The position numbers were made by a program, and so were the translations under genes. From NCBI GenBank assembly GCA_947489665.1, contig CANLEH010000003.1, forward strand, positions 186,001 to 250,000: DNA of 64,000 nucleotides, read 5' to 3'. The DNA is from an uncultured Roseicyclus sp. GTDB lineage: Bacteria > Pseudomonadota > Alphaproteobacteria > Rhodobacterales > Rhodobacteraceae. The notes beneath the pieces were generated by a model that saw only the letters and a program-made list of their open reading frames with translations, was not told where the DNA came from and did no database searches. This document shows positions 1 to 64,000 of this stretch, one piece after another. Position 1 is the first letter of the stretch; the number at the start of each line of letters is the position of its first letter.

Positions 1-1009
1 GCCAGAGTTTCGGGACCTTGTCGATACCTTGGGCGGATTTCAGGAGCATCTGCGGCGCGGCCTTCAGCGAACGGGTCAGGTGGCGTTCCATATCCGGTAC
101 GAGGATATCAATGATGCGGACGTTCTGAACGGGTTGGCGGCCTTTTTGGGCTCGGACGAGCGGGTCGAAGCGACGTCAAAGAAGCTGAAGAAGCAGAACC
201 CGAGCCCGCTGCGCGACAAGGTCGAGAATTACGACGAAATGGTCGCGGCCCTGGCCGATCTAGATCGCTTCGGGTTGGAGCGGTCGCCTGAATTGGAGCC
301 CGAGCGTGCCGCGCAGGTGCCGAACTTTGTGGCGCATCCGACCAAGGGCCTCTTGTTCTGTCCCATCAAGGGAGGGCCGGAAAATGCCGTGCTCGACTGG
401 ATGGGAAAGATCGACGATGTCGGCCGCGATACGCTGATCCGCAAGATGAGTCAGAAACAGTTGCGCCAGTGGATGAAAGACCATCCCGGGTTCCGCAGTT
501 TCAGTGTTCTGCGCCACCCGGTCGCGCGGGCTTATTGTACGTTCAACCGGTTCATCCTGCCCGATGATCGCCCGATGTATTCCGACCCGCGCAAGATCCT
601 GCGTCAGCGCTACAAGGTGCCGATCCCGGGCAAAGCCCCCGGCGAGAATTGGACCGAAGAGGAGCAGAAGGCTGCGTTCATCGGATTCATTGGCTTTTTG
701 AAGGGCAATTTGAACGGGCAGACGAGCGTGCGCGTTGATCAGGCCTGGGCCAGCCAGACGGCGATCTTGCAGGGCATTTCACAGGTTATGGTTCCGCAGG
801 CGGTTATCCACGAACATCAGATGAAAGACGCGCTGCCCGCCTTGGCGTTTGAGGTTGGCGTTGAAGAAGTGCCCGAGGTTGTGGGCGAAGCCATGCCCGG
901 GGCGTTTCCGTTGAAGGCCGTTTATGACGGCAAGATCGAACAGGTGCTGATCGACACGTACAGGCGCGACTATGTCGGGTTCGGCTTCAAGCGCTGGAAC
1001 AAGTCCTAG
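1..1009 (+). CDS. NodH-like sulfotransferase, 5' end cut by the window edge
   Basis: This is the C-terminal part of a protein resembling nodulation protein NodH and related PAPS-dependent sulfotransferases. The reading frame is open from base 2; the first listed start is a TTG at base 29 without a ribosome-binding site, so the true start lies upstream of the window. The visible part appears to hold the end of one sulfotransferase unit (HIRYEDI, around residues 22-28 of the listed ORF) and then a second unit, with a PIKGG phosphosulfate-loop-like motif near residue 112 and SVLRHPVARAY near 158, matching the family's 3'-phosphate-binding RxP..R region. The acceptor substrate is unknown. The stop overlaps that of ptsN in CTAG. 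Confidence 0.65.
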   Translation, partial: PEFRDLVDTLGGFQEHLRRGLQRTGQVAFHIRYEDINDADVLNGLAAFLGSDERVEATSKKLKKQNPSPLRDKVENYDEMVAALADLDRFGLERSPELEPERAAQVPNFVAHPTKGLLFCPIKGGPENAVLDWMGKIDDVGRDTLIRKMSQKQLRQWMKDHPGFRSFSVLRHPVARAYCTFNRFILPDDRPMYSDPRKILRQRYKVPIPGKAPGENWTEEEQKAAFIGFIGFLKGNLNGQTSVRVDQAWASQTAILQGISQVMVPQAVIHEHQMKDALPALAFEVGVEEVPEVVGEAMPGAFPLKAVYDGKIEQVLIDTYRRDYVGFGFKRWNKS

Positions 1010-1470
1010 GCGGCTTTGGTCGCCTCAGATTCGGTCATCAGCGCGTAGAGGGCTGCTGGATCGGCGTTGGCCCGCAACTTCGCGCAAAGCTCCGCATCCC
1101 GTAGGGTTCGCGACACCAGGGCCAGGGCCTTGAGGTGATCCACGCCCGAGTCGATCGGAGCCATCAGGGCAAAAACAAGATCCACAGGCATCCGGTCCGC
1201 CGCATCGAAATCGATGGCGCGTTCGAGGCGGATGAACACACCACTGACCCGGTCCAGACCCGGCAGGCGGGTATGGGGCAGTGCGATACCGTTGCCCACG
1301 CCCGTTGGGCCCAGGCTTTCGCGTTCCTGAAGGGATTCGAAGATGCGGGCCGCAGGGACGCCGACCGTCTGTTCAGCCAATTCGGAAATCGACTGAAGCA
1401 GGCGCTTTTTGCTGCTGACGTCACTGACAACTTTCACGGCTTGCGGCGCAAGCAATGTGGAGAGATCCAT
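1006..1470 (-). CDS. ptsN: Nitrogen-PTS EIIA protein PtsN
   Basis: The 154-residue protein matches the full-length EIIA-Ntr domain. The phosphorylated histidine is H66 in GIALPHTRLP, with the usual GVGNGIALPH context. EIIA-Ntr receives phosphate through EI-Ntr and NPr and regulates potassium transport and stress responses by protein contacts rather than by sugar uptake. It is the last gene of a minus-strand run that includes lptC-lptA-lptB-hpf, 47 bases after hpf, which is its usual partner. The 3' end overlaps the converging sulfotransferase by four bases, so no terminator fits between them. Confidence 0.92.
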   Translation of the reverse strand: MDLSTLLAPQAVKVVSDVSSKKRLLQSISELAEQTVGVPAARIFESLQERESLGPTGVGNGIALPHTRLPGLDRVSGVFIRLERAIDFDAADRMPVDLVFALMAPIDSGVDHLKALALVSRTLRDAELCAKLRANADPAALYALMTESEATKAA

Positions 1471-1517
1471 CTGTAAGCGTCCCCTCAGTCAACCGAGCGG
1501 TGCGGCTGACGTCTGAT

Positions 1518-2093
1518 TCAATCGGTGGCGGGGTCGATCCAGCCTACATTGCCGTCATCGCGGCGGTAGACCACATTCACCCGGTCGTGTCCTTCGTTGC
1601 GGAACACCAGCAAGGGTGCGCCCGCGATTTCCATCTGCATCACGGCCTCGCCAACGGACAGGGATGGGATACTGGTTTCCATCTCGGCCACTATGATGGG
1701 CTGCAGGCTGTCGGGCTCAGACTCTTCATCCGTGCCCTCAGATGAAGCGAGGATATAGGAGGAGCCGCCGAAGACATCAATGGGCTGCGAACGCTCGCGG
1801 TGATGATCTTTTAGGCGACGTTTATAGCGACGCAGCTGCTTTTCAAGCTTCTCTGCCGTGGTTTCGAACGCGGCATAGATTTCGTGGGCATGGCCCTTGG
1901 CGGATGCTGTCATGCCAGTCGACAGGTGGATGGTGGTTTCGCAGACGAATTCAGATCCGGACTTGGAAAATATGACGGTCGCATCGGTCGGGCGTTCGGC
2001 ATATTTCTCGGCGACACCGCCGAGATTGTCCTGAACGTGGGTTTGCAGGGCTTGGCCGATCTCGATTTGTTTTCCACTGATCTGATACCGCAT
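1518..2093 (-). CDS. hpf: Ribosome hibernation promoting factor, long form
   Basis: The ORF in the track is longer, but the ATG at 2093 is preceded by GGAGG at ideal spacing, and MRYQISGKQIEIG is the conserved N-terminus; this gives 191 residues. The N-terminal S30AE domain (about 1-100) binds the decoding region of the 30S subunit. A charged linker follows, then the C-terminal dimerisation domain (about 135-190, ending VVYRRDDGNVGWIDP), which in long-form HPF joins two 70S ribosomes into inactive 100S particles. It lies between lptB and ptsN. A 14-bp palindrome sits in its upstream region. Confidence 0.93.
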   Translation of the reverse strand: MRYQISGKQIEIGQALQTHVQDNLGGVAEKYAERPTDATVIFSKSGSEFVCETTIHLSTGMTASAKGHAHEIYAAFETTAEKLEKQLRRYKRRLKDHHRERSQPIDVFGGSSYILASSEGTDEESEPDSLQPIIVAEMETSIPSLSVGEAVMQMEIAGAPLLVFRNEGHDRVNVVYRRDDGNVGWIDPATD

Positions 2094-2126
2094 GAAACCT
2101 CCGTTATTTGGGGATGGCCCGGGGAT

Positions 2127-2140
2127 GTGCACGCGTGCAC
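2127..2140. promoter_or_regulatory. Perfect 14-bp palindrome upstream of hpf
   Basis: GTGCACGCGTGCAC is its own reverse complement. It lies 34 bases upstream of the hpf start, in the 196-bp gap between lptB and hpf. Its place fits an operator or a short RNA hairpin in the hpf leader. No regulator is known to me for this exact site. A TTGACA hexamer (minus strand, 2273-2278) lies further upstream and could be part of an hpf promoter, but I see no convincing -10 box. Confidence 0.4.
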
Positions 2141-2289
2141 AAGCCGCCAAGGCTCTGATATTTATCGATTTCTCGAAAAGAGTGATCCTGAGTGCGCCGT
2201 AAAGCGCGAGGTCGGGATCGAGATGAAGCAAGTGCAACCATCCCCGCCATTTGGCGACGAGTCGCCCCCACCTGTCAACGAAAACCGGG

Positions 2290-3039
2290 TTAACCGATGC
2301 GGAAAGACTGCCCGAGATAGACGCGGCGGACGTTTTCGTCCTTCACCACTTCTTCGGCGGTGCCGGACATGATGATGCTGCCATCGTGCAGAATATAGGC
2401 GCGATCCACGATGGCGAGGGTTTCCTGCACGTTGTGGTCGGTGATCAGAACACCGATGCCGCGTGTCTTGAGCTCCCCCACCAGGGCGCGGATGTCACCC
2501 ACGGCAATGGGATCGACCCCGGCAAAAGGTTCGTCCAACAGCACGTAGCGGGGATTTGACGCAAGGCAGCGCGCGATTTCCACGCGGCGACGCTCCCCGC
2601 CTGACAGCGACAGGGCGGGCGCGCGGCGGAGATGTTCGATGGTGAATTCGCTGAGAAGCTCTTCCAGCCGGTCGCGGCGTTTCTTGCGCTTTGGTTCAAC
2701 GATTTCGAGGATCGCCATGATGTTGTCTTGCACGGACAGGCCACGAAAGATCGACATTTCCTGCGGCAAGTAGCCGACGCCCGCGCGGGCCCGGCGGTAC
2801 ATCGGGAACAGGGTCACATCCTGGCCGTCGATGGTCACGCGCCCGCCGTCGGGCGTGATCAGGCCTGCGATGCAGTAGAAGCTGGTTGTCTTGCCCGACC
2901 CGTTCGGGCCCAGCAGGGCCACCACTTCGCCGCGGTTCAACTCCAGCGTGACGTCGCGGATGACGGGGCGCTTTCGGTAGCTTTTCCGAAGCTTTTCGAC
3001 CCTGAGACCGGCTGAACCTTCAGTGACATCAAGCGGCAT
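2290..3039 (-). CDS. lptB: LPS export ABC transporter ATP-binding protein LptB
   Basis: LptB powers the LptBFG inner-membrane complex that extracts lipopolysaccharide and pushes it along the LptC-LptA bridge. From the start at 3039 the protein has 249 residues: Walker [10 protein letters not shown] near 44-52, the [13 protein letters not shown] signature near 146, Walker [11 protein letters not shown], and the switch histidine in LITDHNV. The longer ORF would begin inside lptA; the ATG one base after the lptA stop fits family length better. This is the last gene of lptC-lptA-lptB. Where rpoN follows lptB in many proteobacteria, hpf follows here instead. Confidence 0.94.
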
Positions 3040-3040
3040 A

Positions 3041-3526
3041 TCAATCGCCACCGCCGAGGACTGTGCGCACACGGCCATCGACCGAGCCATTTCCGGTCTG
3101 CATGTTCACGACCATGCTGTCGCCGGCAATCGCAGTTGGCCCTTGTGTCACAAGCACATTGCCCGAAAGGGTCAGCAGGGACGACGCGACATCAAACCGG
3201 GCCTGGCCGCCCTCGGCAGCGTCGGCGCCGCGGGTGACGAGGACACCGCCGGTTGCAATCACCTCACGCACATCCTGGTTGTCGCCGTCGGTGGCATAGA
3301 CGACGCGAACGGCGCCTGCGGACATGCGCAGATCACCCTGCACGACAATGACATTGCCAGTGAAGACCGCCTCGCCTGTTGCCTGATCGACGGTCAGTCC
3401 ATCGGCTGTGACCTCAATCGGTTCTCGCGCGTCATAGCTGACGCCGCCAAAGCCAATGTCGACTTGTGCGAAAGCTGGCCCGGACAGACAGAGGGCAAGG
3501 CCCAGAAGGGCAAAAAGACGCTGCAT
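3041..3526 (-). CDS. lptA: Periplasmic LPS bridge protein LptA
   Basis: The 161-residue protein begins with a clear signal peptide ([20 protein letters not shown], cleavage before Q) and continues as an OstA/LptA-type beta-jellyroll with typical phrases such as [19 protein letters not shown] and [11 protein letters not shown]. LptA monomers stack between LptC and LptD to carry LPS across the periplasm. The gene starts 9 bases after lptC and is followed one base later by lptB, so the three are almost certainly co-transcribed and coupled in translation. Confidence 0.9.
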
Positions 3527-3535
3527 GAAAACCTC

Positions 3536-4132
3536 TTAACTCTCCGGGTCGTATAGCATCCGAACGGATCCAGTGAAACGAAGGATTGGCGCGCCGTCCA
3601 CTTCCTCCATTTCCATGGCATCCGCCGTCAGGTCGAGGCCGGGGCCTGTGATGTGCACGGGTGTGGGTGCGCGAAGCCGAATCTCATCCAGCGCCATCAG
3701 GATCGTTTCGCTTTCCATCTGATAGCCACGCGAGGATTGTACGGCGACCCCATCCCGCAGGGAGGCAAACTGGCCGGCCATGTCGATATCGCCCAACGTG
3801 GCTTGCACGGTCATGACTTCGGAGATGCCCAGATCGACACGTCCGTCGATGGCTTGCGCGTGGATGCGGTCCGTTTGCCCACTTTCCGCCGTCATGGCCG
3901 CGGCGATTAGGATAATCTCCTGATCTTCGCCGACGATCCCGGCAAAGCGGGGCGCGGTGACGCGCTGTTCACGGGCGATTTGTTCCACGTCAACCTCGGC
4001 ATATGGCAGGGCGGCTTCCGGATCGGGCGCACCTGAGAGCAGGAACAGGCTGGACAAAAGGGCAAGCGCGATCAGCGGCAGGGTGACTTTCACCCACATC
4101 ACGGTTTTCGAATACAGATCGCTGCGCGCCAA
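3536..4132 (-). CDS. lptC: LPS export protein LptC
   Basis: This 198-residue protein has one N-terminal membrane segment (VTLPLIALALLSSLFLLSG, about 16-34) and a periplasmic beta-jellyroll, the layout of LptC, which docks on LptBFG and hands LPS to LptA. Sequence conservation in this family is low, so the call rests on topology, the phrases DLTADAMEMEEVDG and LRFTGSVRMLYDP, and the position directly before lptA-lptB. It follows rnd by 24 bases and may share its promoter. Confidence 0.85.
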   Translation of the reverse strand: MARSDLYSKTVMWVKVTLPLIALALLSSLFLLSGAPDPEAALPYAEVDVEQIAREQRVTAPRFAGIVGEDQEIILIAAAMTAESGQTDRIHAQAIDGRVDLGISEVMTVQATLGDIDMAGQFASLRDGVAVQSSRGYQMESETILMALDEIRLRAPTPVHITGPGLDLTADAMEMEEVDGAPILRFTGSVRMLYDPES

Positions 4133-4156
4133 GGCCGTGCCTCCTGCCGGTGCTGA

Positions 4157-4768
4157 TCAGTGCGAGAAGATGTCGATCTCAGGCCACCCGGCTAGGTCGA
4201 GTTTCGCACGGGACGGCAAAAACTCAAAACACGCCTGCGCGATGTCCGCCCGCCCTTCGCGGGCCAGCATGATATCGAGCTTCTCCTTGACCTGATGAAG
4301 GTAAAGCACGTCGGAGGCGGCATAGGCTTGCTGCGCATCTGTCAGGGTCGCGGCACCCCAATCCGAGCTTTGTTGCTGTTTGGAGATGTCGACACTGAGC
4401 AGTTCCTGCAACAGGTTCTTGAGGCCATGGCGGTCGGTATAGGTGCGCACGAGTTTGGACGCGATCTTGGTGCAGTAGACGGGTGCTGTCAGCGCACCGA
4501 AGGCGTGGAACATGACCGCAATATCGAAGCGTCCGAAGTGAAACAGCTTGAGCGTGTCGGGATCGGTCAGCAGGCGTTCCAGGTTCGGCGCAGACGTCTG
4601 GCCCTTGGCGACCTGGATCAAGTGTGCGTTGCCGTCACCATCGGACAGTTGCACAACGCAAAGGCGGTCGCGGTGGGGGTGCAGACCCATGGTTTCGCAG
4701 TCGATCGCCACGATGGGACCCAGCGACAAGTCATCGGGCAAATCGTTTTGGTAGAGATGGATCGTCAT
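4157..4768 (-). CDS. rnd: Short-form ribonuclease D (DEDDy 3'-5' exonuclease)
   Basis: The 203-residue protein is a stand-alone exonuclease domain without the HRDC domains of E. coli RNase D (about 375 residues). All catalytic residues are visible: D23 and E25 in IDCETMG, D82 in HFGRFDIAV, and Y149 with D153 in YAASDVLYL. Enzymes of this class trim the 3' ends of tRNAs and other structured RNAs using two metal ions. It is the first gene of the run leading into lptCAB and lies about 120 bases downstream of a tRNA-Leu gene on the same strand. Confidence 0.88.
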   Translation of the reverse strand: MTIHLYQNDLPDDLSLGPIVAIDCETMGLHPHRDRLCVVQLSDGDGNAHLIQVAKGQTSAPNLERLLTDPDTLKLFHFGRFDIAVMFHAFGALTAPVYCTKIASKLVRTYTDRHGLKNLLQELLSVDISKQQQSSDWGAATLTDAQQAYAASDVLYLHQVKEKLDIMLAREGRADIAQACFEFLPSRAKLDLAGWPEIDIFSH

Positions 4769-4868
4769 GGTCGCGGCCCCTCCGTCGGGAATTGGCAGTC
4801 AAAGCGGCGGAAGGGGAGAGCGGCCTTTCGGGACGATTTTCCATGAAAATCACCCTATCGGCCCCTGA

Positions 4869-4885
4869 CACTTTCTTCGAAAGTG
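4869..4885 (-). terminator. Hairpin downstream of tRNA-Leu
   Basis: CACTTTC-TTC-GAAAGTG forms a perfect 7-bp stem with a 3-base loop, 5 bases past the 3' end of tRNA-Leu on the minus strand. It is placed as a terminator would be, but no T-run follows, so it may only help 3' processing or give weak termination before rnd. Confidence 0.45.
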
Positions 4886-4890
4886 CAGGT

Positions 4891-4977
4891 TGGTGCCCAG
4901 GAGAGGACTCGAACCTCCACGTCCATACAGACACCAGCACCTGAAGCTGGCGCGTCTACCAATTCCGCCACCTGGGC
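4891..4977 (-). tRNA. tRNA-Leu(CAG)
   Basis: The minus strand folds as a class II tRNA. The acceptor stem is GCCCAGG paired with CCTGGGC, the D arm contains AATTGGTAGACGC, and the anticodon arm is CCAGC-TTCAGGT-GCTGG with anticodon CAG. A long variable arm is typical of leucine tRNA, and the T loop is TTCGAGT. The 3' CCA is encoded. It reads CUG, the commonest leucine codon in high-GC genomes. It lies 42 bases downstream of tamB with a promoter overlapping the tamB stop. Confidence 0.97.
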
Positions 4978-4996
4978 AGGTGTCGTGCTGGCGGCT

Positions 4997-5023
4997 GATA
5001 TATCCGGCGGAAAGCGGCGTCAA
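4997..5023 (-). promoter_or_regulatory. Likely promoter of tRNA-Leu
   Basis: On the minus strand, TTGACG (5023-5018) is followed after 15 bases by TATATC (5002-4997), then a GC-rich stretch reaching the mature tRNA 5' end about 20 bases later. The hexamers resemble a sigma-70 type promoter, although 15 bases is short spacing. The -35 box overlaps the tamB stop codon. Confidence 0.5.
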
Positions 5024-8000
5024 TAGTCCTGCTCGAAGAAGATGCCGATACTTGAGCTGCCATCGGACCCGACGCTGCCGCGCGCTGTGAAATTGGGCGT
5101 CAGGTCGATGTTCAGTGACAGGTCCGCATCGCCTTGGGCATTGACCGTTACGTCAGTGTAGATGTTTTCAGACAAGTAACGGCCTGCGGTAACTTCAGCA
5201 TTGCCTTCAGCATCCGTATTGAAGTCCAAGTCGTCCAACCCAAGGTTGTCACGCAGACCAGCGATGAAGCCGGAGTTGCCGGAACCACCTGCCAGTGATG
5301 TCGCGGCATCGGCCAGTTGTAGCAGCTGAAGAGGTGACAGGCTGGAAATGGTTCGTCCAAACAAAAGATGCGCCAAAACCTCATCTTCGGGCAGAGAAGG
5401 ATCAGAGGAAAACGTTATGTCTGGGCTGGAGCTCGCGCCTTCGACCCGAATGGTGATTTCATATCCCGCAGAGCGGCTTACGGCGGCGAGACGCAGGAAG
5501 GGGTCAAAACTGCCTTGCAGGGTCGCTTGCCCTTCCACGAAATCCAATCGCGTCCCCAGAACAGACAAACGACCCCGCACAAGTTCGAATTGACCAGTAG
5601 GAATGACGTTTGCTGTGCTGCCGAAAAGGCGAATGGAGCCGCCGAACTCGGCATCAATTCCGCGCCCGCGCAGGTAAATGCGTCCGGGTGCGTTGATGGT
5701 TATATCCAAGCCAGTTGCCGCGCTTCCACCATCGTTCCCTCCGGCCTGCCCGAGCAGGCCTGCGTAGCGCCGGGTCAACCGTTCAGCCCGGGTTTCTTCG
5801 ACGAAATTTATGTCGGGAATTGCGGCACTCCCGGCGAGGCTTGCCTCGGGGACGTGAACCTCTGTTTCCCCCAAGTTGATTTCGCCGCTCACAAGGGGTC
5901 CACGCGCGAGCGGGCCGGTGATCGCAAGATCGGCTCTCGTAATGCTGGCATTATACAATGCGGGGTCGACCACGCGCCCGTTCACGAGTGACAAAGTGAT
6001 GTTGCCGTCTAATCCCGGACTGGAGAGATTGATCGAGCCTTGCGTATTCAACTGGCCCCCGGTGGACAGGTTGCCGCTGCCGGTCAAACTAACTCGACCG
6101 CCGGATATCTGAGCGTTCAAGCCCACGTTTTCGATAGCCAGGCCATAGCTTGGCACTGAAACGCGCGCGTCGTTGCTGAACAACCGCCCACTGAGTGCGG
6201 GTAGACCGGGTGCACCCTGCATAGCCAGATCGAAGCCAAGCGTTCCGCGGATCGAGCGGGGTTGGATATAGCGATTGGCCAATGAAAGTGGGGCTTGCCC
6301 GTTGATACGCAAATCAACGCTTCCATCTTCCAGCGCTGCCGAACCACTCACGTTGGCGTTCATGCCGCCGGGACCCGCAAGATCGGATGCGACTTGCCAA
6401 GGGTTTGTCCCTTGGCGCGTCAGGACGGCATTCGCGCTGACGGGTCCTGTAAGCGCGTCGGTGATGAGGCCCACATTTGCAAGGCGCGCATCTACCGCGA
6501 CTCGACTGACTGTAGGGCTAATGCTGGCTTCGCCGGTCACGGTGAGTTCAGGGTTGCCGAGCGACAAGCTGTTCAAGCTTAGGACATCGCCAGTGCGCGC
6601 AAGGCTGGCAGAAAGCTCGGTTCGTCCGGCAAGAATTCCCGGCGGGACACCGTTTCCAACGTCGAGATCGACTGCTGATGCCGTCAATTCCAAAGCGGCG
6701 TCGCCTGTTTCGGCATCGAACGTACCGATTGCCGCTGCATTGATTTCGTTCGGGCCTGCAAGCGTGAGATTGACATCAAACGGATCAGTGCCCGCACGCG
6801 AAAGGTCCGCGGAAATGGACACCGGCCCCGAAAGAACTTCGGTGAAATATCCAACCTCCTCCAATTCGAAATCCGCATTGGCATTGGTATCGCCCGATGT
6901 GATGGAAGCGTTGCCCGTGAGGTCAATTTCGGCGTTCTGCAGCCGCAGGTCACGGAGGGAGATGCCAGCCAGATCCCGCGTCACTTGTGCGGCCAACTGC
7001 GTTTCGCCGGAAAACATCTGCGCTGGCACGGCCTCGGCAACGCGCAAATCATTGCCGGTGCCGGATATCGCGATATCAAAGGCACCAGACAAAGGTTCCG
7101 CGGTCCCCGAAAGGTTCAGTTCCGCCGATCCGTCAAGTGGTTGACTCGCCAGGGCTGCGAAACGGTCGAGATCACCCACTGCTGCCGCCAGATTCAGCAC
7201 GACATCCAATCTACTGTCGCCGGGCATAGCCGATGCGCCACCCGTTGCAGTGATTTGTCCACTTTGGAGACTCAGCTCCGACAGGATGACTGGCGCACCA
7301 TCAATCCAGGAGATATCCGCGCCAAGTGTGGCGCGATCACCAATAGCCTCTGCCATCGCCGGATCGCGGTGACTTAGCCCGGAAAGTACCGCAGACAGAT
7401 CTGCGGCTGCGGCCGTTATTCCGTTCTCTGTAATGTCGACTGCACCTTCGAGTGATAGATTGCCCAGTTCGACCTCCAGATCATCAAAGGAGAGCCTGTC
7501 GAGGCCGACAGTAAGGCTGAACGCCTCACCTGTTGAGCGATCAAAGGAGATGTCCAGATCGGCTGATGCGATCTCAGCCAACGAGCCGCCAATCGGCAAA
7601 CGGACGCGGTTGCCGTCCGGCGGCGTGATCTGGCCGGTGAGGTCCACAACGTCTGGAAGGCCTTCCGGGGTAAGAGCGGCGTCTCCCTCCAACGAAAGCG
7701 CGGCGGATACAAGACGAAGGGAATTGAGAGTAATACCGCCGCTGGCGTCGCGATGAACTTGTGCCTGCACGCGCGTATCGTCGCCAAAGAATGACTGATA
7801 ACTCGAAAGCATGAGCGGGCGAATATCGCCGCCTATATCGACGGTGACAAATTGATCATCAGACGCGGAGCTGGACGTGGTCACATGCCCGGATAAGCGA
7901 TCTTCGCCGTCGGTCTGGAGTGAGATTTCGGTTGAGAAATCGGTGATCGGGCCTTCACCTTCGATCGATAGGCGAAGGGCGTGACGCTCTGGAAGGTTCA

Positions 8001-8640
8001 GTAGCTCTGCAGTGAGACCATCTTCGGGTTCTTCGAGTAGGAGCGAAAGTGCCAGATCGCGGCTCGAATTGTCGTAGGACGCATCGAGCGCAAATGATCC
8101 GCCTGGCCCATCGAGGCGTTCCAGTTGGAGGATCGCGTGGCCAGCGCCACCGTCAAGATTGGCGGAGCCATCGACGGAAAGTGTCGCCGGAAGCCCAATG
8201 ATGCTCTCGTCCAGTACAACTTCATCGATTGAGAATTCGTCAATTCGAACACTGACCGGAATTTCGGGAAGCGCAAAAGGTGTCGCCTCAGCTTGCGGCA
8301 ACCCAGACTCGTCTTCCGATGTGGGTCGCCGAAGAATTTCCAACCGTTCGGCTGTCAAAGCATCGATATGAACCGCGCCGGTCAATAGTGCACTTCGCGA
8401 CCAGACAAGGGTCGCTTCTTCCAAGACCAACCAAGCCCCATCCGCGTCCGAAATGGTCATACGGTCCAAGTGAGCTTCTGAGGAAAGCGCGCCAGTGAAA
8501 CCCTCAATGTGAACCTGACGGTTGTCCCCATCCGACAACCGATCCTCAAGGAATCTGACTATGCGAGATCTATCGTCCGTCCCCTGAGCCACAGATGCGT
8601 AAGGAAGAAGGATCAGAACCAGGGCAAATATCCACCGCAT
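5020..8640 (-). CDS. tamB: Translocation and assembly module inner-membrane protein TamB
   Basis: TamB spans the periplasm from the inner membrane to TamA and takes part in outer-membrane protein insertion and in phospholipid transport. The 1206-residue protein starts with a hydrophobic signal or anchor (MRWIFALVLILLPYASVAQ) and is nearly all predicted beta-strand, as expected for the long hydrophobic groove. The C-terminal DUF490/TamB domain covers about the last 350 residues, ending in ARGSVGSDGSSSIGIFFEQDY. The middle (about 480-800) has imperfect repeats around LSGPVS and LTGPVS. The start shares one base with the tamA stop (TGATG), so the two are translated together. Confidence 0.93.
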   Translation of the reverse strand: MRWIFALVLILLPYASVAQGTDDRSRIVRFLEDRLSDGDNRQVHIEGFTGALSSEAHLDRMTISDADGAWLVLEEATLVWSRSALLTGAVHIDALTAERLEILRRPTSEDESGLPQAEATPFALPEIPVSVRIDEFSIDEVVLDESIIGLPATLSVDGSANLDGGAGHAILQLERLDGPGGSFALDASYDNSSRDLALSLLLEEPEDGLTAELLNLPERHALRLSIEGEGPITDFSTEISLQTDGEDRLSGHVTTSSSASDDQFVTVDIGGDIRPLMLSSYQSFFGDDTRVQAQVHRDASGGITLNSLRLVSAALSLEGDAALTPEGLPDVVDLTGQITPPDGNRVRLPIGGSLAEIASADLDISFDRSTGEAFSLTVGLDRLSFDDLEVELGNLSLEGAVDITENGITAAAADLSAVLSGLSHRDPAMAEAIGDRATLGADISWIDGAPVILSELSLQSGQITATGGASAMPGDSRLDVVLNLAAAVGDLDRFAALASQPLDGSAELNLSGTAEPLSGAFDIAISGTGNDLRVAEAVPAQMFSGETQLAAQVTRDLAGISLRDLRLQNAEIDLTGNASITSGDTNANADFELEEVGYFTEVLSGPVSISADLSRAGTDPFDVNLTLAGPNEINAAAIGTFDAETGDAALELTASAVDLDVGNGVPPGILAGRTELSASLARTGDVLSLNSLSLGNPELTVTGEASISPTVSRVAVDARLANVGLITDALTGPVSANAVLTRQGTNPWQVASDLAGPGGMNANVSGSAALEDGSVDLRINGQAPLSLANRYIQPRSIRGTLGFDLAMQGAPGLPALSGRLFSNDARVSVPSYGLAIENVGLNAQISGGRVSLTGSGNLSTGGQLNTQGSINLSSPGLDGNITLSLVNGRVVDPALYNASITRADLAITGPLARGPLVSGEINLGETEVHVPEASLAGSAAIPDINFVEETRAERLTRRYAGLLGQAGGNDGGSAATGLDITINAPGRIYLRGRGIDAEFGGSIRLFGSTANVIPTGQFELVRGRLSVLGTRLDFVEGQATLQGSFDPFLRLAAVSRSAGYEITIRVEGASSSPDITFSSDPSLPEDEVLAHLLFGRTISSLSPLQLLQLADAATSLAGGSGNSGFIAGLRDNLGLDDLDFNTDAEGNAEVTAGRYLSENIYTDVTVNAQGDADLSLNIDLTPNFTARGSVGSDGSSSIGIFFEQDY

Positions 8641-10436
8641 CAGAAGCTGTGCCCAATGCCAATGTAAAGGAAGAGGTCCTCACCGACTCCATCGCCTCGC
8701 AGCGGGGTTGCTACATCGACCCGGATTGGGCCGAATGGAGTGGCATAACGGACGCCCAAGCCACCACCTGCATGCCAGTCGCCACCGCCACCAAGGGAGT
8801 CTGCTCCAATAAAGCCAGCGTCGGCAAAGGCCACGAGGCCGAAATTGGTCTCACCTATGTCTTGTCTGAATTCCGTAGAAAGGCCGGCAAAACTGCGCCC
8901 CGCAGCTTCCACGCCAAGCTGCATCGCCCCCAAGGATTGGTATTCCTGACCGCGGACAGTTCCGGTTCCTCCAGAAAAGAACAGAAAACTTGGCGGGATT
9001 TCAGTGAACTCACCGCCAAACACGCTGCCCAATTGAGCGCGCAATGCCACTCGACTGGCCCGTTCTTCGCCAAAGCCAAAATACGCTCGCCCGTCAACGT
9101 AGGCCCTTACGCCGCTGTGACCCTGGTCGGTCGCGAATGGAGTCGTTTCAGCCTCAAAGTAGAAAAGGCGGCGCGCATCTAAAGGATCATCGCGACGGTC
9201 CCACGTTACAGACGCCGGCAATGAGACCATCAAGACCTCGCGGTCAATGAACTGATCTTCAATTTCGAAGTAGTCGATTGCCAGTCCAGCGGTCCCCGAC
9301 AGGGTTCGGGTGAACCGATGCTCTACCCCAGCTTCCACACCGAAAGTTCTGACCGTGAACGCTGGCTCATCCAGATACTCAGCACCAATCTCGGTGTAAA
9401 AGGTCGTGTCGGGAGTGAACGTCGCGGGGCGTGAAAAACGAAGCCCCAAAGTGGCATCAACGCCCTCAATCTCATCGGATGAAAGGCCCTCGGATCCAAT
9501 GCCTCGAATTTCGCCATCGATGCGCAGTCTCTCTGCGCCACCAAAGAGATTCCGGTGGAGCCAGTAGGCGCTCGCCCGGAACCCATCATCGGTTGAGAAC
9601 TCCAATCCGCCGCCAAACCTGCGGGGCAAGCTTTCGACAAGTGTAGCCTCGATGTTCATCACGCCGTCGGGCCCGACCTCGCCTTCTTGTAGGGCGATAG
9701 CGGAAAAGACTTGCGTGTCCCGCAGACGCTCTTCCGCACGATCCAACTCCTCGGGCGAGAATATCTCCCCTTCCGGCAGACCCGCGATGGCCAAGATGCG
9801 CTCTGTCCGCATGCGTTCGTGGCCCTGTGGATTGAGCGTTCCGAAACGAACGACCTGCCCTGGGTCGATACGGACCCGTACGTCCAATATGGCCTCGCCG
9901 TTGCGGGCGGTGATCTGCTGGCCTTCCACGCCTGCGGTTGCATACCCAGCCTCACGCCATGCGTCTATTGCCGCGCCGGTCGTGTCGCGAAGAAGCGGCG
10001 TAGACGCCGCGCCGCCAGTCCGGAAATCACCGGGAAGTTCCGTGCCCGAGGCCAAGGGACCAATATCCGCAATACCCAGTGTGAAGTTTGGACCGGGATC
10101 AACGCGGATTGTAATGTTTGTGATCGACCGTGGTGCCCCAAATGGTGGAATCCTGGCGGCCTCGCGGCCGTCCACGTCGATCCGCACAACCGGCGCGAAA
10201 TGCCCTTCATTGTAGAGCGCCGCGACAAGCCTGCCGTAATCCGCGCGGGCTGCTGCGATGAAATCCTGAGCAGTGCGCGGCTCTTCGGTTTCTTGAAGCA
10301 GCAGGGACGCTGTACGCAGGCTATCACGCAGGTCTTCATCGGCGTTCGGGGCCGTGAATTGTACGTTTTGCGCTTCGGCAACGCCGAGGCCCAATCCTAC
10401 GGCTGCGGCAATGATCATCGATGTACGAGCAGACAT
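8640..10436 (-). CDS. tamA: Outer-membrane assembly factor TamA (BamA/Omp85 family)
   Basis: The 598-residue protein has a signal peptide (MSARTSMIIAAAVGLGLGVAEA), POTRA domains over about residues 25-260 (for example FGTLNPQGHERMRTERI and FSPEELDRAEERLRDTQVFSAI), and a C-terminal Omp85 barrel. The barrel carries a GTVRGQEYQ version of the conserved VRGY loop and ends in an aromatic residue (YIGIGHSF), as outer-membrane barrels do. With TamB it forms the TAM complex. It is the first gene of the pair and is divergent from the NDUFA9-like gene across about 147 bases. Confidence 0.93.
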   Translation of the reverse strand: MSARTSMIIAAAVGLGLGVAEAQNVQFTAPNADEDLRDSLRTASLLLQETEEPRTAQDFIAAARADYGRLVAALYNEGHFAPVVRIDVDGREAARIPPFGAPRSITNITIRVDPGPNFTLGIADIGPLASGTELPGDFRTGGAASTPLLRDTTGAAIDAWREAGYATAGVEGQQITARNGEAILDVRVRIDPGQVVRFGTLNPQGHERMRTERILAIAGLPEGEIFSPEELDRAEERLRDTQVFSAIALQEGEVGPDGVMNIEATLVESLPRRFGGGLEFSTDDGFRASAYWLHRNLFGGAERLRIDGEIRGIGSEGLSSDEIEGVDATLGLRFSRPATFTPDTTFYTEIGAEYLDEPAFTVRTFGVEAGVEHRFTRTLSGTAGLAIDYFEIEDQFIDREVLMVSLPASVTWDRRDDPLDARRLFYFEAETTPFATDQGHSGVRAYVDGRAYFGFGEERASRVALRAQLGSVFGGEFTEIPPSFLFFSGGTGTVRGQEYQSLGAMQLGVEAAGRSFAGLSTEFRQDIGETNFGLVAFADAGFIGADSLGGGGDWHAGGGLGVRYATPFGPIRVDVATPLRGDGVGEDLFLYIGIGHSF

Positions 10437-10583
10437 TCTCGATTGTTAAATCGACGTTCATGTATTTGCTAGCCGATATGCATAGTTTCGCGTCCGTTGC
10501 GCGGAAAGTTGAGACGTTTTGCGCCTTGCCGCTTGTGGAGCGGGGCCGTATCACAACCCAAACGCGACCGGAGGGGCCCATCG

Positions 10584-11567
10584 ATGGCTAAACTCGTCAC
10601 CATTTTCGGCGGCTCGGGCTTTGTGGGCCGCTACATCGCACGCCGTATGGCCAAAGAAGGCTGGCGCGTGCGTGTCGCCGTGCGTCGCCCGAATGAGGCG
10701 CTGTTCGTGAAGCCGTATGGTGTTGTCGGGCAAGTGGAGCCGATCCTGGCCAATATTCGCGACGATGCCTCAGTCCGGGCTGCGATCCATGGCGCGGATG
10801 CCGTGGTGAATTGCGTGGGCACATTCGACGCCGGTGGAAAGAATAACTTCGATGCGGTCCAGCATGAAGGCGCTGCCCGCATTGCGCGCATCGCGGCGGA
10901 AGAAGGTGCCGAGGCGCTGGTTCATATCTCGGCCATCGGCGCGGATGCAGAGGGCAACAGCCTTTACGCGCAGTCCAAGGCTGCCGGTGAAGCCGCCGTG
11001 CTGGAGACCTTTCCCGGCGCGATGATCCTGCGGCCATCGGTTGTGTTCGGTCCGGAAGATCAATTCTTCAACCGGTTTGCGGGCATGACGCGCCTTGGCC
11101 CGATCCTGCCCGTCGCAGGTGCGGAAACGCGGTTCCAACCGGTCTATGTGGACGATGTGGCACAGGCCGCGGTCAAAGGCATTCTGGGCGAGGCGCAGGG
11201 CACGTTTGAGCTGGGTGGCCCTGATGTTGAGACGTTCCGCGAATTGATGAACCGCATGTTGCGGGTCATTCGCCGTCGCCGCCTTGTCCTGAACATCCCA
11301 TTCTTCGTCGCACGGATCATGGCGTTTAGCCTAGACATGGTGCAGATGATCACGCTTGGCCTGTTCAACAATGGCATCCTGACCCGGGACCAAGTGCGCT
11401 CGCTTGCGTCTGACAATGTTGTCGGCGAAGGGGCCCAAACGCTTGCGGATCTCGGCGTTGAGGCTACCGCGATGGAGGCGGTGCTGGACGACTACCTCTA
11501 CGTTTTCCGGCCCTCCGGGCAATATTCCGACATCAAGGAAAGCGCGCAGAACCTGCGGGAAAGCTAG
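10584..11567 (+). CDS. NDUFA9-like NAD(P)-binding protein (atypical SDR)
   Basis: I place the start at the ATG at 10584 because GGAGGGG lies at good spacing and MAKLVTIFGGSGFVGRYIA is the conserved N-terminus; this gives 327 residues. The Rossmann motif GGSGFVG binds the dinucleotide. YAQSK resembles the SDR YxxxK, and the pattern through GPEDQFFNRFA is typical of complex I NDUFA9-subunit family proteins found in alphaproteobacteria. Bacterial members are often annotated as NADH-ubiquinone oxidoreductase proteins, but the gene is outside any nuo operon and its substrate is not known. The stop overlaps that of uppP in CTAG. Confidence 0.82.
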   Translation: MAKLVTIFGGSGFVGRYIARRMAKEGWRVRVAVRRPNEALFVKPYGVVGQVEPILANIRDDASVRAAIHGADAVVNCVGTFDAGGKNNFDAVQHEGAARIARIAAEEGAEALVHISAIGADAEGNSLYAQSKAAGEAAVLETFPGAMILRPSVVFGPEDQFFNRFAGMTRLGPILPVAGAETRFQPVYVDDVAQAAVKGILGEAQGTFELGGPDVETFRELMNRMLRVIRRRRLVLNIPFFVARIMAFSLDMVQMITLGLFNNGILTRDQVRSLASDNVVGEGAQTLADLGVEATAMEAVLDDYLYVFRPSGQYSDIKESAQNLRES

Positions 11568-12367
11568 GTATACGCGATCCCAAGCAGGATCAGCCCAAGT
11601 ACGACGCGGTAGATCACGTAGGGCGTGAAGCTGACGCTGCGCAGCAATTTGAACATCAGGACAAGCGCCGCGAGGGCCGCAATGAAGGCGAAGCCGGCAG
11701 CGATCGCGCCATCGCGCGCGGCGGCTGCATCTGCGGTAGCGATGACCTCCGCCCCTGCGAAGACGCCGGAGGCGATAATTGTCGGGATCGACATGAGCAT
11801 AGCCAAGCGTGCGGCGCTTTCCCGGTCATATCCAAGGTAGCGGCCAGCCGTGATCGTGATGCCGCTGCGAGATGTGCCGGGGATCAGGGCGATGGCCTGC
11901 CACAGCCCCATGACGATGGCGTCTCGAAGCGTCCAATCCTCGGAGCGTTTCTCCTGCGGGCCCTTCTGGTCGGCCCAATAGAGGACGAGGCCAAAAATCA
12001 ACATCGTCCAACCGATGACGGTGATGGACCGCAGTTGGTCGTAGAGGCCGGACACCTCCAACGCGAGACCGAAGATGATCACGGGGATGGTGGCGAGCAC
12101 CAATAGGAAGGCGAGCTTTGATCCCGGCGTGTCGATCTTTCCGGTGAGCATGCGCGGAAGACCCGCGAGGCCCATTTTCACGTCGCTCCAGAAGTAGAGG
12201 ATGACGGCGCCCAAAGTGCCCACATGTACGGCTACATCTATGACCTGTCCCTGGTCTTCCAGGCCGGTGAGATTCGGCAGCAGAATCAGGTGACCGGAGG
12301 AAGAAACCGGCAAGAACTCGGTTACGCCTTGGATGAGGGCAAGAATTAGCAGGTGGAGCAAGCTCAT
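11564..12367 (-). CDS. uppP: Undecaprenyl-diphosphatase (BacA type)
   Basis: UppP removes a phosphate from undecaprenyl diphosphate at the periplasmic face, recycling the lipid carrier for peptidoglycan and O-antigen synthesis, and gives bacitracin resistance. The 267-residue, highly hydrophobic protein carries both active-site motifs: QGVTEFLPVSSSGH (about 13-26) and PGTSRSGITI (about 170-179). No strong ribosome-binding site is seen before the ATG at 12367. It faces gltD across about 200 bases of AT-rich DNA that must hold both promoters, although I could not pick out clear boxes. Confidence 0.94.
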   Translation of the reverse strand: MSLLHLLILALIQGVTEFLPVSSSGHLILLPNLTGLEDQGQVIDVAVHVGTLGAVILYFWSDVKMGLAGLPRMLTGKIDTPGSKLAFLLVLATIPVIIFGLALEVSGLYDQLRSITVIGWTMLIFGLVLYWADQKGPQEKRSEDWTLRDAIVMGLWQAIALIPGTSRSGITITAGRYLGYDRESAARLAMLMSIPTIIASGVFAGAEVIATADAAAARDGAIAAGFAFIAALAALVLMFKLLRSVSFTPYVIYRVVLGLILLGIAYT

Positions 12368-12570
12368 ATCAGGTCAATCGAGTCTATCTGTAAGTATATG
12401 ATTTAGAGCGAAGTTTCCATAAATAGGTAAATAAAGCTGCCATACTAAGGCATGTTTTCTGCCCGATGATCGTATCTTTTGTACATCTGAAAGCAAAAAG
12501 GTCAGCATTATTGTCTTTTTATCTCGTGAGACCCCCGATATACGGGCCGCTCAGATAGGGGAGATGTGGT

Positions 12571-14013
12571 TTGGCTAAGCAACCCATGTTGAAGTTTGTG
12601 ACTGTTGGTAAGGAGATGCCTGAAAAGCGGGCAGCGGACCAGCGGAAAGAGGATTTCGCCGAAATCTATGGCGAATATGCGCGCGAGAAGGCGGCGGAGC
12701 AGGCTGGGCGGTGCAGCCAGTGCGGCGTGCCCTATTGCCAGTCGCATTGCCCGTTGCACAACAATATCCCCGACTGGCTGAAGCTGACCGCCGAAGGCCG
12801 CCTGCGCGAAGCCTATGAGGTCAGCCAGGCCACGAACACCTTCCCCGAAATCTGCGGACGCATCTGCCCGCAAGACCGACTGTGCGAAGGCAATTGCGTG
12901 ATCGAGCAATCGGGCCATGGCACGGTCACAATCGGCTCGGTCGAGAAATACATCACCGACACGGCCTGGGATGAAGGCTGGGTCATGCCCATCGCGCCTT
13001 CGGTGGAACGCCCTGAATCCGTTGGAATTATCGGCGCGGGTCCTGGCGGACTTGCGGCTGCGGACATGCTGCGCCGCGCGGGTCTGCAGGTTACGATCTA
13101 TGACCGCTATGACCGCGCGGGCGGGCTTCTGACCTATGGCATTCCCGGCTTCAAGCTGGAGAAAGACGTGGTCATGCGCCGCAACAAGTTGCTGGCGGAT
13201 GGCGGCGTGAAGTTTGAGCTGAACACGGATGTGGGCCAGGACATCACACTGGCCGAAATCCGCGAAGAGCATGACTTCGTGATCATTGCCACGGGTGTCT
13301 ACAAGTCGCGCGATTTGCCCGGCCCCAATGCGACGGCAACGGGTATGGTGCGTGCCATCGACTATCTAACCGCTTCAAATCGCAAGTCTTTTGGCGATGC
13401 TGTGCCGGAATTCGACAATGGTGAGCTGAATGCCGAGGGCAAGCGGATCGTGGTGATCGGCGGCGGTGACACGGCGATGGATTGCGTGCGCACGGCCACC
13501 CGGCAGGGTGCCACGAGCGTCAAATGCCTGTACCGCCGCGACCGGGCCAATATGCCGGGATCGCAACGCGAAGTGCAGAACGCAGAGGAAGAAGGCGTTG
13601 AATTCGTTTGGCTTTCTGCGCCCAAGGGCTTCAACGCCACCAATGATGTGGTTGACGGGGTTCTCGTCCAGAAGATGCGGCTTGGCGCGCCGGATGTGAC
13701 GGGGCGCCAATCCCCGGAAGTCATTGAAGGTGCTGACTATATTGAGGGCGCTGACATGGTGATCAAAGCCCTTGGCTTTGAACCTGAGGATCTGCCGACG
13801 CTGTGGGATATGCCGGAGCTGGCTGTCACGCGCTGGGGCACGATCAAGGCCAAGCCGATGACCCATGAAACCGACCTCGAAAACGTGTTTGCGGTGGGTG
13901 ACATCGTACGCGGCGCGTCGCTGGTCGTGTGGGCGATCCGAGACGGTCGCGAAGCGGCGGAGACGATCCTTGAACGGGTCATGTCGGCGCCGAAGACCGT
14001 GGCGGCGGAATAG
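12571..14013 (+). CDS. gltD: Glutamate synthase small subunit
   Basis: GltD is the FAD/NADPH half of glutamate synthase and passes electrons to GltB, where 2-oxoglutarate and glutamine become two glutamates. The 480-residue protein starts at a TTG with AGGGGAG 6 bases upstream. The N-terminal iron-sulfur domain has cysteines 48, 51, 56 and 60 (CSQCGVPYCQSHC) and a second set in CGRICPQDRLCEGNC. It is followed by GAGPGGLAAA for FAD and GGGDTAMD for NADPH. gltB lies 2.6 kb downstream on the same strand with four small genes between, so whether the two share a transcript is uncertain. Confidence 0.95.
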   Translation: MAKQPMLKFVTVGKEMPEKRAADQRKEDFAEIYGEYAREKAAEQAGRCSQCGVPYCQSHCPLHNNIPDWLKLTAEGRLREAYEVSQATNTFPEICGRICPQDRLCEGNCVIEQSGHGTVTIGSVEKYITDTAWDEGWVMPIAPSVERPESVGIIGAGPGGLAAADMLRRAGLQVTIYDRYDRAGGLLTYGIPGFKLEKDVVMRRNKLLADGGVKFELNTDVGQDITLAEIREEHDFVIIATGVYKSRDLPGPNATATGMVRAIDYLTASNRKSFGDAVPEFDNGELNAEGKRIVVIGGGDTAMDCVRTATRQGATSVKCLYRRDRANMPGSQREVQNAEEEGVEFVWLSAPKGFNATNDVVDGVLVQKMRLGAPDVTGRQSPEVIEGADYIEGADMVIKALGFEPEDLPTLWDMPELAVTRWGTIKAKPMTHETDLENVFAVGDIVRGASLVVWAIRDGREAAETILERVMSAPKTVAAE

Positions 14014-14021
14014 GAAACCCT

Positions 14022-14085
14022 GACCATTTGGACGCAAATGCGACCATCTGGACGCAATTCTTCGGAAAAAAGCGTCCAGTTGGTC
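14022..14085. repeat. Three-copy motif, two direct and one inverted
   Basis: GACCATTTGGACGCAA (14022-14037) and GACCATCTGGACGCAA (14042-14057) are direct copies exactly 20 bases apart. GCGTCCAGTTGGTC (14072-14085) is the inverted copy. The inverted copy can pair with either direct copy, best with the second (13 of 14 positions). The array starts 8 bases after the gltD stop and ends 69 bases before the next gene. It could be an operator array, an attenuator with two competing stems, or a terminator without a T-run. Confidence 0.6.
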
Positions 14086-14154
14086 ACAGTTTCACGGATG
14101 AGATGAAAAAGCGCTCAGATGAACGCATCGACAAACAAGGACAGGAAGGCTGAC

Positions 14155-14892
14155 GTGATCGGACGCATTTGTAAACAGATCGTTAACGTGACCATCGCCG
14201 GGCTTGCCATGAGCATGCCCGCAGCGGCGCAAACGGCGGATCGGTTTCCGGTGCCCGAAGGCTGTACGGCTTTCCTGACGGTGCAGTCGCGGTCGTGCCT
14301 CGTGTCGCACCATTGGCGGTGCGAGACCGATCCGGAGGGTAGCCATTGGCGCGTGACGCTGGATCAGGACGGGCCGTTTTACCTGAACTACACCGACAGC
14401 GAATTTCGTTGGTTGCAGGCCTTCAACCTGCGCACCGGCAGCCGTGACGTTCTGATCGAGCCGGAAGAAGATCCTGCAAGCATGGCTGAGCTGCTGGAGA
14501 CGGGAAATGACACGATGGTTTTTTCGATCCGTGAGGAGCGGGCCGAGGGGATTTTCCAGCGCGACTATACCGGGTTCGACCGGCTGACGGGCGATCAGAT
14601 CACCATCGACGGGCGGCCTTTGCTGGTGACGGAGTTTGCCTATCAGTGGGAAACTACCGCCGGGCCGCGCCTGACGGAAGGCACGCAGTTCGTCTCTCGC
14701 GAGATGGGGTTGTTCTTTGGCGGTTTGGAAACTGTCACAACGCCGGGTGGCGAGACCTTCGAGGGCAATTACAGCCCGGTGGAATTCCATGAGGCGGGTG
14801 ATCCCGATTTTCTGACGACGCAGCCGGAATATGATTGCGGCGACATGATGAGCGGCCTTCCCGCCGACCTGATCTGGAGGGCGTCGCAGTGA
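14155..14892 (+). CDS. Secreted hypothetical protein between gltD and gltB
   Basis: I do not recognise this family. The ORF track begins at 14119, but the GTG at 14155 has AGGAAGG five bases upstream and then encodes a clean signal peptide (hydrophobic NVTIAGLAMSMPAAAQ, likely cleaved after AAAQ), so I prefer it; this gives about 245 residues. The mature protein has cysteines in GCTAFLTVQSRSCLVSHHWRCETD and YDCGDMM that could form disulfides, and many short alternating strands. It overlaps the next gene by four bases (GTGA) and heads a cluster that runs into gltB. Confidence 0.7.
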   Translation: MIGRICKQIVNVTIAGLAMSMPAAAQTADRFPVPEGCTAFLTVQSRSCLVSHHWRCETDPEGSHWRVTLDQDGPFYLNYTDSEFRWLQAFNLRTGSRDVLIEPEEDPASMAELLETGNDTMVFSIREERAEGIFQRDYTGFDRLTGDQITIDGRPLLVTEFAYQWETTAGPRLTEGTQFVSREMGLFFGGLETVTTPGGETFEGNYSPVEFHEAGDPDFLTTQPEYDCGDMMSGLPADLIWRASQ

Positions 14893-15452
14893 CACGGTTG
14901 GCGTTTGTCCAAGCGCGATTTGTGATCGTTGCGCTGCTGTTGCTGGGCCTGGCCCTGCCGGTCAGCGCGCAGCAAACGCCTTGGTCGCTTTCCGTGCGGA
15001 GTGAGCTGCTGACCGATGAGATCTCAGGCGTGGTGAACGATTTCGGGGACGAGACGATCGACACCATTTGGGCGTCCCCAAGTGTCTACATCCTTGATGG
15101 GATCGCGCGGCCTTGTGAGGCCTATGACTATTTCGAAGTGAATTTCTTTGGTGGCCGTGGGGCACCGGGCTGGGACCTGAATGTGATTTTCGAGGTTCAG
15201 CGGACAGGCACCGGTTGGGCCGTGTCGAACCCCGGCGTCTTCTTCAATGAAGTGAACCGCGACGCCGCCCCCGTGCGGTCTTGGGAAGGGTTTACGGATG
15301 TCCGTGTGGCGGTTTCAAACATCGCATGCACGCCGCAGGGACGGATGCGGATCCAGATGGAGTTTGCCGTGCCGTTGTCGGGCACGCGCGGCGAGCAGAG
15401 CTTTGAGATGCGCGGAACCGCGCTGGGTGACTATGACATATTGCTCGATTAA
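14889..15452 (+). CDS. Secreted hypothetical protein, second gene of the gltD-gltB insert
   Basis: The start is taken as the GTG at 14889, which overlaps the previous stop as GTGA and has GGAGGG upstream. The product has 187 residues with a strong signal peptide (FVIVALLLLGLALPVSAQ). The mature part is small, beta-rich and has two cysteines (RPCEAYDY and IACTPQGR). No family is recognised. Tight coupling with the gene before suggests that the two secreted products work together, perhaps in the periplasm. Confidence 0.7.
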   Translation: MTRLAFVQARFVIVALLLLGLALPVSAQQTPWSLSVRSELLTDEISGVVNDFGDETIDTIWASPSVYILDGIARPCEAYDYFEVNFFGGRGAPGWDLNVIFEVQRTGTGWAVSNPGVFFNEVNRDAAPVRSWEGFTDVRVAVSNIACTPQGRMRIQMEFAVPLSGTRGEQSFEMRGTALGDYDILLD

Positions 15453-15527
15453 CGGCGCATCTGTGCGCCCAGGTTTGGCGCGCGGTCGCAGCAGGAGTTG
15501 GACGGTGAAACAGGCAGGAGCCCTTCG

Positions 15528-15986
15528 ATGAGCATTGCTGATCCTTATCGGACCAGTGGCACGCTGGACGGTGCGTGCCTGTGCGGTGCTGTGCAGATCG
15601 CGGTCGATGGTGACTACGTCGCGGCTGTCGGTGTGTGCCATTGCGGGATCTGCCAGCGGTCGAACGGTGTCGTCTGGGGGGCCTTTCAGGCCAGTGCCGA
15701 TGCTGTGACGGTCACGGGTGACGTGGCCAGCTATGCTTCCACCCCTTTTGCGACGCGCACGTTTTGCCCGGTGTGCGGCAGCAACCTTTGGCTGCGCGAC
15801 AACGAGGGTGATGCGGTGTTCGAGTTGATGCCGGCCCTGTTCCCAGAGGCGGCTACGTTTCCGGTGATCTCGGAAATCTACACTGACTGCGCGCCTGCTT
15901 ATGCCGCTTTGGCGGGCGACCATCGGCGGGCCAGCAAGACCGAATATGAAGCCAAGAACCGCCACGTTACGGAGGGCAGTGCATGA
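15528..15986 (+). CDS. GFA-family zinc protein (Mss4-like fold)
   Basis: The protein has the cysteine pattern of the glutathione-dependent formaldehyde-activating (GFA/CENP-V) family: CLCG near residue 18, CHCGICQRS near 37, and CPVCGSNL near 80, which bind two zinc ions. The ATG at 15528 follows AGGAG at good spacing and gives 152 residues, the normal family length. Most members have no proven substrate, and the name reflects one studied homologue. It overlaps the next gene as ATGA. Confidence 0.82.
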   Translation: MSIADPYRTSGTLDGACLCGAVQIAVDGDYVAAVGVCHCGICQRSNGVVWGAFQASADAVTVTGDVASYASTPFATRTFCPVCGSNLWLRDNEGDAVFELMPALFPEAATFPVISEIYTDCAPAYAALAGDHRRASKTEYEAKNRHVTEGSA

Positions 15987-16651
15987 GCATGCCATATGAT
16001 TTGTCAAAAACGGGCCGCGTCGCCGCGATGTTTCTGCTGGCTTATGCGGCCGCGGAGGTTCTGTTTACTTGGCATTCCTTCCAGCTTTTCGGCTTCTACG
16101 ACGCGATTGAAGGCAATCTTCTGTCCGCCGTTGAGATGGATGCGGAGGCGGCCCGCATCGACGGGACTGGTATTCTGGTCGCGGGTGTTTTCATGATCAC
16201 CTTGATCGGGTGCTATATCGCAAGCGGGATGTGGATTTACCGCGCGGCGACCAATGCGCAGGCGGTGACACCGAACCCGGACGCAATTGGGCCGGGTTGG
16301 TCTGTCGGCTGGTTCGCCGTTCCAATTGCCAACTTTTGGATGCCCTACAAGGCGCTTCGGCAGCATTGGGACGGGTTGGCTGGGTCCGGCGGGCCGAGTT
16401 GGCCATCCTGGGCCATCATCTGGTGGCTTTTGTGGGTGTTTGGCAATGCCACCGCCACGGTTGGGACTCGGTTGAATTTCGATGCTCAGACGATCGATCA
16501 ATTCCGGACGGCGACCACCTTGGATGTCGCGTCATCGGTTCTTTCGATCCCTGCGGCGCTGATGTTCCGCAAGCTTATTCTAGACATGACGGCGCTGAGT
16601 GCAGACGCGCGGCCCGCCACCACCCCTGACCTTGAGGAGGGACAGCTATGA
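15983..16651 (+). CDS. DUF4328-like membrane protein
   Basis: The 222-residue protein has about four membrane segments: near 12-34, near 64-86, near 107-125 (GWSVGWFAVPIANFWMPY) and near 140-160 (SWPSWAIIWWLLWVFGNA). The GWFAVPIANFWMPYKALRQ block is typical of DUF4328 proteins, whose function is unknown. It overlaps the GFA gene by ATGA at its start and gltB by ATGA at its end, so it is translated directly ahead of the glutamate synthase large subunit. Confidence 0.75.
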   Translation: MSMPYDLSKTGRVAAMFLLAYAAAEVLFTWHSFQLFGFYDAIEGNLLSAVEMDAEAARIDGTGILVAGVFMITLIGCYIASGMWIYRAATNAQAVTPNPDAIGPGWSVGWFAVPIANFWMPYKALRQHWDGLAGSGGPSWPSWAIIWWLLWVFGNATATVGTRLNFDAQTIDQFRTATTLDVASSVLSIPAALMFRKLILDMTALSADARPATTPDLEEGQL

Positions 16652-19600
16652 CCCGTTTTGACGCTGATTGGGCCAAGGCCGAGGAAACCAAACGCGCGTG
16701 GATGGAGGAGAACTCTCTGTTCCGCGAGGAGCATGAGCATGCGTCGTGTGGCGTGGGGCTTGTGGTGGCGATTGATGGCAAGCCGTCGCGGAAGGTGGTG
16801 GAGAACGGGATCAACGCGCTGAAGGCGGTTTGGCACCGGGGGGCTGTGGATGCGGATGGGAAGACCGGCGACGGGGCCGGGATCCATGTGCAGATCCCCT
16901 ACAAGTTCTTCGGTGAGCAGGTGCAGCGCACCGGCCACGAGATGCGGGATGAGTTGCTGGCCGTGGGGCAGGTGTTCCTGCCGCGCAATGATTTCGGCGC
17001 GCAGGAGACGTGTCGGACCATCGTGGAGTCCGAGGTTCTGCGGATGGGGTATTACATCTATGGCTGGCGTCATGTGCCGGTTGAGGTGGCGTGCCTGGGT
17101 GAGAAGGCCAACGCGACGCGGCCCGAGATTGAGCAGATCATCATTTCGAATGCCAAAGGCGTTGATGAAGAGACGTTTGAGCGCGAGTTGTATGTCATTC
17201 GCCGTCGGATCGAGAAGGCGGCGCAGGCCGCCGGTGTGGGGCAGTTGTATCTATGTTCGCTGAGCTGCCGGAGCATCATCTACAAAGGCATGATGCTGGC
17301 CGAGCAGGTGGCGGAATTCTACCCGGACCTGATGGATGAGCGGTTCGAGAGCGCATTCGCGATCTATCACCAGCGTTATTCCACGAACACCTTCCCGCAA
17401 TGGTGGTTGGCGCAGCCGTTCCGGATGCTCGCGCACAACGGCGAGATCAACACGCTGAAGGGCAACCTCAACTGGATGAAGAGCCACGAGATCCGCATGG
17501 CCTCGTCGTTCTTTGGCGAGATGGCCGAAGACATCAAGCCGATCGTGGCGGGCGGGTCGAGCGACTCGGCGGCACTTGATGCGGTGTTTGAGGTGCTGGT
17601 CCGCGCGGGTCGCGACGCGCCGATGGCGAAGACCATGCTGGTGCCTGAAGCCTGGAGCCAGACGGCGACCGAACTGCCGCAGGCGTGGCAGGACATGTAT
17701 TCGTACTGCAACTCGGTCATGGAGCCGTGGGATGGCCCCGCAGCCCTGGCGATGACGGATGGGCGCTGGGTTTGTGCCGGCCTTGACCGGAACGGTTTGC
17801 GCCCGATGCGCTACGTGGTGACGGGCGACGGGCTGATGATTGCAGGCTCGGAAGCCGGGATGGTGCCGATTGATGAAGCGAGCGTTGTCGAGAAGGGCGC
17901 GCTTGGCCCGGGGCAGATGATTGCCGTGGACATGCAGGAACAGGCCCTGTTCCATGACACCGAGATCAAGGATGCGCTGGCCGCCAGCCGTCCGTTTGGC
18001 GAATGGGTCGGTCGGATCACCGACCTTGAGGCCGAGATGGCCGGGGCCACGGAAAAGACCCTGTTCGGCGGTACAGAGCTGCGCAAACGGCAGATCGCGG
18101 CGGGCTATTCGATTGAGGAGCTGGAGCAGATTCTGGCACCTATGGCGGAGGACGCCAAGGAAGCCTTGGCGAGTATGGGGGACGATACGCCGTCTGCCGT
18201 GCTGTCGAGCCAATATCGCCCGCTGAGCCACTACTTCCGGCAGAACTTCAGCCAGGTGACGAACCCGCCGATCGACTCGCTTCGCGAGTATCGGGTGATG
18301 AGCCTGAAGACGCGGTTCGGGAACCTGAAGAACGTGCTGGATGAGGATTCTTCGCAGACGGAAATCCTCGTCCTCGACAGCCCGTTTGTGACGAATGCGC
18401 AGTTCGACAAGATGGTGAGCTACTTCCAAAGCTCTGTCATCGAGATCGACTGTACTTTTGATGCGGGCGCGCCTGCGGGTGCGTTGCGCGAAGGCTTGGC
18501 GCGTATCAGGGCCGAGGCCGAGGATGCCGTACGCTCGGGTGCGGGGCATATCGTGCTGACGGATCAGCACCAGGGTGAGGGTCGCGTGGCGATGCCGATG
18601 ATCTTGGCCACAAGCGCTGTGCATTCGGGGCTGACGGCGAAGGGTCTGCGGACCTTCTGTTCGCTGAATGTACGGAGCGCGGAATGCATCGACCCGCATT
18701 ATTTCGCGGTTCTGGTAGGCTGCGGTGCGACGACCGTAAACGCCTATCTGGCGCAGGACAGCTTGGCCGACCGGATCGACCGAGGCCTGATTGAAAGCAA
18801 CCTGACCGAGGCGATGGCGCGGTATCGTGCAGCGATTGACGCGGGTCTGTTGAAGATCATGGCGAAGATGGGGATTTCGGTGATCTCGTCTTATCGCGGG
18901 GGTCTGAACTTTGAGGCCGTGGGGCTGAGCCGTGCGATGGTTGCGGAATACTTCCCTGGCATGTTGAGCCGGATTTCCGGGATTGGCGTTAGTGGCTTGC
19001 AGCGCAAGGTGGAAGAGGTCCACGACAAGGGCTGGCTGCGCGGCGAAGGTGTTTTGCCGATTGGTGGGTTCTACAAGGCACGCCGGTCCGGGGAGACCCA
19101 TGCCTGGCAGGCGACGACGATGCATATGTTGCAGGCAGCCTGTGATCGCGCGTCCTACGGGCTGTGGAAGCAATATTCCGAGAAGATGCGGAGCAATCCG
19201 CCGATCCACCTGCGTGACTTGATGGATTTCAAACCGCTGGGCGCGCCGGTGCCGATTGATGAGGTGGAAAGCGTCACCTCGATCCGCAAGCGGTTCGTGA
19301 CGCCGGGCATGTCCTTGGGCGCTCTGTCGCCTGAGGCGCATAAAACGCTGAACGTGGCGATGAACCGGATTGGCGCAAAGTCGGATTCCGGTGAAGGCGG
19401 CGAAGATCCGGCGCATTTCCACCCGGAACCGAACGGCGACAACCCATCTGCGAAGATCAAACAGGTGGCGTCTGGCCGGTTTGGTGTGACCGCCGAATAC
19501 CTGAACCAGTGTGAAGAGTTGGAGATCAAGGTCGCGCAGGGGGCCAAGCCCGGTGAGGGCGGGCAGCTTCCGGGGATGAAGGTCACGGACCTGATCGCGC

Positions 19601-21183
19601 GGCTGCGGCATTCGACGAAGGGTGTGACGCTGATTTCGCCGCCGCCGCACCACGATATCTACTCGATCGAGGACTTGGCGCAGCTGATCTACGACCTCAA
19701 GCAGATCAACCCGCGCTGTAAGGTGACGGTGAAGCTGGTGGCATCCTCCGGTGTCGGCACGATTGCCGCCGGTGTGGCGAAGGCCAAGGCCGATGTGATC
19801 CTGATTTCAGGGCACAACGGGGGCACGGGCGCGTCGCCTGCGACGTCGATCAAATATGCCGGTCTGCCGTGGGAGATGGGCCTGACCGAGGCGCATCAGG
19901 TTCTGGCGATGAACAATCTGCGCGAGCGCATCACGCTGCGCACGGATGGTGGTTTGCGCACGGGCCGGGACATCGTGATGGCCGCGATGCTGGGGGCCGA
20001 GGAATACGGCATCGGCACAGCGGCACTGATCGCGATGGGCTGCATCATGGTGCGTCAGTGCCAGTCGAACACCTGCCCGGTGGGCGTGTGTACGCAGGAC
20101 GAGGCGTTGCGTGAGAAGTTCACGGGCAATGCCGATAAGGTTGTGAACCTGATCACCTTCTACGCGGAAGAGGTGCGTGAGATTCTGGCCGAATTGGGCG
20201 CACGAAGCCTTGATGAGGTGATCGGGCGCGCGGACTTGCTGAGCCAGGTTTCCCGTGGCTCGGCGCATCTGGATGATCTGGACCTGAACCCGATGCTGAT
20301 CACCGTCGATGGTGCGGCGGACATCACCTATGACCGGAACAAGCCCCGGAACGAGGTGCCGGATACGCTGGACGCGCAAATCGTGAAGGATTCGCATCGG
20401 TTCCTTGAGGATGGCGAGAAGATCGAGCTGTCCTATGCGGTGCAGAATACCTTGCGGACGATCGGCACGCGGACGTCGAGCCATATCGTGAAGCGGTTCG
20501 GGATGCGGAATGACCTGCAGCCAGATCATTTGACGGTGAAGTTGAAGGGGTCTGCCGGGCAATCGCTGGGGGCGTTTGCGGCGCCGGGGCTGAAGCTGGA
20601 AGTGAGCGGCGATGCCAACGATTACGTTGGTAAGGGTCTGTCGGGGGGCACTGTTGTGGTGCGTCCGCCGATGGCCTCGCCTCTGGTGGCCGCCGACAAC
20701 GTGATCATCGGCAACACGGTGCTTTATGGCGCGACGGATGGGTATCTGTTTGCCGCCGGGCGGGCCGGAGAGCGGTTCGCCGTTCGCAACTCCGGCGCGA
20801 AGGTGGTGATCGAGGGCTGCGGCTCCAACGGGTGTGAATACATGACCGGTGGGGTTGCTGTGATCCTTGGGTCGATTGGTGCGAATTTCGGCGCGGGCAT
20901 GACCGGCGGGATGGCGTATCTGTATGACCCGGATGGTGAGGCCTTGGTGAACATGAACCTTGAGACGCTGGTGACCTGTCCGGTGACGATGGAGCATTGG
21001 GAGGCGCAGTTGCGTGGCCTGGTGGAACGTCACGCCGAGGAGACCGGAAGCATGAAGGCGCGGGACATCCTGCAGCATTGGGAGAGCGAGAAGGGGAACT
21101 TCCTTCAGGTCTGCCCGAAAGAGATGCTGAACAAGCTGGAGGTGCCGTTGGGCGTGGAAGAGACGGCTGTTCCTGCCGAATAA
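16648..21183 (+). CDS. gltB: Glutamate synthase large subunit
   Basis: The 1511-residue protein is a full NADPH-type GltB. Its catalytic cysteine is C34 (ASCGVG), implying removal of a 33-residue propeptide as in other bacteria. The class II amidotransferase domain (about 34-430) releases ammonia from glutamine. A central domain follows, then the FMN-binding synthase domain with the [3Fe-4S] cysteines in CIMVRQCQSNTCPVGVC (about 1130-1150), and finally the beta-helix GXGXG domain (about 1260-1490). Its start overlaps the DUF4328 gene. A hairpin 7 bases past the stop likely ends the transcript. Confidence 0.96.
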   Translation: MTRFDADWAKAEETKRAWMEENSLFREEHEHASCGVGLVVAIDGKPSRKVVENGINALKAVWHRGAVDADGKTGDGAGIHVQIPYKFFGEQVQRTGHEMRDELLAVGQVFLPRNDFGAQETCRTIVESEVLRMGYYIYGWRHVPVEVACLGEKANATRPEIEQIIISNAKGVDEETFERELYVIRRRIEKAAQAAGVGQLYLCSLSCRSIIYKGMMLAEQVAEFYPDLMDERFESAFAIYHQRYSTNTFPQWWLAQPFRMLAHNGEINTLKGNLNWMKSHEIRMASSFFGEMAEDIKPIVAGGSSDSAALDAVFEVLVRAGRDAPMAKTMLVPEAWSQTATELPQAWQDMYSYCNSVMEPWDGPAALAMTDGRWVCAGLDRNGLRPMRYVVTGDGLMIAGSEAGMVPIDEASVVEKGALGPGQMIAVDMQEQALFHDTEIKDALAASRPFGEWVGRITDLEAEMAGATEKTLFGGTELRKRQIAAGYSIEELEQILAPMAEDAKEALASMGDDTPSAVLSSQYRPLSHYFRQNFSQVTNPPIDSLREYRVMSLKTRFGNLKNVLDEDSSQTEILVLDSPFVTNAQFDKMVSYFQSSVIEIDCTFDAGAPAGALREGLARIRAEAEDAVRSGAGHIVLTDQHQGEGRVAMPMILATSAVHSGLTAKGLRTFCSLNVRSAECIDPHYFAVLVGCGATTVNAYLAQDSLADRIDRGLIESNLTEAMARYRAAIDAGLLKIMAKMGISVISSYRGGLNFEAVGLSRAMVAEYFPGMLSRISGIGVSGLQRKVEEVHDKGWLRGEGVLPIGGFYKARRSGETHAWQATTMHMLQAACDRASYGLWKQYSEKMRSNPPIHLRDLMDFKPLGAPVPIDEVESVTSIRKRFVTPGMSLGALSPEAHKTLNVAMNRIGAKSDSGEGGEDPAHFHPEPNGDNPSAKIKQVASGRFGVTAEYLNQCEELEIKVAQGAKPGEGGQLPGMKVTDLIARLRHSTKGVTLISPPPHHDIYSIEDLAQLIYDLKQINPRCKVTVKLVASSGVGTIAAGVAKAKADVILISGHNGGTGASPATSIKYAGLPWEMGLTEAHQVLAMNNLRERITLRTDGGLRTGRDIVMAAMLGAEEYGIGTAALIAMGCIMVRQCQSNTCPVGVCTQDEALREKFTGNADKVVNLITFYAEEVREILAELGARSLDEVIGRADLLSQVSRGSAHLDDLDLNPMLITVDGAADITYDRNKPRNEVPDTLDAQIVKDSHRFLEDGEKIELSYAVQNTLRTIGTRTSSHIVKRFGMRNDLQPDHLTVKLKGSAGQSLGAFAAPGLKLEVSGDANDYVGKGLSGGTVVVRPPMASPLVAADNVIIGNTVLYGATDGYLFAAGRAGERFAVRNSGAKVVIEGCGSNGCEYMTGGVAVILGSIGANFGAGMTGGMAYLYDPDGEALVNMNLETLVTCPVTMEHWEAQLRGLVERHAEETGSMKARDILQHWESEKGNFLQVCPKEMLNKLEVPLGVEETAVPAE

Positions 21184-21190
21184 CGCTGAA

Positions 21191-21220
21191 TTGCCCCGGT
21201 TTTCCTGGAAATCGGGGCAA
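21191..21220 (+). terminator. Terminator after gltB
   Basis: TTGCCCCG and CGGGGCAA form an 8-bp stem, extended inward by pairing of TTTCC with GGAAA. A T-rich tract (CCCTTTTTTCTCC) follows only about 17 bases further on, so it is an imperfect intrinsic terminator. Confidence 0.65.
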
Positions 21221-21303
21221 ATTGCCAATGTTTGCCCTTTTTTCTCCTCAAAATGGGCTCGGGAGCGCGGTACCGCTGATCAAGTTTCGATTAGAGGTGC
21301 GCT

Positions 21304-22236
21304 GTGCCAACGAAGTATACCGACCAGTTTTACGTCATCGATCCGTTCAACGACGTGACGCCCGGTACCATTCTGACACCGCAGATCTTCGACTTTTTCG
21401 ACAATGATGATAACGGTATCATTCAGCCGAATGCGGGTGATACGGTTCTGCAGCCCGGGTCTGACCCGGAGGTTTTCAACGAAATCACGGCAGTCTGGTA
21501 CGGCGATTCCGTCACCGTTCTGATCGGTGGGGTCGAGACCGAGATCTTCGGCGCGACCTTCTACATCTCAGGCCAACCGGCGATCTTCACGCCTTACGAT
21601 GGCACGATTCTGGAATCGGCGGAGTTCGTACGCTCCAACGGGATCACACCCAGTACGGAGTTGCCGGTTGGCGAACTTGGGCCGCCCTGTTTCACTCCTG
21701 GCACGATGATAGCAACGCCTGGCGGCGAACAAGCGGTGGAAACGCTGCGTCCGGGCGATCTTGTGCTGACGGAAGACCATGGCGCGCAGGAATTGCTTTG
21801 GATCGGGTCGCGGACCGTGCGTGGGCAGGGCCGTTATGCGCATGTGGTTTTTGACGATGGCGCCATCGGCAATACGGGCCGATTGGCTGTTTCACCGCAG
21901 CACAGAATGCTGATCGAAGGATGGCGGGCCGAACTGATGTTCGCGGCGGAGCGGGTTCTTGTGCCAGCAATTGCCTTGGTCAATGGCACCAGCGTTCGCC
22001 GTGTCGAAACTGAGTCCGTCACCTATATCCATCTGCTGTTTCGCGATCATGAGATGTTGTGGGCCAATGGCGTACCGACGGAGAGCTTTTTCATCGGGCA
22101 TTTGGCAAAGCCGGAGGAACAGGCCACACGGTCCGAGGTGCTGGAATTGTTTCCGGAACTCAAGGATGCGGTTGACGAGCTGACGATCGCTTATCCGGCC
22201 CTTCGCGTTCGGGAGGCCTCTGCCGCCTTGGCTTGA
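21304..22236 (+). CDS. Hint-domain protein with N-terminal calcium-like motif
   Basis: The 310-residue protein starts at a GTG with AGAGGTG upstream. The N-terminal half (about 1-125) is acidic and contains DNDDNGIIQPN, similar to a calcium-binding loop. A Hint_2-type domain then begins at C129 in CFTPGTMIATPGG, with SPQHRMLIEG near 196-205 as the block B-like histidine motif. The terminal His-Asn of true inteins is not seen, so the domain may cleave or modify itself rather than splice. Such proteins are common in Rhodobacteraceae and often secreted by type I systems, but no function is established and I see no transporter gene nearby. Confidence 0.8.
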   Translation: MPTKYTDQFYVIDPFNDVTPGTILTPQIFDFFDNDDNGIIQPNAGDTVLQPGSDPEVFNEITAVWYGDSVTVLIGGVETEIFGATFYISGQPAIFTPYDGTILESAEFVRSNGITPSTELPVGELGPPCFTPGTMIATPGGEQAVETLRPGDLVLTEDHGAQELLWIGSRTVRGQGRYAHVVFDDGAIGNTGRLAVSPQHRMLIEGWRAELMFAAERVLVPAIALVNGTSVRRVETESVTYIHLLFRDHEMLWANGVPTESFFIGHLAKPEEQATRSEVLELFPELKDAVDELTIAYPALRVREASAALA

Positions 22237-22270
22237 TCCAAGCTATTCTGCGGCGCGCCGAAACGCCCAT

Positions 22271-23143
22271 CTACTGGACGAAATCAGCCTTCGTGTAGCC
22301 TTGTATGAACAGAAGCGCTGTCAGATCGCCGTGGTTGATGCGGATATCGGCCTGTTCCTGCACTGTGGGTTTGGCGTGCAGTGCCACGCCGGTGCCAGCG
22401 AGTTGCAGCATGCCCAGATCGTTCGCGCCATCGCCCACCGCAAGCACGTCTGACGGGGCAAGGCCCTGCGCCTGAGAGATGGATTGAAGCGCCTCAACCT
22501 TCGCATCGCGGCCCAGGATTGGCCGGGTCACGTCGCCGGTCAGCTTGCCGCCTTCCACCAACAATGTGTTGGCATGGTTTTCGTGGAAGCCGAGCTTGGC
22601 CGCGATTGCGGAGGTAAAGGCGGTGAACCCACCCGAGACCAGCGCGCAGTGGGCGCCGTTTGCGCGCATGGTCGCGAGAAGGGTTGTGCCGCCCGGCATT
22701 AGGGTGATGCGCTTTTCAAGGACGGTTTCGATGGTCGCCTCTGGCAGGCCTTTGAGGAGGCCGACGCGTTCAATCAAAGCCGCTTCAAAGTCCAACTCTC
22801 CATTCATCGCGCGGGCCGTGATGGCAGCGACCCGGTCGCCCACCCCAGCCTCAGCCGCGAGTTCATCGATGCATTCCTGCTGGATCATCGTGCTGTCCAT
22901 ATCGGCCAGCAACATGCGCCGCTTGCGCTGACCTGAGGGCTGCACGACGAGATCGACGCCCTCGGCAGAGAGGCTTTTCCAGACCGTGTCGATCCCTTTG
23001 GGGATTTTGGCGACTTCAAATTCAGCTGCGTGATTGGGGTCGAGCCAGATTGCGTCACCGCCGCCCATGGCATTGCGCAGGTTTGTGACCAGCTCTCGGT
23101 CCAGGAACATGGCCGAGTTGGTCAGCAGGGTTACGGTGAACAT
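22271..23143 (-). CDS. serB: Phosphoserine phosphatase
   Basis: SerB carries out the last step of serine synthesis; serC and serA lie 8-10 kb away in this window. The 290-residue protein has an N-terminal ACT-like region and a HAD phosphatase domain with nucleophile D81 and acid D83 (LLADMDSTM), the serine-sensing VSGGF loop, and GDGANDLGML near the end. The ORF track extends to 24226, but everything before MFTVTLLTNS is a shadow of the neighbouring hydrolase gene. The start at 23143 is divergent from that gene by about 100 bases. Confidence 0.94.
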   Translation of the reverse strand: MFTVTLLTNSAMFLDRELVTNLRNAMGGGDAIWLDPNHAAEFEVAKIPKGIDTVWKSLSAEGVDLVVQPSGQRKRRMLLADMDSTMIQQECIDELAAEAGVGDRVAAITARAMNGELDFEAALIERVGLLKGLPEATIETVLEKRITLMPGGTTLLATMRANGAHCALVSGGFTAFTSAIAAKLGFHENHANTLLVEGGKLTGDVTRPILGRDAKVEALQSISQAQGLAPSDVLAVGDGANDLGMLQLAGTGVALHAKPTVQEQADIRINHGDLTALLFIQGYTKADFVQ

Positions 23144-23245
23144 GGAGGCGGTCCGTCGCTGACTTACGTTCCGGCTAGCATAGGGGCTGTGCGGTAGGGG
23201 GGCCAGCGGATTGGCGCGCCCATCGCCCTGCGCTATCTGGGGGCG

Positions 23246-24733
23246 ATGAGGATGGAAATGCGCAGTTGGATTTTTGGGGCCGTGGCATTGGCCGCTTTGG
23301 TGGTGGGGATCGTTCTGCTGGAGCGACCGCGTGCCGGGCTTGAGATTGTACATGATCGGGTCGGCACCACGCCGGTGACGGTAACGCGTGCCGTGGATGA
23401 CGGGCCTGTTGCGGTGATCGTGCATGGCTTTGCGGGGTCGCGGCAGATGATGGCCGCCTGGTCCGAGAGCTTTGCGCGCGCCGGGTACATCGCCGTTGCG
23501 CTGGATCTGGAGGGGCATGGGCGCAATCCGGTGCCGATGTCGGGTGACGTGACCTCCCTCGACGGGACAACGCGGCTGCTTTTGGACGAAATTGCGCGGG
23601 TCACGGATTGGGCGGTGGCGCAGCCCGGGGCCGCCCCACGTCTGGTGATGATCGGGCACTCGATGTCGTCGGACCTGGTTGTGCGGGCGGGCATTGCCGA
23701 TGGCCGTGTGGACGCTGTGGTTGCGATTTCGATGTTTTCGGAAGCTGTCACAGTGGATGCCCCGGACAACCTGCTGATCGTGAACGGGGCGTGGGAAAGT
23801 GCGTTGAGGGCAGAAGCCAGGCGGGTGATGGCCGAGCTTGATGCCGTTGAAGGCGAGACGGTGGGTGCGCCCGGAAATGGCTTTGCCCGACGTGCCGTTT
23901 CGGTGCCTTTTGCGGAGCATGTGGCCGTGCTTTGGGCGCCCGCCGGGCTGGAAGAGGCAATCGAATGGGCGAATGCGAGCTTTGGCCGGACGGGTGACAC
24001 GGAGGTTGCGCGGCTTGGCCTTGGCATTTTGCTGATGCTGGCAGGCGCGGTGATGTTGGCCGCACCCCTGTCGCGGATGCTGCCGGAAGGCCCTGCGCCA
24101 GAGGCTTTGCCGCGCCGGGTCTTCTGGGCTCTGGCGCTGGGGCCTGCGGTGGTCGCACCTTTGGTGGCGGTCCAGGTTGAGGTGGGCGCGCTGCCGGTTT
24201 TGGTGGCCGATTATCTGGCGGTTCATTTGGGTCTATATGGCCTGTTCGTGCTGATCGGGGCCTGGGTCGCGGGATGGCGCCCTGAGAACCGTGGATGGGT
24301 ATGGGGCCTTGTTTTGGCGGGCTTCGGGATCGGTTTGTTTGGCCTCTTGATGGATCGATATGTGGCGTCGTTTGTGCCCCATGTCGGGCGCGTGCCGGTC
24401 ATTCTGGCGATGGTCCCGGGGGCGGTGTTGGCCATGTGGGCCGATGCCGTGCTGACGCGGGCGACGATGGCGGGCCTTTGGCAGAGGGTCGTGGTACGCG
24501 CAGCGTTCCTTGGGTCGCTGTCCGTGGCCGTGGCGCTGGATTTCGAGCGGTTGTTCTTTCTGGTTCTGATCTTCCCCGTGATCCTCTTGTTCTACGGCAC
24601 GTTTGGCATGATGGGCCGTTGGGTCGGGCGGCGCACGGGCTCGACACTTGCGGCTGGGATCGGACTTGGCCTGTTGCTGGGCTGGGCGCTGGGCGTTTCC
24701 TTTCCGCTTTATGTGGAAACACTGGGATCCTGA
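23246..24733 (+). CDS. Alpha/beta hydrolase fused to a multi-span membrane domain
   Basis: An N-terminal membrane anchor (about 8-25) is followed by an alpha/beta hydrolase fold with HGFAGSR (oxyanion region) and the nucleophile elbow GHSMSS. The C-terminal half (about 255-495) has roughly seven hydrophobic segments. Both halves are intact in one frame, so this is a real fusion of 495 residues. The substrate is unknown; a membrane lipid or hydrophobic ester is a reasonable guess. The start could be the ATG at 23246 or the one at 23252. Two kinds of repeat follow the stop. Confidence 0.75.
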   Translation: MRMEMRSWIFGAVALAALVVGIVLLERPRAGLEIVHDRVGTTPVTVTRAVDDGPVAVIVHGFAGSRQMMAAWSESFARAGYIAVALDLEGHGRNPVPMSGDVTSLDGTTRLLLDEIARVTDWAVAQPGAAPRLVMIGHSMSSDLVVRAGIADGRVDAVVAISMFSEAVTVDAPDNLLIVNGAWESALRAEARRVMAELDAVEGETVGAPGNGFARRAVSVPFAEHVAVLWAPAGLEEAIEWANASFGRTGDTEVARLGLGILLMLAGAVMLAAPLSRMLPEGPAPEALPRRVFWALALGPAVVAPLVAVQVEVGALPVLVADYLAVHLGLYGLFVLIGAWVAGWRPENRGWVWGLVLAGFGIGLFGLLMDRYVASFVPHVGRVPVILAMVPGAVLAMWADAVLTRATMAGLWQRVVVRAAFLGSLSVAVALDFERLFFLVLIFPVILLFYGTFGMMGRWVGRRTGSTLAAGIGLGLLLGWALGVSFPLYVETLGS

Positions 24734-24803
24734 TCAGACGGAGCGGGCGTTGCCCGCATTCCTTTCGCCTCGCCGTCGCGTGTGCCACGCTTTGGGCTCG
24801 AAC

Positions 24804-24880
24804 AAGGGGGCGCTGCCCCCTTCGCGACTTTTTCGGCGAAAAAGATCGCTGACCCCCGAGGTATTTTTGAAACAAGGAAG
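24804..24880 (+). repeat. Intergenic hairpin repeat, copy A
   Basis: Two hairpins (AAGGGGGC-GCT-GCCCCCTT at 24804-24822 and CTTTTTC-GGC-GAAAAAG at 24828-24844) are followed by a tail CCCCCGAGGTATTTTTGAAA and CAAGGAAG. Related tails occur at 35312-35341 and, on the other strand, at 53581-53620. It may also act as a terminator for the hydrolase gene. Confidence 0.6.
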
Positions 24881-24882
24881 AG

Positions 24883-24990
24883 CTTAGAGCACTTTGCGTT
24901 TGATTTGGATCGCAACCCGCTGCCTCGCGCTGATGGTGCGAATGTGGGCCGCGATAAAAGTGCCTCAGATAAGGCGCAAAGTGCTTTAGG
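24883..24990. repeat. MITE-like element with 16-bp terminal inverted repeats
   Basis: CTTAGAGCACTTTGCG (24883-24898) and CGCAAAGTGCTTTAGG (24975-24990) are inverted copies that differ at two of 16 positions and enclose a 76-base core. No ORF fits inside. The right end overlaps the stop codon of the PNPOx-family gene (24986-24988). The structure looks like a short non-autonomous mobile element, or a large hairpin acting as a bidirectional terminator between converging genes. I recall similar sequence between genes in other Rhodobacteraceae, but cannot check it here. Confidence 0.6.
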
Positions 24991-25513
24991 GCGCGATCCA
25001 GATGCCTTGCCAGCTGTCTGTGGCTTTGAAGAGGGCGCGGCGATGGGGGTCCGATAGCGTAAGGGCGTCGATCTCGGCCAAGGTGCAGAGAAGGCGGGCA
25101 AAGCGGGGTGCTGTGCTGGGATTGTTGTAGGGAAGAGGCGTGCCGGGAATGGGTCCGGTGTAGTTGGACTGAGCTTGCGGGGGGAGCTGGTTGAAGAGGG
25201 TTTCGTCGCCTGGGGTGAGATGGGCCGTGCCGCGGGCGCGGATCTGGAGGCGAGCCTTGGGGATCCAGACGTGGAGGGCGATTGCGGGATTTTCGGCGAT
25301 ATGCGCGGCTTTGGGGGAGGCGCTGTCGGTGTGGAATTCGAGGGTGCTTGACTGGCGATCAGCGGCGCGGAGGACGAGCGTTCGCAGATCGGGGCCATCT
25401 GGCCCAAGGGTGGCCAGTGTCGGATGGCGCGCGGGGTGGTGGCGGTCGGCCGTGCCACGGGTGAGGTGCTGCCAGACTGTATCTAGCATGCCTGTTAGGC
25501 TCTGTTCATTCAT
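24986..25513 (-). CDS. Pyridoxamine 5'-phosphate oxidase-fold protein
   Basis: The 175-residue protein has the PNPOx-like split-barrel pattern: PTLATLGPDGPDLRTLVLR, a strand-rich centre with AIALHVWIPKARLQIRARG, and FARLLCTLAEIDALTL, ending in WQGIWIAP. Family members bind FMN, heme or F420. It lacks the C-terminal R-x-x-P-x-x-W-x-P signature of true PdxH, so I do not call it PdxH. It is the last gene of the ABC-lipocalin operon, overlapping the lipocalin gene by 8 bases. Its stop codon lies in the inverted repeat of the MITE-like element. Confidence 0.78.
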   Translation of the reverse strand: MNEQSLTGMLDTVWQHLTRGTADRHHPARHPTLATLGPDGPDLRTLVLRAADRQSSTLEFHTDSASPKAAHIAENPAIALHVWIPKARLQIRARGTAHLTPGDETLFNQLPPQAQSNYTGPIPGTPLPYNNPSTAPRFARLLCTLAEIDALTLSDPHRRALFKATDSWQGIWIAP

Positions 25514-26558
25514 ATCCGGTCATCTCCAGATAGCCGCGGCCGGTATGGCTGCCGGTGAAGGTGATCGGGCCCTCCCAGTAGGGAAAGCTGGTGTCCATCC
25601 AGCTTTGTGCGTTGATGGGTGTTGTCTGAATATCGATACCTCGAACAGGAAAGGTGAGCTGCCATTGGGTGGGAATAGTGCGGCCTGCGACCTGCGTCGT
25701 GGCCAGCGGTGTGAGCGCGATATGGCCGTCGCCATAGCTTTCGGTGGTGCCATCGGCGTTGATCCATGTGGCGGAGGTGAAGGTGCCGCCCTCAGTGCTG
25801 CGCAGCGCGAACGCCATCATGCGGGCACCATCTTCGAATTGGAGCGAGAACCAATCCCAGCCCATTTGGTCGTCGCTGAGAGGTTGCGACGACCATTCCC
25901 GGTCAAGCCAGGCGGTGCCCGTAACGGGAACATCCCCGTCGGGTAGGTTGAGCGTGCCAGTGACGGCGTAGAAGGGCTGCGAATAGTAGTAGCTGGCCTG
26001 CCCTTGGGCGCTTTTGACGGAATAGCCGCCATCGCCGTGGAAAATGAGGGGGCCATTGGCGGTGAGGTTGAGGTCATAGGCGAAGTTCGAGCCGCGCGCG
26101 GTGAGGTGCAGGGCGTCATAGGCATCGCCATCGGTGGCGGTTGAGTACATGTGCCAATCGTCGATTTGGGCGTGGAACGGATCAGACGTTACGCCCGCCT
26201 GTCCGATTCCGCCGCGCGCAAGACGCTCGGCGCTGAAATGGGCGGTTGGAGTGGTGAGGCCCGCATGCCCCATGAAGAGCTGTGGGGCGGTCCAATCGTA
26301 GGATGTTTCAGGCTCTAACGCGCTGCGAAACAGGGTCCATTGAATGCCGTAATCCGTGCCGTCCATGCCCTGCAGGGTTGCGGTCAAATACCACCATTCG
26401 ATGCGATACTCCGGGTGGGGGCCGTGATCTTCGGGGAAGGTGAACACCGGATCTGGTTGGGGGATGGCGAAGCCGTCGGCTTGCGTGCCGAGGCCCGCGA
26501 AGCCCTGGGCGTGGGCCTGGCTCAGCGTGAGAAGCAGGATCAGAGCGAGAAGGCGCAT
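25506..26558 (-). CDS. AttH/CrtC-like secreted lipocalin-fold protein
   Basis: From the ATG at 26558, which shares one base with the permease stop (TGATG), the protein has 350 residues with a signal peptide ([17 protein letters not shown]). The motifs EYRIEWWYLTATL, WTLFRSAL, GTAWLDREW and GWDWFSLQFEDG are typical of the AttH / carotenoid 1,2-hydratase family, which has two lipocalin-like halves. CrtC hydrates carotenoid ends; AttH-type homologues have no firm activity. Linkage to an FtsX-type ABC transporter suggests that it receives or modifies a lipophilic compound in the periplasm. The longer ORF in the track has no support. Confidence 0.82.
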   Translation of the reverse strand: MRLLALILLLTLSQAHAQGFAGLGTQADGFAIPQPDPVFTFPEDHGPHPEYRIEWWYLTATLQGMDGTDYGIQWTLFRSALEPETSYDWTAPQLFMGHAGLTTPTAHFSAERLARGGIGQAGVTSDPFHAQIDDWHMYSTATDGDAYDALHLTARGSNFAYDLNLTANGPLIFHGDGGYSVKSAQGQASYYYSQPFYAVTGTLNLPDGDVPVTGTAWLDREWSSQPLSDDQMGWDWFSLQFEDGARMMAFALRSTEGGTFTSATWINADGTTESYGDGHIALTPLATTQVAGRTIPTQWQLTFPVRGIDIQTTPINAQSWMDTSFPYWEGPITFTGSHTGRGYLEMTGYE

Positions 26559-28948
26559 CAACGTTCCTGTGCGAAGATTTGGGTCAAGCGGGCGGGCGGG
26601 ATGCGTGCGAGGCGCAGGGCGGGGCCAAGCGCCGCGAGGCCGGCTGCGATGAGGGCGAGTGCAAAGAGGCGCGTCCAATCGCCGGGGAAGAGCTGCATCG
26701 GCAGGCGCCACCCGAAAGCTTCAACATTGACCAAAGCGAGCAGGACCCAAGCCAGCGCCAGGCCCACGGGGAGGGCGAAGATGAAAGTCAGCATCGCAAG
26801 CCCGAGCGCGCGGATGAGTTCGACCTTGGCCAAAGTCGCGCGGGACGTGCCGATGGCCCAGAGAGGGGCCAGTTGCGGCAAGCGTAGATTGGCGAGGGTC
26901 AGCAGGCTCGTCAAAAGTGCGACACCTGCGACGCCGAGGGTGAGGATGTTGAGCGCGCCCGTCACCAGGAAGGTTTGATCAAACACCTCAATGGAGAAGG
27001 CTTTGACCTGATCCTGATTGGTGACGGCATCGGCAGGCAGGCCGAATTCTTCGCGCAGCCGACTTGCCATGGCCGGTGCCTGCTCTGGGTTGATGCGAAT
27101 GGCGAAGCGAAATGGCTGAACCTCTGGATAAGTATCTGCAAAGCGGTCTAGAGACACAATAGCCTGCCCGTTTGGGTTTCCGTAATCGGAATAGACGCCA
27201 ACGATTGGAAGGCCTTCCGCGATGGGCAACAGGTCGCCCGGCGAGAGGTTTTCCCGGCGCGCGAGTTGTTCATTGATCAGCGCCGCATTGCCTGTGGCGA
27301 GTTGATCCCAGGGGTTCTCAGATTGCGCGAGAAGGGGCCAGGCTTGGCGATATGTCGGGTGGTCGACCACGCCGAAGACCTGTGCGGGGCGGTCGAACAA
27401 TCGTTGATCTGCCGACACGATTGGAAGGATGGCGTCCACGTCGGGCCTGATCGCGTCCATCAGGAAGGCGGCCTCGGACGGATCAGCTGCCGTGATGTAG
27501 AGCTCCGACGCGAGGCGTTGATCGAGCCAGCCGATGAACGTGCTGCGGAAGCTGCCGACCATGGTGGAGACGCCAATATTTGCAGAAAGCGCCAGCAGAA
27601 GGGCCATCAGGGCCAAGGAGAGTCCGGGAATTTGTTGGCGTGTGTCGGCGAGTACCCATTCGCTGAACGCGCCGCGTGTGGGCAAAAACCTGAGCGCGAC
27701 ACTCATCACGCCGGGTAGGATCAGGGCCGCGCCAATGAGGAGGGCGGCGAGGCAAAGGAAAGCCGCGATGAGGCCTTGACCGAAAAGAGCGAGCATTGCT
27801 GCTAAGCCGAACAGCGCCAACGCAGCAACGGTCTGAACACGCATGGCCCGGCCTGATGCCTGCGCCCAGGCCCGAGGAAGAGCGGGCGCAAGAAGGGGCA
27901 TGCGGGCCGTGCGGATCATGGCCTGAACGGCGGCGGCTGCGGCGCCGAGCCAAGTAATGAAAAGGGCCGAAAGTGCCCAATAGGGATCAAACCGAAGGAT
28001 ACCTTCGATCTCCGCTCCATAAAGGCCGCGCAAAGTTCCGGCGACGCCCGGCATGAGGGCAGCCGCAATGAGGTAGCCCATGAGGATGCCAATGAGCCCC
28101 GCGACAAGCGCGATGGCGGCAAGTTCGATCCCCAGCGCCAGCAAGACCGTGCGCAGCGGCGTGCCGAGCGCGCGCAAGGTTCGGATGGACGCGCGGCGCT
28201 GTTCAAACGCCAGCCCGATGGCGGCGTGCACAATGAAGAGGCCAACGCCGAAGCTGAGAAAGCCGAAGGCCGTGAGGTTCAGGTGGAAGGAGTCGGTGAG
28301 GCGAGAGATGTCATTGGCCGTCTCGGGCGCGCGCAGCTGAAGATCGGTTGCGTCAGCCAACGGCGGCAGACCAAAGGGCTGTTGCGGGGCCACCAGCAGA
28401 TAGGACGGGTCGGTTTGCCCCAAAAGGCGCGCGGCGGTCGAGATATCCGTTATCGCGGCGGCCGGGGGGACATCGCTTGAGATGGTGATCGGGGGCAGAT
28501 CGGTGGGCAGTGGGCCGTTTGCGGTTGCCTCCGACACGAGAAGCAGACCGGGGGCGGTGAAGAAAGTGCTCAAATCCAAGTCGCCGTCCAGTGCGGGGCC
28601 TTGAGCGGCGGCAGGTGCTGTCAGCGGGTCAATTCCCAACACGCGCAGGCGGCCATTGGCGTCGCGAATCTCACCGGAGATCACGGGGGAGACGAGGTAA
28701 CCAGCAGATCGGAGCGCGAGGTAGGTGTCGAGCGACACGGGGCGGCCATCGGCGCGTTCGAGGCGCGCAAGCTGATCCTGGCCAAGGGTGGCGGCTGCCC
28801 GGTCATAGGCTGATCGTGCCTCTGCATTGATGGCCTGGACACCCGACCACAGTGCTGTTGCCAAGGCCAGACCAATGGCCAGCATCGCCAGCTGCCCGGG
28901 GCGGCGCTTCCAGTGTGAAGAAAGGCTCTGAATAGCGGTGTAGAGCAT
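26558..28948 (-). CDS. FtsX/LolE-type ABC transporter permease
   Basis: The 796-residue protein has an N-terminal membrane segment (about 20-40), a large periplasmic region, three central segments (about 220-345), further hydrophobic segments (about 370-420), a second periplasmic region, and three C-terminal segments (about 680-780) around [20 protein letters not shown] and [22 protein letters not shown]. Two FtsX domains in one chain is typical of exporters of the MacB/YbbP type, which move or extract substrates by mechanotransmission. It lies two bases after its ATPase gene and is followed by the AttH-like gene. The substrate is not known. Confidence 0.85.
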
Positions 28949-28950
28949 GA

Positions 28951-29610
28951 TCAGGCCGCTTCCAGAATGCCGCGCGACAGGTGGATGCGGCGAGATAGGC
29001 GGGCGGCAAGCCGGGTGGAATGCGTGACCATCAAGAGGCCCGCATTGGTATCGGCGACCAGATCAAGCAGAAGGGAGAGGACGGCATCGCCGGTTTCTTC
29101 ATCGAGGTTACCGGTCGGTTCATCGGCAAGGATCAGGGCGGGCCGGGGGGCCAGCGCCCGCGCGATGGCGACGCGTTGCTGTTGTCCGCCGGACAGTTGC
29201 TCGGGGTAGCGGGTGGTAAGATCGTCCAGGCCAAGGCGCTGGGCGAGTTCCGTGCAGAACGCCGCATCGTGTCGTCCCGAGAGGCGGGCCTGCAGCGCAA
29301 TATTGGCCCCAACGTTGAGGGACGGGACAAGGTTGAACTGTTGAAAGATCAGGCCGATCTGCGTGCGCCGCGCGGATGCGCGTGCGGCATCGTCCAATTG
29401 GCCGATGTCCTGGCCCTGCACCATGACCTGCCCGCTGTCGGGTCGGTCCAACCCGCCTGCCAGATGCAGAAGCGTGGATTTGCCGGATCCGCTTTCGCCC
29501 GTCAGGGCGAGGGTTTCGCCCACATCCATGCCAATCGAGACGCCCGCAAGCACGGGGGTTTCGTCATAGGATTTGTGGATGTCACGCAGATCGAGCAGAG
29601 GGCTTTCCAT
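28951..29610 (-). CDS. LolD/MacB-type ABC transporter ATP-binding protein
   Basis: From the ATG at 29610 the protein has 219 residues, the usual size for this class. It shows Walker [10 protein letters not shown] (about 39-47), a Q-loop FQQFN, the [15 protein letters not shown] signature, Walker [14 protein letters not shown], and the switch histidine in VTHSTRLA. It is the first gene of the operon with the FtsX-type permease, the AttH-like lipocalin and the PNPOx protein. The extra N-terminal residues in the ORF track are not conserved and lack a better ribosome-binding site. Confidence 0.87.
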
Positions 29611-29705
29611 AGGCGCAGATGTAGCAGGCCGGGTCCGCTTCGCCACGGGCCATTGCGCGGGCGGCGGTTTTTGCCGCAGGTTTCGAGCGAGCAAGGGAGC
29701 GCCAG

Positions 29706-30503
29706 ATGATCACGGATTGGGATGATGCCTATGCCAATGGGGCGCATATCGCGGATGCGGATGCTATTCTGGCGCGGTGGAAAGAGGAGGCTCCGCGGGC
29801 CTACCGGACCCTTGCGCCGGAGCGGATTGAGACGGGGCCTCGACCGAGGCAGTTTATGGATTTATTTAGACCCGAAACTGCGCAGCAGGGCCTGACGTTG
29901 TTTGTGCATGGGGGATATTGGATGGCCTTTGAGGGCCGTGACTTCGCCCATGTTGTGACGGGCCCGCTGTCGCATGGTCAGGCCGTTGGGGCGATTACCT
30001 ATACGCTTGCCCCTGAGGCGCGAATTTCTGAGATCACGGCGGAAATTGCGCAAGCGGTTGAGGCTGCGGCCGCTTTGGTTGAGGGGCCGATCCGGCTGGT
30101 GGGCCATTCTGCCGGCGGGCATTTGGTGACGCGGATGGTGTGTGAGGGGGTCTTGCCTGCACCTGTCCTGGACCGGGTGGCGCATGTGATCTCAATCTCT
30201 GGGGTGCATGATTTGCGCCCGCTGTTGCGCACGCGGATGAACGAAACGCTGCGATTGACGCCAGAGGAGGCGGTGCGGGAAAGCCCGGCCCTTTTGACCC
30301 CGGCCAGCGGCGTGCGCGTGTCATGTGTCGTGGGTGCAGAGGAGCGGCCCGAATTCCGCAGGCAGTCCGCGTTGTTGGCCAATATCTGGACGGGGTTGGG
30401 CGCGCGCATGCAGGCGATTGAGTTGCCGGGCGAAAATCACTTCAGCATTCTGGAGGGTCTGGAAGACCCGAATGCGGAGTTGTGCCGTTTGGTGATTGGC
30501 TAG
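29706..30503 (+). CDS. Alpha/beta hydrolase, kynurenine formamidase-like
   Basis: The 265-residue protein has the oxyanion motif HGGYWMAF (about 69-76), the nucleophile elbow GHSAGGH (about 134-140), and a catalytic histidine in GENHFSIL. This set resembles bacterial arylformamidase/esterase proteins of the alpha/beta hydrolase family. The start has GGGAG eight bases upstream. Kynurenine formamidase activity is only a guess because no kyn genes are nearby. It is divergent from the ABC operon and overlaps the converging MarR gene in CTAG. Confidence 0.75.
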   Translation: MITDWDDAYANGAHIADADAILARWKEEAPRAYRTLAPERIETGPRPRQFMDLFRPETAQQGLTLFVHGGYWMAFEGRDFAHVVTGPLSHGQAVGAITYTLAPEARISEITAEIAQAVEAAAALVEGPIRLVGHSAGGHLVTRMVCEGVLPAPVLDRVAHVISISGVHDLRPLLRTRMNETLRLTPEEAVRESPALLTPASGVRVSCVVGAEERPEFRRQSALLANIWTGLGARMQAIELPGENHFSILEGLEDPNAELCRLVIG

Positions 30504-30934
30504 ATTCGGTCGAACAGGGCGGAGATCGCCGTCTTCAACTGTGCCCGATCTTCGGGGCCGAGCGCGTCCAGCATCCGGCTTTCCGCTGCGAGGGCCGCAG
30601 ATTTCAGGCGAGAGACCTCTTCCGTGCCGTGATCTGACAAACGGACAACCAGCCTGCGGCGATCGGCCTTGTCGCGGATGACCGAGATCATATCGAGGTC
30701 TTCCAACCGGCGCTGTGCGCGGCTGACCCGGGCTGCATCCATGGCTGTTAGGATGCACAGATCGTGGGACGAGCAGGGCTGGTTCGATGGCAAAGCCATC
30801 ATGATGCGCCATTCGGGCACTTGCAGGCCGGCATCTTCCATGACGCGTGCAAACATCCGTGCGGACAGCACCGACATTTGAAACGGCAGAAACTCGGACA
30901 GGTCAAATGTCAGAGACTGGGATTGGTCTTTCAT
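30500..30934 (-). CDS. MarR-family transcriptional regulator
   Basis: The ATG at 30934 has AAGGTGG at good spacing and gives 144 residues, a normal MarR length; the 223-residue ORF in the track runs through the intergenic region. The winged helix is visible in HDLCILTAMDAARVSRAQRRLEDLDMISVIRDKADRRRLVVRLSDHG, where DKADRRR is the wing. The gene is divergent from serC, and a 32-bp near-palindrome lies between them. This makes autoregulation and control of serC-serA a fair guess. No ligand can be inferred. Confidence 0.88.
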   Translation of the reverse strand: MKDQSQSLTFDLSEFLPFQMSVLSARMFARVMEDAGLQVPEWRIMMALPSNQPCSSHDLCILTAMDAARVSRAQRRLEDLDMISVIRDKADRRRLVVRLSDHGTEEVSRLKSAALAAESRMLDALGPEDRAQLKTAISALFDRI

Positions 30935-31048
30935 GGGGACCACCTTTGCCACACGCAGGAGAATACAACCCTGACGATAGCGGCCTGTCTGATGGCGGTG
31001 CAAGAAAAATGTCAGGCAAAGTTGACATTTAGCCGGTTTTAGCCGGGC

Positions 31049-31080
31049 CAATCTATCGAAATTGCAATTCCGATAGATTG
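31049..31080. promoter_or_regulatory. 32-bp near-perfect palindrome, probable operator
   Basis: The arms CAATCTATCG and CGATAGATTG are perfect inverted copies, and the 12-base centre contains AATTGCAATT, itself palindromic; only one symmetric pair breaks the symmetry. The site lies 114 bases upstream of marR and 158 bases upstream of serC. Length and symmetry fit a dimer-bound winged-helix operator such as those of MarR proteins. The binding protein is inferred from position only. The whole marR-serC gap is 304 bases and holds this palindrome and the serC leader. Confidence 0.6.
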
Positions 31081-31139
31081 CGCGCCGGGTTTCCGATGGT
31101 GAACAGCGGGAATTGGGAAAAGCACAAAAACGACCGCCT

Positions 31140-31238
31140 GGCACGTTTTTCCGGCTTGTCCCCCAAACCACGGCTGCTTATGCCCGGCGGTGGGACACCC
31201 CTCCCCAACGAGGGGCGCATATCTGTGAGGATACCATT
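31140..31238 (+). ncRNA. Structured leader of serC (candidate serC RNA motif)
   Basis: A conserved serC leader element has been described upstream of serC-serA in alphaproteobacteria (the serC RNA motif), and this leader has a similar place and layout. Visible structure: TGTCCC (31157-31162) pairs with GGGACA (31192-31197), and next to it CCCCTC-CCCAAC-GAGGGG (31198-31215) forms a strong hairpin 9 bases before the ribosome-binding site GTGAGG. I cannot align it to the known consensus without a covariance model, so the family match is provisional; the hairpins are seen directly. Confidence 0.5.
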
Positions 31239-32405
31239 ATGACCACGACCCAACCGGCCCCACGGCCGGACGTGAAGCCGTCGAATCCGAAATTTTCGTC
31301 TGGCCCCTGCACCAAACCCCCCACCTGGACCCCTGACGCCCTCCGCCAAGCGCCGCTTGGGCGGTCGCACCGTGCGGCTGTCGGCAAAGGCTTGCTGCAG
31401 TCCGTCATCGGCACCACTGGCCACATGCTTGGCGTGCCAGAGGACTACAAGGTGGGCATCGTACCGGCCTCGGACACAGGCGCCGTGGAGATGGCCATGT
31501 GGTCGATGCTGGGCGCGCGGCCTTGCACGATGCTGGCATGGGAAAGCTTTGGTGCGGGCTGGGTGACGGATGTGGTCAAGCAACTGAAGCTGGACGCCAC
31601 GGTCACGACGGCCGAATACGGCGAGCTGCCCGACTTGGGCGCGGTCGATTGGGATACCGATGTGGTCTTCACATGGAACGGCACGACATCAGGCGTGCGC
31701 GTCCCCAGCGGCGACGTGATCCCGGCGGATCGCGCGGGGCTGACGATTTGTGACGCAACCAGCGCGGCCTTCGCGCAGGACTTGCCATGGGACAAGCTGG
31801 ATGTTGTCACCTTCTCTTGGCAGAAGGTGATGGGTGGCGAAGGGGCGCATGGTGTGCTGATCCTGAGCCCTCGCGCCGTGGAGCGGCTGGAAAGCTACAC
31901 ACCACCATGGCCCCTGCCGAAGATTTTCCGCCTGACCAAGGGCGGTAAGCTGATCGACGGAATCTTCGACGGTGCGACGATCAACACGCCATCCATGCTG
32001 TGTGTCGAGGACTACCATTTTGCACTGGAATGGGCTGAAAGCCTGGGTGGCCTGCCCGCGTTGCACGCGCGGGCCGATGCCAATGCGCAAGCCGTCTGGG
32101 ACTTCTGCGACGCGCGGGATTGGATCGAGAACCTAGCGGTTGATCCGGCGACCCGGTCGAACACGTCCGTTTGCCTGAAGTTCACCGACCCACGCATTGA
32201 GGACGGGGAAGCGTTTGCCAAGGCCGTGGCCAAGCGGTTGATGACGGAACATGCGGCCTTCGACGTCGGGTCCTATCGCGATGCCCCGCCAGGCTTACGC
32301 ATCTGGTGCGGTGCAACGGTTGAGCTTTCGGACATCGAGGCGATGCTGCCATGGCTCGACTGGGCGTTCCAAACTGAGATCGACGCGCAAGCTGTCGCTG
32401 CCTGA
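31239..32405 (+). CDS. serC: Phosphoserine aminotransferase
   Basis: SerC converts 3-phosphohydroxypyruvate to phosphoserine with glutamate as donor. From the ATG at 31239 the protein has 388 residues. The PLP lysine is K196 in [15 protein letters not shown], and [11 protein letters not shown] and INTPSML are typical of the alphaproteobacterial type of SerC, which differs from the E. coli type. The ORF in the track begins in the leader and is too long. serA follows after 42 bases, so the two form an operon behind the structured leader. Confidence 0.95.
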
Positions 32406-32447
32406 CCCTACCCAAATCGAAATTCTATCTTTGAAGGAGTGCCTGAC

Positions 32448-34043
32448 ATGGCCCCCAAAGTCCTCGTCTCAGACAAGCTGAGTGAAACCGCCGTCCAGAT
32501 TTTCCGGGATCGCGGCATCGACGTGACCTTCGACCCGAGCATCGGCAAGGATAAGGAGAAGCTCCTGTCCGTGATTGATCAGTATGATGGTCTTGCCATC
32601 CGTTCCGCCACCAAGGTGACGGAGAAGATCATTGCGCAAGCAGATCGCCTTAAAGTTGTGGGGCGGGCTGGTATTGGGGTCGACAATGTCGACATTCCCA
32701 ATGCGTCGAAGAAGGGCATCATTGTGATGAACACGCCCTTCGGGAACATGATCACCACCGCGGAACATGCGATTGCCATGATGTTTGCCGTGGCGCGGCA
32801 GATCCCGGAGGCCAGCGCCTCGACCCATGCGGGCAAATGGGAGAAGTCGAAATTCATGGGCGTCGAGCTGACCGGCAAGACTCTGGGCGTGATTGGCGCG
32901 GGCAATATCGGCGGGATCGTCTGTGAACGTGGCGTTGGGCTGCGCATGAAGGTGATCGCCTATGATCCATTCCTGAGCGAAGAGCGGGCTGCGAAACTGG
33001 GTGTGACCAAGGTGGAGTTGGATGAGCTGTTCCAGCGGTCTGACTTTATCACGCTGCACGTGCCTGCCACCGACAAGACGCGCGGCATGATCTCAGCCGA
33101 AGCGATTGCCACGATGAAGAAGGGCGTGCGCATTGTGAACTGCGCGCGTGGGGGTTTAGTGGATGAAGAGGCGCTGGCCGAGGCCCTGAAATCCGGCCAC
33201 GTCGCTGGCGCGGCGTTTGATGTGTTCGCAGTGGAGCCAGCGACCGACAGCCCGCTGTTCAACCTGCCGAACGTCGTTGTGACGCCTCACTTGGGCGCGG
33301 CGACGACCGAGGCGCAGGAGAATGTGGCGTTGCAGGTGGCTGAACAGATGTCGGATTACCTGCTGACGGGCGCAGTCTCAAATGCGCTGAACATGCCGAG
33401 CGTGACGGCTGAAGAAGCCGCCGTGATGGGGCCGTGGGTGAAATTGGCTGAGCATCTGGGTGCCTTTGTGGGCCAGCTTACCGATGAGCCAATCAAGAGC
33501 ATTGAGATCGTCTATAACGGTGTGGTCACGGGCATGAACCTGAAGGCGCTGGATTGCGCGGCAATTGCCGGTGTGATGAAGGCCACGAACCCGGATGTGA
33601 ACATGGTGTCGGCCCCTGTGATTGCAAAAGAGCGTGGGATTGAGCTGAGCCAGACCACGCAGGACAAGACCGGCGTGTTCGACGGCTATATCCGGCTGGT
33701 GGTGAAGACCGACAAGCGGGAGCGGTCGATTGCGGGCACATGCTTCAGCGACGGTAAGCCGCGCTTCATCCAGATCAAGGGCATCAACATCGATGCTGAG
33801 ATCGGGGAGCACATGCTCTACACCACCAACGAAGATGTGCCGGGGATTATCGGTGCGCTGGGTCAGACGATGGGGGCGAACGACGTCAACATCGCGAACT
33901 TCACCTTGGGCCGGTCGGGCCCAAAGGGCGAGGCGATTGCGCTGCTGTACCTCGACGCGCCGCCGCCTGCGAAGGCGTTGAAGGACCTGATGGACACGGG
34001 GTTGTTCCAAAGCGTGCAGCCGCTGCAGTTCGACGCGGCGTAA
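32448..34043 (+). CDS. serA: D-3-phosphoglycerate dehydrogenase
   Basis: SerA carries out the first step of serine synthesis. The ATG at 32448 has GAAGGAG at ideal spacing; the GTG listed at 32439 overlaps that site and is unlikely. The 531-residue protein is the long form: NAD-binding GAGNIGGIV near 149-157, catalytic Arg in NCARGGLVDE, Glu, and His in TPHLGAAT. An intervening domain (about 320-450) and a C-terminal ACT domain (about 455-531, MLYTTNEDVPGIIGALG) follow, the latter often the site of serine feedback. The gene ends at a strong terminator-like hairpin. Confidence 0.96.
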   Translation: MAPKVLVSDKLSETAVQIFRDRGIDVTFDPSIGKDKEKLLSVIDQYDGLAIRSATKVTEKIIAQADRLKVVGRAGIGVDNVDIPNASKKGIIVMNTPFGNMITTAEHAIAMMFAVARQIPEASASTHAGKWEKSKFMGVELTGKTLGVIGAGNIGGIVCERGVGLRMKVIAYDPFLSEERAAKLGVTKVELDELFQRSDFITLHVPATDKTRGMISAEAIATMKKGVRIVNCARGGLVDEEALAEALKSGHVAGAAFDVFAVEPATDSPLFNLPNVVVTPHLGAATTEAQENVALQVAEQMSDYLLTGAVSNALNMPSVTAEEAAVMGPWVKLAEHLGAFVGQLTDEPIKSIEIVYNGVVTGMNLKALDCAAIAGVMKATNPDVNMVSAPVIAKERGIELSQTTQDKTGVFDGYIRLVVKTDKRERSIAGTCFSDGKPRFIQIKGINIDAEIGEHMLYTTNEDVPGIIGALGQTMGANDVNIANFTLGRSGPKGEAIALLYLDAPPPAKALKDLMDTGLFQSVQPLQFDAA

Positions 34044-34072
34044 AATTGGCGCTGGCCGCTGATTGATGCTCT

Positions 34073-34104
34073 AACCCTTCGCAAGCAATTGCGGAGGGTT
34101 TTTT
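34073..34104 (+). terminator. serA terminator hairpin that contains the thiolase ribosome-binding site
   Basis: AACCCTTCGCAA and TTGCGGAGGGTT form a 12-bp stem (one G-U pair) with a GCAA loop, followed directly by a run of T. This is a textbook intrinsic terminator 30 bases after the serA stop. The 3' arm includes GGAGGG (34093-34098), the only good ribosome-binding site for the thiolase ATG at 34107, so the same hairpin would also hide that site in any read-through RNA. Confidence 0.8.
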
Positions 34105-34106
34105 AC

Positions 34107-35282
34107 ATGGACGAGATCGTTATTCTGTCGGGCGCACGCACGGCGATTGGGACATTTGGTGGGTCACTTGCGGGAACCACCCCAATCGATACGGGCACAG
34201 TCGTGGCCAAAGCAGCACTGGAGCGCGCCGGTGTTGAGGGTGGCCAGATCGGTCACGTGACCTTTGGCCATGTGATCAACACCGAGCCGCGCGACATGTA
34301 TCTTAGTCGCGTCGCCGCGATGCAGGCGGGCGTGCCGGACACGGTGCCAGCGATGAACGTGAACAGGCTTTGTGGGTCCGGTGCGCAGGCGATTGTCAGC
34401 GTGATCCAGTCGCTTGCGATGGGGGATGCCGATTTTGGCTTGGCCGGCGGCGCGGAAAGCATGAGCCGGTCGCCATATGTAATCCCGCAGGCGCGGTTCG
34501 GGCAGAAGATGGGGGACGTCAAGACGCTCGACATGATGTTGGGCGCTTTGAACTGCCCGTTTGGGACGGGGCATATGGGCGTGACCGCGGAGAATGTCGC
34601 GGATGAGCATGACGTGACGCGGGAGCAGATGGATGCCTTCGCCATGGCCTCGCAGGAGCGGGCGGCGCACGCGATTGAGCAGGGGTATTTTGCGGATCAG
34701 ATCGTGCCGGTTGAGGTCCGCGTCAAGCGCGACATGGTGCAGTTTGAGGTTGATGAGCATCCCAAGGCGACCTCGCTGGAGGCGCTGGGCGGGCTGCGGG
34801 CGGTGTTCCAGAAAGACGGGCGCGTGACGGCGGGCAATGCCAGCGGGATCAACGATGGCGCGGCGGCATTGGTGCTGGCACGCGGCGAGGCGGCGGAGAG
34901 GGCCGGCCTGACGCCAAGGGCGCGCGTGCTGGGTTATGCCCATGCCGGTGTGCGGCCTGAGGTGATGGGCATTGGTCCCGTGCCCGCGGTGGAGAACCTG
35001 TTGGCGAAGACAGGCCTTAGCATTGGGGATTTCGATGTGATCGAATCCAATGAGGCCTTCGCGGCACAGGCGATTGCAGTGAACAAGGGGCTTGGTCTGG
35101 ACCAGGCGAAGGTGAACCCGAATGGCGGCGCGATTGCGCTGGGCCATCCAGTTGGCGCGACGGGTGCGATCATCACGGTGAAGGCGTTGTATGAGCTGGA
35201 GCGGATTGGTGGATCGAAGGCGCTGATCACGATGTGCATCGGCGGCGGTCAGGGCATCGCGCTGGCGATTGAGCGGGTGTGA
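34107..35282 (+). CDS. Acetyl-CoA C-acyltransferase (thiolase)
   Basis: The 391-residue protein is a biosynthetic-type thiolase. The acyl-carrying cysteine is C89 (NRLCGSGAQA), with the catalytic histidine in ALGHPVGATG and the second cysteine in CIGGGQG near the end. MDEIVILSGARTAIGTFGGSL is the conserved N-terminus, which fixes the start at 34107. It could condense two acetyl-CoA (PhaA/AtoB role) or cleave beta-ketoacyl-CoA; sequence alone does not decide, and no phaB or fad gene is adjacent. Its ribosome-binding site lies inside the serA terminator hairpin. Confidence 0.9.
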   Translation: MDEIVILSGARTAIGTFGGSLAGTTPIDTGTVVAKAALERAGVEGGQIGHVTFGHVINTEPRDMYLSRVAAMQAGVPDTVPAMNVNRLCGSGAQAIVSVIQSLAMGDADFGLAGGAESMSRSPYVIPQARFGQKMGDVKTLDMMLGALNCPFGTGHMGVTAENVADEHDVTREQMDAFAMASQERAAHAIEQGYFADQIVPVEVRVKRDMVQFEVDEHPKATSLEALGGLRAVFQKDGRVTAGNASGINDGAAALVLARGEAAERAGLTPRARVLGYAHAGVRPEVMGIGPVPAVENLLAKTGLSIGDFDVIESNEAFAAQAIAVNKGLGLDQAKVNPNGGAIALGHPVGATGAIITVKALYELERIGGSKALITMCIGGGQGIALAIERV

Positions 35283-35291
35283 CGCGGCTAA

Positions 35292-35341
35292 GCGAGGGGC
35301 CAGCCCCTCGCGCTCCCCGGCATTTTCTCAGAACAAAGATG
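35292..35341 (+). repeat. Intergenic hairpin repeat, copy B
   Basis: GCGAGGGGC and GCCCCTCGC form a 9-bp stem right after the thiolase gene, followed by CTCCCCGGCATTTTCTCA and GAACAAAGAT. The tail matches the pattern of copies A (24804-24880) and C (53581-53620): a GC-rich stem, a short C/G box, ATTTT, then AACAAAGA. It probably also helps to end thiolase transcription, although no T-run touches the stem. Confidence 0.55.
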
Positions 35342-35346
35342 GGCGT

Positions 35347-37389
35347 TTAATTCCTCACTTCGACTGAGCGGCTTTCGGCGCGGCCGGTGGCGTCGATGAC
35401 CGTAAGCTCTCCGAAGCCGAGGCCGACATCCAGGGCAACCTCGCGGTCGCGCAGGCCAACGCCGACCGGGGCGCCATTCCAGAGCCAGGTGAAGGGCGCT
35501 TGTCCCTCGGCCACGCGCGCCACGACTGGCAGGCCAGGCTGGTAGGCCAGAACGGCGCCTTCGGGCGGGAAGGTGATGGCAGGGCCGCCGGTATCAGTCA
35601 TGTCTGCAACAGGATCAAAGCGGCGCAAGGTTTCGGGCAGTTGCGCGTTTGTCAGCGTCAGCGCGCCGGATGGCGGCGCGGGGCGCGGCGTCGGGCGGTC
35701 GCCGAGATGGGCAAACGCCTCGAACAACAGGGGCGCTGACAGTTCTGCGCCAAAGGCCCCGGGCACCGAGGCCCCGTCGGCGCGGCCCATCCAGATACCG
35801 ATCACGTGCTGCCCGTCGAACCCGAAGGCCCAGGCATCGCGGTGGCCGTAGCTGGTGCCCGTCTTGTAGCTTAGGCCCGCGCGTGGGGCATTTGGCGGCG
35901 GGATGACGCCAGAGAGCATGTCGCCCAGATACCAGGCGGCGGTTTCTGACAGGATGCGCTGGCCTTCCCCCACGGCTGCGCCTTCACGCCAATGCAAGGG
36001 CGCCGCCACACCACCGCGCGCAATTCCGGCATAGAGGCGCAAGAGGTCCTCCATCGTGATGCCAATGCCGCCGAGAGCAATGGCAAGGCCGGGTTCTTCC
36101 CCAAGTGGCAGGGACACGTCCATATCCGCGCGACCCATGGCGGCGAGCATCTGGTGGGGCCCAATCTCATTCAGCAGCGTTACGGCGGGGATATTCAGGG
36201 ACAATTGCAGGGCTTCTGACGCGGTGACTTCGCCACGAAAGACCTCATCAAAATTCTGCGGGGCGTAACCGGCGATGGAGATCGGTCGATCCTGCACCAA
36301 CGTTTCGGGATGGATCAGCCCTGCATCCATGGCGAGGCCGTAGATCAGCGGTTTGAGCGCAGAGCCGGGGGACCTAACGGCTTGGGTCATATCGACGAAG
36401 CCGTCACGGGGGGTGTCGGTGTAGTCCGGGGAGCCGACACTGGCGAGCACTTCGCCCGTCTCATGATCCATGACCATGATGGCGGTACTGATCTGCGGCC
36501 CGAGACCGGTGACAGCGCGGGTGGCGAGCCGTTCCATTTGCGCCTGAAGGTCGCGGTCGAGGGTCAGATGATGCGTACCTTGCGTAGGCCGTTCAAGAAT
36601 GGCGCGATCGGCAAGATGGGCGGCCAGCGCGGGGAACGGGCGCCGCGCGGTTGGGATCGGCTCTTCCCGAGCCCAGGCAATTTGCGCCTCGGTCAGGTTG
36701 GTGAAGGTCACGGCCCGCGACAAGACCCGGTTTCGGGCAATCTCGGCGGCTTCGGGGAAACGGTCAGGGCGGCGGGAATTTGGCGCTTGCGGAATGGCGA
36801 CCAGCAGGGCGGATTGCGCAGCGGTCAGGCGATCAGGTTCCGTCCCGAACCAGGTGAGCGTTGCCGCGCGCACCCCTTCAAGATTGCCGCCATAGGGGGC
36901 GAGGTGGAGGTAGAGGGTCAGGATTTCCTCTTTGCTTAGATGGCGCTCAAGCGCCAGGGCCAGCCTGATCTGGCGGATCTTGCCGCCCCAGGCGCCGGTG
37001 CCCGAATCTTCCAACAGGCGGGCGACCTGCATGGTCAGGGTCGAGCCGCCCGAAATCACGCGGCCCGTTGTGAAGCGCTGGTAGGCGGCCCGGGCGAAGG
37101 CGCGGAGATCGACGCCGGGATGGGTCCAGAAGCGCCGATCCTCATAGGCCACAAGCATGTCGATAAAGTCTGGATCTACCGCATCATAGCTGACGGGCAG
37201 GCGCCAGCGGCCATTCTCGACTGTGTAGGCGCGCAGCAGGTCGCCGTTGCGGTCCAGCACCTCCACGCCCGTTTCCAGGGTGAGGGGTGGAACCTCCGTA
37301 CGGTCGATCCAATCGTCCACCCACAGCACCGCTCCGGCGACAAAAGTCACAATGAGGAGCACGAGGGTGGATGCGATCTGGCGGATCAT
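35347..37389 (-). CDS. pbpC: Penicillin-binding protein 1C
   Basis: PBP1C is a bifunctional peptidoglycan synthase. The 680-residue protein has an N-terminal anchor (about 4-24), a GT51 transglycosylase domain with VAYEDRRFWTHPGVD near 85-99 and GGSTLTMQVARLL near 120, and a transpeptidase domain with the active serine in PGSALKPL and KTGTSYGHRDAWAFGFD. It ends with the C-terminal domain special to PBP1C. It overlaps the A2M gene by ATGA; in many bacteria these two are paired, with the A2M protein thought to protect when the envelope is breached and PBP1C to repair the wall. Confidence 0.95.
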   Translation of the reverse strand: MIRQIASTLVLLIVTFVAGAVLWVDDWIDRTEVPPLTLETGVEVLDRNGDLLRAYTVENGRWRLPVSYDAVDPDFIDMLVAYEDRRFWTHPGVDLRAFARAAYQRFTTGRVISGGSTLTMQVARLLEDSGTGAWGGKIRQIRLALALERHLSKEEILTLYLHLAPYGGNLEGVRAATLTWFGTEPDRLTAAQSALLVAIPQAPNSRRPDRFPEAAEIARNRVLSRAVTFTNLTEAQIAWAREEPIPTARRPFPALAAHLADRAILERPTQGTHHLTLDRDLQAQMERLATRAVTGLGPQISTAIMVMDHETGEVLASVGSPDYTDTPRDGFVDMTQAVRSPGSALKPLIYGLAMDAGLIHPETLVQDRPISIAGYAPQNFDEVFRGEVTASEALQLSLNIPAVTLLNEIGPHQMLAAMGRADMDVSLPLGEEPGLAIALGGIGITMEDLLRLYAGIARGGVAAPLHWREGAAVGEGQRILSETAAWYLGDMLSGVIPPPNAPRAGLSYKTGTSYGHRDAWAFGFDGQHVIGIWMGRADGASVPGAFGAELSAPLLFEAFAHLGDRPTPRPAPPSGALTLTNAQLPETLRRFDPVADMTDTGGPAITFPPEGAVLAYQPGLPVVARVAEGQAPFTWLWNGAPVGVGLRDREVALDVGLGFGELTVIDATGRAESRSVEVRN

Positions 37390-40300
37390 TCGAGGATTTC
37401 AACAGTCCCTGAGGCAGTCTGTGCCCGGTATGTCGGGCGGTACATGTCTTCCACCGAGGCTGCGGGATGGTGGAAAGAGCCGGGCGTCACGGCGCGTACG
37501 ATATAGGCGAGGCGAACAAGGTCGCTGCCGCCGCGCATATCGACGGCAGACAGGAAACGTTCCGCCCGGAATTCCGACATTTGCGGCGAGACCGGAAAAT
37601 CGACGCCTTGCAAAGCCGAGACATCCCCCGATTGAAGGAGGTTTGGATTGTCGATCTCGAAACCAGCGGGAAGGGGATCGTTGATCATCAGGCGCCCGTC
37701 TGGCGCGCCGGTGCGGCGCACCTCCAACACCACGACCATGCGCGCGCCGAGGGGGACCTGCTGCGGATCGGTCGCGTCGCCGTCCAGCGTGAAGTAGTCG
37801 CGATCGATCCGGTAGCCGTTGCCGAACTGCGCGACGTCACCATAGGGCTGGCCGAAGCGGGTGAGGGTCAGAAGCTCCTCATTCGGGCCGGTGTTCTCAA
37901 TGACATGGGCGGACGCTTCGCTCCCGTCGAGGACTTCGATGAGCGGGCCGGAGACCGGTGCGCCGTCGAGCGTAAGGGTCTGTGTGGCGGGATTGTCGAT
38001 CAACGCATGGGCTGCGAGCAGGGACCAGACGGCCTCCTGTGTTGAAGCTTCGGCCACGGGGATGGCAATCTCAGGCATATAGGCGGGCACGTTGATGGTG
38101 TCGGATCCTGCTGCTGCGGCAAGGGCCACAAGGCCAGCCGCGTCCCGTTGGCGGGTGCCGTAATCCGTGCGCCAGCCGGAGATCGCCCCGCCATTGCCCG
38201 TAAGGGTCAGGCGCGCGAACCCTGCAGTGAACATGGCGTCGGCGCGTGGCTGATCGCCGTACATTGCAAGGGCGGCGCCCAGTTGGGCAAGGGCCAGTGG
38301 CGTCGCGAAATCCTGCGCTTTCACATCGGCATAGTAGCGTAGATCCCCCATGGAGGCCTGCCCTTCGCGGGCCAGGACCATCAGCGCATAGGCAAGCCCT
38401 TCGCCCCCATTCTCGAAATCCGGATGACCGGCGACGCGGTTTGCGAGATTATCGAGCGCGCTTTGGAAAGCGTTGGCGGGAACCCCATGCCCCTCGGCCC
38501 GCGCGCGGGAGAGGAAATCGGTGACATAGGCATCAAGCCACAGATCGCCCGACCCGGCACGCCACAGGCCGAAGCTGCCATTGGCGCTTTGGTTCGTCAG
38601 GACGGACCGGATGGCGTCGGCGATACGGTCATTGAGGTCATCCGCCGTCCCAAGTTCCATGATCTCGGCCACGGAGGAGAGGTACAGGAGGGGGAGGGCC
38701 TGGCTTGTGACCTGCTCGGTGCAGCCATAGGGGTAACGGTCGAGCCGTTGCAGAAGACCCGCGGCATCGAAACGCGCGAGCGGCCCGGCAGATAGGGTCA
38801 CGCGGGCGGTTTCAGGCCGGAAATCAGCGAAGGCATTGGCATCAAGTGTGAAGGATTGGCCGGGCGCGAGGGTCAGCCGGGTGGTTTCAGCGACAAGCGG
38901 GTCATTGAATTGCAGAGGGATCGAGACCTCTTGCGATAGCGCGGTGCCGTCGGGTGTGGTCAGGGTGATGGCGATCGCGGCGTCGCCCACGCGGTCAGCG
39001 GTCTGAAATACGATCGGGATACGTTGTGTCTGGCCTTCCGCAAGCGTGACTTCGGGGATCAACTGGCCAAAAAGCTGGATGCCCGTATTGGCGCTGACCT
39101 CAAGCGGCATAGTGCCTGTGGGGCCTTCGGTATGGGTCACTTCCAGCAGAACCCGCGCGGTGTCACCGGGCGCGAGGAAGCGTGGAGCGGTGGCCGTGAC
39201 GACCACAGGATCGCGGACGATGACATCCTGCGTCGCTTGTCCAACGCCGGTCTCGGACCAGGCGGTGGCCATGACACGGACGGTGCCGTTGAACGCGGGC
39301 AGGTCAAAACTGGTGCGGGCAAAGCCGTCATCGCCAACGGTCAGGGGGCCAGAGAACAGCGCAACAAGGTCGTCGGTCGGAGGAGAGGCCTCCATCCGCA
39401 GGCCCGCGCCTGCATCGCCACCCTGCCGGATGCGGCCCTCGGCGCCATCGCGGCTGTCGATCAGGCGGCCATAGAGATCGCGGAATGCCATGCCGAGGCG
39501 GCGCTGGCCGAAATAATGGCCCTGCGGATCGGGGGCCTCAAAACTGGTGAGGTTGAGGATCCCAAGATCAACGGCCGAGATGGTTGCGAATACCGTTTCG
39601 CCGGGCTGGGCGCCTTCGACGCGCAAGGCAACGTCCAGCGGGCCGCGGGGCCGCGTGACTTCAGGCACTTCCAGCGTTGCGTTCAAAGCGCGCGGACCCG
39701 GGTCGACGGCGGCATGTGCAATGCCGATGGCCCGAGTGGGCGCGGGTGTGTCGGCCTCCCCAAATGGGCGGATCAGGGATGCGGTGACATACGCCCCCGA
39801 TCCCCAGTCTTCCGTCACCTGCAACGGGATGGTCAAGGGCGAGCCTTCAAAGACCACGGATTCCCGGTGGATCAACGCGTTCGAGACGACCTGAACCGTC
39901 AATAACCCGCCGGACAGAGCCGAGACACGCAGATTTGCCGTGTCACCGGGCCGGTAGCTGTCTGCATCAAGCGTGACATCGAGGACGTCCGGGGTATCGC
40001 CGCCGTCGTCAGCGCCATAGAAGCCAGCGGAGAAGCCGACCGAACTGATCGTGAAGCCGCCAAAATCGCTTTCAACGCGAAGCTCGTACCGGCCCCAATC
40101 AATCGGCAGATCGAGGCGCGTGGGATCGCGGCCAAGGGTGACGTCACCTTCGGCAATGCGTTCGCGGGTGGTGACCGGGTCCCATGACCAATTGCCGTTC
40201 TGCCGGTACCATTGGTAGCGACGCTCAACCCGGTTCAGGGTCCACCGGGCGGGCATGGGATCGCCCGTGCCAATGGCGATAAGGTCAAAGGGGGCGTCCA

Positions 40301-42818
40301 CGCCTTCCGCCAACGTTCCGTCAAACAGGGGGCGGATGCCGATGGCAGGGCCGTCCGGCATGATCGTGACGGTTTCGCGCCGTTCCACCGGTCGGCCAGA
40401 GGCCTCAGAGATCTCTGCCGTGATCGTTAGCTGGCCGGGATAAGGCGCGCCAGAGAAGGCCGGGAATTCAAGGCCAACAGCCATGCGGCCCTGATTGTTG
40501 GTCTCGAACGGGCCGAAACTGGCGAATTCCGCGTCTGGTGGTGCGTCATGGCGTCCAAAGGCATAGCCGGGATGCGCGGGAAGGAATTGCGTTGGCCGCA
40601 GGGCCATGCGGCCGCTGATCGGAAGACCCTCAGCCGGTGCGCCGTAAAGGTAATTGGCGATGAAATCGGTGATCGGTGCGGCGCCAGGCGCGAAGGTTCG
40701 GGACGGAAGGCTGACGAATAGATCAAGCCGTTCCGGCAAGAAATCCTCGATCAGCAGGCGCGTTGTCGTCAGGGGTGCAGCATCTGGATCCGCATGGATC
40801 GCCAACCGCCACGTGCCGCGCGGCACCCCTGGCCCGGTGGGCAGGGAAAAGACGTAGCCGCCTGCGCCCTCATCCGTCAGCAAGGTTCGACTGTATTCGA
40901 CGCCATCGGCGCGGGTCAGGATGGCGGTCAAAGGCAGGCCAGTGATGGCCTGGGCCTGCGGATCGCGGGCCAATGCGGTGGCATGGATCATCTCACCCGC
41001 CCGGTAAACGCCCCGGTCGGTCGTAAGGAAGACATCGATGGGGCCCGCCGGTTCGCGCCCTTCAACGCCCCGGTCGGACAGATCGAACTCCGCCTCGCGC
41101 AGGGACAGGAAGGCAAGATCGGTGTCGCCGGTCCGTGCGATCAAAAGGGCGGGGGCCGCCCCGTCTCGCCCGGCGGCAATGTCGCCTTCGAAATGTGCGT
41201 AGCCGTCGGTATCTGTAATGGCTTCAGCCAACACACGGTTCGATTCTGAGACCAGATCAATTGCGACACCTTCGACAGGACGCGCGGTCGTCAGGGATGT
41301 GACGCTGACATGGACTCCGTCGACGCCGCTGGCCGAGGAAAGACCAAGATCGCTAACGAGGAACCATTGCGTGGCACCCCCTTCAGCTTCCCCGGCGCCG
41401 CCGACGCGGGCCTCCAACGCATAAAGGCCCGGTGCGCGGCCTTCGAGAACATCCCCGATGGGAATGCGCGTGGTCACGCCACGGTTCTGCTCCATGGCCA
41501 CTTCGGCCTCACCCTGCCAGACGGCTTCACCGATTTCGTCGGCGAAGCGATCAATCTGCCATTCCGCCAGCGGGCGACCAAAATAGCGATCCTGAAGGCT
41601 GCGCAGGATGTTGCGGTCAGAGACGTGGTAGAGGTTCAGGTCAACAAGGTCCGTATTGACGGCGACCAGCGGGATGGTCCCACCGGCAGAGGCCGGCAGG
41701 ACATAGGCGCGGCCTGCAAAGCGTACGGAGGCGGCACGGTCCCGGACATATTGCTGAAGGGCTACGGGTTCATGCAGAACCTCACCCGACGCGGCGGGCA
41801 ATCCGGCACGCAGGGTGAATTCCAAGCGTTCGCCGTGCGACACGCCCGAGATGCAAAGCTGCCGGCCTTCAGCCTCGACGGCGAGGCCGGGTTCGGTGGA
41901 TTGCAGGTAGTCGTCGTAGATCACGCCACCGGCGGCGAGGTCTTCGGAGAAGATGGCACAGATCCGGGGGAAGTCGGCTTCGACATCCACGCGCGTATCG
42001 GTCACGCGAAAGCCGAACAGGCCACGAAGGCGGTTCGCAGCCGCTGTGCGTTGGTCTGACGGCGCATTGGCCACGGCCATGTCTGCCGCAAAGATCGCAT
42101 CGCGCCCGCGCCCGTTCCGTTCAAGCGCCTCTGCAAGGAGGTCATTGGCAAGTGCCGTGGGTTCGCCCGGGTCGGCGCGGAGGGCCGCGTTGATTGCGGC
42201 CTGCAAGGCGCGCCGGTCGAATTGGCGCTGTTCCGATGAATTCTCAGCCTCGATCGCCAGAAGATAGGTCGCGTAGGTGATCCAATCATTGGCCTCGCCC
42301 TCTACCGTGATCGCGGCGCCGATGCGACGCATGGCGCCCACAATATCGCCCTCTGCAAAGGCGTTTTGTGCGCTACGGCGCCAATCCTCGGCCGGGAAGC
42401 GGCCGCCATAGTGGACAAGTCCCAAGGTGTCGGCCTGCGCATAGGCATCTTCGAAATCGGCACTGTTCAGGAAATCCATCGCAGCGCGGCGTTCCGTTGC
42501 GCGGGCGACGAGGCTCGCATCTGTTGCGCGGATCAGGCCGGAAAAGGCGCCTGCATAGGCCTCACTCTCGCCGATTGTCGACTTTGGAAAGCACGCGTTC
42601 GAGCGGCTGTTGAACGTGAAGGCAATACAGTCCGGGTCTGCCCGGCAGGCCGCGTCGCAGGCGGTCAGCGTGGTGTCGAAAATCGGGCGCATGTCGCCGC
42701 CCGGAAGGTCGGTATCGCGTAGGATGGTGATTGTCCGTTCTGGTATCGTCTGCGCTGCCAGCGGTGCGGACAGAAACAGCGAAAGACCGATGGCCCAAGC
42801 GACCGAAAAACGACGCAT
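37386..42818 (-). CDS. Alpha-2-macroglobulin family protein with N-terminal PAN-like domain
   Basis: Bacterial A2M proteins trap proteases in the periplasm. The protein has about 1810 residues with a signal peptide (RRFSVAWAIGLSLFLSAPLAAQ) and no lipobox cysteine, so it appears soluble, unlike E. coli YfhM. Near residues 50-80 the cysteine pattern in CDAACRADPDCIAF and NACFPKS matches a PAN/apple-like domain. Many MG-type beta domains follow. The thioester motif CTEQ (in YPYGCTEQVTSQ) in the last third is intact, so covalent trapping is possible. I prefer the ATG at 42818 over the GTG at 42827. Confidence 0.9.
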   Translation of the reverse strand: MRRFSVAWAIGLSLFLSAPLAAQTIPERTITILRDTDLPGGDMRPIFDTTLTACDAACRADPDCIAFTFNSRSNACFPKSTIGESEAYAGAFSGLIRATDASLVARATERRAAMDFLNSADFEDAYAQADTLGLVHYGGRFPAEDWRRSAQNAFAEGDIVGAMRRIGAAITVEGEANDWITYATYLLAIEAENSSEQRQFDRRALQAAINAALRADPGEPTALANDLLAEALERNGRGRDAIFAADMAVANAPSDQRTAAANRLRGLFGFRVTDTRVDVEADFPRICAIFSEDLAAGGVIYDDYLQSTEPGLAVEAEGRQLCISGVSHGERLEFTLRAGLPAASGEVLHEPVALQQYVRDRAASVRFAGRAYVLPASAGGTIPLVAVNTDLVDLNLYHVSDRNILRSLQDRYFGRPLAEWQIDRFADEIGEAVWQGEAEVAMEQNRGVTTRIPIGDVLEGRAPGLYALEARVGGAGEAEGGATQWFLVSDLGLSSASGVDGVHVSVTSLTTARPVEGVAIDLVSESNRVLAEAITDTDGYAHFEGDIAAGRDGAAPALLIARTGDTDLAFLSLREAEFDLSDRGVEGREPAGPIDVFLTTDRGVYRAGEMIHATALARDPQAQAITGLPLTAILTRADGVEYSRTLLTDEGAGGYVFSLPTGPGVPRGTWRLAIHADPDAAPLTTTRLLIEDFLPERLDLFVSLPSRTFAPGAAPITDFIANYLYGAPAEGLPISGRMALRPTQFLPAHPGYAFGRHDAPPDAEFASFGPFETNNQGRMAVGLEFPAFSGAPYPGQLTITAEISEASGRPVERRETVTIMPDGPAIGIRPLFDGTLAEGVDAPFDLIAIGTGDPMPARWTLNRVERRYQWYRQNGNWSWDPVTTRERIAEGDVTLGRDPTRLDLPIDWGRYELRVESDFGGFTISSVGFSAGFYGADDGGDTPDVLDVTLDADSYRPGDTANLRVSALSGGLLTVQVVSNALIHRESVVFEGSPLTIPLQVTEDWGSGAYVTASLIRPFGEADTPAPTRAIGIAHAAVDPGPRALNATLEVPEVTRPRGPLDVALRVEGAQPGETVFATISAVDLGILNLTSFEAPDPQGHYFGQRRLGMAFRDLYGRLIDSRDGAEGRIRQGGDAGAGLRMEASPPTDDLVALFSGPLTVGDDGFARTSFDLPAFNGTVRVMATAWSETGVGQATQDVIVRDPVVVTATAPRFLAPGDTARVLLEVTHTEGPTGTMPLEVSANTGIQLFGQLIPEVTLAEGQTQRIPIVFQTADRVGDAAIAITLTTPDGTALSQEVSIPLQFNDPLVAETTRLTLAPGQSFTLDANAFADFRPETARVTLSAGPLARFDAAGLLQRLDRYPYGCTEQVTSQALPLLYLSSVAEIMELGTADDLNDRIADAIRSVLTNQSANGSFGLWRAGSGDLWLDAYVTDFLSRARAEGHGVPANAFQSALDNLANRVAGHPDFENGGEGLAYALMVLAREGQASMGDLRYYADVKAQDFATPLALAQLGAALAMYGDQPRADAMFTAGFARLTLTGNGGAISGWRTDYGTRQRDAAGLVALAAAAGSDTINVPAYMPEIAIPVAEASTQEAVWSLLAAHALIDNPATQTLTLDGAPVSGPLIEVLDGSEASAHVIENTGPNEELLTLTRFGQPYGDVAQFGNGYRIDRDYFTLDGDATDPQQVPLGARMVVVLEVRRTGAPDGRLMINDPLPAGFEIDNPNLLQSGDVSALQGVDFPVSPQMSEFRAERFLSAVDMRGGSDLVRLAYIVRAVTPGSFHHPAASVEDMYRPTYRAQTASGTVEILE

Positions 42819-43002
42819 CCAAGGCACCCCACAAATTCATCAAACAATTCGTTGCGATGCTGCCACGCGCATCCGCGCGGAGTCTATGATTCCCCCTTGG
42901 CTATGGAGGATTCCCTGACTCGCCACCGGTGATTAACTGTATTTTCAGCGACTCCCCCCAGAACATTCCACCGGACGAAACCCATTTGCGTGATGCATAA
43001 GA

Positions 43003-45198
43003 ATGACTTCGAGCAGCATGATGGAGCGTATGGCGCAGGAGCGTCGCGCCCGGCTTCAGGCCGAGCAATTGCTCGCCCTGCGCTCGGAGGAGCTGTACGA
43101 GGCCAACCGCAAACTCGCCGAACATGCCGACGCGCTTTCGCACCAAGTCATTGAGCAAAGGGAAGAAAACGAAAGCCTGCGTGGCATTGCCACTGAGACT
43201 GAAGCGAAGCTGGAGGTTGTGACTGAGCGGGCGGTAACAGCGCAGCGGCGTTTGTGGGACGCGTTGCATGCCACCGATGATGGCTTCGCCATTTTTGACC
43301 GTGATTTGCGTCTGGTTGCCGCGAATCCTGCCTTCTTCGGTGCTTTCGATGGGGTGGGCGATGTCTCTGAGGGGGCAACCTATGAGGCGATTCTGCGAGT
43401 TGCTGTCGATGAAGGCATTGTCGACCTGCAAGGTGTCGCGCCCGAGGATTGGGTTGATCGGATGATTGCCCGTTGGGAAATGAACCCAATCCCGCGTGTC
43501 GACATCAAATTGTGGAACGGGGCCTTCATTCGCCTGGACGACAAACAGACCCCGCAGGGCGATTTCGTCTCGCTTGCCGTTGATATTACCCCCAATATCC
43601 GCCGCGAACGACAGCTTCGCACGGCCCGTGATGCAGCCTTGGCGGCGAGCCGCGCGAAATCCACGTTCCTTGCGAATATGAGCCACGAGATCAGGACGCC
43701 GATGAACGGTGTCGTCTCCATGGCGGAGCTTTTGCGCGAAACGGAGCTGACCGAAGATCAAAAGATCTATGCCGATACGATCCGGAATTCCGGTGAGGCT
43801 TTGTTGGTCATCATCAACGATGTGCTCGACTATTCGAAGATCGAGGCTGGCAAGCTTGAGCTTAGGTCCGAGAGCTTTGACCTGAACGCGATGGTGCTTG
43901 AGATCTTCCGCCTGTTGCGTCCGGGGCTTGAGGGAAAAACCGTCGAGTTGCGGCTGGACTACGACATCTTTCTGCCGGAACGCATGATCGGAGATCCGGG
44001 CCGGGTGCGGCAGGTTCTGACCAATTTGATCGGCAACGCGATCAAGTTCACCGAAGAAGGGCACGTTACCGTGCGGGTCATGGCCGGGCTTCCTGCTGAC
44101 ACGCCGGGCGCGCTTAATCTACAAGTGATCGTTGAGGATACTGGCATCGGTATCCCGCATGAAAAGCAGGCCCACGTCTTTGGCGAGTTCAACCAAGTGG
44201 AGGAAGAGGCCAATCGCCGCCATGATGGGACGGGCCTTGGCCTCGCGATCTCGCAGCGGCTTGTGAAGCTCATGGGTGGTTCGATGTGGCTGCAATCTGA
44301 GCCCGGACATGGGGCCGCCTTTGGCTTTGATATGGCCCTGCAAGAAGACCCTAGTGCGCGGTTAGAGCCTGTTGCGGGCCTACCGCCGGATCAGGCGCGT
44401 ATTCTGCTGGTTGGGGGTGCGGGTGAGACGATCGACCTGATCATGGATGCGCTGACCCGACTTCACGCGGAAGCGTCACAGGTGCGGCGCGTGCCGTCTG
44501 AGAAAGATCTTGATGGAACGCAGGCGGTTATCCTGTGTGACGATTCTGTTCCCCCAGAAGATGTAGGTGCCGCGCTGGGCGCTTACGGGTTCAAAGGTGC
44601 TTTGCTGCGGGTTGGCGACACGTCGGATCAGGATGATGGATTTGTTCCGTTCCAACCGGATATCGCCTTGGCCGAATTGCGCGCCCTGTTGCTGCCGGTG
44701 CCGGAGGACCCTGCCCCATCGGCCAAACCGGAGGAGCTTTCAGGCCCCGGCGCCGAAACGCCCGAGGCGTTGGCAGAGGACATGCCTGCAGCGCCTGCGA
44801 AGCGCCGGCTGCTGGCGGCAGAGGACAACAAGACCAATCAGTTGGTCTTCAAGTCGATGATCAAGGGCCTCGATCTGGATGTTGAGATTGTAAACAACGG
44901 CGCAGAATTGTTGGAGGCGTTCAAAGCCAATCCGCCGGACCTGATCATGACGGACATCTCAATGCCCGAAATGGACGGCCTTGAAGCTGCGCGGGCCATC
45001 AGGGCCGAAGAGGCTGCGCAGGGCCGGCCGCGTGTCCATATCATTGCCATGACCGCCCATGCGCTCGACGGTGACAGAGAGCGTATTCTTGAAGCCGGCA
45101 TTGACGACTACATCACCAAACCGCTGAAAAAGCCGGTGATCCATGCCAAGATTTCAGAGGCGCCCAACCCCGGCGAGGGTGCCCAAAGTGCGGCCTAG
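43003..45198 (+). CDS. Soluble hybrid histidine kinase with PAS and receiver domains
   Basis: The 731-residue protein has no membrane segment. It has an N-terminal coiled coil (about 7-85), a PAS domain (about 87-200), a HisKA domain with phospho-acceptor H228 (NMSHEIRTPMNG), and a HATPase domain with IGNAIKFT, DTGIGIP and GTGLGLAIS. A degenerate receiver-like segment follows (about 455-565), then a true receiver (about 605-715) with acceptor Asp in LIMTDISMPEMDG and the switch lysine in ITKPLKK. Signal and output partner are unknown; no response regulator or HPt gene is adjacent. It is divergent from the A2M gene and shares a CTAG stop overlap with asparaginase. Confidence 0.9.
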   Translation: MTSSSMMERMAQERRARLQAEQLLALRSEELYEANRKLAEHADALSHQVIEQREENESLRGIATETEAKLEVVTERAVTAQRRLWDALHATDDGFAIFDRDLRLVAANPAFFGAFDGVGDVSEGATYEAILRVAVDEGIVDLQGVAPEDWVDRMIARWEMNPIPRVDIKLWNGAFIRLDDKQTPQGDFVSLAVDITPNIRRERQLRTARDAALAASRAKSTFLANMSHEIRTPMNGVVSMAELLRETELTEDQKIYADTIRNSGEALLVIINDVLDYSKIEAGKLELRSESFDLNAMVLEIFRLLRPGLEGKTVELRLDYDIFLPERMIGDPGRVRQVLTNLIGNAIKFTEEGHVTVRVMAGLPADTPGALNLQVIVEDTGIGIPHEKQAHVFGEFNQVEEEANRRHDGTGLGLAISQRLVKLMGGSMWLQSEPGHGAAFGFDMALQEDPSARLEPVAGLPPDQARILLVGGAGETIDLIMDALTRLHAEASQVRRVPSEKDLDGTQAVILCDDSVPPEDVGAALGAYGFKGALLRVGDTSDQDDGFVPFQPDIALAELRALLLPVPEDPAPSAKPEELSGPGAETPEALAEDMPAAPAKRRLLAAEDNKTNQLVFKSMIKGLDLDVEIVNNGAELLEAFKANPPDLIMTDISMPEMDGLEAARAIRAEEAAQGRPRVHIIAMTAHALDGDRERILEAGIDDYITKPLKKPVIHAKISEAPNPGEGAQSAA

Positions 45199-46208
45199 GG
45201 CCGCCACGCCGCCAGATCGTGCACTACTTTGTAGTGACCTGTCTCAACATCACGGCGGTTCCGAATGGGTCCGTGTGTCAATTCTTGAAACACCGGATGC
45301 GCCTGATCCAGCACGCCGATATTGGCAAGGATCTGCGCAAGCGCTGCCTCGGACCCGCGCGTCGCGCCATCACTGATCTTGAGCGCTACGCCCATTTTGT
45401 GCTCAGGGATGATCGCGAAAAACACCCCCTCTGCCCCGGTTTTGACAGCAGCACCTTTGCCCATGGCGCGCATAAGCCGCGTGCAGGCGCGGCCTTCGCC
45501 GGCAACAAGATCCGGATGCGCCATCATTGCGTTTCGCAACCTGACCTTTGCGTCCTGCCGGGCCCCACCACCGGGCTTTGCGGCCGCGAACCGGGCCATG
45601 GCGCAGGCAAATCCTGCAAGCGATCCGGCAAAGTTCGGGGCTGAGCAGCCGTCAATCGCGTAGTCGCTGACATCTTCGCCTGTCACGCTAGCCGTCGCAT
45701 CAGCGATGGCGCGCTGAACCGGGTGATCCGGGTCGATATATTCCGGGCCTGCGCCAAGATGCTGCGACAGGGTCAGAAACCCGGAATGCTTGCCAGAACA
45801 GTTGTTGTGCCGCTGATCCGGCGCAGTATGGCTGCAAACCAAATCGTTGCGGGCGGGGAGGTCGGATGGTTCTTGCGGGCCGCACCGCAGGTCGGCCTCG
45901 CTCAACCCAAGGTCTGACAGCCATTGCGTCACGCGGTCGGTGTGGATCGCCGCCCCGTTGTGCGAGGCGCAGGCCAGTGCCAGATGTTCAGGGGTCAATC
46001 CCGCCGCGTCCGCAGCCCCACTTTCGATCAGGGGAAGGGCCTGGATCATCTTCGCGGAGGAGCGTGGCAGAACATATGCCTCAGCATCGCCCCACGCGCC
46101 GATCATCCCGGCGTCGTCATGCCAAATCACCGCGTGCCCACGGTGCACGCATTCGCGAATCGGGCCGCGATGGACCTCAACCAGCGGCGCATCAGCCGTT
46201 TCAGCCAT
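45195..46208 (-). CDS. Asparaginase family protein (bacterial/R. etli type II fold)
   Basis: The protein belongs to the PF06089 asparaginase family, which is unrelated to the E. coli AnsA/AnsB fold and includes the Rhizobium thermolabile enzyme. Typical blocks are LPRSSAKMIQALPL, ACASHNGAAIHT, NNCSGKHSGFL and DGCSAPNFAGSL. The ATG at 46208 follows GGGAGGG at good spacing and gives 337 residues; the ORF start at 46232 is less likely. It would turn asparagine into aspartate and ammonia, fitting the nitrogen genes elsewhere in the window. The product has no signal peptide. Confidence 0.85.
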   Translation of the reverse strand: MAETADAPLVEVHRGPIRECVHRGHAVIWHDDAGMIGAWGDAEAYVLPRSSAKMIQALPLIESGAADAAGLTPEHLALACASHNGAAIHTDRVTQWLSDLGLSEADLRCGPQEPSDLPARNDLVCSHTAPDQRHNNCSGKHSGFLTLSQHLGAGPEYIDPDHPVQRAIADATASVTGEDVSDYAIDGCSAPNFAGSLAGFACAMARFAAAKPGGGARQDAKVRLRNAMMAHPDLVAGEGRACTRLMRAMGKGAAVKTGAEGVFFAIIPEHKMGVALKISDGATRGSEAALAQILANIGVLDQAHPVFQELTHGPIRNRRDVETGHYKVVHDLAAWRP

Positions 46209-46234
46209 CCGAATCCCTCCCAATCCCTTCACAA

Positions 46235-46265
46235 CCCGGCAAATTTCCGCCGCCGGGGCTTTTTT
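46235..46265 (+). terminator. Plus-strand terminator-like hairpin upstream of the asparaginase gene
   Basis: CCCGGC (46235-46240) and GCCGGG (46252-46257) form a GC stem with an 11-base loop, followed by GCTTTTTT. It faces the plus strand, where the nearest upstream gene is the histidine kinase ending 1 kb earlier. It is therefore placed to end plus-strand RNA that has run antisense through the asparaginase gene. Confidence 0.5.
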
Positions 46266-46381
46266 CAGCGAACCGTTTAAGCTAACTTGCCGATCAGTAA
46301 CGGTCGGACGCTTGACACTTTAGTGACCCAAAAAAAGGGCGCCGACCAGAGGCAGACCAGGGGCTGGAGGCTCTGACATTC

Positions 46382-46915
46382 ATGAAACAATATCTTGCTG
46401 GTCTTCTGGCGGGCGCATTCTTCATTTCGGGGACGGTTGCGTTTGCACAGGAAGGCGAAGAATCCACAAACCGAGTGAATGCTGAAACCGATTGGTCGGT
46501 ATTCGTCGAAGATGACCCCACGCAATGCTGGGTCGTATCCACACCATCGGAAACCGTGAACACCCGCGACGGGCGCGTTGTTTCGGTCCGCCGGGGTGAG
46601 ATTCTGATGTTCGTGTCGTTCTGGCCGGGCCAAGAGCGTCTTGGTGAAGTCAGCTTCACGGGCGGCTATCCCTTTGCCGATGGCTCCACCGTGTCGATCG
46701 AGATTGGCTCATCGACTTTTGAGCTGTTCACCGAAGGCGAAATGGCTTGGGCCGCATCGCCTCAGGACGATGACCGCATCATCACCGCGATGAAACGCGG
46801 CGCGGAGGCTGTGCTGACGGCGCGGTCGTCGCGTGGCACCCAGACTCAGGACACATTCAGCCTGCTGGGGTTCACTGCCGCTGTTGAGGATGCCGAAGCG
46901 CGCTGCGGAAACTGA
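46382..46915 (+). CDS. IalB-like secreted protein, copy 1
   Basis: The 177-residue protein has a signal peptide (MKQYLAGLLAGAFFISGTVAFA) and a domain similar to invasion-associated locus B (IalB) proteins: WSVFVEDDPTQCWVVSTP, FVSFWPGQERLGEVSFTGGYPF, FELFTEGEMAWAASP and DTFSLLGFTAAVEDAEARC. The two cysteines (in TQCWV and EARCGN) probably form a disulfide. IalB was named in Bartonella, but free-living Rhodobacteraceae carry many copies with no proven role. GGAGG lies 11 bases before the ATG, inside a weak hairpin. A close paralogue follows directly. Confidence 0.82.
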   Translation: MKQYLAGLLAGAFFISGTVAFAQEGEESTNRVNAETDWSVFVEDDPTQCWVVSTPSETVNTRDGRVVSVRRGEILMFVSFWPGQERLGEVSFTGGYPFADGSTVSIEIGSSTFELFTEGEMAWAASPQDDDRIITAMKRGAEAVLTARSSRGTQTQDTFSLLGFTAAVEDAEARCGN

Positions 46916-46919
46916 TCCG

Positions 46920-47423
46920 GTGCGGGCCAGCCTTCTTTGCGGAATTGCCCTCGGTCTGAGCGTCGGGCCTGTGTTTGCGCAGGGCCAGACGGCGTGGTCG
47001 GTCTATGTGCAGGAAGACCCGACGCAATGCTGGGTGACATCTGTTCCGGCTGGCACAACGGCAAGCCGGAACGGCGAAGACGTCACCGATGCGATCAATC
47101 GGGATGAGGCGCTGTTATTCATCTCGTTCTGGCCCGCGGACGGGCGGTTGGGAGAGGTCAGTTATACCGGCGGCTACCCATTCGCTAACGGCAGCACGGT
47201 GACGATTGCGGTGGGTGAAGCGACGTTTGAATTGTTTACCGAAGGCCCAATGTCCTGGGCCGGGTCGCCTGCATCGGACGCGCGCATCATTGCAGCTCTG
47301 CGCACTGGGGCCGAGGCTGTCGTGACGGCCGTGTCAGGGCGTGGCACCGAAGTTGTCGATACATTCAGCTTGACCGGTTTCACCGCAGCCATCGAAGACG
47401 CAGAGATCCGGTGTAGCAACTAA
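46920..47423 (+). CDS. IalB-like secreted protein, copy 2
   Basis: The protein starts most likely at the GTG at 46920, four bases after the first copy ends, giving 167 residues with a signal peptide (VRASLLCGIALGLSVGPVFAQ). An ATG at 46890 inside the first gene is an alternative. The mature part is clearly homologous to copy 1 along its whole length, with the same two cysteines and the shared phrases EDPTQCWV, GGYPFA, FELFTEG and TAAIEDAE. The pair is a tandem duplication old enough for the two to have drifted at many positions. Confidence 0.8.
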   Translation: MRASLLCGIALGLSVGPVFAQGQTAWSVYVQEDPTQCWVTSVPAGTTASRNGEDVTDAINRDEALLFISFWPADGRLGEVSYTGGYPFANGSTVTIAVGEATFELFTEGPMSWAGSPASDARIIAALRTGAEAVVTAVSGRGTEVVDTFSLTGFTAAIEDAEIRCSN

Positions 47424-47428
47424 ATCAG

Positions 47429-47518
47429 AAATGCAAAAAACTGAATCACCTAACCCTGCCTGAAACCTTCAGTTTCAACGGGTCAGGTGATGAGGAATGT
47501 TTCACGATATTTGCATTT
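47429..47518 (+). promoter_or_regulatory. Nested and alternative hairpins in the rlmN leader
   Basis: An outer pair AAATGCAAA/TTTGCATTT (47429-47437, 47510-47518) encloses a hairpin with TCACCT/AGGTGA (47446-47451, 47485-47490) at its base and TGAAAC/GTTTCA (47461-47466, 47472-47477) at its tip. A competing stem AAACTGAA/TTCAGTTT (47438-47445, 47468-47475) cannot form at the same time as the tip. It lies between the second IalB-like gene and rlmN and could be a terminator, an attenuator, or both. On the minus strand it is followed by six T. Confidence 0.5.
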
Positions 47519-47586
47519 CGATGTGGGCCATTTGCGCGGGCGCGTTGCATCCTATATGTCAGCGCGACCTCCCGAGGATTTTCGCC

Positions 47587-48765
47587 ATGACCGCCACTGC
47601 GCCTATCACGCAAGACGTCGCCACGATCAAACGCAAGCTGCCCGACGGGCCGGTCAACCTGATCGGGTTGACCCGTGATGGCTTGCGCGAAGCGTTGATC
47701 GTGGCTGGAACGCCTGAGAAGCAGGCCAAGATGCGCACGGGGCAGATCTGGCAATGGCTCTACCAGAAAGGCATCCGCGATTTTGCGGCGATGACGAATC
47801 TGTCCAAGGATTACCGCGCCATGTTGGCGGAGACTTTCGTGGCAGAGGTGCCCGAGGTTGTGTCCAAACAGGTCAGCGCAGATGGCACGCGCAAATACCT
47901 AGTGCGGATCGCCGGTGGGCACGAGGTTGAGGTTGTCTATATCCCAGAGGTCGATCGCGGGACTCTGTGCATTTCCAGCCAGGTTGGCTGCACACTGACC
48001 TGTTCGTTCTGTCATACCGGCACGCAGAAGCTGGTTCGCAACCTGACGGCGGGTGAGATCATCGGCCAGGTCATGCTGGCCCGCGATGATCTGGATGAAT
48101 GGACTGCCGAAGGCGTCGGATCAGACGCGAAGCCGCGCCTTGTGTCGAACATCGTGCTGATGGGCATGGGTGAGCCACTTTATAATTTCGAGAATGTGCG
48201 CGACGCGATGAAGATCGCGATGGACCCGGAAGGGATCAGCCTGTCACGCCGCCGGATCACGCTGTCGACCTCTGGCGTGGTGCCTGAGATCGCGCGCACC
48301 GCGGAAGAAATCGGCTGCCAATTGGCCGTGTCCTTCCACGCCACCACGGATGAGGTGCGCGACAAGCTGGTGCCAATCAACAAGCGCTGGAATATCGAAG
48401 AACTGCTGGATGCGCTGCGGGCCTACCCGAAAGCGTCCAACAGCGAGCGGATCACGTTTGAATATGTGATGCTGAAAGATGTGAACGACAGCGACGATGA
48501 TGCACGCCGTCTTGTGAAGCTGATCCAGGGCATTCCCGCCAAGATCAACCTGATCCCATTCAACGAATGGCCCGGCGCGCCGTATGAGCGGTCGGATTGG
48601 GAGCGGATCGAACGCTTTGCCGATATCGTCTACAAGGCTGGCTATGCCTCGCCCATCCGCACGCCGCGCGGGGAAGACATCATGGCCGCCTGTGGTCAGC
48701 TCAAATCCGCAACCGAACGCGCGCGGAAATCGAAAAAGCAGATCGAGGCGGAAGCAGGGCTTTAG
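47587..48765 (+). CDS. rlmN: 23S rRNA (adenine-2503-C2) methyltransferase RlmN
   Basis: RlmN is a radical-SAM enzyme that methylates C2 of A2503 in 23S rRNA and A37 in some tRNAs. The 392-residue protein starts at the ATG at 47587; the longer ORF has no support. The [4Fe-4S] motif is CTLTCSFC, followed by GEIIGQVM, the SAM-binding MGMGEPLYN, and a C-terminal [11 protein letters not shown] containing the methyl-carrying cysteine. The leader has alternative hairpins. Confidence 0.95.
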
Positions 48766-48778
48766 GCCGCTCCTCTAT

Positions 48779-48807
48779 AAGAAAAGGCGCCGCCCGAAGG
48801 CCGCGCC
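48779..48807 (-). terminator. Terminator of miniprotein gene 1
   Basis: On the minus strand GGCGCGGCCTTCGGGCGGCGCC folds into a GC-rich hairpin followed by TTTTCTT. It begins about 31 bases after the stop of the 61-residue gene. A matching structure follows the second copy, so gene and terminator were duplicated together. Confidence 0.75.
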
Positions 48808-48837
48808 AATCCAATTCCGTACCGTGATCCGTTGGGA

Positions 48838-49023
48838 TCAGGTGTGGTGCAGTGCCAGAACCAACAGCAGAACGGCGATTGCGGGCACCAGGATGCCGCC
48901 AGCCGAGGAGCCTGTGTCGTCGACAACGACAACGGGGTCGATGACGGCGGGTTCAACGTAGCCGCCTGCGAAAGCGCCGGTGGCGACAACGGTCAGGGCA
49001 GCAGCAAGTGCGAGCTTCTTCAT
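48838..49023 (-). CDS. 61-residue membrane miniprotein, copy 1
   Basis: The ATG at 49023 has AAGGAG six bases upstream; the longer ORF start has none. The protein has an N-terminal signal-like segment (MKKLALAAALTVVATGAFAG), a short acidic middle (GGYVEPAVIDP and VVDDTGSSAGG), and a C-terminal hydrophobic helix (ILVPAIAVLLLVLAL) ending in HHT. If the first segment is cleaved, the product is about 42 residues with one membrane span. No function is known to me. A second copy 192 bases upstream differs at only four residues. Confidence 0.85.
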   Translation of the reverse strand: MKKLALAAALTVVATGAFAGGYVEPAVIDPVVVVDDTGSSAGGILVPAIAVLLLVLALHHT

Positions 49024-49144
49024 TTTAGTCTCCTTGCCAAATGTCTTTGGCGGGTTTGCGTGTATATGCCCCATGCCTATCCGGACTGGCTTTCAGGCTG
49101 CAACTAGGAAAGTGCGCGTGCGATTACGTGCCGCAAACCTGTTG

Positions 49145-49180
49145 CAAAAAAGAAATGGCGCCACCCTTGCGGGCAGCGCC
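49145..49180 (-). terminator. Terminator of miniprotein gene 2
   Basis: On the minus strand GGCGCTGCCC-GCAA-GGGTGGCGCC forms a hairpin followed by ATTTCTTTTTTG. It lies 35 bases after the stop of the second 61-residue gene and shares its plan with the terminator at 48779-48807. Confidence 0.8.
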
Positions 49181-49214
49181 AATTCAAATCGTGATACCAC
49201 GTGATCCGTTGGGA

Positions 49215-49400
49215 TCAGGTGTGGTGCAGTGCCAGAACCAGCAGGAGCACGGCGATGGCGGGCACCAGGATGCCGCCGGCCGAGGAGCCGGTGTCTTCAA
49301 CGATGACCACGGGCTCGATGACCGCGGGTTCAACGTAGCCGCCTGCAAATGCGCCAGTGGCGACAACAGACAGAGCAGCAGCGAGAGCAAGTTTCTTCAT
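49215..49400 (-). CDS. 61-residue membrane miniprotein, copy 2
   Basis: The ATG at 49400 has GGAGGA at good spacing. The protein is identical to copy 1 except for T11S, D29E, V33I and D35E, all conservative. The DNA differs at more places, mostly third codon positions, so the protein is held by selection. The 16 bases from the stop codon onward, TGATCCCAACGGATCA, a small palindrome, are also identical in both copies. Each copy has its own ribosome-binding site and terminator, so they are separate transcription units or have a shared upstream promoter with partial read-through. Confidence 0.87.
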   Translation of the reverse strand: MKKLALAAALSVVATGAFAGGYVEPAVIEPVVIVEDTGSSAGGILVPAIAVLLLVLALHHT

Positions 49401-49688
49401 AATATCCTCCAAGATACGCCCCTTTTGTACACAATGCACAGGTTAGGGCACCCAAGACTGTACCTCGTGTTCATGTTTAACCAGCAACCCTGTGCGAATG
49501 CAATGGCGGGAAAATCGGCGGTTGCCATCGAAATCGCTTGTGTCGTCAATTTGGCAACACTTCCGGGCCTCGGGCGGCACAATGGCGCTCAAAATGCCGC
49601 CAGTCTGAATTTGGTGGCGCAAAAATTCAGCCCAGACAGGTGCTGAACGCAAGCGAATCAAGGGTTTGGTGTTGATTCGCCGCCTGGC

Positions 49689-50174
49689 TCAGGGGTGAAT
49701 CATGATCGGGGTGCCGTTTTGCACCATCGAATAGATTTGGCGCATTTCACGGTTCGGAACGGCGATGCAGCCGACGGTCCAATCGTCGATATTCCGGAAC
49801 GGACGCGGTGTACCGTGAATGAAAATATCCCCGCCGGGGTCCACACCGGCCTCCCGCGCGCGGGCAATATCTTCGGCATTGGGGTAGCTGATCCCGATGG
49901 ACAGGTAGAAATCGCTGTTGGGGTTGCGACGGTCGATGAAATACTCACCCTCTGGCGTTCGCCCATCGCCATACTCGAATTTGTGGCCCTCCGGCGCGAA
50001 GCCAAGCTCAATCTCGTAGCTTTCAAGCACTTCTTCGCGATGGAAAAGCGACATCAGGCGTTCGTTCTTCCACACAACGACCCGCGTCACCTCCGGCCCG
50101 TCATATTCGGGGAAGCGCGAACAGGCCGCGACGGGCAACAAAGCGGGAATGGCAAGAAAAGCGCGACGATCCAT
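49689..50174 (-). CDS. L,D-transpeptidase (YkuD) lipoprotein
   Basis: The catalytic motif is IFIHGTPRPF through VGCIAVPN, with the reactive cysteine in TVGCIAV. Such enzymes make 3-3 crosslinks in peptidoglycan or attach proteins to it. The N-terminus MDRRAFLAIPALLPVAACSRF contains a lipobox-like VAAC, so the protein is probably a lipoprotein. I prefer the start at 50174 (161 residues) because MDRRAFL begins the signal sequence directly; the ATG at 50204 is the alternative. It follows the SDR-like gene after about 60 bases on the same strand. The 288 bases between it and miniprotein 2 hold nothing I can identify. Confidence 0.87.
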   Translation of the reverse strand: MDRRAFLAIPALLPVAACSRFPEYDGPEVTRVVVWKNERLMSLFHREEVLESYEIELGFAPEGHKFEYGDGRTPEGEYFIDRRNPNSDFYLSIGISYPNAEDIARAREAGVDPGGDIFIHGTPRPFRNIDDWTVGCIAVPNREMRQIYSMVQNGTPIMIHP

Positions 50175-50234
50175 GGCGACTGCTCGATCTAGGTTTTTCC
50201 GCATATATACACGAATCTTGGCTCTGCGCGAGGC

Positions 50235-51092
50235 TCAGCTTTCCGATTCGGTCGCAAGCAGATGCGACAGGCCTGTCCGATAGTCGGGATAGCGCAGGCT
50301 GACGCCCAACTCCGTCTTGATCCGCGTGTTATCGACCTTCTTGGATTCGGCGTAAAAGCTGCGCGCCATGGGGGTCATGTCCGCGTCTTCGAATGGTACC
50401 GCCGGGGGCACCGGTAGCCCGAGAAGCTCGGCCGCGTGGGCAATGACGTCCTGCGGTGGGGCCGGGTCATCGTCGCAGACATTGTAAGCGGCCCCAGGAT
50501 TGGGCCGGTTGATGGAGGCAAGGACCGTTTGCGCAATGTCCTCAACATGGATGCGGCTGAACACCTGGCCTTCCTTGATGATCCGCCGTGCGGTGCCGTT
50601 GCGCACTTTGGCAAAGGGCCCGCGCCCGGGCCCGTAAATGCCCGCCAAGCGGAAGAAATGCACCGGCAGGCCATGGTTCTGGTGCAGCGTCATCCAGTCA
50701 GCCTCTGCATCGATCCGCGCCTGCCCCCGCTTGGTTGAGGCCTGTAGCGGCGTCTCCTCCGTCACCCAGCCACCGCCATGGTCGCCGTAAACGCCCGTGG
50801 TGCTCAGATAGCCTACCCATTTCAGATGCCTTGCCGCGGCAAAGGCCGTGCGAAGGTCTGCCAGAACAGGATCGCGCCCGTTTTGCGGTCCGGCTGAGAT
50901 CAAGACATGGCTAGCCCATTCGATATGCGCAGCCATATCGGAGCCAGGGAAAAGCAACGGCGTAACGCCATCACGGGCGATTGCCCCCAGCTTGCCCGGT
51001 TTGCGTGTGGTTGCACGCACGTCCCACCCACCCGGTAAGGCCAAGGCGATTGCCCGGGACGAGAATCCGTAGCCAAAGATCAGAAGTCTCAT
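50235..51092 (-). CDS. YeeZ-like NAD(P)-binding protein (extended SDR family)
   Basis: The ATG at 51092 overlaps the queG stop as ATGA and has AAAGG at good spacing, giving 285 residues. The N-terminus [16 protein letters not shown] is a Rossmann motif of the shortened GxGxxS form seen in YeeZ-type proteins. [27 protein letters not shown] and VCDDDPAP are shared with epimerase-like SDRs, but the YxxxK pair is not obvious. Substrate is unknown. It is the third gene in GST-queG-SDR. Confidence 0.8.
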
Positions 51093-52120
51093 GTCAGCCT
51101 TTCTACCGCCCAACGCGCCGCGTCAGCGACCGCTGCGTCAGGATCGTCCAGCAAACGGCGCGCGGCGTCTGCCAACGCAGGCTCCCCGGAATTCCCGATG
51201 GCGTAAAGCACGTTTCGCACAAAGCGATCCCGCCCGATCCGTTTGATGGGAGAGCCTGAGAAGAGTGCCCGAAACGCGGCATCATCCAGCGTCGCCAGCT
51301 CAGCGAGCTTAGGCGATTGCAGCTCAGGCCGTGGCGCGTAGCGCATGTCACGTGCGGTCTGGGCGAATTTGTTCCATGGGCAGATGGCAAGGCAGTCGTC
51401 GCAGCCGTAAATGCGATTGCCCATCTTTGCGCGCAAATCCGTTTCCACCGGGCCCTTATGTTCAATCGTCAGGTAAGAAATGCACTTCCGCGCATCCAGT
51501 TTGAACGGGGCGGGAAAGGCGTCCGTCGGGCAGATGTCGAGGCACGCGGTGCAGCTGCCGCAATGCTCCGCCTCTGCCGTATCAACGGGCAGCTCCACCG
51601 TCGTGAAGATCGCGCCGAGAAAGAACCAATTCCCCAGATCGCGGGCGAGAAGGTTGGTGTGTTTCCCCTGCCAACCCAGCCCCGCCGCTTGCGCCAACGG
51701 CTTTTCCATCACCGGGGCAGTGTCGACAAAAACCTTGATCTGCTCACCCGGGGCCTGATCCAACAACCAACGTCCGACACGCTTGAGGCGCTTCTTCACC
51801 AGATCATGGTAGTCGCGGTTTTGCGCATAGACGCTGATTGTAGCGCAATCGCGCGCCGCAAGGGCGTCCAGCGGATTACCCTCGGGCGTGTAGGGCTCGG
51901 CCAGCATGATAACCGACTTAGCCTCGGGCCACAGCGCATCCGGCGCACCGCGCCAATGCATCCGCTCGGCCATCCAGCCCATCTGTCCATGGTATCCCGC
52001 GCTTACGAAATCGGCCAAACGCTCTGCCAGCTCTGGCACGGCGTCTGGCCGGCACACACCCATCTTTGCAAATCCGGCCTCAAGGGCCTCCGCACGCAGG
52101 GCGTCTTTCAGGTCACTCAA
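51089..52120 (-). CDS. queG: Epoxyqueuosine reductase
   Basis: QueG performs the final step of queuosine synthesis in tRNA, using cobalamin and two [4Fe-4S] clusters. The cluster cysteines are [16 protein letters not shown] and [13 protein letters not shown]; a HEAT-like C-terminal part follows. The ORF in the track runs back through the GST gene; the real start is most likely the TTG at 52120, which overlaps the GST stop as TTGA and yields 343 residues, close to family length. No other queuosine gene is in the window. Confidence 0.9.
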
Positions 52121-52782
52121 AAGTCGAGGTCGGCGTAATGCGCCGGTTGTGGGAACCCAAAGATCTGGTCCGCAAGGATCGACCGGAACGCCGGCCGCGA
52201 TTTCACCTTCGCATACCAATCCTTGACCGGCGCGCTCAGGCTCCAATCCACGTCCGAGATATAGTCGAGGCACGACAGCTGCGCAGCGGCCGCGAAATCG
52301 GCCATTGTCATCTGGTCCCCCGCCAGCCAGCGGCGATGATCCAGAAGCCAGTCCATGTACTTGATGTGGAATTTCACGTTGGTTGCGCCCGCTTTGACGT
52401 TGCGCCCGTCCGGGTAGCCTGACCGCATCAGCTTCTTGTGCACCCGTTCATGCACAAGATTGACGGTCACTTCCTTGTGGAACTTATCGTCAAACCAGGC
52501 AATCAGCCGCCGCACTTCGGCCCGTTGGGCGGGGTCCCGCGGCAAAAGCGCAGGGTCCGGCACCGTTTCTTCCAGATATTCGCAGATCGCCTGACTGTCG
52601 CTCAACATCATGCCGTCGATCTTCAGCACCGGAACCTTGCCCGCCGGATTGCGGCGCAGGAATTCGGTTGTGGGTTCCCAATACGTCTCTTCGACGAGCT
52701 CCACCTCGATCTTCTTCTCGGCCAGCACAAGCCGGACCTTCCGGCAAAACGGAGAAAGGGGGAAATGATAGAGGCGGTTCAT
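52117..52782 (-). CDS. Glutathione S-transferase family protein
   Basis: The 221-residue protein has the thioredoxin-like N-terminal domain ([23 protein letters not shown], with a serine-cysteine pair at the usual active-site place), the cis-proline stretch [10 protein letters not shown], the [12 protein letters not shown] glutathione-binding motif, and an all-helical C-terminal domain. The substrate is not known. It is the first gene of the GST-queG-SDR run. Confidence 0.9.
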
Positions 52783-52833
52783 TCAGCTGCTCGGTCTGGT
52801 GTTCGTGTTCTTTGGCGGCTTGGATCGGAAAAA

Positions 52834-53571
52834 TCAATTCGCAAAGCAATCATCCCGCCCATCGGCGCGGATCGTTGCCGCCCCGTTCGCGATGGACCGT
52901 GCGCGGCGATCCACGCTGCCCGACGGCGCGCTGGCATTGCGTTGTTGCGGGTTCGGCAGAACGGCCGCCAGAAGGGAGGCCTGGCGCTCGGTCAATTCGG
53001 CTGCCGAAACCCCGAAATGATGCTGCGCCGCGGCCTCTGCCCCAAACACACCCGGCGCGAATTCGGCCACGTTAAGGTAAACTTCCAGCACACGCCGCTT
53101 GGGCCAGATCAGCTCCATCACCGGGGTAATTGCCGCCTCCAGCGCTTTTCGCACCCAGGATCGGCCATGCCACAAAAACGCATTCTTCACCGTCTGCTGG
53201 CTGATGGTCGATCCGCCCCGCGCCGCGCCATCGGCGATGGCATCGCGGATGGCGGACATATCAAACCCCCAATGCAGGCAGAAATTCGCGTCCTCCGCCG
53301 CCACAGCGGCCCGCGCCAGATGCGGAGAGATCTCTTCCATCGGAACCCAATCGCGTTCCAATGCCCCGCCCAAGCGCGCGCGCTCTTGCAACATGTAAAT
53401 GGTCGTTGGCACGGGCACGAAGGCATAAAGCACGATCCACACAAGCATCAGCGCCACGGCCCCCAAAACCCCACGCCAAAGCCAGCGCCGGAACGTCCGT
53501 GCCCAACGCCGTGCGCGCGACTCGGTCTTTGTTTTCCTGGTTTTCCGTGTGCGCTTCGCCAACCGGCCCAC
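52834..53571 (-). CDS. mtgA: Monofunctional peptidoglycan glycosyltransferase
   Basis: MtgA polymerises lipid II into glycan strands without a transpeptidase domain. The protein has a basic N-terminus, one membrane anchor (VLGAVALMLVWIVLYAFV, about 36-53), and a GT51 domain with AEDANFCLHWGFD, GGSTISQQTVKNAFLW and RRVLEVYLNVAEFAPGVFGAE. The start is uncertain: a GTG at 53571 is the first possible codon but its ribosome-binding site is too close, and a TTG at 53562 is an alternative. The upstream region carries repeat copy C. Confidence 0.92.
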   Translation of the reverse strand: MGRLAKRTRKTRKTKTESRARRWARTFRRWLWRGVLGAVALMLVWIVLYAFVPVPTTIYMLQERARLGGALERDWVPMEEISPHLARAAVAAEDANFCLHWGFDMSAIRDAIADGAARGGSTISQQTVKNAFLWHGRSWVRKALEAAITPVMELIWPKRRVLEVYLNVAEFAPGVFGAEAAAQHHFGVSAAELTERQASLLAAVLPNPQQRNASAPSGSVDRRARSIANGAATIRADGRDDCFAN

Positions 53572-53580
53572 ACTCCCTGC

Positions 53581-53620
53581 TCATCTTTGTTCCGCTAAAT
53601 ATGCCCGCCGGAGGCTCCCG
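53581..53620 (-). repeat. Intergenic hairpin repeat, copy C
   Basis: On the minus strand GAGCCTCCGGCGGGCATATTT followed by AGCGGAACAAAGATGAG shares the pattern of copies A and B (G/C box, ATTTT-like tract, AACAAAGATG). The stem part is weaker here. Unlike A and B it is at the 5' side of a gene (mtgA) in its own orientation, in the divergent mtgA-agmatinase region. Confidence 0.45.
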
Positions 53621-53680
53621 CACCAGCCCCGCGCGAAACATCCGCTTGAAGGCGCGACCTTACCGCCGCACTTTGCGGCC

Positions 53681-54631
53681 ATGTCACATGGTTACGAATC
53701 CGGCCGCCTGAACCTGCCCTTCGTGGGCATCGCCACCTTTGGCAAATACGAATACGTTCCCGATTGGTCCAAGATTGACGCGGATGTCGCTGTCCTTGGC
53801 GCGCCCTTTGATTTCGGCACGCAATGGCGGGCCGGTGCGCGGTTTGGGCCGCGCGGCATTCGCGAAGCGTCGACACTATTCGCCTTTGGTCATGCCGGGG
53901 CCTACGACCATGAAGATGACGTCACCTATCTTGGGCCTGGTACGAAGATCGTCGATATGGGTGATGCCGACATCATCCATACGGATACCGAGGCCTCCCA
54001 CGCGAATATCGAGAAGGGTTTGCGCGCTGCGCTGGCCGCCGGTGCCATGCCAGTCACGCTTGGCGGTGATCACTCGATCAATATCCCCTGCATCCGCGCC
54101 TTTGCAGATCGTGGCCCGATCCACGTCGTGCAGATCGACGCGCATCTCGACTTTGTCGATGAACGTCACGGCGTCCGCCACGGCCACGGCAACCCAATGC
54201 GCCGCGCAGCCGAGCAGGATCACGTCACGGGTCTCAGCCAGTTCGGCATTCGCAACGTGAGCTCCACCGCCAAGGAAGGATATGACGACGCCCGCAGCTT
54301 CGGGTCCGACATTCAATCCGTCCGCCAGATTCGCGCCATGGGGGCCGAGGCCGCTGCGGCCCGCGTGCCACAGGACGTTGACCTCTACATCACGATCGAC
54401 ATCGACGGCTTCGACCCATCCATCGCACCGGGTACCGGCACGCCGTCACACGGCGGGTTCCTTTACTATGAGGTGCTGGAATTCCTCGCCATCCTGGCCA
54501 AGCGAGGCCGGATCGTCGGCGTGGACCTAGTGGAGGTTGCGCCGGATTATGACCGCGACGGAACAACCGCGATCCTTGCCGCGCAGCTTTTGTTGAACCT
54601 AATCGGCCGCATCCTGCACGCCAGATCGTAG
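53681..54631 (+). CDS. speB: Agmatinase / ureohydrolase
   Basis: The protein is a manganese ureohydrolase of the arginase family, with all metal-binding motifs: GGDHS, IDAHLDF and IDIDGFDPS. Its 316 residues and overall pattern fit agmatinase, which makes putrescine and urea from agmatine; guanidinobutyrase and related activities cannot be excluded. The start at 53681 is chosen from the conserved N-terminus; there is no Shine-Dalgarno sequence, and a small hairpin CCGCA-CTT-TGCGG ends two bases before the ATG. It converges on the class II aldolase gene with a 24-base gap. Confidence 0.87.
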   Translation: MSHGYESGRLNLPFVGIATFGKYEYVPDWSKIDADVAVLGAPFDFGTQWRAGARFGPRGIREASTLFAFGHAGAYDHEDDVTYLGPGTKIVDMGDADIIHTDTEASHANIEKGLRAALAAGAMPVTLGGDHSINIPCIRAFADRGPIHVVQIDAHLDFVDERHGVRHGHGNPMRRAAEQDHVTGLSQFGIRNVSSTAKEGYDDARSFGSDIQSVRQIRAMGAEAAAARVPQDVDLYITIDIDGFDPSIAPGTGTPSHGGFLYYEVLEFLAILAKRGRIVGVDLVEVAPDYDRDGTTAILAAQLLLNLIGRILHARS

Positions 54632-54655
54632 ACCTGGCCTAGACCCGGCGACACC

Positions 54656-55381
54656 TTAATTGACGTAATCCGGGTCCTCGCGGTCCAGCACGGTTCTGAT
54701 CCCGCGCAGCAGGTCTGCATCGGCGCCGTGGTCTTCATCGAGCTGCTGCGCCGTGCGTTCCGCGACCTCTTCCGGCAACACCCGCAATGTGCGACCGGTC
54801 TGAAGTGCCAAGATGTAGTTCCGCGCCGCGCGCTCAAAATAATACATCCGCATGAAGGTCTCGGCGACCGTCTCACCAATGAACAGCACGCCATGATTGC
54901 CCATGATCATCGTCCGCACGCTTGGGTCTTGGAACATCTGGGCGCAGCGCGTGCCTTCATCCTCCAACGCCAGCCCGCCATATCCCTCATCCACCACCTG
55001 CCGGTTGTGGAACATGGCCGAGTTCTGATCGATCGCCGGAAGCCGCGAGTCCGCCAGCGACGCAAGCACCGTTGCGTAGGTCGAATGCACATGCATGGCA
55101 CAGCGTGCGTGCGGGACGTGGCGGTGCAAAGACCCATGCAGGCCCCAGGCCGTCTGGTCGGGCGCGTCGTTGCCCTTGGCGCTTTCCGGGTCGTCCGCAT
55201 CCACAACCCACAGGTCTGACGCCTTGATGGCGCTGAAATGCTTCTTGGGGTTGATCAGGAATTCGGTGCCCGCATCATTTACCGCCAACGAGAAATGATT
55301 GGCCACGCCCTCATGCATGTCTTCGCGCGCGGTCCAGCGAAAGGCGGCGGCCATATCGGCCCGGGCTTCTGCATGATCCAT
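54656..55381 (-). CDS. Class II aldolase/adducin-domain protein
   Basis: The zinc-binding histidines are in MHVHSTYATVLASL and a third in GNHGVLFIGET, as in fuculose-phosphate aldolase relatives; HEGVANHFSLAV begins the fold. The chosen start (55381) is the last of three close ATG codons and has GGGGA eight bases upstream, giving 241 residues; 55387 and 55396 are possible. The substrate is not predictable for this broad family. The gene is divergent from a LysR regulator, which may control it. Confidence 0.85.
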   Translation of the reverse strand: MDHAEARADMAAAFRWTAREDMHEGVANHFSLAVNDAGTEFLINPKKHFSAIKASDLWVVDADDPESAKGNDAPDQTAWGLHGSLHRHVPHARCAMHVHSTYATVLASLADSRLPAIDQNSAMFHNRQVVDEGYGGLALEDEGTRCAQMFQDPSVRTMIMGNHGVLFIGETVAETFMRMYYFERAARNYILALQTGRTLRVLPEEVAERTAQQLDEDHGADADLLRGIRTVLDREDPDYVN

Positions 55382-55462
55382 GTCCATCGTCCCCATTGTT
55401 TCGTGCGATTGTTGCGCGGACGCTAACGACGATCCAACGCGCTGCGCAATCGTCAATCCGTG

Positions 55463-55478
55463 CGCAACCGTTGTTGCG
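55463..55478. promoter_or_regulatory. Possible LysR operator
   Basis: CGCAAC-CGTT-GTTGCG is a short inverted repeat in the 206-base region between the aldolase and lysR genes. Related words GTTGCGC and TGCGCAA occur several times around 55409-55470. LysR regulators commonly bind such sites between divergent genes. The assignment rests on position only. Confidence 0.35.
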
Positions 55479-55587
55479 TTGCCTTCAACGATCCGCGGAA
55501 TAATCCCGCTTTGGTCTAACCCGCATCCCATTTGCGCCCCATTTCACCGCCATCAACAGGGTCAGAGCAGTCAACAGTAGGCCCGGT

Positions 55588-56493
55588 ATGGATCGTTTAA
55601 CGGAAATGGAAGCCTTTGCTACGGTAGTAGACCAAGGTGGCTTCACGGATGCAGCCAAGAAGATGGGGATCTCGAAATCCGCCGTCTCGAAACATGTCTC
55701 TTCGCTAGAGGCACGTCTTGGTGCGCGTCTTCTCAATCGCACGACCCGCCGCGTTTCACCGACTGAAATTGGTCTTGCCTACTACGACCGCGCTCGCCGC
55801 GTCCTGAACGACGCAGGTGAGGCCGACGCGCTCGTCACCGCCATGCAATCTGCGCCGTCCGGCACGCTGCGCGTGTCCATTGCGACAGACTTTGGCGTGA
55901 ACCACGTCTCGCCCATCCTTGGCGAATTCCTGCACAATTACCCCGACATCACCGTCAACATGGTTCTGAACAACCGTTATGTTGAGCTGATCTCGGAAGG
56001 TTTCGATATGGCCATCCGCGTGGGGGAGCTAGAAGACAGCTCGCTCATGGCCCGTAAAATCTGCGAAACGCAGCGCCGCATGATCGCAGCACCCAGCTAT
56101 TTCAAGGAATACGGTCGCCCGGATCGCATCGATGATCTGAATGAACACAAGCTTTTGCACTACTCGAACTCGTCCACTGGCAATGTGTGGAAGCTGACGG
56201 CCCCCTCGGGTGAGCTGCGCCAAGTGCGCACCGCCGGTTGGCTGACCGTAAATGACGGGCAAAGCCTGCTGAACGCCGCGATCGGCGGTCTTGGCATCGC
56301 CTACCTGCCCTCATTCCTTTACGCCGATCCGATGCGTGACGGTCTCCTAGAGGATGCCATGCCCGACCTGCCGGTCGACGTCCAAGGCGTCTATGCCGTC
56401 TATCCCCCTGGTCGCTACATCCAGCCCAAGGTTCGCGCCTTCATCGACTATCTTGTCGAGAGCTTCCGCGACAAAGGCCCGACCGACTGGTAA
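55588..56493 (+). CDS. LysR-family transcriptional regulator
   Basis: The 301-residue protein has the N-terminal winged helix (MDRLTEMEAFATVVDQGGFTDAAKKMGISKSAVSKHVSSLEARLG) and the periplasmic-binding-like effector domain from about residue 90 (GTLRVSIATDFG). It is most like the CrgA/DmlR branch. It is divergent from the class II aldolase gene, a usual target arrangement. The ATG at 55588 has no clear ribosome-binding site. The gene ends with two hairpins, the second a strong terminator. Confidence 0.9.
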   Translation: MDRLTEMEAFATVVDQGGFTDAAKKMGISKSAVSKHVSSLEARLGARLLNRTTRRVSPTEIGLAYYDRARRVLNDAGEADALVTAMQSAPSGTLRVSIATDFGVNHVSPILGEFLHNYPDITVNMVLNNRYVELISEGFDMAIRVGELEDSSLMARKICETQRRMIAAPSYFKEYGRPDRIDDLNEHKLLHYSNSSTGNVWKLTAPSGELRQVRTAGWLTVNDGQSLLNAAIGGLGIAYLPSFLYADPMRDGLLEDAMPDLPVDVQGVYAVYPPGRYIQPKVRAFIDYLVESFRDKGPTDW

Positions 56494-56521
56494 TCTGAAC
56501 CGTTTTTCTCTTGCCGTGCCT

Positions 56522-56543
56522 GTATCGTCCCTGCCGACGATAC
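56522..56543 (+). other. Perfect hairpin between lysR and its terminator
   Basis: GTATCGTC and GACGATAC form a perfect 8-bp stem around CCTGCC, 28 bases after the lysR stop. No T-run follows. It may protect the lysR mRNA end or be a protein-binding palindrome. Confidence 0.5.
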
Positions 56544-56556
56544 GTGCCTAACTTGT

Positions 56557-56591
56557 CCCGGGTTGATGCTTGCATCACCCGGGCTTTTTTT
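56557..56591 (+). terminator. Terminator of the lysR gene
   Basis: CCCGGG-T-TGATGC pairs with GCATCA-CCCGGG around a two-base turn, followed by CTTTTTTT. This is a strong intrinsic terminator, 52 bases before the next gene. Confidence 0.85.
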
Positions 56592-56642
56592 GTTTGCGAT
56601 CTGGGTGTGTTGGAACATAATGCGAACAAACCGGAGGGTCGA

Positions 56643-57101
56643 ATGAAAAGTTTAGAACAGTATAAGGCTCTATCTGGCACATTAGAGCCTGTATTTTCCT
56701 TGGAAGTGCAGACCGTCCCTGAGGACACCGATCGCATTCTGGATGCGGTGATGGAAGTGCATCCCCTCAGCTTCGGGCGGTATCAGCGCAATGCCAGCAT
56801 CTCGGCTGTCGGGCGCGGAACCGCGCAGCCTGAGCAGGGGTCGACCACCACCACCCATGTCGAGGGGTTCACAGCCGGCAGCACCGAGACCTACCCGATG
56901 GTCGAGTTAAAAATCTCCATCGAGCGCGACCTGACGAAACTGGCTGCCGTGATGGACGCGATTATTGCCGTGCACCACTATGAAGAGCCGGTGATATTTG
57001 TGCGCGAAGATTGGGCCAGCCGCGCGGCCTATGATCCCAACAGCAACAATCCACATCGATGGTGGAACAATGGGAAGGGCCTGCCGGATCGTCTGGATTA
57101 A
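56643..57101 (+). CDS. Small NIF3/CutA-like ferredoxin-fold protein
   Basis: The ATG at 56643 follows GGAGGGT at good spacing and gives 152 residues. The ending HHYEEPVIFVREDW resembles the HPYEEP motif of the PII/CutA-like insert in NIF3/YqfO proteins. VPEDTDRILDAVMEVHPLSFGRYQRNASISAVGRGTAQP is also similar to that domain, which may sense small molecules or metals. It is a free-standing version; the two metal-binding NIF3 halves are absent. Function is unknown. Its stop overlaps that of the ompA-type gene in TTAA. Confidence 0.6.
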   Translation: MKSLEQYKALSGTLEPVFSLEVQTVPEDTDRILDAVMEVHPLSFGRYQRNASISAVGRGTAQPEQGSTTTTHVEGFTAGSTETYPMVELKISIERDLTKLAAVMDAIIAVHHYEEPVIFVREDWASRAAYDPNSNNPHRWWNNGKGLPDRLD

Positions 57102-58045
57102 CCGGGATCCGCCAAGACGACTTCAACACGGCGATTGGCTTCACGTCCCTCAGACGTCGTGTTCGATGCGCGGGGTGAAAGGTAGCCAATCCCCTCCGCC
57201 TCAATCTGCGCAGGGTTTGCACCCAACTGACTGATCAGGAACCGCCGTACAGCATCCGCGCGTGCTTGCGACAGTGAGATATTGCCAGAAAGCGACCCGC
57301 TTGCATCCGTGTGCCCAACCAGAACAACGCTGCGCGCAGGGTTGGCCTCAAGGAAGGCCGCCAAAGCGATGAGGGAAGGGTATGTCTCTCCCGAAAGCTG
57401 CGAGGCGCCCGTTGCAAAGCGCAGATCGTCAAGGGGGGCTGACCCGATGCTGGTCAGCATCCCCACCAGATCGCTGGGGTCCATTTGCGGGGTCAATGGT
57501 GCGTCCGCCGCATCCGGCGACCGACTGGATAGAACCACAGGGTTGGTCTCGACCACTTCGGCCGGCATGACGCGCGCCATGTGGACAAAACTTGTGGAAC
57601 CACCTTGGCTGATCATTAGCGCCACCTGCTCCGCGCCCGTCTCACGCTCGATACTGGCAACCAGGTATTGAAAGTTCCCCAGATCGACATGCATCTCAGG
57701 CGCTTGACCAACGGGCACAGCATGGCGGAAATCGAACCCGCCACACGCCGCGGCAAAGCAGGTAAACGTCACCTCATAGTTTTGCGCCGCGAGCTGTTCA
57801 TTGACGCTGCGCAGGATCGAAGCGGTCGAAACGCCTTCGCCGTTGATCTGCCAGATCAGCGTCTGCACCATTCCATCCGCCAGTGCCAAAGGCACTTGAC
57901 CATTGTCGAACGGACCGGTGGCAATCGGATGCTGCCCTTGCGCGGGCCCAGTGCTTAGCACCAATTCTGCCTCGCCCGGAAACGCAAGGTCCAACGCCGA
58001 AGCGCCAGACGACGCGCACAAAGCGGCCAGGCATAGCGCTGCCAT
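57098..58045 (-). CDS. OmpA-family protein
   Basis: The ATG at 58045 follows AAAGGAGG and gives 315 residues; the longer ORF start is not supported. A signal peptide (MAALCLAALCASSGASA) precedes a region of unknown fold with cysteines in TCFAAACGG, and the C-terminal OmpA domain (about 205-310) shows VVLVGHTDASGSLSGNISLSQARADAVRRFL and GREANRRVEV, which bind peptidoglycan. There is no sign of an N-terminal barrel. It follows the GNAT gene after 29 bases and cinA before that. Confidence 0.88.
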   Translation of the reverse strand: MAALCLAALCASSGASALDLAFPGEAELVLSTGPAQGQHPIATGPFDNGQVPLALADGMVQTLIWQINGEGVSTASILRSVNEQLAAQNYEVTFTCFAAACGGFDFRHAVPVGQAPEMHVDLGNFQYLVASIERETGAEQVALMISQGGSTSFVHMARVMPAEVVETNPVVLSSRSPDAADAPLTPQMDPSDLVGMLTSIGSAPLDDLRFATGASQLSGETYPSLIALAAFLEANPARSVVLVGHTDASGSLSGNISLSQARADAVRRFLISQLGANPAQIEAEGIGYLSPRASNTTSEGREANRRVEVVLADPG

Positions 58046-58074
58046 GCCGCCTCCTTTGCGCACGCCTTGTAATC

Positions 58075-58812
58075 TCACTGGGTCGGTCCGCCTGTCTTTT
58101 CCCGGTAGCAATATGTTCCCACAGCTTTCAGGCCCAAGGAAGCATAAAGCTTTTGCGCCCCACTGTTTTGCTGCGTCACTAACACAGAAAACCACGCTGC
58201 ACCCTCTTTTTGTGCCCAATCTGCCGCTGCGCGCATCATCGTGCTGGCCAATCCGGCCCGCCGCGCAGTTGGGGCGATCTCCAGCGCGTGCAACATAGCA
58301 ACAGTGCCATTCACGCCCACAAAGGCCGCGCCTGCGGGTTTGTCATTAACGCGCCCGAAAAGGGCGGTCTTGGGGAATTGCGCCCGATCCATCACCGCAA
58401 GGCGCGCCGCGTCGATGCCACCGGCCTCCCAAATCTCGGTTTGGATGGCCAGTGGCGGCCAGATTGTGAAGGCGGTGACGGGTGGGGGCGGGGCAGCCAG
58501 ATCGGCGGAGCGGATGACAAGGATGTCCGTATGATCCCGCGCGATGTAGCCGCGCTGATCAAGGGAATTGCTCAGGCCATCCTGATGGTCGAGCACTTGG
58601 AACAGCGGCGCGCGCCCCTGCGCCTGCATGGCAGATTCCGCGGCATCCAATCCCTCCCCGCTTGTGTCCCGCGCACTTGGGTCTTTCAGCCGCGCTGCGC
58701 TGACGCGATTGCCACCAGCATCCGGGGCGGGGACGACAAAGGGGCCAACCGACTGGGTCGCGCTTGGCGGCCAGGACGTTGCAACCGTGGCGAAGATGTC
58801 TGCGCCGGTCAT
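58075..58812 (-). CDS. GNAT-family N-acetyltransferase
   Basis: The 245-residue protein carries the acetyl-CoA motif in its C-terminal third: LHALEIAPTARRAGLASTMMRAAADWA, then VLVTQQNSGAQKLYASLGLKAVGTYCYR. The N-terminal 100 residues are less conserved and may form a degenerate second GNAT domain. Its start overlaps the cinA stop as ATGA. The substrate is unknown. Confidence 0.85.
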   Translation of the reverse strand: MTGADIFATVATSWPPSATQSVGPFVVPAPDAGGNRVSAARLKDPSARDTSGEGLDAAESAMQAQGRAPLFQVLDHQDGLSNSLDQRGYIARDHTDILVIRSADLAAPPPPVTAFTIWPPLAIQTEIWEAGGIDAARLAVMDRAQFPKTALFGRVNDKPAGAAFVGVNGTVAMLHALEIAPTARRAGLASTMMRAAADWAQKEGAAWFSVLVTQQNSGAQKLYASLGLKAVGTYCYREKTGGPTQ

Positions 58813-59540
58813 GCCGCTTCCGGGAACAAGCCCCGCAGCTTGCCCATAACAACCGCAACCGCGTCGCTGTCCTGACTGCGCACCACAACGTTCGAGCCAT
58901 ATTTCCCATTGCTGCTTTGGAAGGGGTACGACCCGATGGAAACCTCGGGATGCGCCTCCGCCAAGTGCCCCAAGGGGGCCGCAATATCACCCTCGCCGCG
59001 TTCAACTCGCAAACTGTCCGAGATCATCGGCGCCCCGCCCGTCAAAGTCGGCAGTACCCCTGCCAGCATGGCCTCAAATATCTTCGGCACGCCCGCCATA
59101 ACGTGCACATTGCCAAGGGTGAAACCGGGTGCTGCGCTGACCGGATTGTCGATCAAATCCGCGCCGTCGGGAATCCGCGCCATGCGCAGGCGTGCCTCAT
59201 TCAGCTCCTGCCCCGACCGGTCGTAATGCGCTTGCAGGATCGCACGTGCATCGTCGCGGATGCCGCAAGCGGCGCCCATCGCATCGGCCACGGCTTCGGC
59301 AGTGATGTCGTCATGGGTCGGCCCGATGCCGCCAGACGTGAAGACGTGGTCATAAACCTCCGCCATCTCACGCACTTGGCGCACGATGGTCGCGTGATCA
59401 TCGCTGATCATCCGCGCCTCTTGCAGGGCGATGCCATGCTCGGTCAGCGCTTTGGCCAGATGGTTCATGTTGCTGTCGCGCGTGCGCCCCGACAGGATCT
59501 CATCCCCGATCACAAGCATCGCGGCGGTTGGGTTGGACAT
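58809..59540 (-). CDS. CinA/MoaB-like molybdopterin-binding domain protein
   Basis: The ATG at 59540 follows AGGAGG and gives 243 residues. AAMLVIGDEILSGRTRDSN and VFTSGGIGPTHDDITAEAVA are the hallmark of the MoCF_biosynth/CinA N-terminal domain. The C-terminal nicotinamide-nucleotide deamidase domain of full CinA is missing, so this is the short form common in alphaproteobacteria. Its role is not settled; competence involvement should not be assumed. It is the first gene of cinA-GNAT-ompA and is divergent from sfsA by 48 bases. Confidence 0.87.
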   Translation of the reverse strand: MSNPTAAMLVIGDEILSGRTRDSNMNHLAKALTEHGIALQEARMISDDHATIVRQVREMAEVYDHVFTSGGIGPTHDDITAEAVADAMGAACGIRDDARAILQAHYDRSGQELNEARLRMARIPDGADLIDNPVSAAPGFTLGNVHVMAGVPKIFEAMLAGVLPTLTGGAPMISDSLRVERGEGDIAAPLGHLAEAHPEVSIGSYPFQSSNGKYGSNVVVRSQDSDAVAVVMGKLRGLFPEAA

Positions 59541-59588
59541 GCGCGGGCCTCCTTGGACATCAGCCTCGCACGGTATAGGTCGCGCCCC

Positions 59589-60314
59589 ATGATCTTTCCA
59601 ACCCCACTTGTCCCCGCCCGCCTGATCCGCCGCTACAAACGCTTCCTCGCCGATTGCGTGCTGGAGGATGGAACGGATGTCACCGCCCACTGCCCCAATC
59701 CCGGCTCCATGATGGGCCTGAAGGACGATGGCGCGCGCATCTGGCTACTGCCCAACGATGACCCGAAGAAGAAGCTGAAATACGGCTGGCGGTTGGTTGA
59801 GCTTCCGGGTGGCCACTACGCTGGGATCGACGCGGGTTTGCCAAACCGGCTGGTGAAGGATGCCCTCGCTGAAGGTCAGATCAAGGCTCTAACCGGCTAT
59901 TCAGAGACAAAACCAGAGCAACGTTATGGGTCCGAGAACAGCCGCATCGACTTCCTGCTGAGCGAGCCTGCACGCCCAGATGCCTATGTCGAAGTCAAGA
60001 ATTGCCATCTCCGCCGTGACGGCGATTGGGCCGAGTTCCCCGATTGCGTCACAGAACGTGGGGCGAAGCACCTGCGCGAACTGACGGCCATCGCTCAACA
60101 GGGCGGTCGCGCTGTCATGCTTTACGTCGTGCAACGCACCGATTGCGCCCGCTTTCGCCTCGCCCCCGATCTTGACCCCGGCTATGCCAAAGCCTTCGAC
60201 GCCGCGCGCGATGCGGGCGTCGAGGTTCTGTGCCACGGCACTGAAATCTCCCCCAACGGCATCCGATTGACCGGCCCGCTGCCCGTTGACCCGAACCCCC
60301 AGGCCCTGTCATAG
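59589..60314 (+). CDS. sfsA: SfsA family protein (DNA/RNA nuclease-like)
   Basis: The 241-residue protein matches SfsA along its length: RYKRFLADCVLEDG, AHCPNPGSMMG, SRIDFLLSE, AYVEVKNCHLRR, DCVTERGAKHLRELTAIAQQG and CHGTEIS. The acidic residues in SRIDFLL and YVEVKN form a PD-(D/E)XK-type metal site. SfsA was named for sugar fermentation stimulation in E. coli, but its biochemical role is unclear. The ORF in the track extends far upstream through cinA and is a shadow there. Confidence 0.9.
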   Translation: MIFPTPLVPARLIRRYKRFLADCVLEDGTDVTAHCPNPGSMMGLKDDGARIWLLPNDDPKKKLKYGWRLVELPGGHYAGIDAGLPNRLVKDALAEGQIKALTGYSETKPEQRYGSENSRIDFLLSEPARPDAYVEVKNCHLRRDGDWAEFPDCVTERGAKHLRELTAIAQQGGRAVMLYVVQRTDCARFRLAPDLDPGYAKAFDAARDAGVEVLCHGTEISPNGIRLTGPLPVDPNPQALS

Positions 60315-60379
60315 GGCCGTCACTGGCAATTCGCTGCGAGCCACCCTAAATTATAGGCGCTTCGGATCGGAGAACACCC

Positions 60380-61189
60380 GTGGACGATTTCAAAGGCCGC
60401 CTCACCAAAGACGGCATCCGCATTCACCAACCAGACGACTTCGCCGGGATGCACCGGGCGGGGGCGCTTGCGGCTGACATCCTCGACAGGATCGCGCCGT
60501 TAGTGGTCCCCGGCGTCACGACAGGTGCGCTCGATGCCCAGATTGAGGCTTGGGTGACTGAGGCCGAAGCGACCTCCGCCACCATCGGTTATCGCGGCTA
60601 TCAGCACGCCTCCTGCATCAGCATCAACCACGTCGTCTGCCATGGCATCCCGAGCGAGAAGAAGCTCAAGGACGGCGACATCGTGAACATCGACGTCACC
60701 GTGATCGTTGATGGCTGGTTTGGCGACACTTCCCGCATGTTCGTCGCCGGAAACCTGCCTCGGAAAGCCGAGCGTTTGATCCAAGTGACGCATGATGCGC
60801 TGTTCAAAGGCATTGAGGCGGTGAAGCCGGGCAAGACGTTCGGTGATATCGGCTACGCGATCCAATCTTTCGTCGAATCCAAGCGCATGTCCGTTGTTCG
60901 CGATTTCTGCGGCCATGGGCTGGGTCAGGTGTTCCACGCCCCGCCCAATGTCCTGCACTACGGCCGTCCCGGAACGGGCCCCGTGCTGGAAGAGGGCATG
61001 TTCTTCACGATTGAGCCGATGGTGAATCTCGGACGGCCCGAAACCAAGGTCCTCTCCGACGACTGGACCGCCGTGACCCGTGACAAAAGCCTCAGCGCGC
61101 AGTTCGAGCATTCCATCGGCGTGACCGCAGACGGGGCCGAGATCTTTACGTTGTCGCCCGCGGGGAAATTCCACCCAACCTGGGGCTAA
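60380..61189 (+). CDS. map: Methionine aminopeptidase, type I
   Basis: Map removes the starting methionine from new proteins. The 269-residue protein starts at a GTG with GGAG upstream. The metal ligands are all visible: two Asp in VNIDVTVIVDGWFGDTS, His in FCGHGLGQVFH, Glu in FTIEPMV and Glu in FEHSIGVT; HH-type substrate residues lie in QHASCISINHVVCHG. It is 65 bases downstream of sfsA and may share its transcript. Confidence 0.95.
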   Translation: MDDFKGRLTKDGIRIHQPDDFAGMHRAGALAADILDRIAPLVVPGVTTGALDAQIEAWVTEAEATSATIGYRGYQHASCISINHVVCHGIPSEKKLKDGDIVNIDVTVIVDGWFGDTSRMFVAGNLPRKAERLIQVTHDALFKGIEAVKPGKTFGDIGYAIQSFVESKRMSVVRDFCGHGLGQVFHAPPNVLHYGRPGTGPVLEEGMFFTIEPMVNLGRPETKVLSDDWTAVTRDKSLSAQFEHSIGVTADGAEIFTLSPAGKFHPTWG

Positions 61190-61240
61190 AAGCTGCAGGT
61201 TTCCCGCCTTTGACCGCGATATAGCATTTCGCCTAGCCTT

Positions 61241-61258
61241 CTCCGGCAATCACCGGAG
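61241..61258 (+). promoter_or_regulatory. Hairpin covering the ribosome-binding site of the gene at 61268
   Basis: CTCCGG-CAATCA-CCGGAG forms a perfect 6-bp stem whose 3' arm contains GGAG, nine bases before the ATG at 61268. Folding would hide the site and lower translation. Confidence 0.5.
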
Positions 61259-61267
61259 TTTCCCTTC

Positions 61268-61960
61268 ATGCGCATTCTTCCATTTATGCTTGGCCTCATT
61301 CTGGCCGGTCCTGCTTTTGCTCAAACCGAACCAGTCCCGGGTTTTCTGGGCGACGCCTATTTTGAGCCCTCCAATTTCACGTTGTCCGACACCTACACGT
61401 TCGATGAAGACTTCGCCGAAGAACATGACGTTGTCGTGCCCGTACCGTTCCGGCTAAGCATTCCGCGCCGCGACGGGATTGAGGTGCAGACGGCGCTTCT
61501 GCCCGACGGAGGGGCCTTTGTGGGCTTCACCTTCACCAGCGAGCCAACGGATGGATTTGACTCGTTGTTTCTTGAGGTGATGCAGGTCACAGACGCGACG
61601 ATCCCCTTGATGGCGGAAGAAGCCGATCCGTCGCAGGCTCGGGTTCAAGTTGCAGCTGGCCTGCTCGAGAATGATTTCTGGGGCGCCAATTTCGCCGCCG
61701 CACCCGAGGCCCGCATTCTGGCCGTGGAAGAGATCGAACTTGGAACTGTGCCCAATGCCGTGCAGCTTATCGGCGCCTACTATGATCCCGAATTCGATGA
61801 TCAGATGATGGTCCGCGCCGTGATCCTGCCGCACCCGGATCAACCCGAGAGCCTTTTGATCCTGAACCAGATCAATCTCGATGTGATCCCTGTCCGCGAT
61901 GGTGAAACCCTTGCCGCAACAACATCCGGGCGCATTCTGGAAGAGTTTGAGTATCGGTAA
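61268..61960 (+). CDS. Secreted hypothetical protein
   Basis: The 230-residue protein has a signal peptide (MRILPFMLGLILAGPAFAQ). The mature part is acidic, without cysteines, and mixes alpha and beta elements; I recognise no family or motif. The ATG at 61268 has GGAG nine bases upstream within a small hairpin. It lies between map and a fatty acid hydroxylase gene with about 80-90 bases on each side, so it is probably its own transcription unit. Confidence 0.75.
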   Translation: MRILPFMLGLILAGPAFAQTEPVPGFLGDAYFEPSNFTLSDTYTFDEDFAEEHDVVVPVPFRLSIPRRDGIEVQTALLPDGGAFVGFTFTSEPTDGFDSLFLEVMQVTDATIPLMAEEADPSQARVQVAAGLLENDFWGANFAAAPEARILAVEEIELGTVPNAVQLIGAYYDPEFDDQMMVRAVILPHPDQPESLLILNQINLDVIPVRDGETLAATTSGRILEEFEYR

Positions 61961-62052
61961 GGCAACAGCCGGAGCGAATTGAAAATCTGCCTTCTATGAA
62001 CGGCTCTGGGCTGCGCCATACTTCCGTCAAACGACACGGCTAGGCGATTGCT

Positions 62053-63219
62053 ATGGGCATCCTTCGATCAATCATCTCGCATCTTGAAACCCCACGCGAA
62101 GACCGTCCTCTGGGTTCCGGCTGGCTCAGCGGATCCCTCGCGCTCTTGGCCGGCCTTGCGGGCCTTCTGATCGTGCTGCTGCGCTGGTACCCCGAAACGT
62201 TCAGCTACCCCGAAATCGCCTTCATCCACCAAAACGGGATCATGACCGTCGTGATGCGCTTCCTGCTCTTGTCAGGCTACGCGCTGGCGCTTCTGTCGCT
62301 GATCATCGGGCGACGCAAATCGCTGGGATGGGCCGCTTTGGCCGTCACGGTTGTTGCCAGCCTCATGGCCACGACGCAGCCCGATACCGCAGGCGCGCCA
62401 CCCCAAAGCCTCTACTTCGGGCTGGACTATTTCATCATCAACGTGTTGGTCGTGGGCTTCCTCTTCGTGCCCCTTGAACGCTTCTTCCCGGCAAGGTCCG
62501 AGCAAACCGTCTTCCGCCCCGAATGGCAGGAAGACATGTTTTACTACCTCATCTCGTCGATGTTCGTGCAGGTCCTAGGTTTCATAACGCTGGCCCCCGC
62601 CAACTACGTGAACGCCAACATCGACCTCGATGCCACCCGCGCGTGGATCGCCTCCATGCCCTTCTGGGTGCAGGTGCTGGTCATCATGGCCGCCACGGAT
62701 TTTGTGCAATACTGGGTCCACCGCGCCTTTCACACGTTCCCGTTTCTGTGGAATTTCCACGCCATCCACCATTCCACGAAAAAGATGGATTGGTTGGCCG
62801 GCGCACGGATGCATTTCATCGAAATCGCAATTCTGCGCAGCCTGACCGCCGTGCCGATGTTCACCCTCGGCTTCATGCCCGAGGCGATCCAGGCCTATCT
62901 GCTGATCGTCTATTTCTCGTCCAGCTTCATCCACGCCAATATCGGTTGGAAGATGGGTTTTCTGGAACGCTTCATTGTGACCCCACGATTTCACCACTGG
63001 CACCACGGCTCCGACCGCGCGGCCATCGACATCAACTATTCCAGCCATTTCCCGATCTACGATTGGCTCTTCGGCACGCACCATCTGCCCGACAAAGGCG
63101 AATGGCCCGAGCAATACGGCGTCGTTGGTGATACCGTTCCCCGCGGGTACTGGAAGCAATTCATGTATCCCTTCTCCTCCAAATTCCGGCGCGAACCCAC
63201 ACCGCCGCCCGGCGAATAA
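62053..63219 (+). CDS. Fatty acid hydroxylase / sterol desaturase family membrane protein
   Basis: The 388-residue protein has membrane segments near 27-45, 60-80, 85-100 and 130-150 and further ones in the catalytic part. The di-iron histidine clusters are HRAFHTF, HAIHHS and FHHWHHG, the family pattern. Such enzymes hydroxylate or desaturate lipids, sterols or carotenoids with oxygen; the substrate is not predictable here. The long N-terminal membrane region before the histidine boxes distinguishes it from CrtZ-type hydroxylases. Confidence 0.87.
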   Translation: MGILRSIISHLETPREDRPLGSGWLSGSLALLAGLAGLLIVLLRWYPETFSYPEIAFIHQNGIMTVVMRFLLLSGYALALLSLIIGRRKSLGWAALAVTVVASLMATTQPDTAGAPPQSLYFGLDYFIINVLVVGFLFVPLERFFPARSEQTVFRPEWQEDMFYYLISSMFVQVLGFITLAPANYVNANIDLDATRAWIASMPFWVQVLVIMAATDFVQYWVHRAFHTFPFLWNFHAIHHSTKKMDWLAGARMHFIEIAILRSLTAVPMFTLGFMPEAIQAYLLIVYFSSSFIHANIGWKMGFLERFIVTPRFHHWHHGSDRAAIDINYSSHFPIYDWLFGTHHLPDKGEWPEQYGVVGDTVPRGYWKQFMYPFSSKFRREPTPPPGE

Positions 63220-63254
63220 CGCTTCGTTAACCAATTCGCGGCAGGCTGCGCAGC

Positions 63255-64000
63255 ATGTCTGACCAATCCGCCTTTTCCTTTGAAGAAGCCTCGCCCCAAT
63301 TCATGAAGGCCATGCCTGTGCGCAAGGCGGCTGGCCCGTCCAAGGGGGCCGAAGATCACCGCCTCAAACATCGCGACCGTCTGCGTGCCCGCTTCACCGA
63401 AGGTGGGCCCGATGCCGTGCCGGATTATGAGCTCCTGGAAATGGTCCTCTACGGCGCGATCCTGCGCGGCGACACCAAGCCGCTCGCCAAACGCCTCATC
63501 GCCCATTTCGGCGATCTGAACCGCGTCCTCGCCGCCGCGCCCTCCCGCTTGAAAGAGGTGGACGGTGTCGGCGACAAGGTCGTTTTCCAGCTGAAGCTGA
63601 TCGAAGCCGTGGGTCACCGCATGGCCCGCGCCAAGGTCATGCAAAAGCCGATCCTCAGCTCATGGGACGCGCTGCTGGAATATTGTCAAACGGCCATGGC
63701 CCATCGCGATATCGAACAATTCCGCGTCCTCTACCTCGACCGCAAGAATGTCCTGATCGCGGATGAGGCGCAGGCCGAAGGCACCGTTGATCACGTGCCG
63801 GTCTACCCGCGCGAGGTCGTCAAACGTGCGCTGGAGCTCAACGCCACCGCGCTCATCCTTGTCCACAACCATCCCTCCGGCGACCCGACCCCGAGCCAGT
63901 CGGATATCGAGATGACATTTGCCATTCGCGACGCAGCTGAGATCTTCAACATCACAATTCACGACCACCTGGTCATCGGCAAAGCGCGCGAGCTCAGCTT
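63255..64000 (+). CDS. radC: RadC family JAB-domain protein, 3' end cut by the window
   Basis: This gene is not in the ORF track because its stop lies beyond the window. From the ATG at 63255 the frame is open to base 64000 (about 248 codons). The N-terminal helix-hairpin-helix part reads YELLEMVLYGAILRGDTKPLAKRL and LKEVDGVGDKVVFQLK. The JAB/MPN metallo-domain follows, with LVHNHPSGDPTPSQSDIEMT (JAMM motif). RadC is no longer regarded as a proven repair protein; its role is unclear. Only a few dozen residues should be missing. Confidence 0.92.
   Translation, partial: MSDQSAFSFEEASPQFMKAMPVRKAAGPSKGAEDHRLKHRDRLRARFTEGGPDAVPDYELLEMVLYGAILRGDTKPLAKRLIAHFGDLNRVLAAAPSRLKEVDGVGDKVVFQLKLIEAVGHRMARAKVMQKPILSSWDALLEYCQTAMAHRDIEQFRVLYLDRKNVLIADEAQAEGTVDHVPVYPREVVKRALELNATALILVHNHPSGDPTPSQSDIEMTFAIRDAAEIFNITIHDHLVIGKARELS

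Follow-up and report, generated by a model that had tools for sequence, protein, structure and literature searches.

A hairpin between serA and a thiolase gene in an uncultured Roseicyclus sp. raises the question of how a gene is expressed when its ribosome-binding site lies inside the predicted terminator of its neighbor. The window, the 64,000-nucleotide stretch of DNA that was analyzed, carries serC and serA upstream of the thiolase gene. serA (phosphoglycerate dehydrogenase; TIGR01327, 661.7 bits, cut-off 454) occupies 32439–34043 on the + strand with its stop codon at 34041–34043. The BktB-type thiolase gene (34107–35282, + strand) is assigned by NF006552 (652.6 bits, cut-off 565) and falls short of the threshold set for NF042999, the stricter BktB equivalog, in the profile search. 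The ATG at 34107 is the right start because the N-terminus is common to orthologues across the family, and 63 nt separate it from the serA stop codon.

The + strand hairpin (34073–34100) consists of a 5′ arm, AACCCTTCGCAA (34073–34084), a GCAA loop (34085–34088) and a 3′ arm, TTGCGGAGGGTT (34089–34100), that form 12 pairs, six of them G-C and one G-U. The sequence-only reading had proposed that one hairpin terminates serA and hides the thiolase ribosome-binding site, and both parts of this proposal hold as predictions. A G+C-containing stem with T6 directly after it (34099–34104, + strand) has the shape of an intrinsic terminator, and the hairpin is predicted to be that of serA. The Shine-Dalgarno sequence GGAGGG (34093–34098, + strand) lies entirely inside the 3′ arm, there is no other purine-rich site upstream of the thiolase ATG, and only AC stands between the last T (34104) and the ATG. 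No other hairpin on the + strand of the window combines 10 or more pairs with a T-run, and only one of this kind arose in total across 12 Markov resamplings of one strand. The fold of the surrounding 121 nt has an unimpressive z-score of −1.4, probably through dilution of the hairpin by its flanks. The − strand of the window carries another strong terminator at 49181, an 11-pair G+C-rich stem followed by TTTCTTTTTT. Throughout the source genome, 12 matches to GGAG-N0-6-TTTTT-N0-6-ATG were found by pattern search, the basis of all whole-genome counts given here, and only the serA/thiolase match is convincing, so the idea that the genome contains many such hairpins was dropped. A terminator-like hairpin elsewhere in this genome (L226; G000:C2:374233-374251, − strand) is strong, has GGAG in its 3′ arm and precedes an ATG that opens a 72-codon frame, making it a possible second example.

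The hairpin is conserved within the genus. The thiolase gene is present in 13 of 13 genomes, and in 11 it directly follows serA with the same hairpin, Shine-Dalgarno sequence and ATG; these counts are not independent because the genomes are related. The Shine-Dalgarno sequence is 12–14 nt upstream of the ATG in all 11. In the alignment of the 11 stems, 97.7% of cells are paired and both sides have changed in four pairs, compared to 30–57% paired cells in slid controls. The covariation score was matched by 1 of 500 shuffles, a control that is inflated by the kinship of the genomes, which does not affect the slid control. These data establish the hairpin as a real structural feature of the junction.

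Compaction of the junction offers a simple account of the overlap. On this view the hairpin is merely the serA terminator, and shrinkage of the intergenic space brought the Shine-Dalgarno sequence into its 3′ arm; an internal promoter would serve the thiolase, and read-through would be too rare for any block to matter. The very short distance from serA stop to ATG (62–63 nt in four genomes) is consistent with this account, and the geometry recurs in unrelated bacteria, as compaction alone could produce. However, the full overlap is kept in the 11 genomes at gaps that range from 62 to 108 nt, and together with the recurrence this argues that it is not forced by space alone. The parts also stay separate in other genera, for example in genome G118. 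Simple compaction is a less likely explanation, albeit one of appreciable weight.

Two genus genomes lack the hairpin. G009 (locus L013) and G010 (locus L011) have an extra ORF between serA and the thiolase gene that looks metallophosphoesterase-like by eye. Their thiolase Shine-Dalgarno sequence is open, with a modelled opening cost of 3.8–5.4 kcal/mol. The thiolase tree did not resolve the position of this pair. A tree of serA plus thiolase DNA, whose rooting is shaky, groups the two with the hairpin-bearing G007 (98.5/97), and this grouping suggests that the hairpin was lost in the pair.

RNA folding models point to a strong translational block on RNA that enters from serA. In read-through RNA the modelled cost of opening the Shine-Dalgarno sequence is 11.7–17.5 kcal/mol in 11 of 11 hairpin-bearing species, and in RNA from the predicted thiolase start described below it is 2.7–5.0 kcal/mol in the same 11. 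The modelled cost of 12–18 kcal/mol makes a thermosensor unlikely. Translational coupling from serA is also unlikely because the serA stop is at least 29 nt upstream of the stem. A riboswitch or known leader was rejected after no Rfam match was found near the hairpin; no family matched anywhere in 33900–34400 at E values up to 1. The earlier description of the junction as a compact switch is thus not supported, given the lack of an Rfam leader family, the high opening cost and the distant serA stop. The corresponding model is an attenuator, in which read-through RNA of serA would be the main source of thiolase and the hairpin would be opened by a factor, an RNA or a ligand. The position of the hairpin would suit an attenuator, and identical geometry occurs below a TPP riboswitch in Halanaerobium, but the junction lacks an Rfam family, has no visible conserved alternative pairing and contains a conserved predicted promoter, and apart from the promoter-like parts the region ahead of the stem is divergent. 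Conditional opening of this kind appears very improbable.

A candidate sigma70-like promoter for the thiolase gene lies within the junction on the + strand. Its predicted −35 is TTGGCG (34046–34051) and its predicted −10 is TCTAAC (34070–34075), which shares the first three bases of the 5′ arm. TTGGC is found 17–18 nt upstream of TCTAA in 9 of the 11 hairpin-bearing genomes; G011 is without the TTGGC element. Mean between-species identity in the genus is 0.78 and 0.88 for the two hexamers and 0.40 for the spacer (13 nt compared), and the −10 is conserved though it lies largely outside the stem. The promoter is weak by consensus, matching 8 of 12 positions, and was missed by the promoter scan. 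The extension of TCTAAC into the 5′ arm would place the RNA start, 6–8 nt after the −10, at about 34082–34084 (+ strand), the final bases of that arm. The sequence-only reading held that thiolase synthesis needs either a start within the hairpin or a factor that opens it; the conserved promoter-like element favors the first option, and nothing suggests that the hairpin responds to a signal. A sigma54 promoter was also considered. Such promoters have −24/−12 spacing, and the conserved parts are too widely separated for it.

The same predicted promoter position recurs at thiolase genes that have no hairpin. By inspection, this hairpin is absent from 69 thiolase loci of other genera; serA is not the adjacent upstream gene at most of these, and 29 of the 69 were checked systematically. 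Among the other-genus loci with a good promoter score, 73% have the −10 at 24–36 nt upstream of the thiolase ATG, compared to 31% of shuffles; in the window this distance is 31 nt. An operator-like palindrome, GACGCGGCGTA (34032–34042, unstranded), overlaps the serA stop codon and matches 7 of the 8 core positions of GACGNNRCGTC. When the upstream regions are read side by side, this motif is found directly upstream of the thiolase −35 in many genera, and the palindrome-promoter-ATG order is retained before orthologous thiolase genes of many other genera in which the hairpin is missing. Of 89 thiolase upstream regions, 22 match all 8 core positions (resampled sequence, 0.2%) and 43 match 7 or more (resampled sequence, 5.7%); these rates are descriptive, as the palindrome was noticed in the very data counted. 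Regions carrying the palindrome include L038, L042, L050, L060, L074 and L088. In 8 of the 11 hairpin-bearing genomes the palindrome is 27–28 nt before the −10, and no clear copy is seen in G002, G005 or G011. Across 37 cases, 8 of them genus members, the distance from palindrome end to −10 is 27 nt in 22 and 26–28 nt in 36, where about 17% and 50%, respectively, are expected from the combinations searched. The fixed distance links the predicted junction promoter to the one that precedes this gene at other loci. GACGNNRCGTC is thus probably the site of a regulator of the thiolase gene; a search for its regulon returned 11 further regions, mostly intragenic or without a clear promoter, and identified no regulator.

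Cleavage of read-through RNA within the loop or the 5′ arm would leave a translatable 5′ end identical to that of RNA from the predicted start, and processing by an RNase could in this way free the Shine-Dalgarno sequence. At 12 bp the stem is short for an RNase III substrate, and its length speaks against that enzyme. Unlinked orthologues have the palindrome and the promoter spacing in common with the junction, which points instead to a promoter, and RNase processing is a most unlikely source of the thiolase RNA.

The evidence is best accounted for by a junction that acts as a constitutive filter by RNA origin. RNA from the serA side would fold the 12-bp hairpin and most of it would stop at the T-run. 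Any RNA that reads through would retain the hairpin and be poorly translated because the Shine-Dalgarno sequence is buried. RNA from the thiolase promoter, with the palindrome at 34032–34042, the −35 at 34046–34051 and the −10 at 34070–34075, would begin near the end of the 5′ arm, and without the blocking strand its GGAGGG would be open and translated. The junction is therefore probably a compacted double-lock insulator, a terminator combined with a Shine-Dalgarno mask, with thiolase RNA supplied by its own internal promoter; that promoter is also part of the simple compaction account. Constitutive insulation, with the lack of signal response that we infer, is a better reading than a signal-responsive switch, and regulation, expected at the thiolase promoter, probably acts there.

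Related arrangements were found elsewhere. A search for the pattern across bacterial and archaeal genomes gave at least 81 matches in 80 loci, and in at least 21 of the matches listed a long frame begins at the ATG (100 codons or more, or 60 or more at a contig end). In Halanaerobium (L158, L111, L136), an ACCCTCC stem, GGAGGG, T-run and ATG follow in the same order as at the serA/thiolase junction, placing a terminator and buried Shine-Dalgarno sequence before a thiamine-transporter-like ORF. In L158, the locus examined for it, a TPP riboswitch match (RF00059) lies upstream, with 48.8 bits, below the gathering score of 54.3, and E = 5e-9. The Halanaerobium arrangement differs in that a ligand-sensing aptamer precedes the terminator, whereas none does at serA/thiolase. 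Five Sphingomonadales loci (L106, L112, L156, L183, L171) have the terminator/Shine-Dalgarno/ATG overlap before a short ORF, and in this group, four Sandarakinorhabdus-type loci plus L171, TTGACA is 18–19 nt upstream of the stem. The group is a second candidate for a terminator doubling as a translational filter. Such filters with an in-stem start may be a recurrent form of bacterial insulation in very short junctions, a generalization that is offered tentatively and could well fail.

If the proposed mechanism is true, a terminator that holds the Shine-Dalgarno sequence of the next gene is a sign of an internal start, and read-through seen by RNA-seq over such a terminator does not imply expression of that gene. 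The serA/thiolase junction would be a very compact natural insulator of 63 nt, and a timing device of phage T4 would extend to ordinary bacterial metabolism. No chromosomal precedent for a terminator/Shine-Dalgarno overlap with an internal start was found in the open-access literature.

Several known systems share elements of this design. In IS10 and IS50, incoming outside RNA hides the transposase start and own-promoter RNA does not; these are mobile elements with a terminal inverted repeat, whereas serA/thiolase is a fixed gene pair. In Gifsy-1 IsrK, read-through beyond a terminator gives translationally inactive mRNA (PMC4825925), as is predicted at serA/thiolase, but there a short trans-acting RNA opens the mRNA (PMC4825925), and nothing suggests this at serA/thiolase. 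The junction also resembles an arrangement known from T4. There, the hairpin in upstream-started RNA covers the Shine-Dalgarno sequence in the leaders of T4 gene e (lysozyme), soc, 49 and I-TevI, and a promoter at the hairpin gives a translated RNA that lacks the 5′ strand (PMC3014915, PMC2988022). For gene e, the same accounts give about 100-fold less lysozyme from the long transcripts (PMC3014915). Of the gene e/I-TevI features, the paired Shine-Dalgarno sequence is reproduced here in the modelled upstream-started RNA of 11 genomes; the conserved promoter-like element and palindrome would put the start at the hairpin (34082–34084). T4 uses late promoters for timing, whereas the thiolase is a chromosomal metabolic gene with a predicted sigma70-like promoter. 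The serA/thiolase hairpin also bears a terminator T-run, whereas the T4 hairpin is not described as an intrinsic terminator in the portions of those accounts consulted. The principle thus has precedents in T4 gene e and I-TevI, and its fusion with the terminator of an upstream metabolic gene is a variant.
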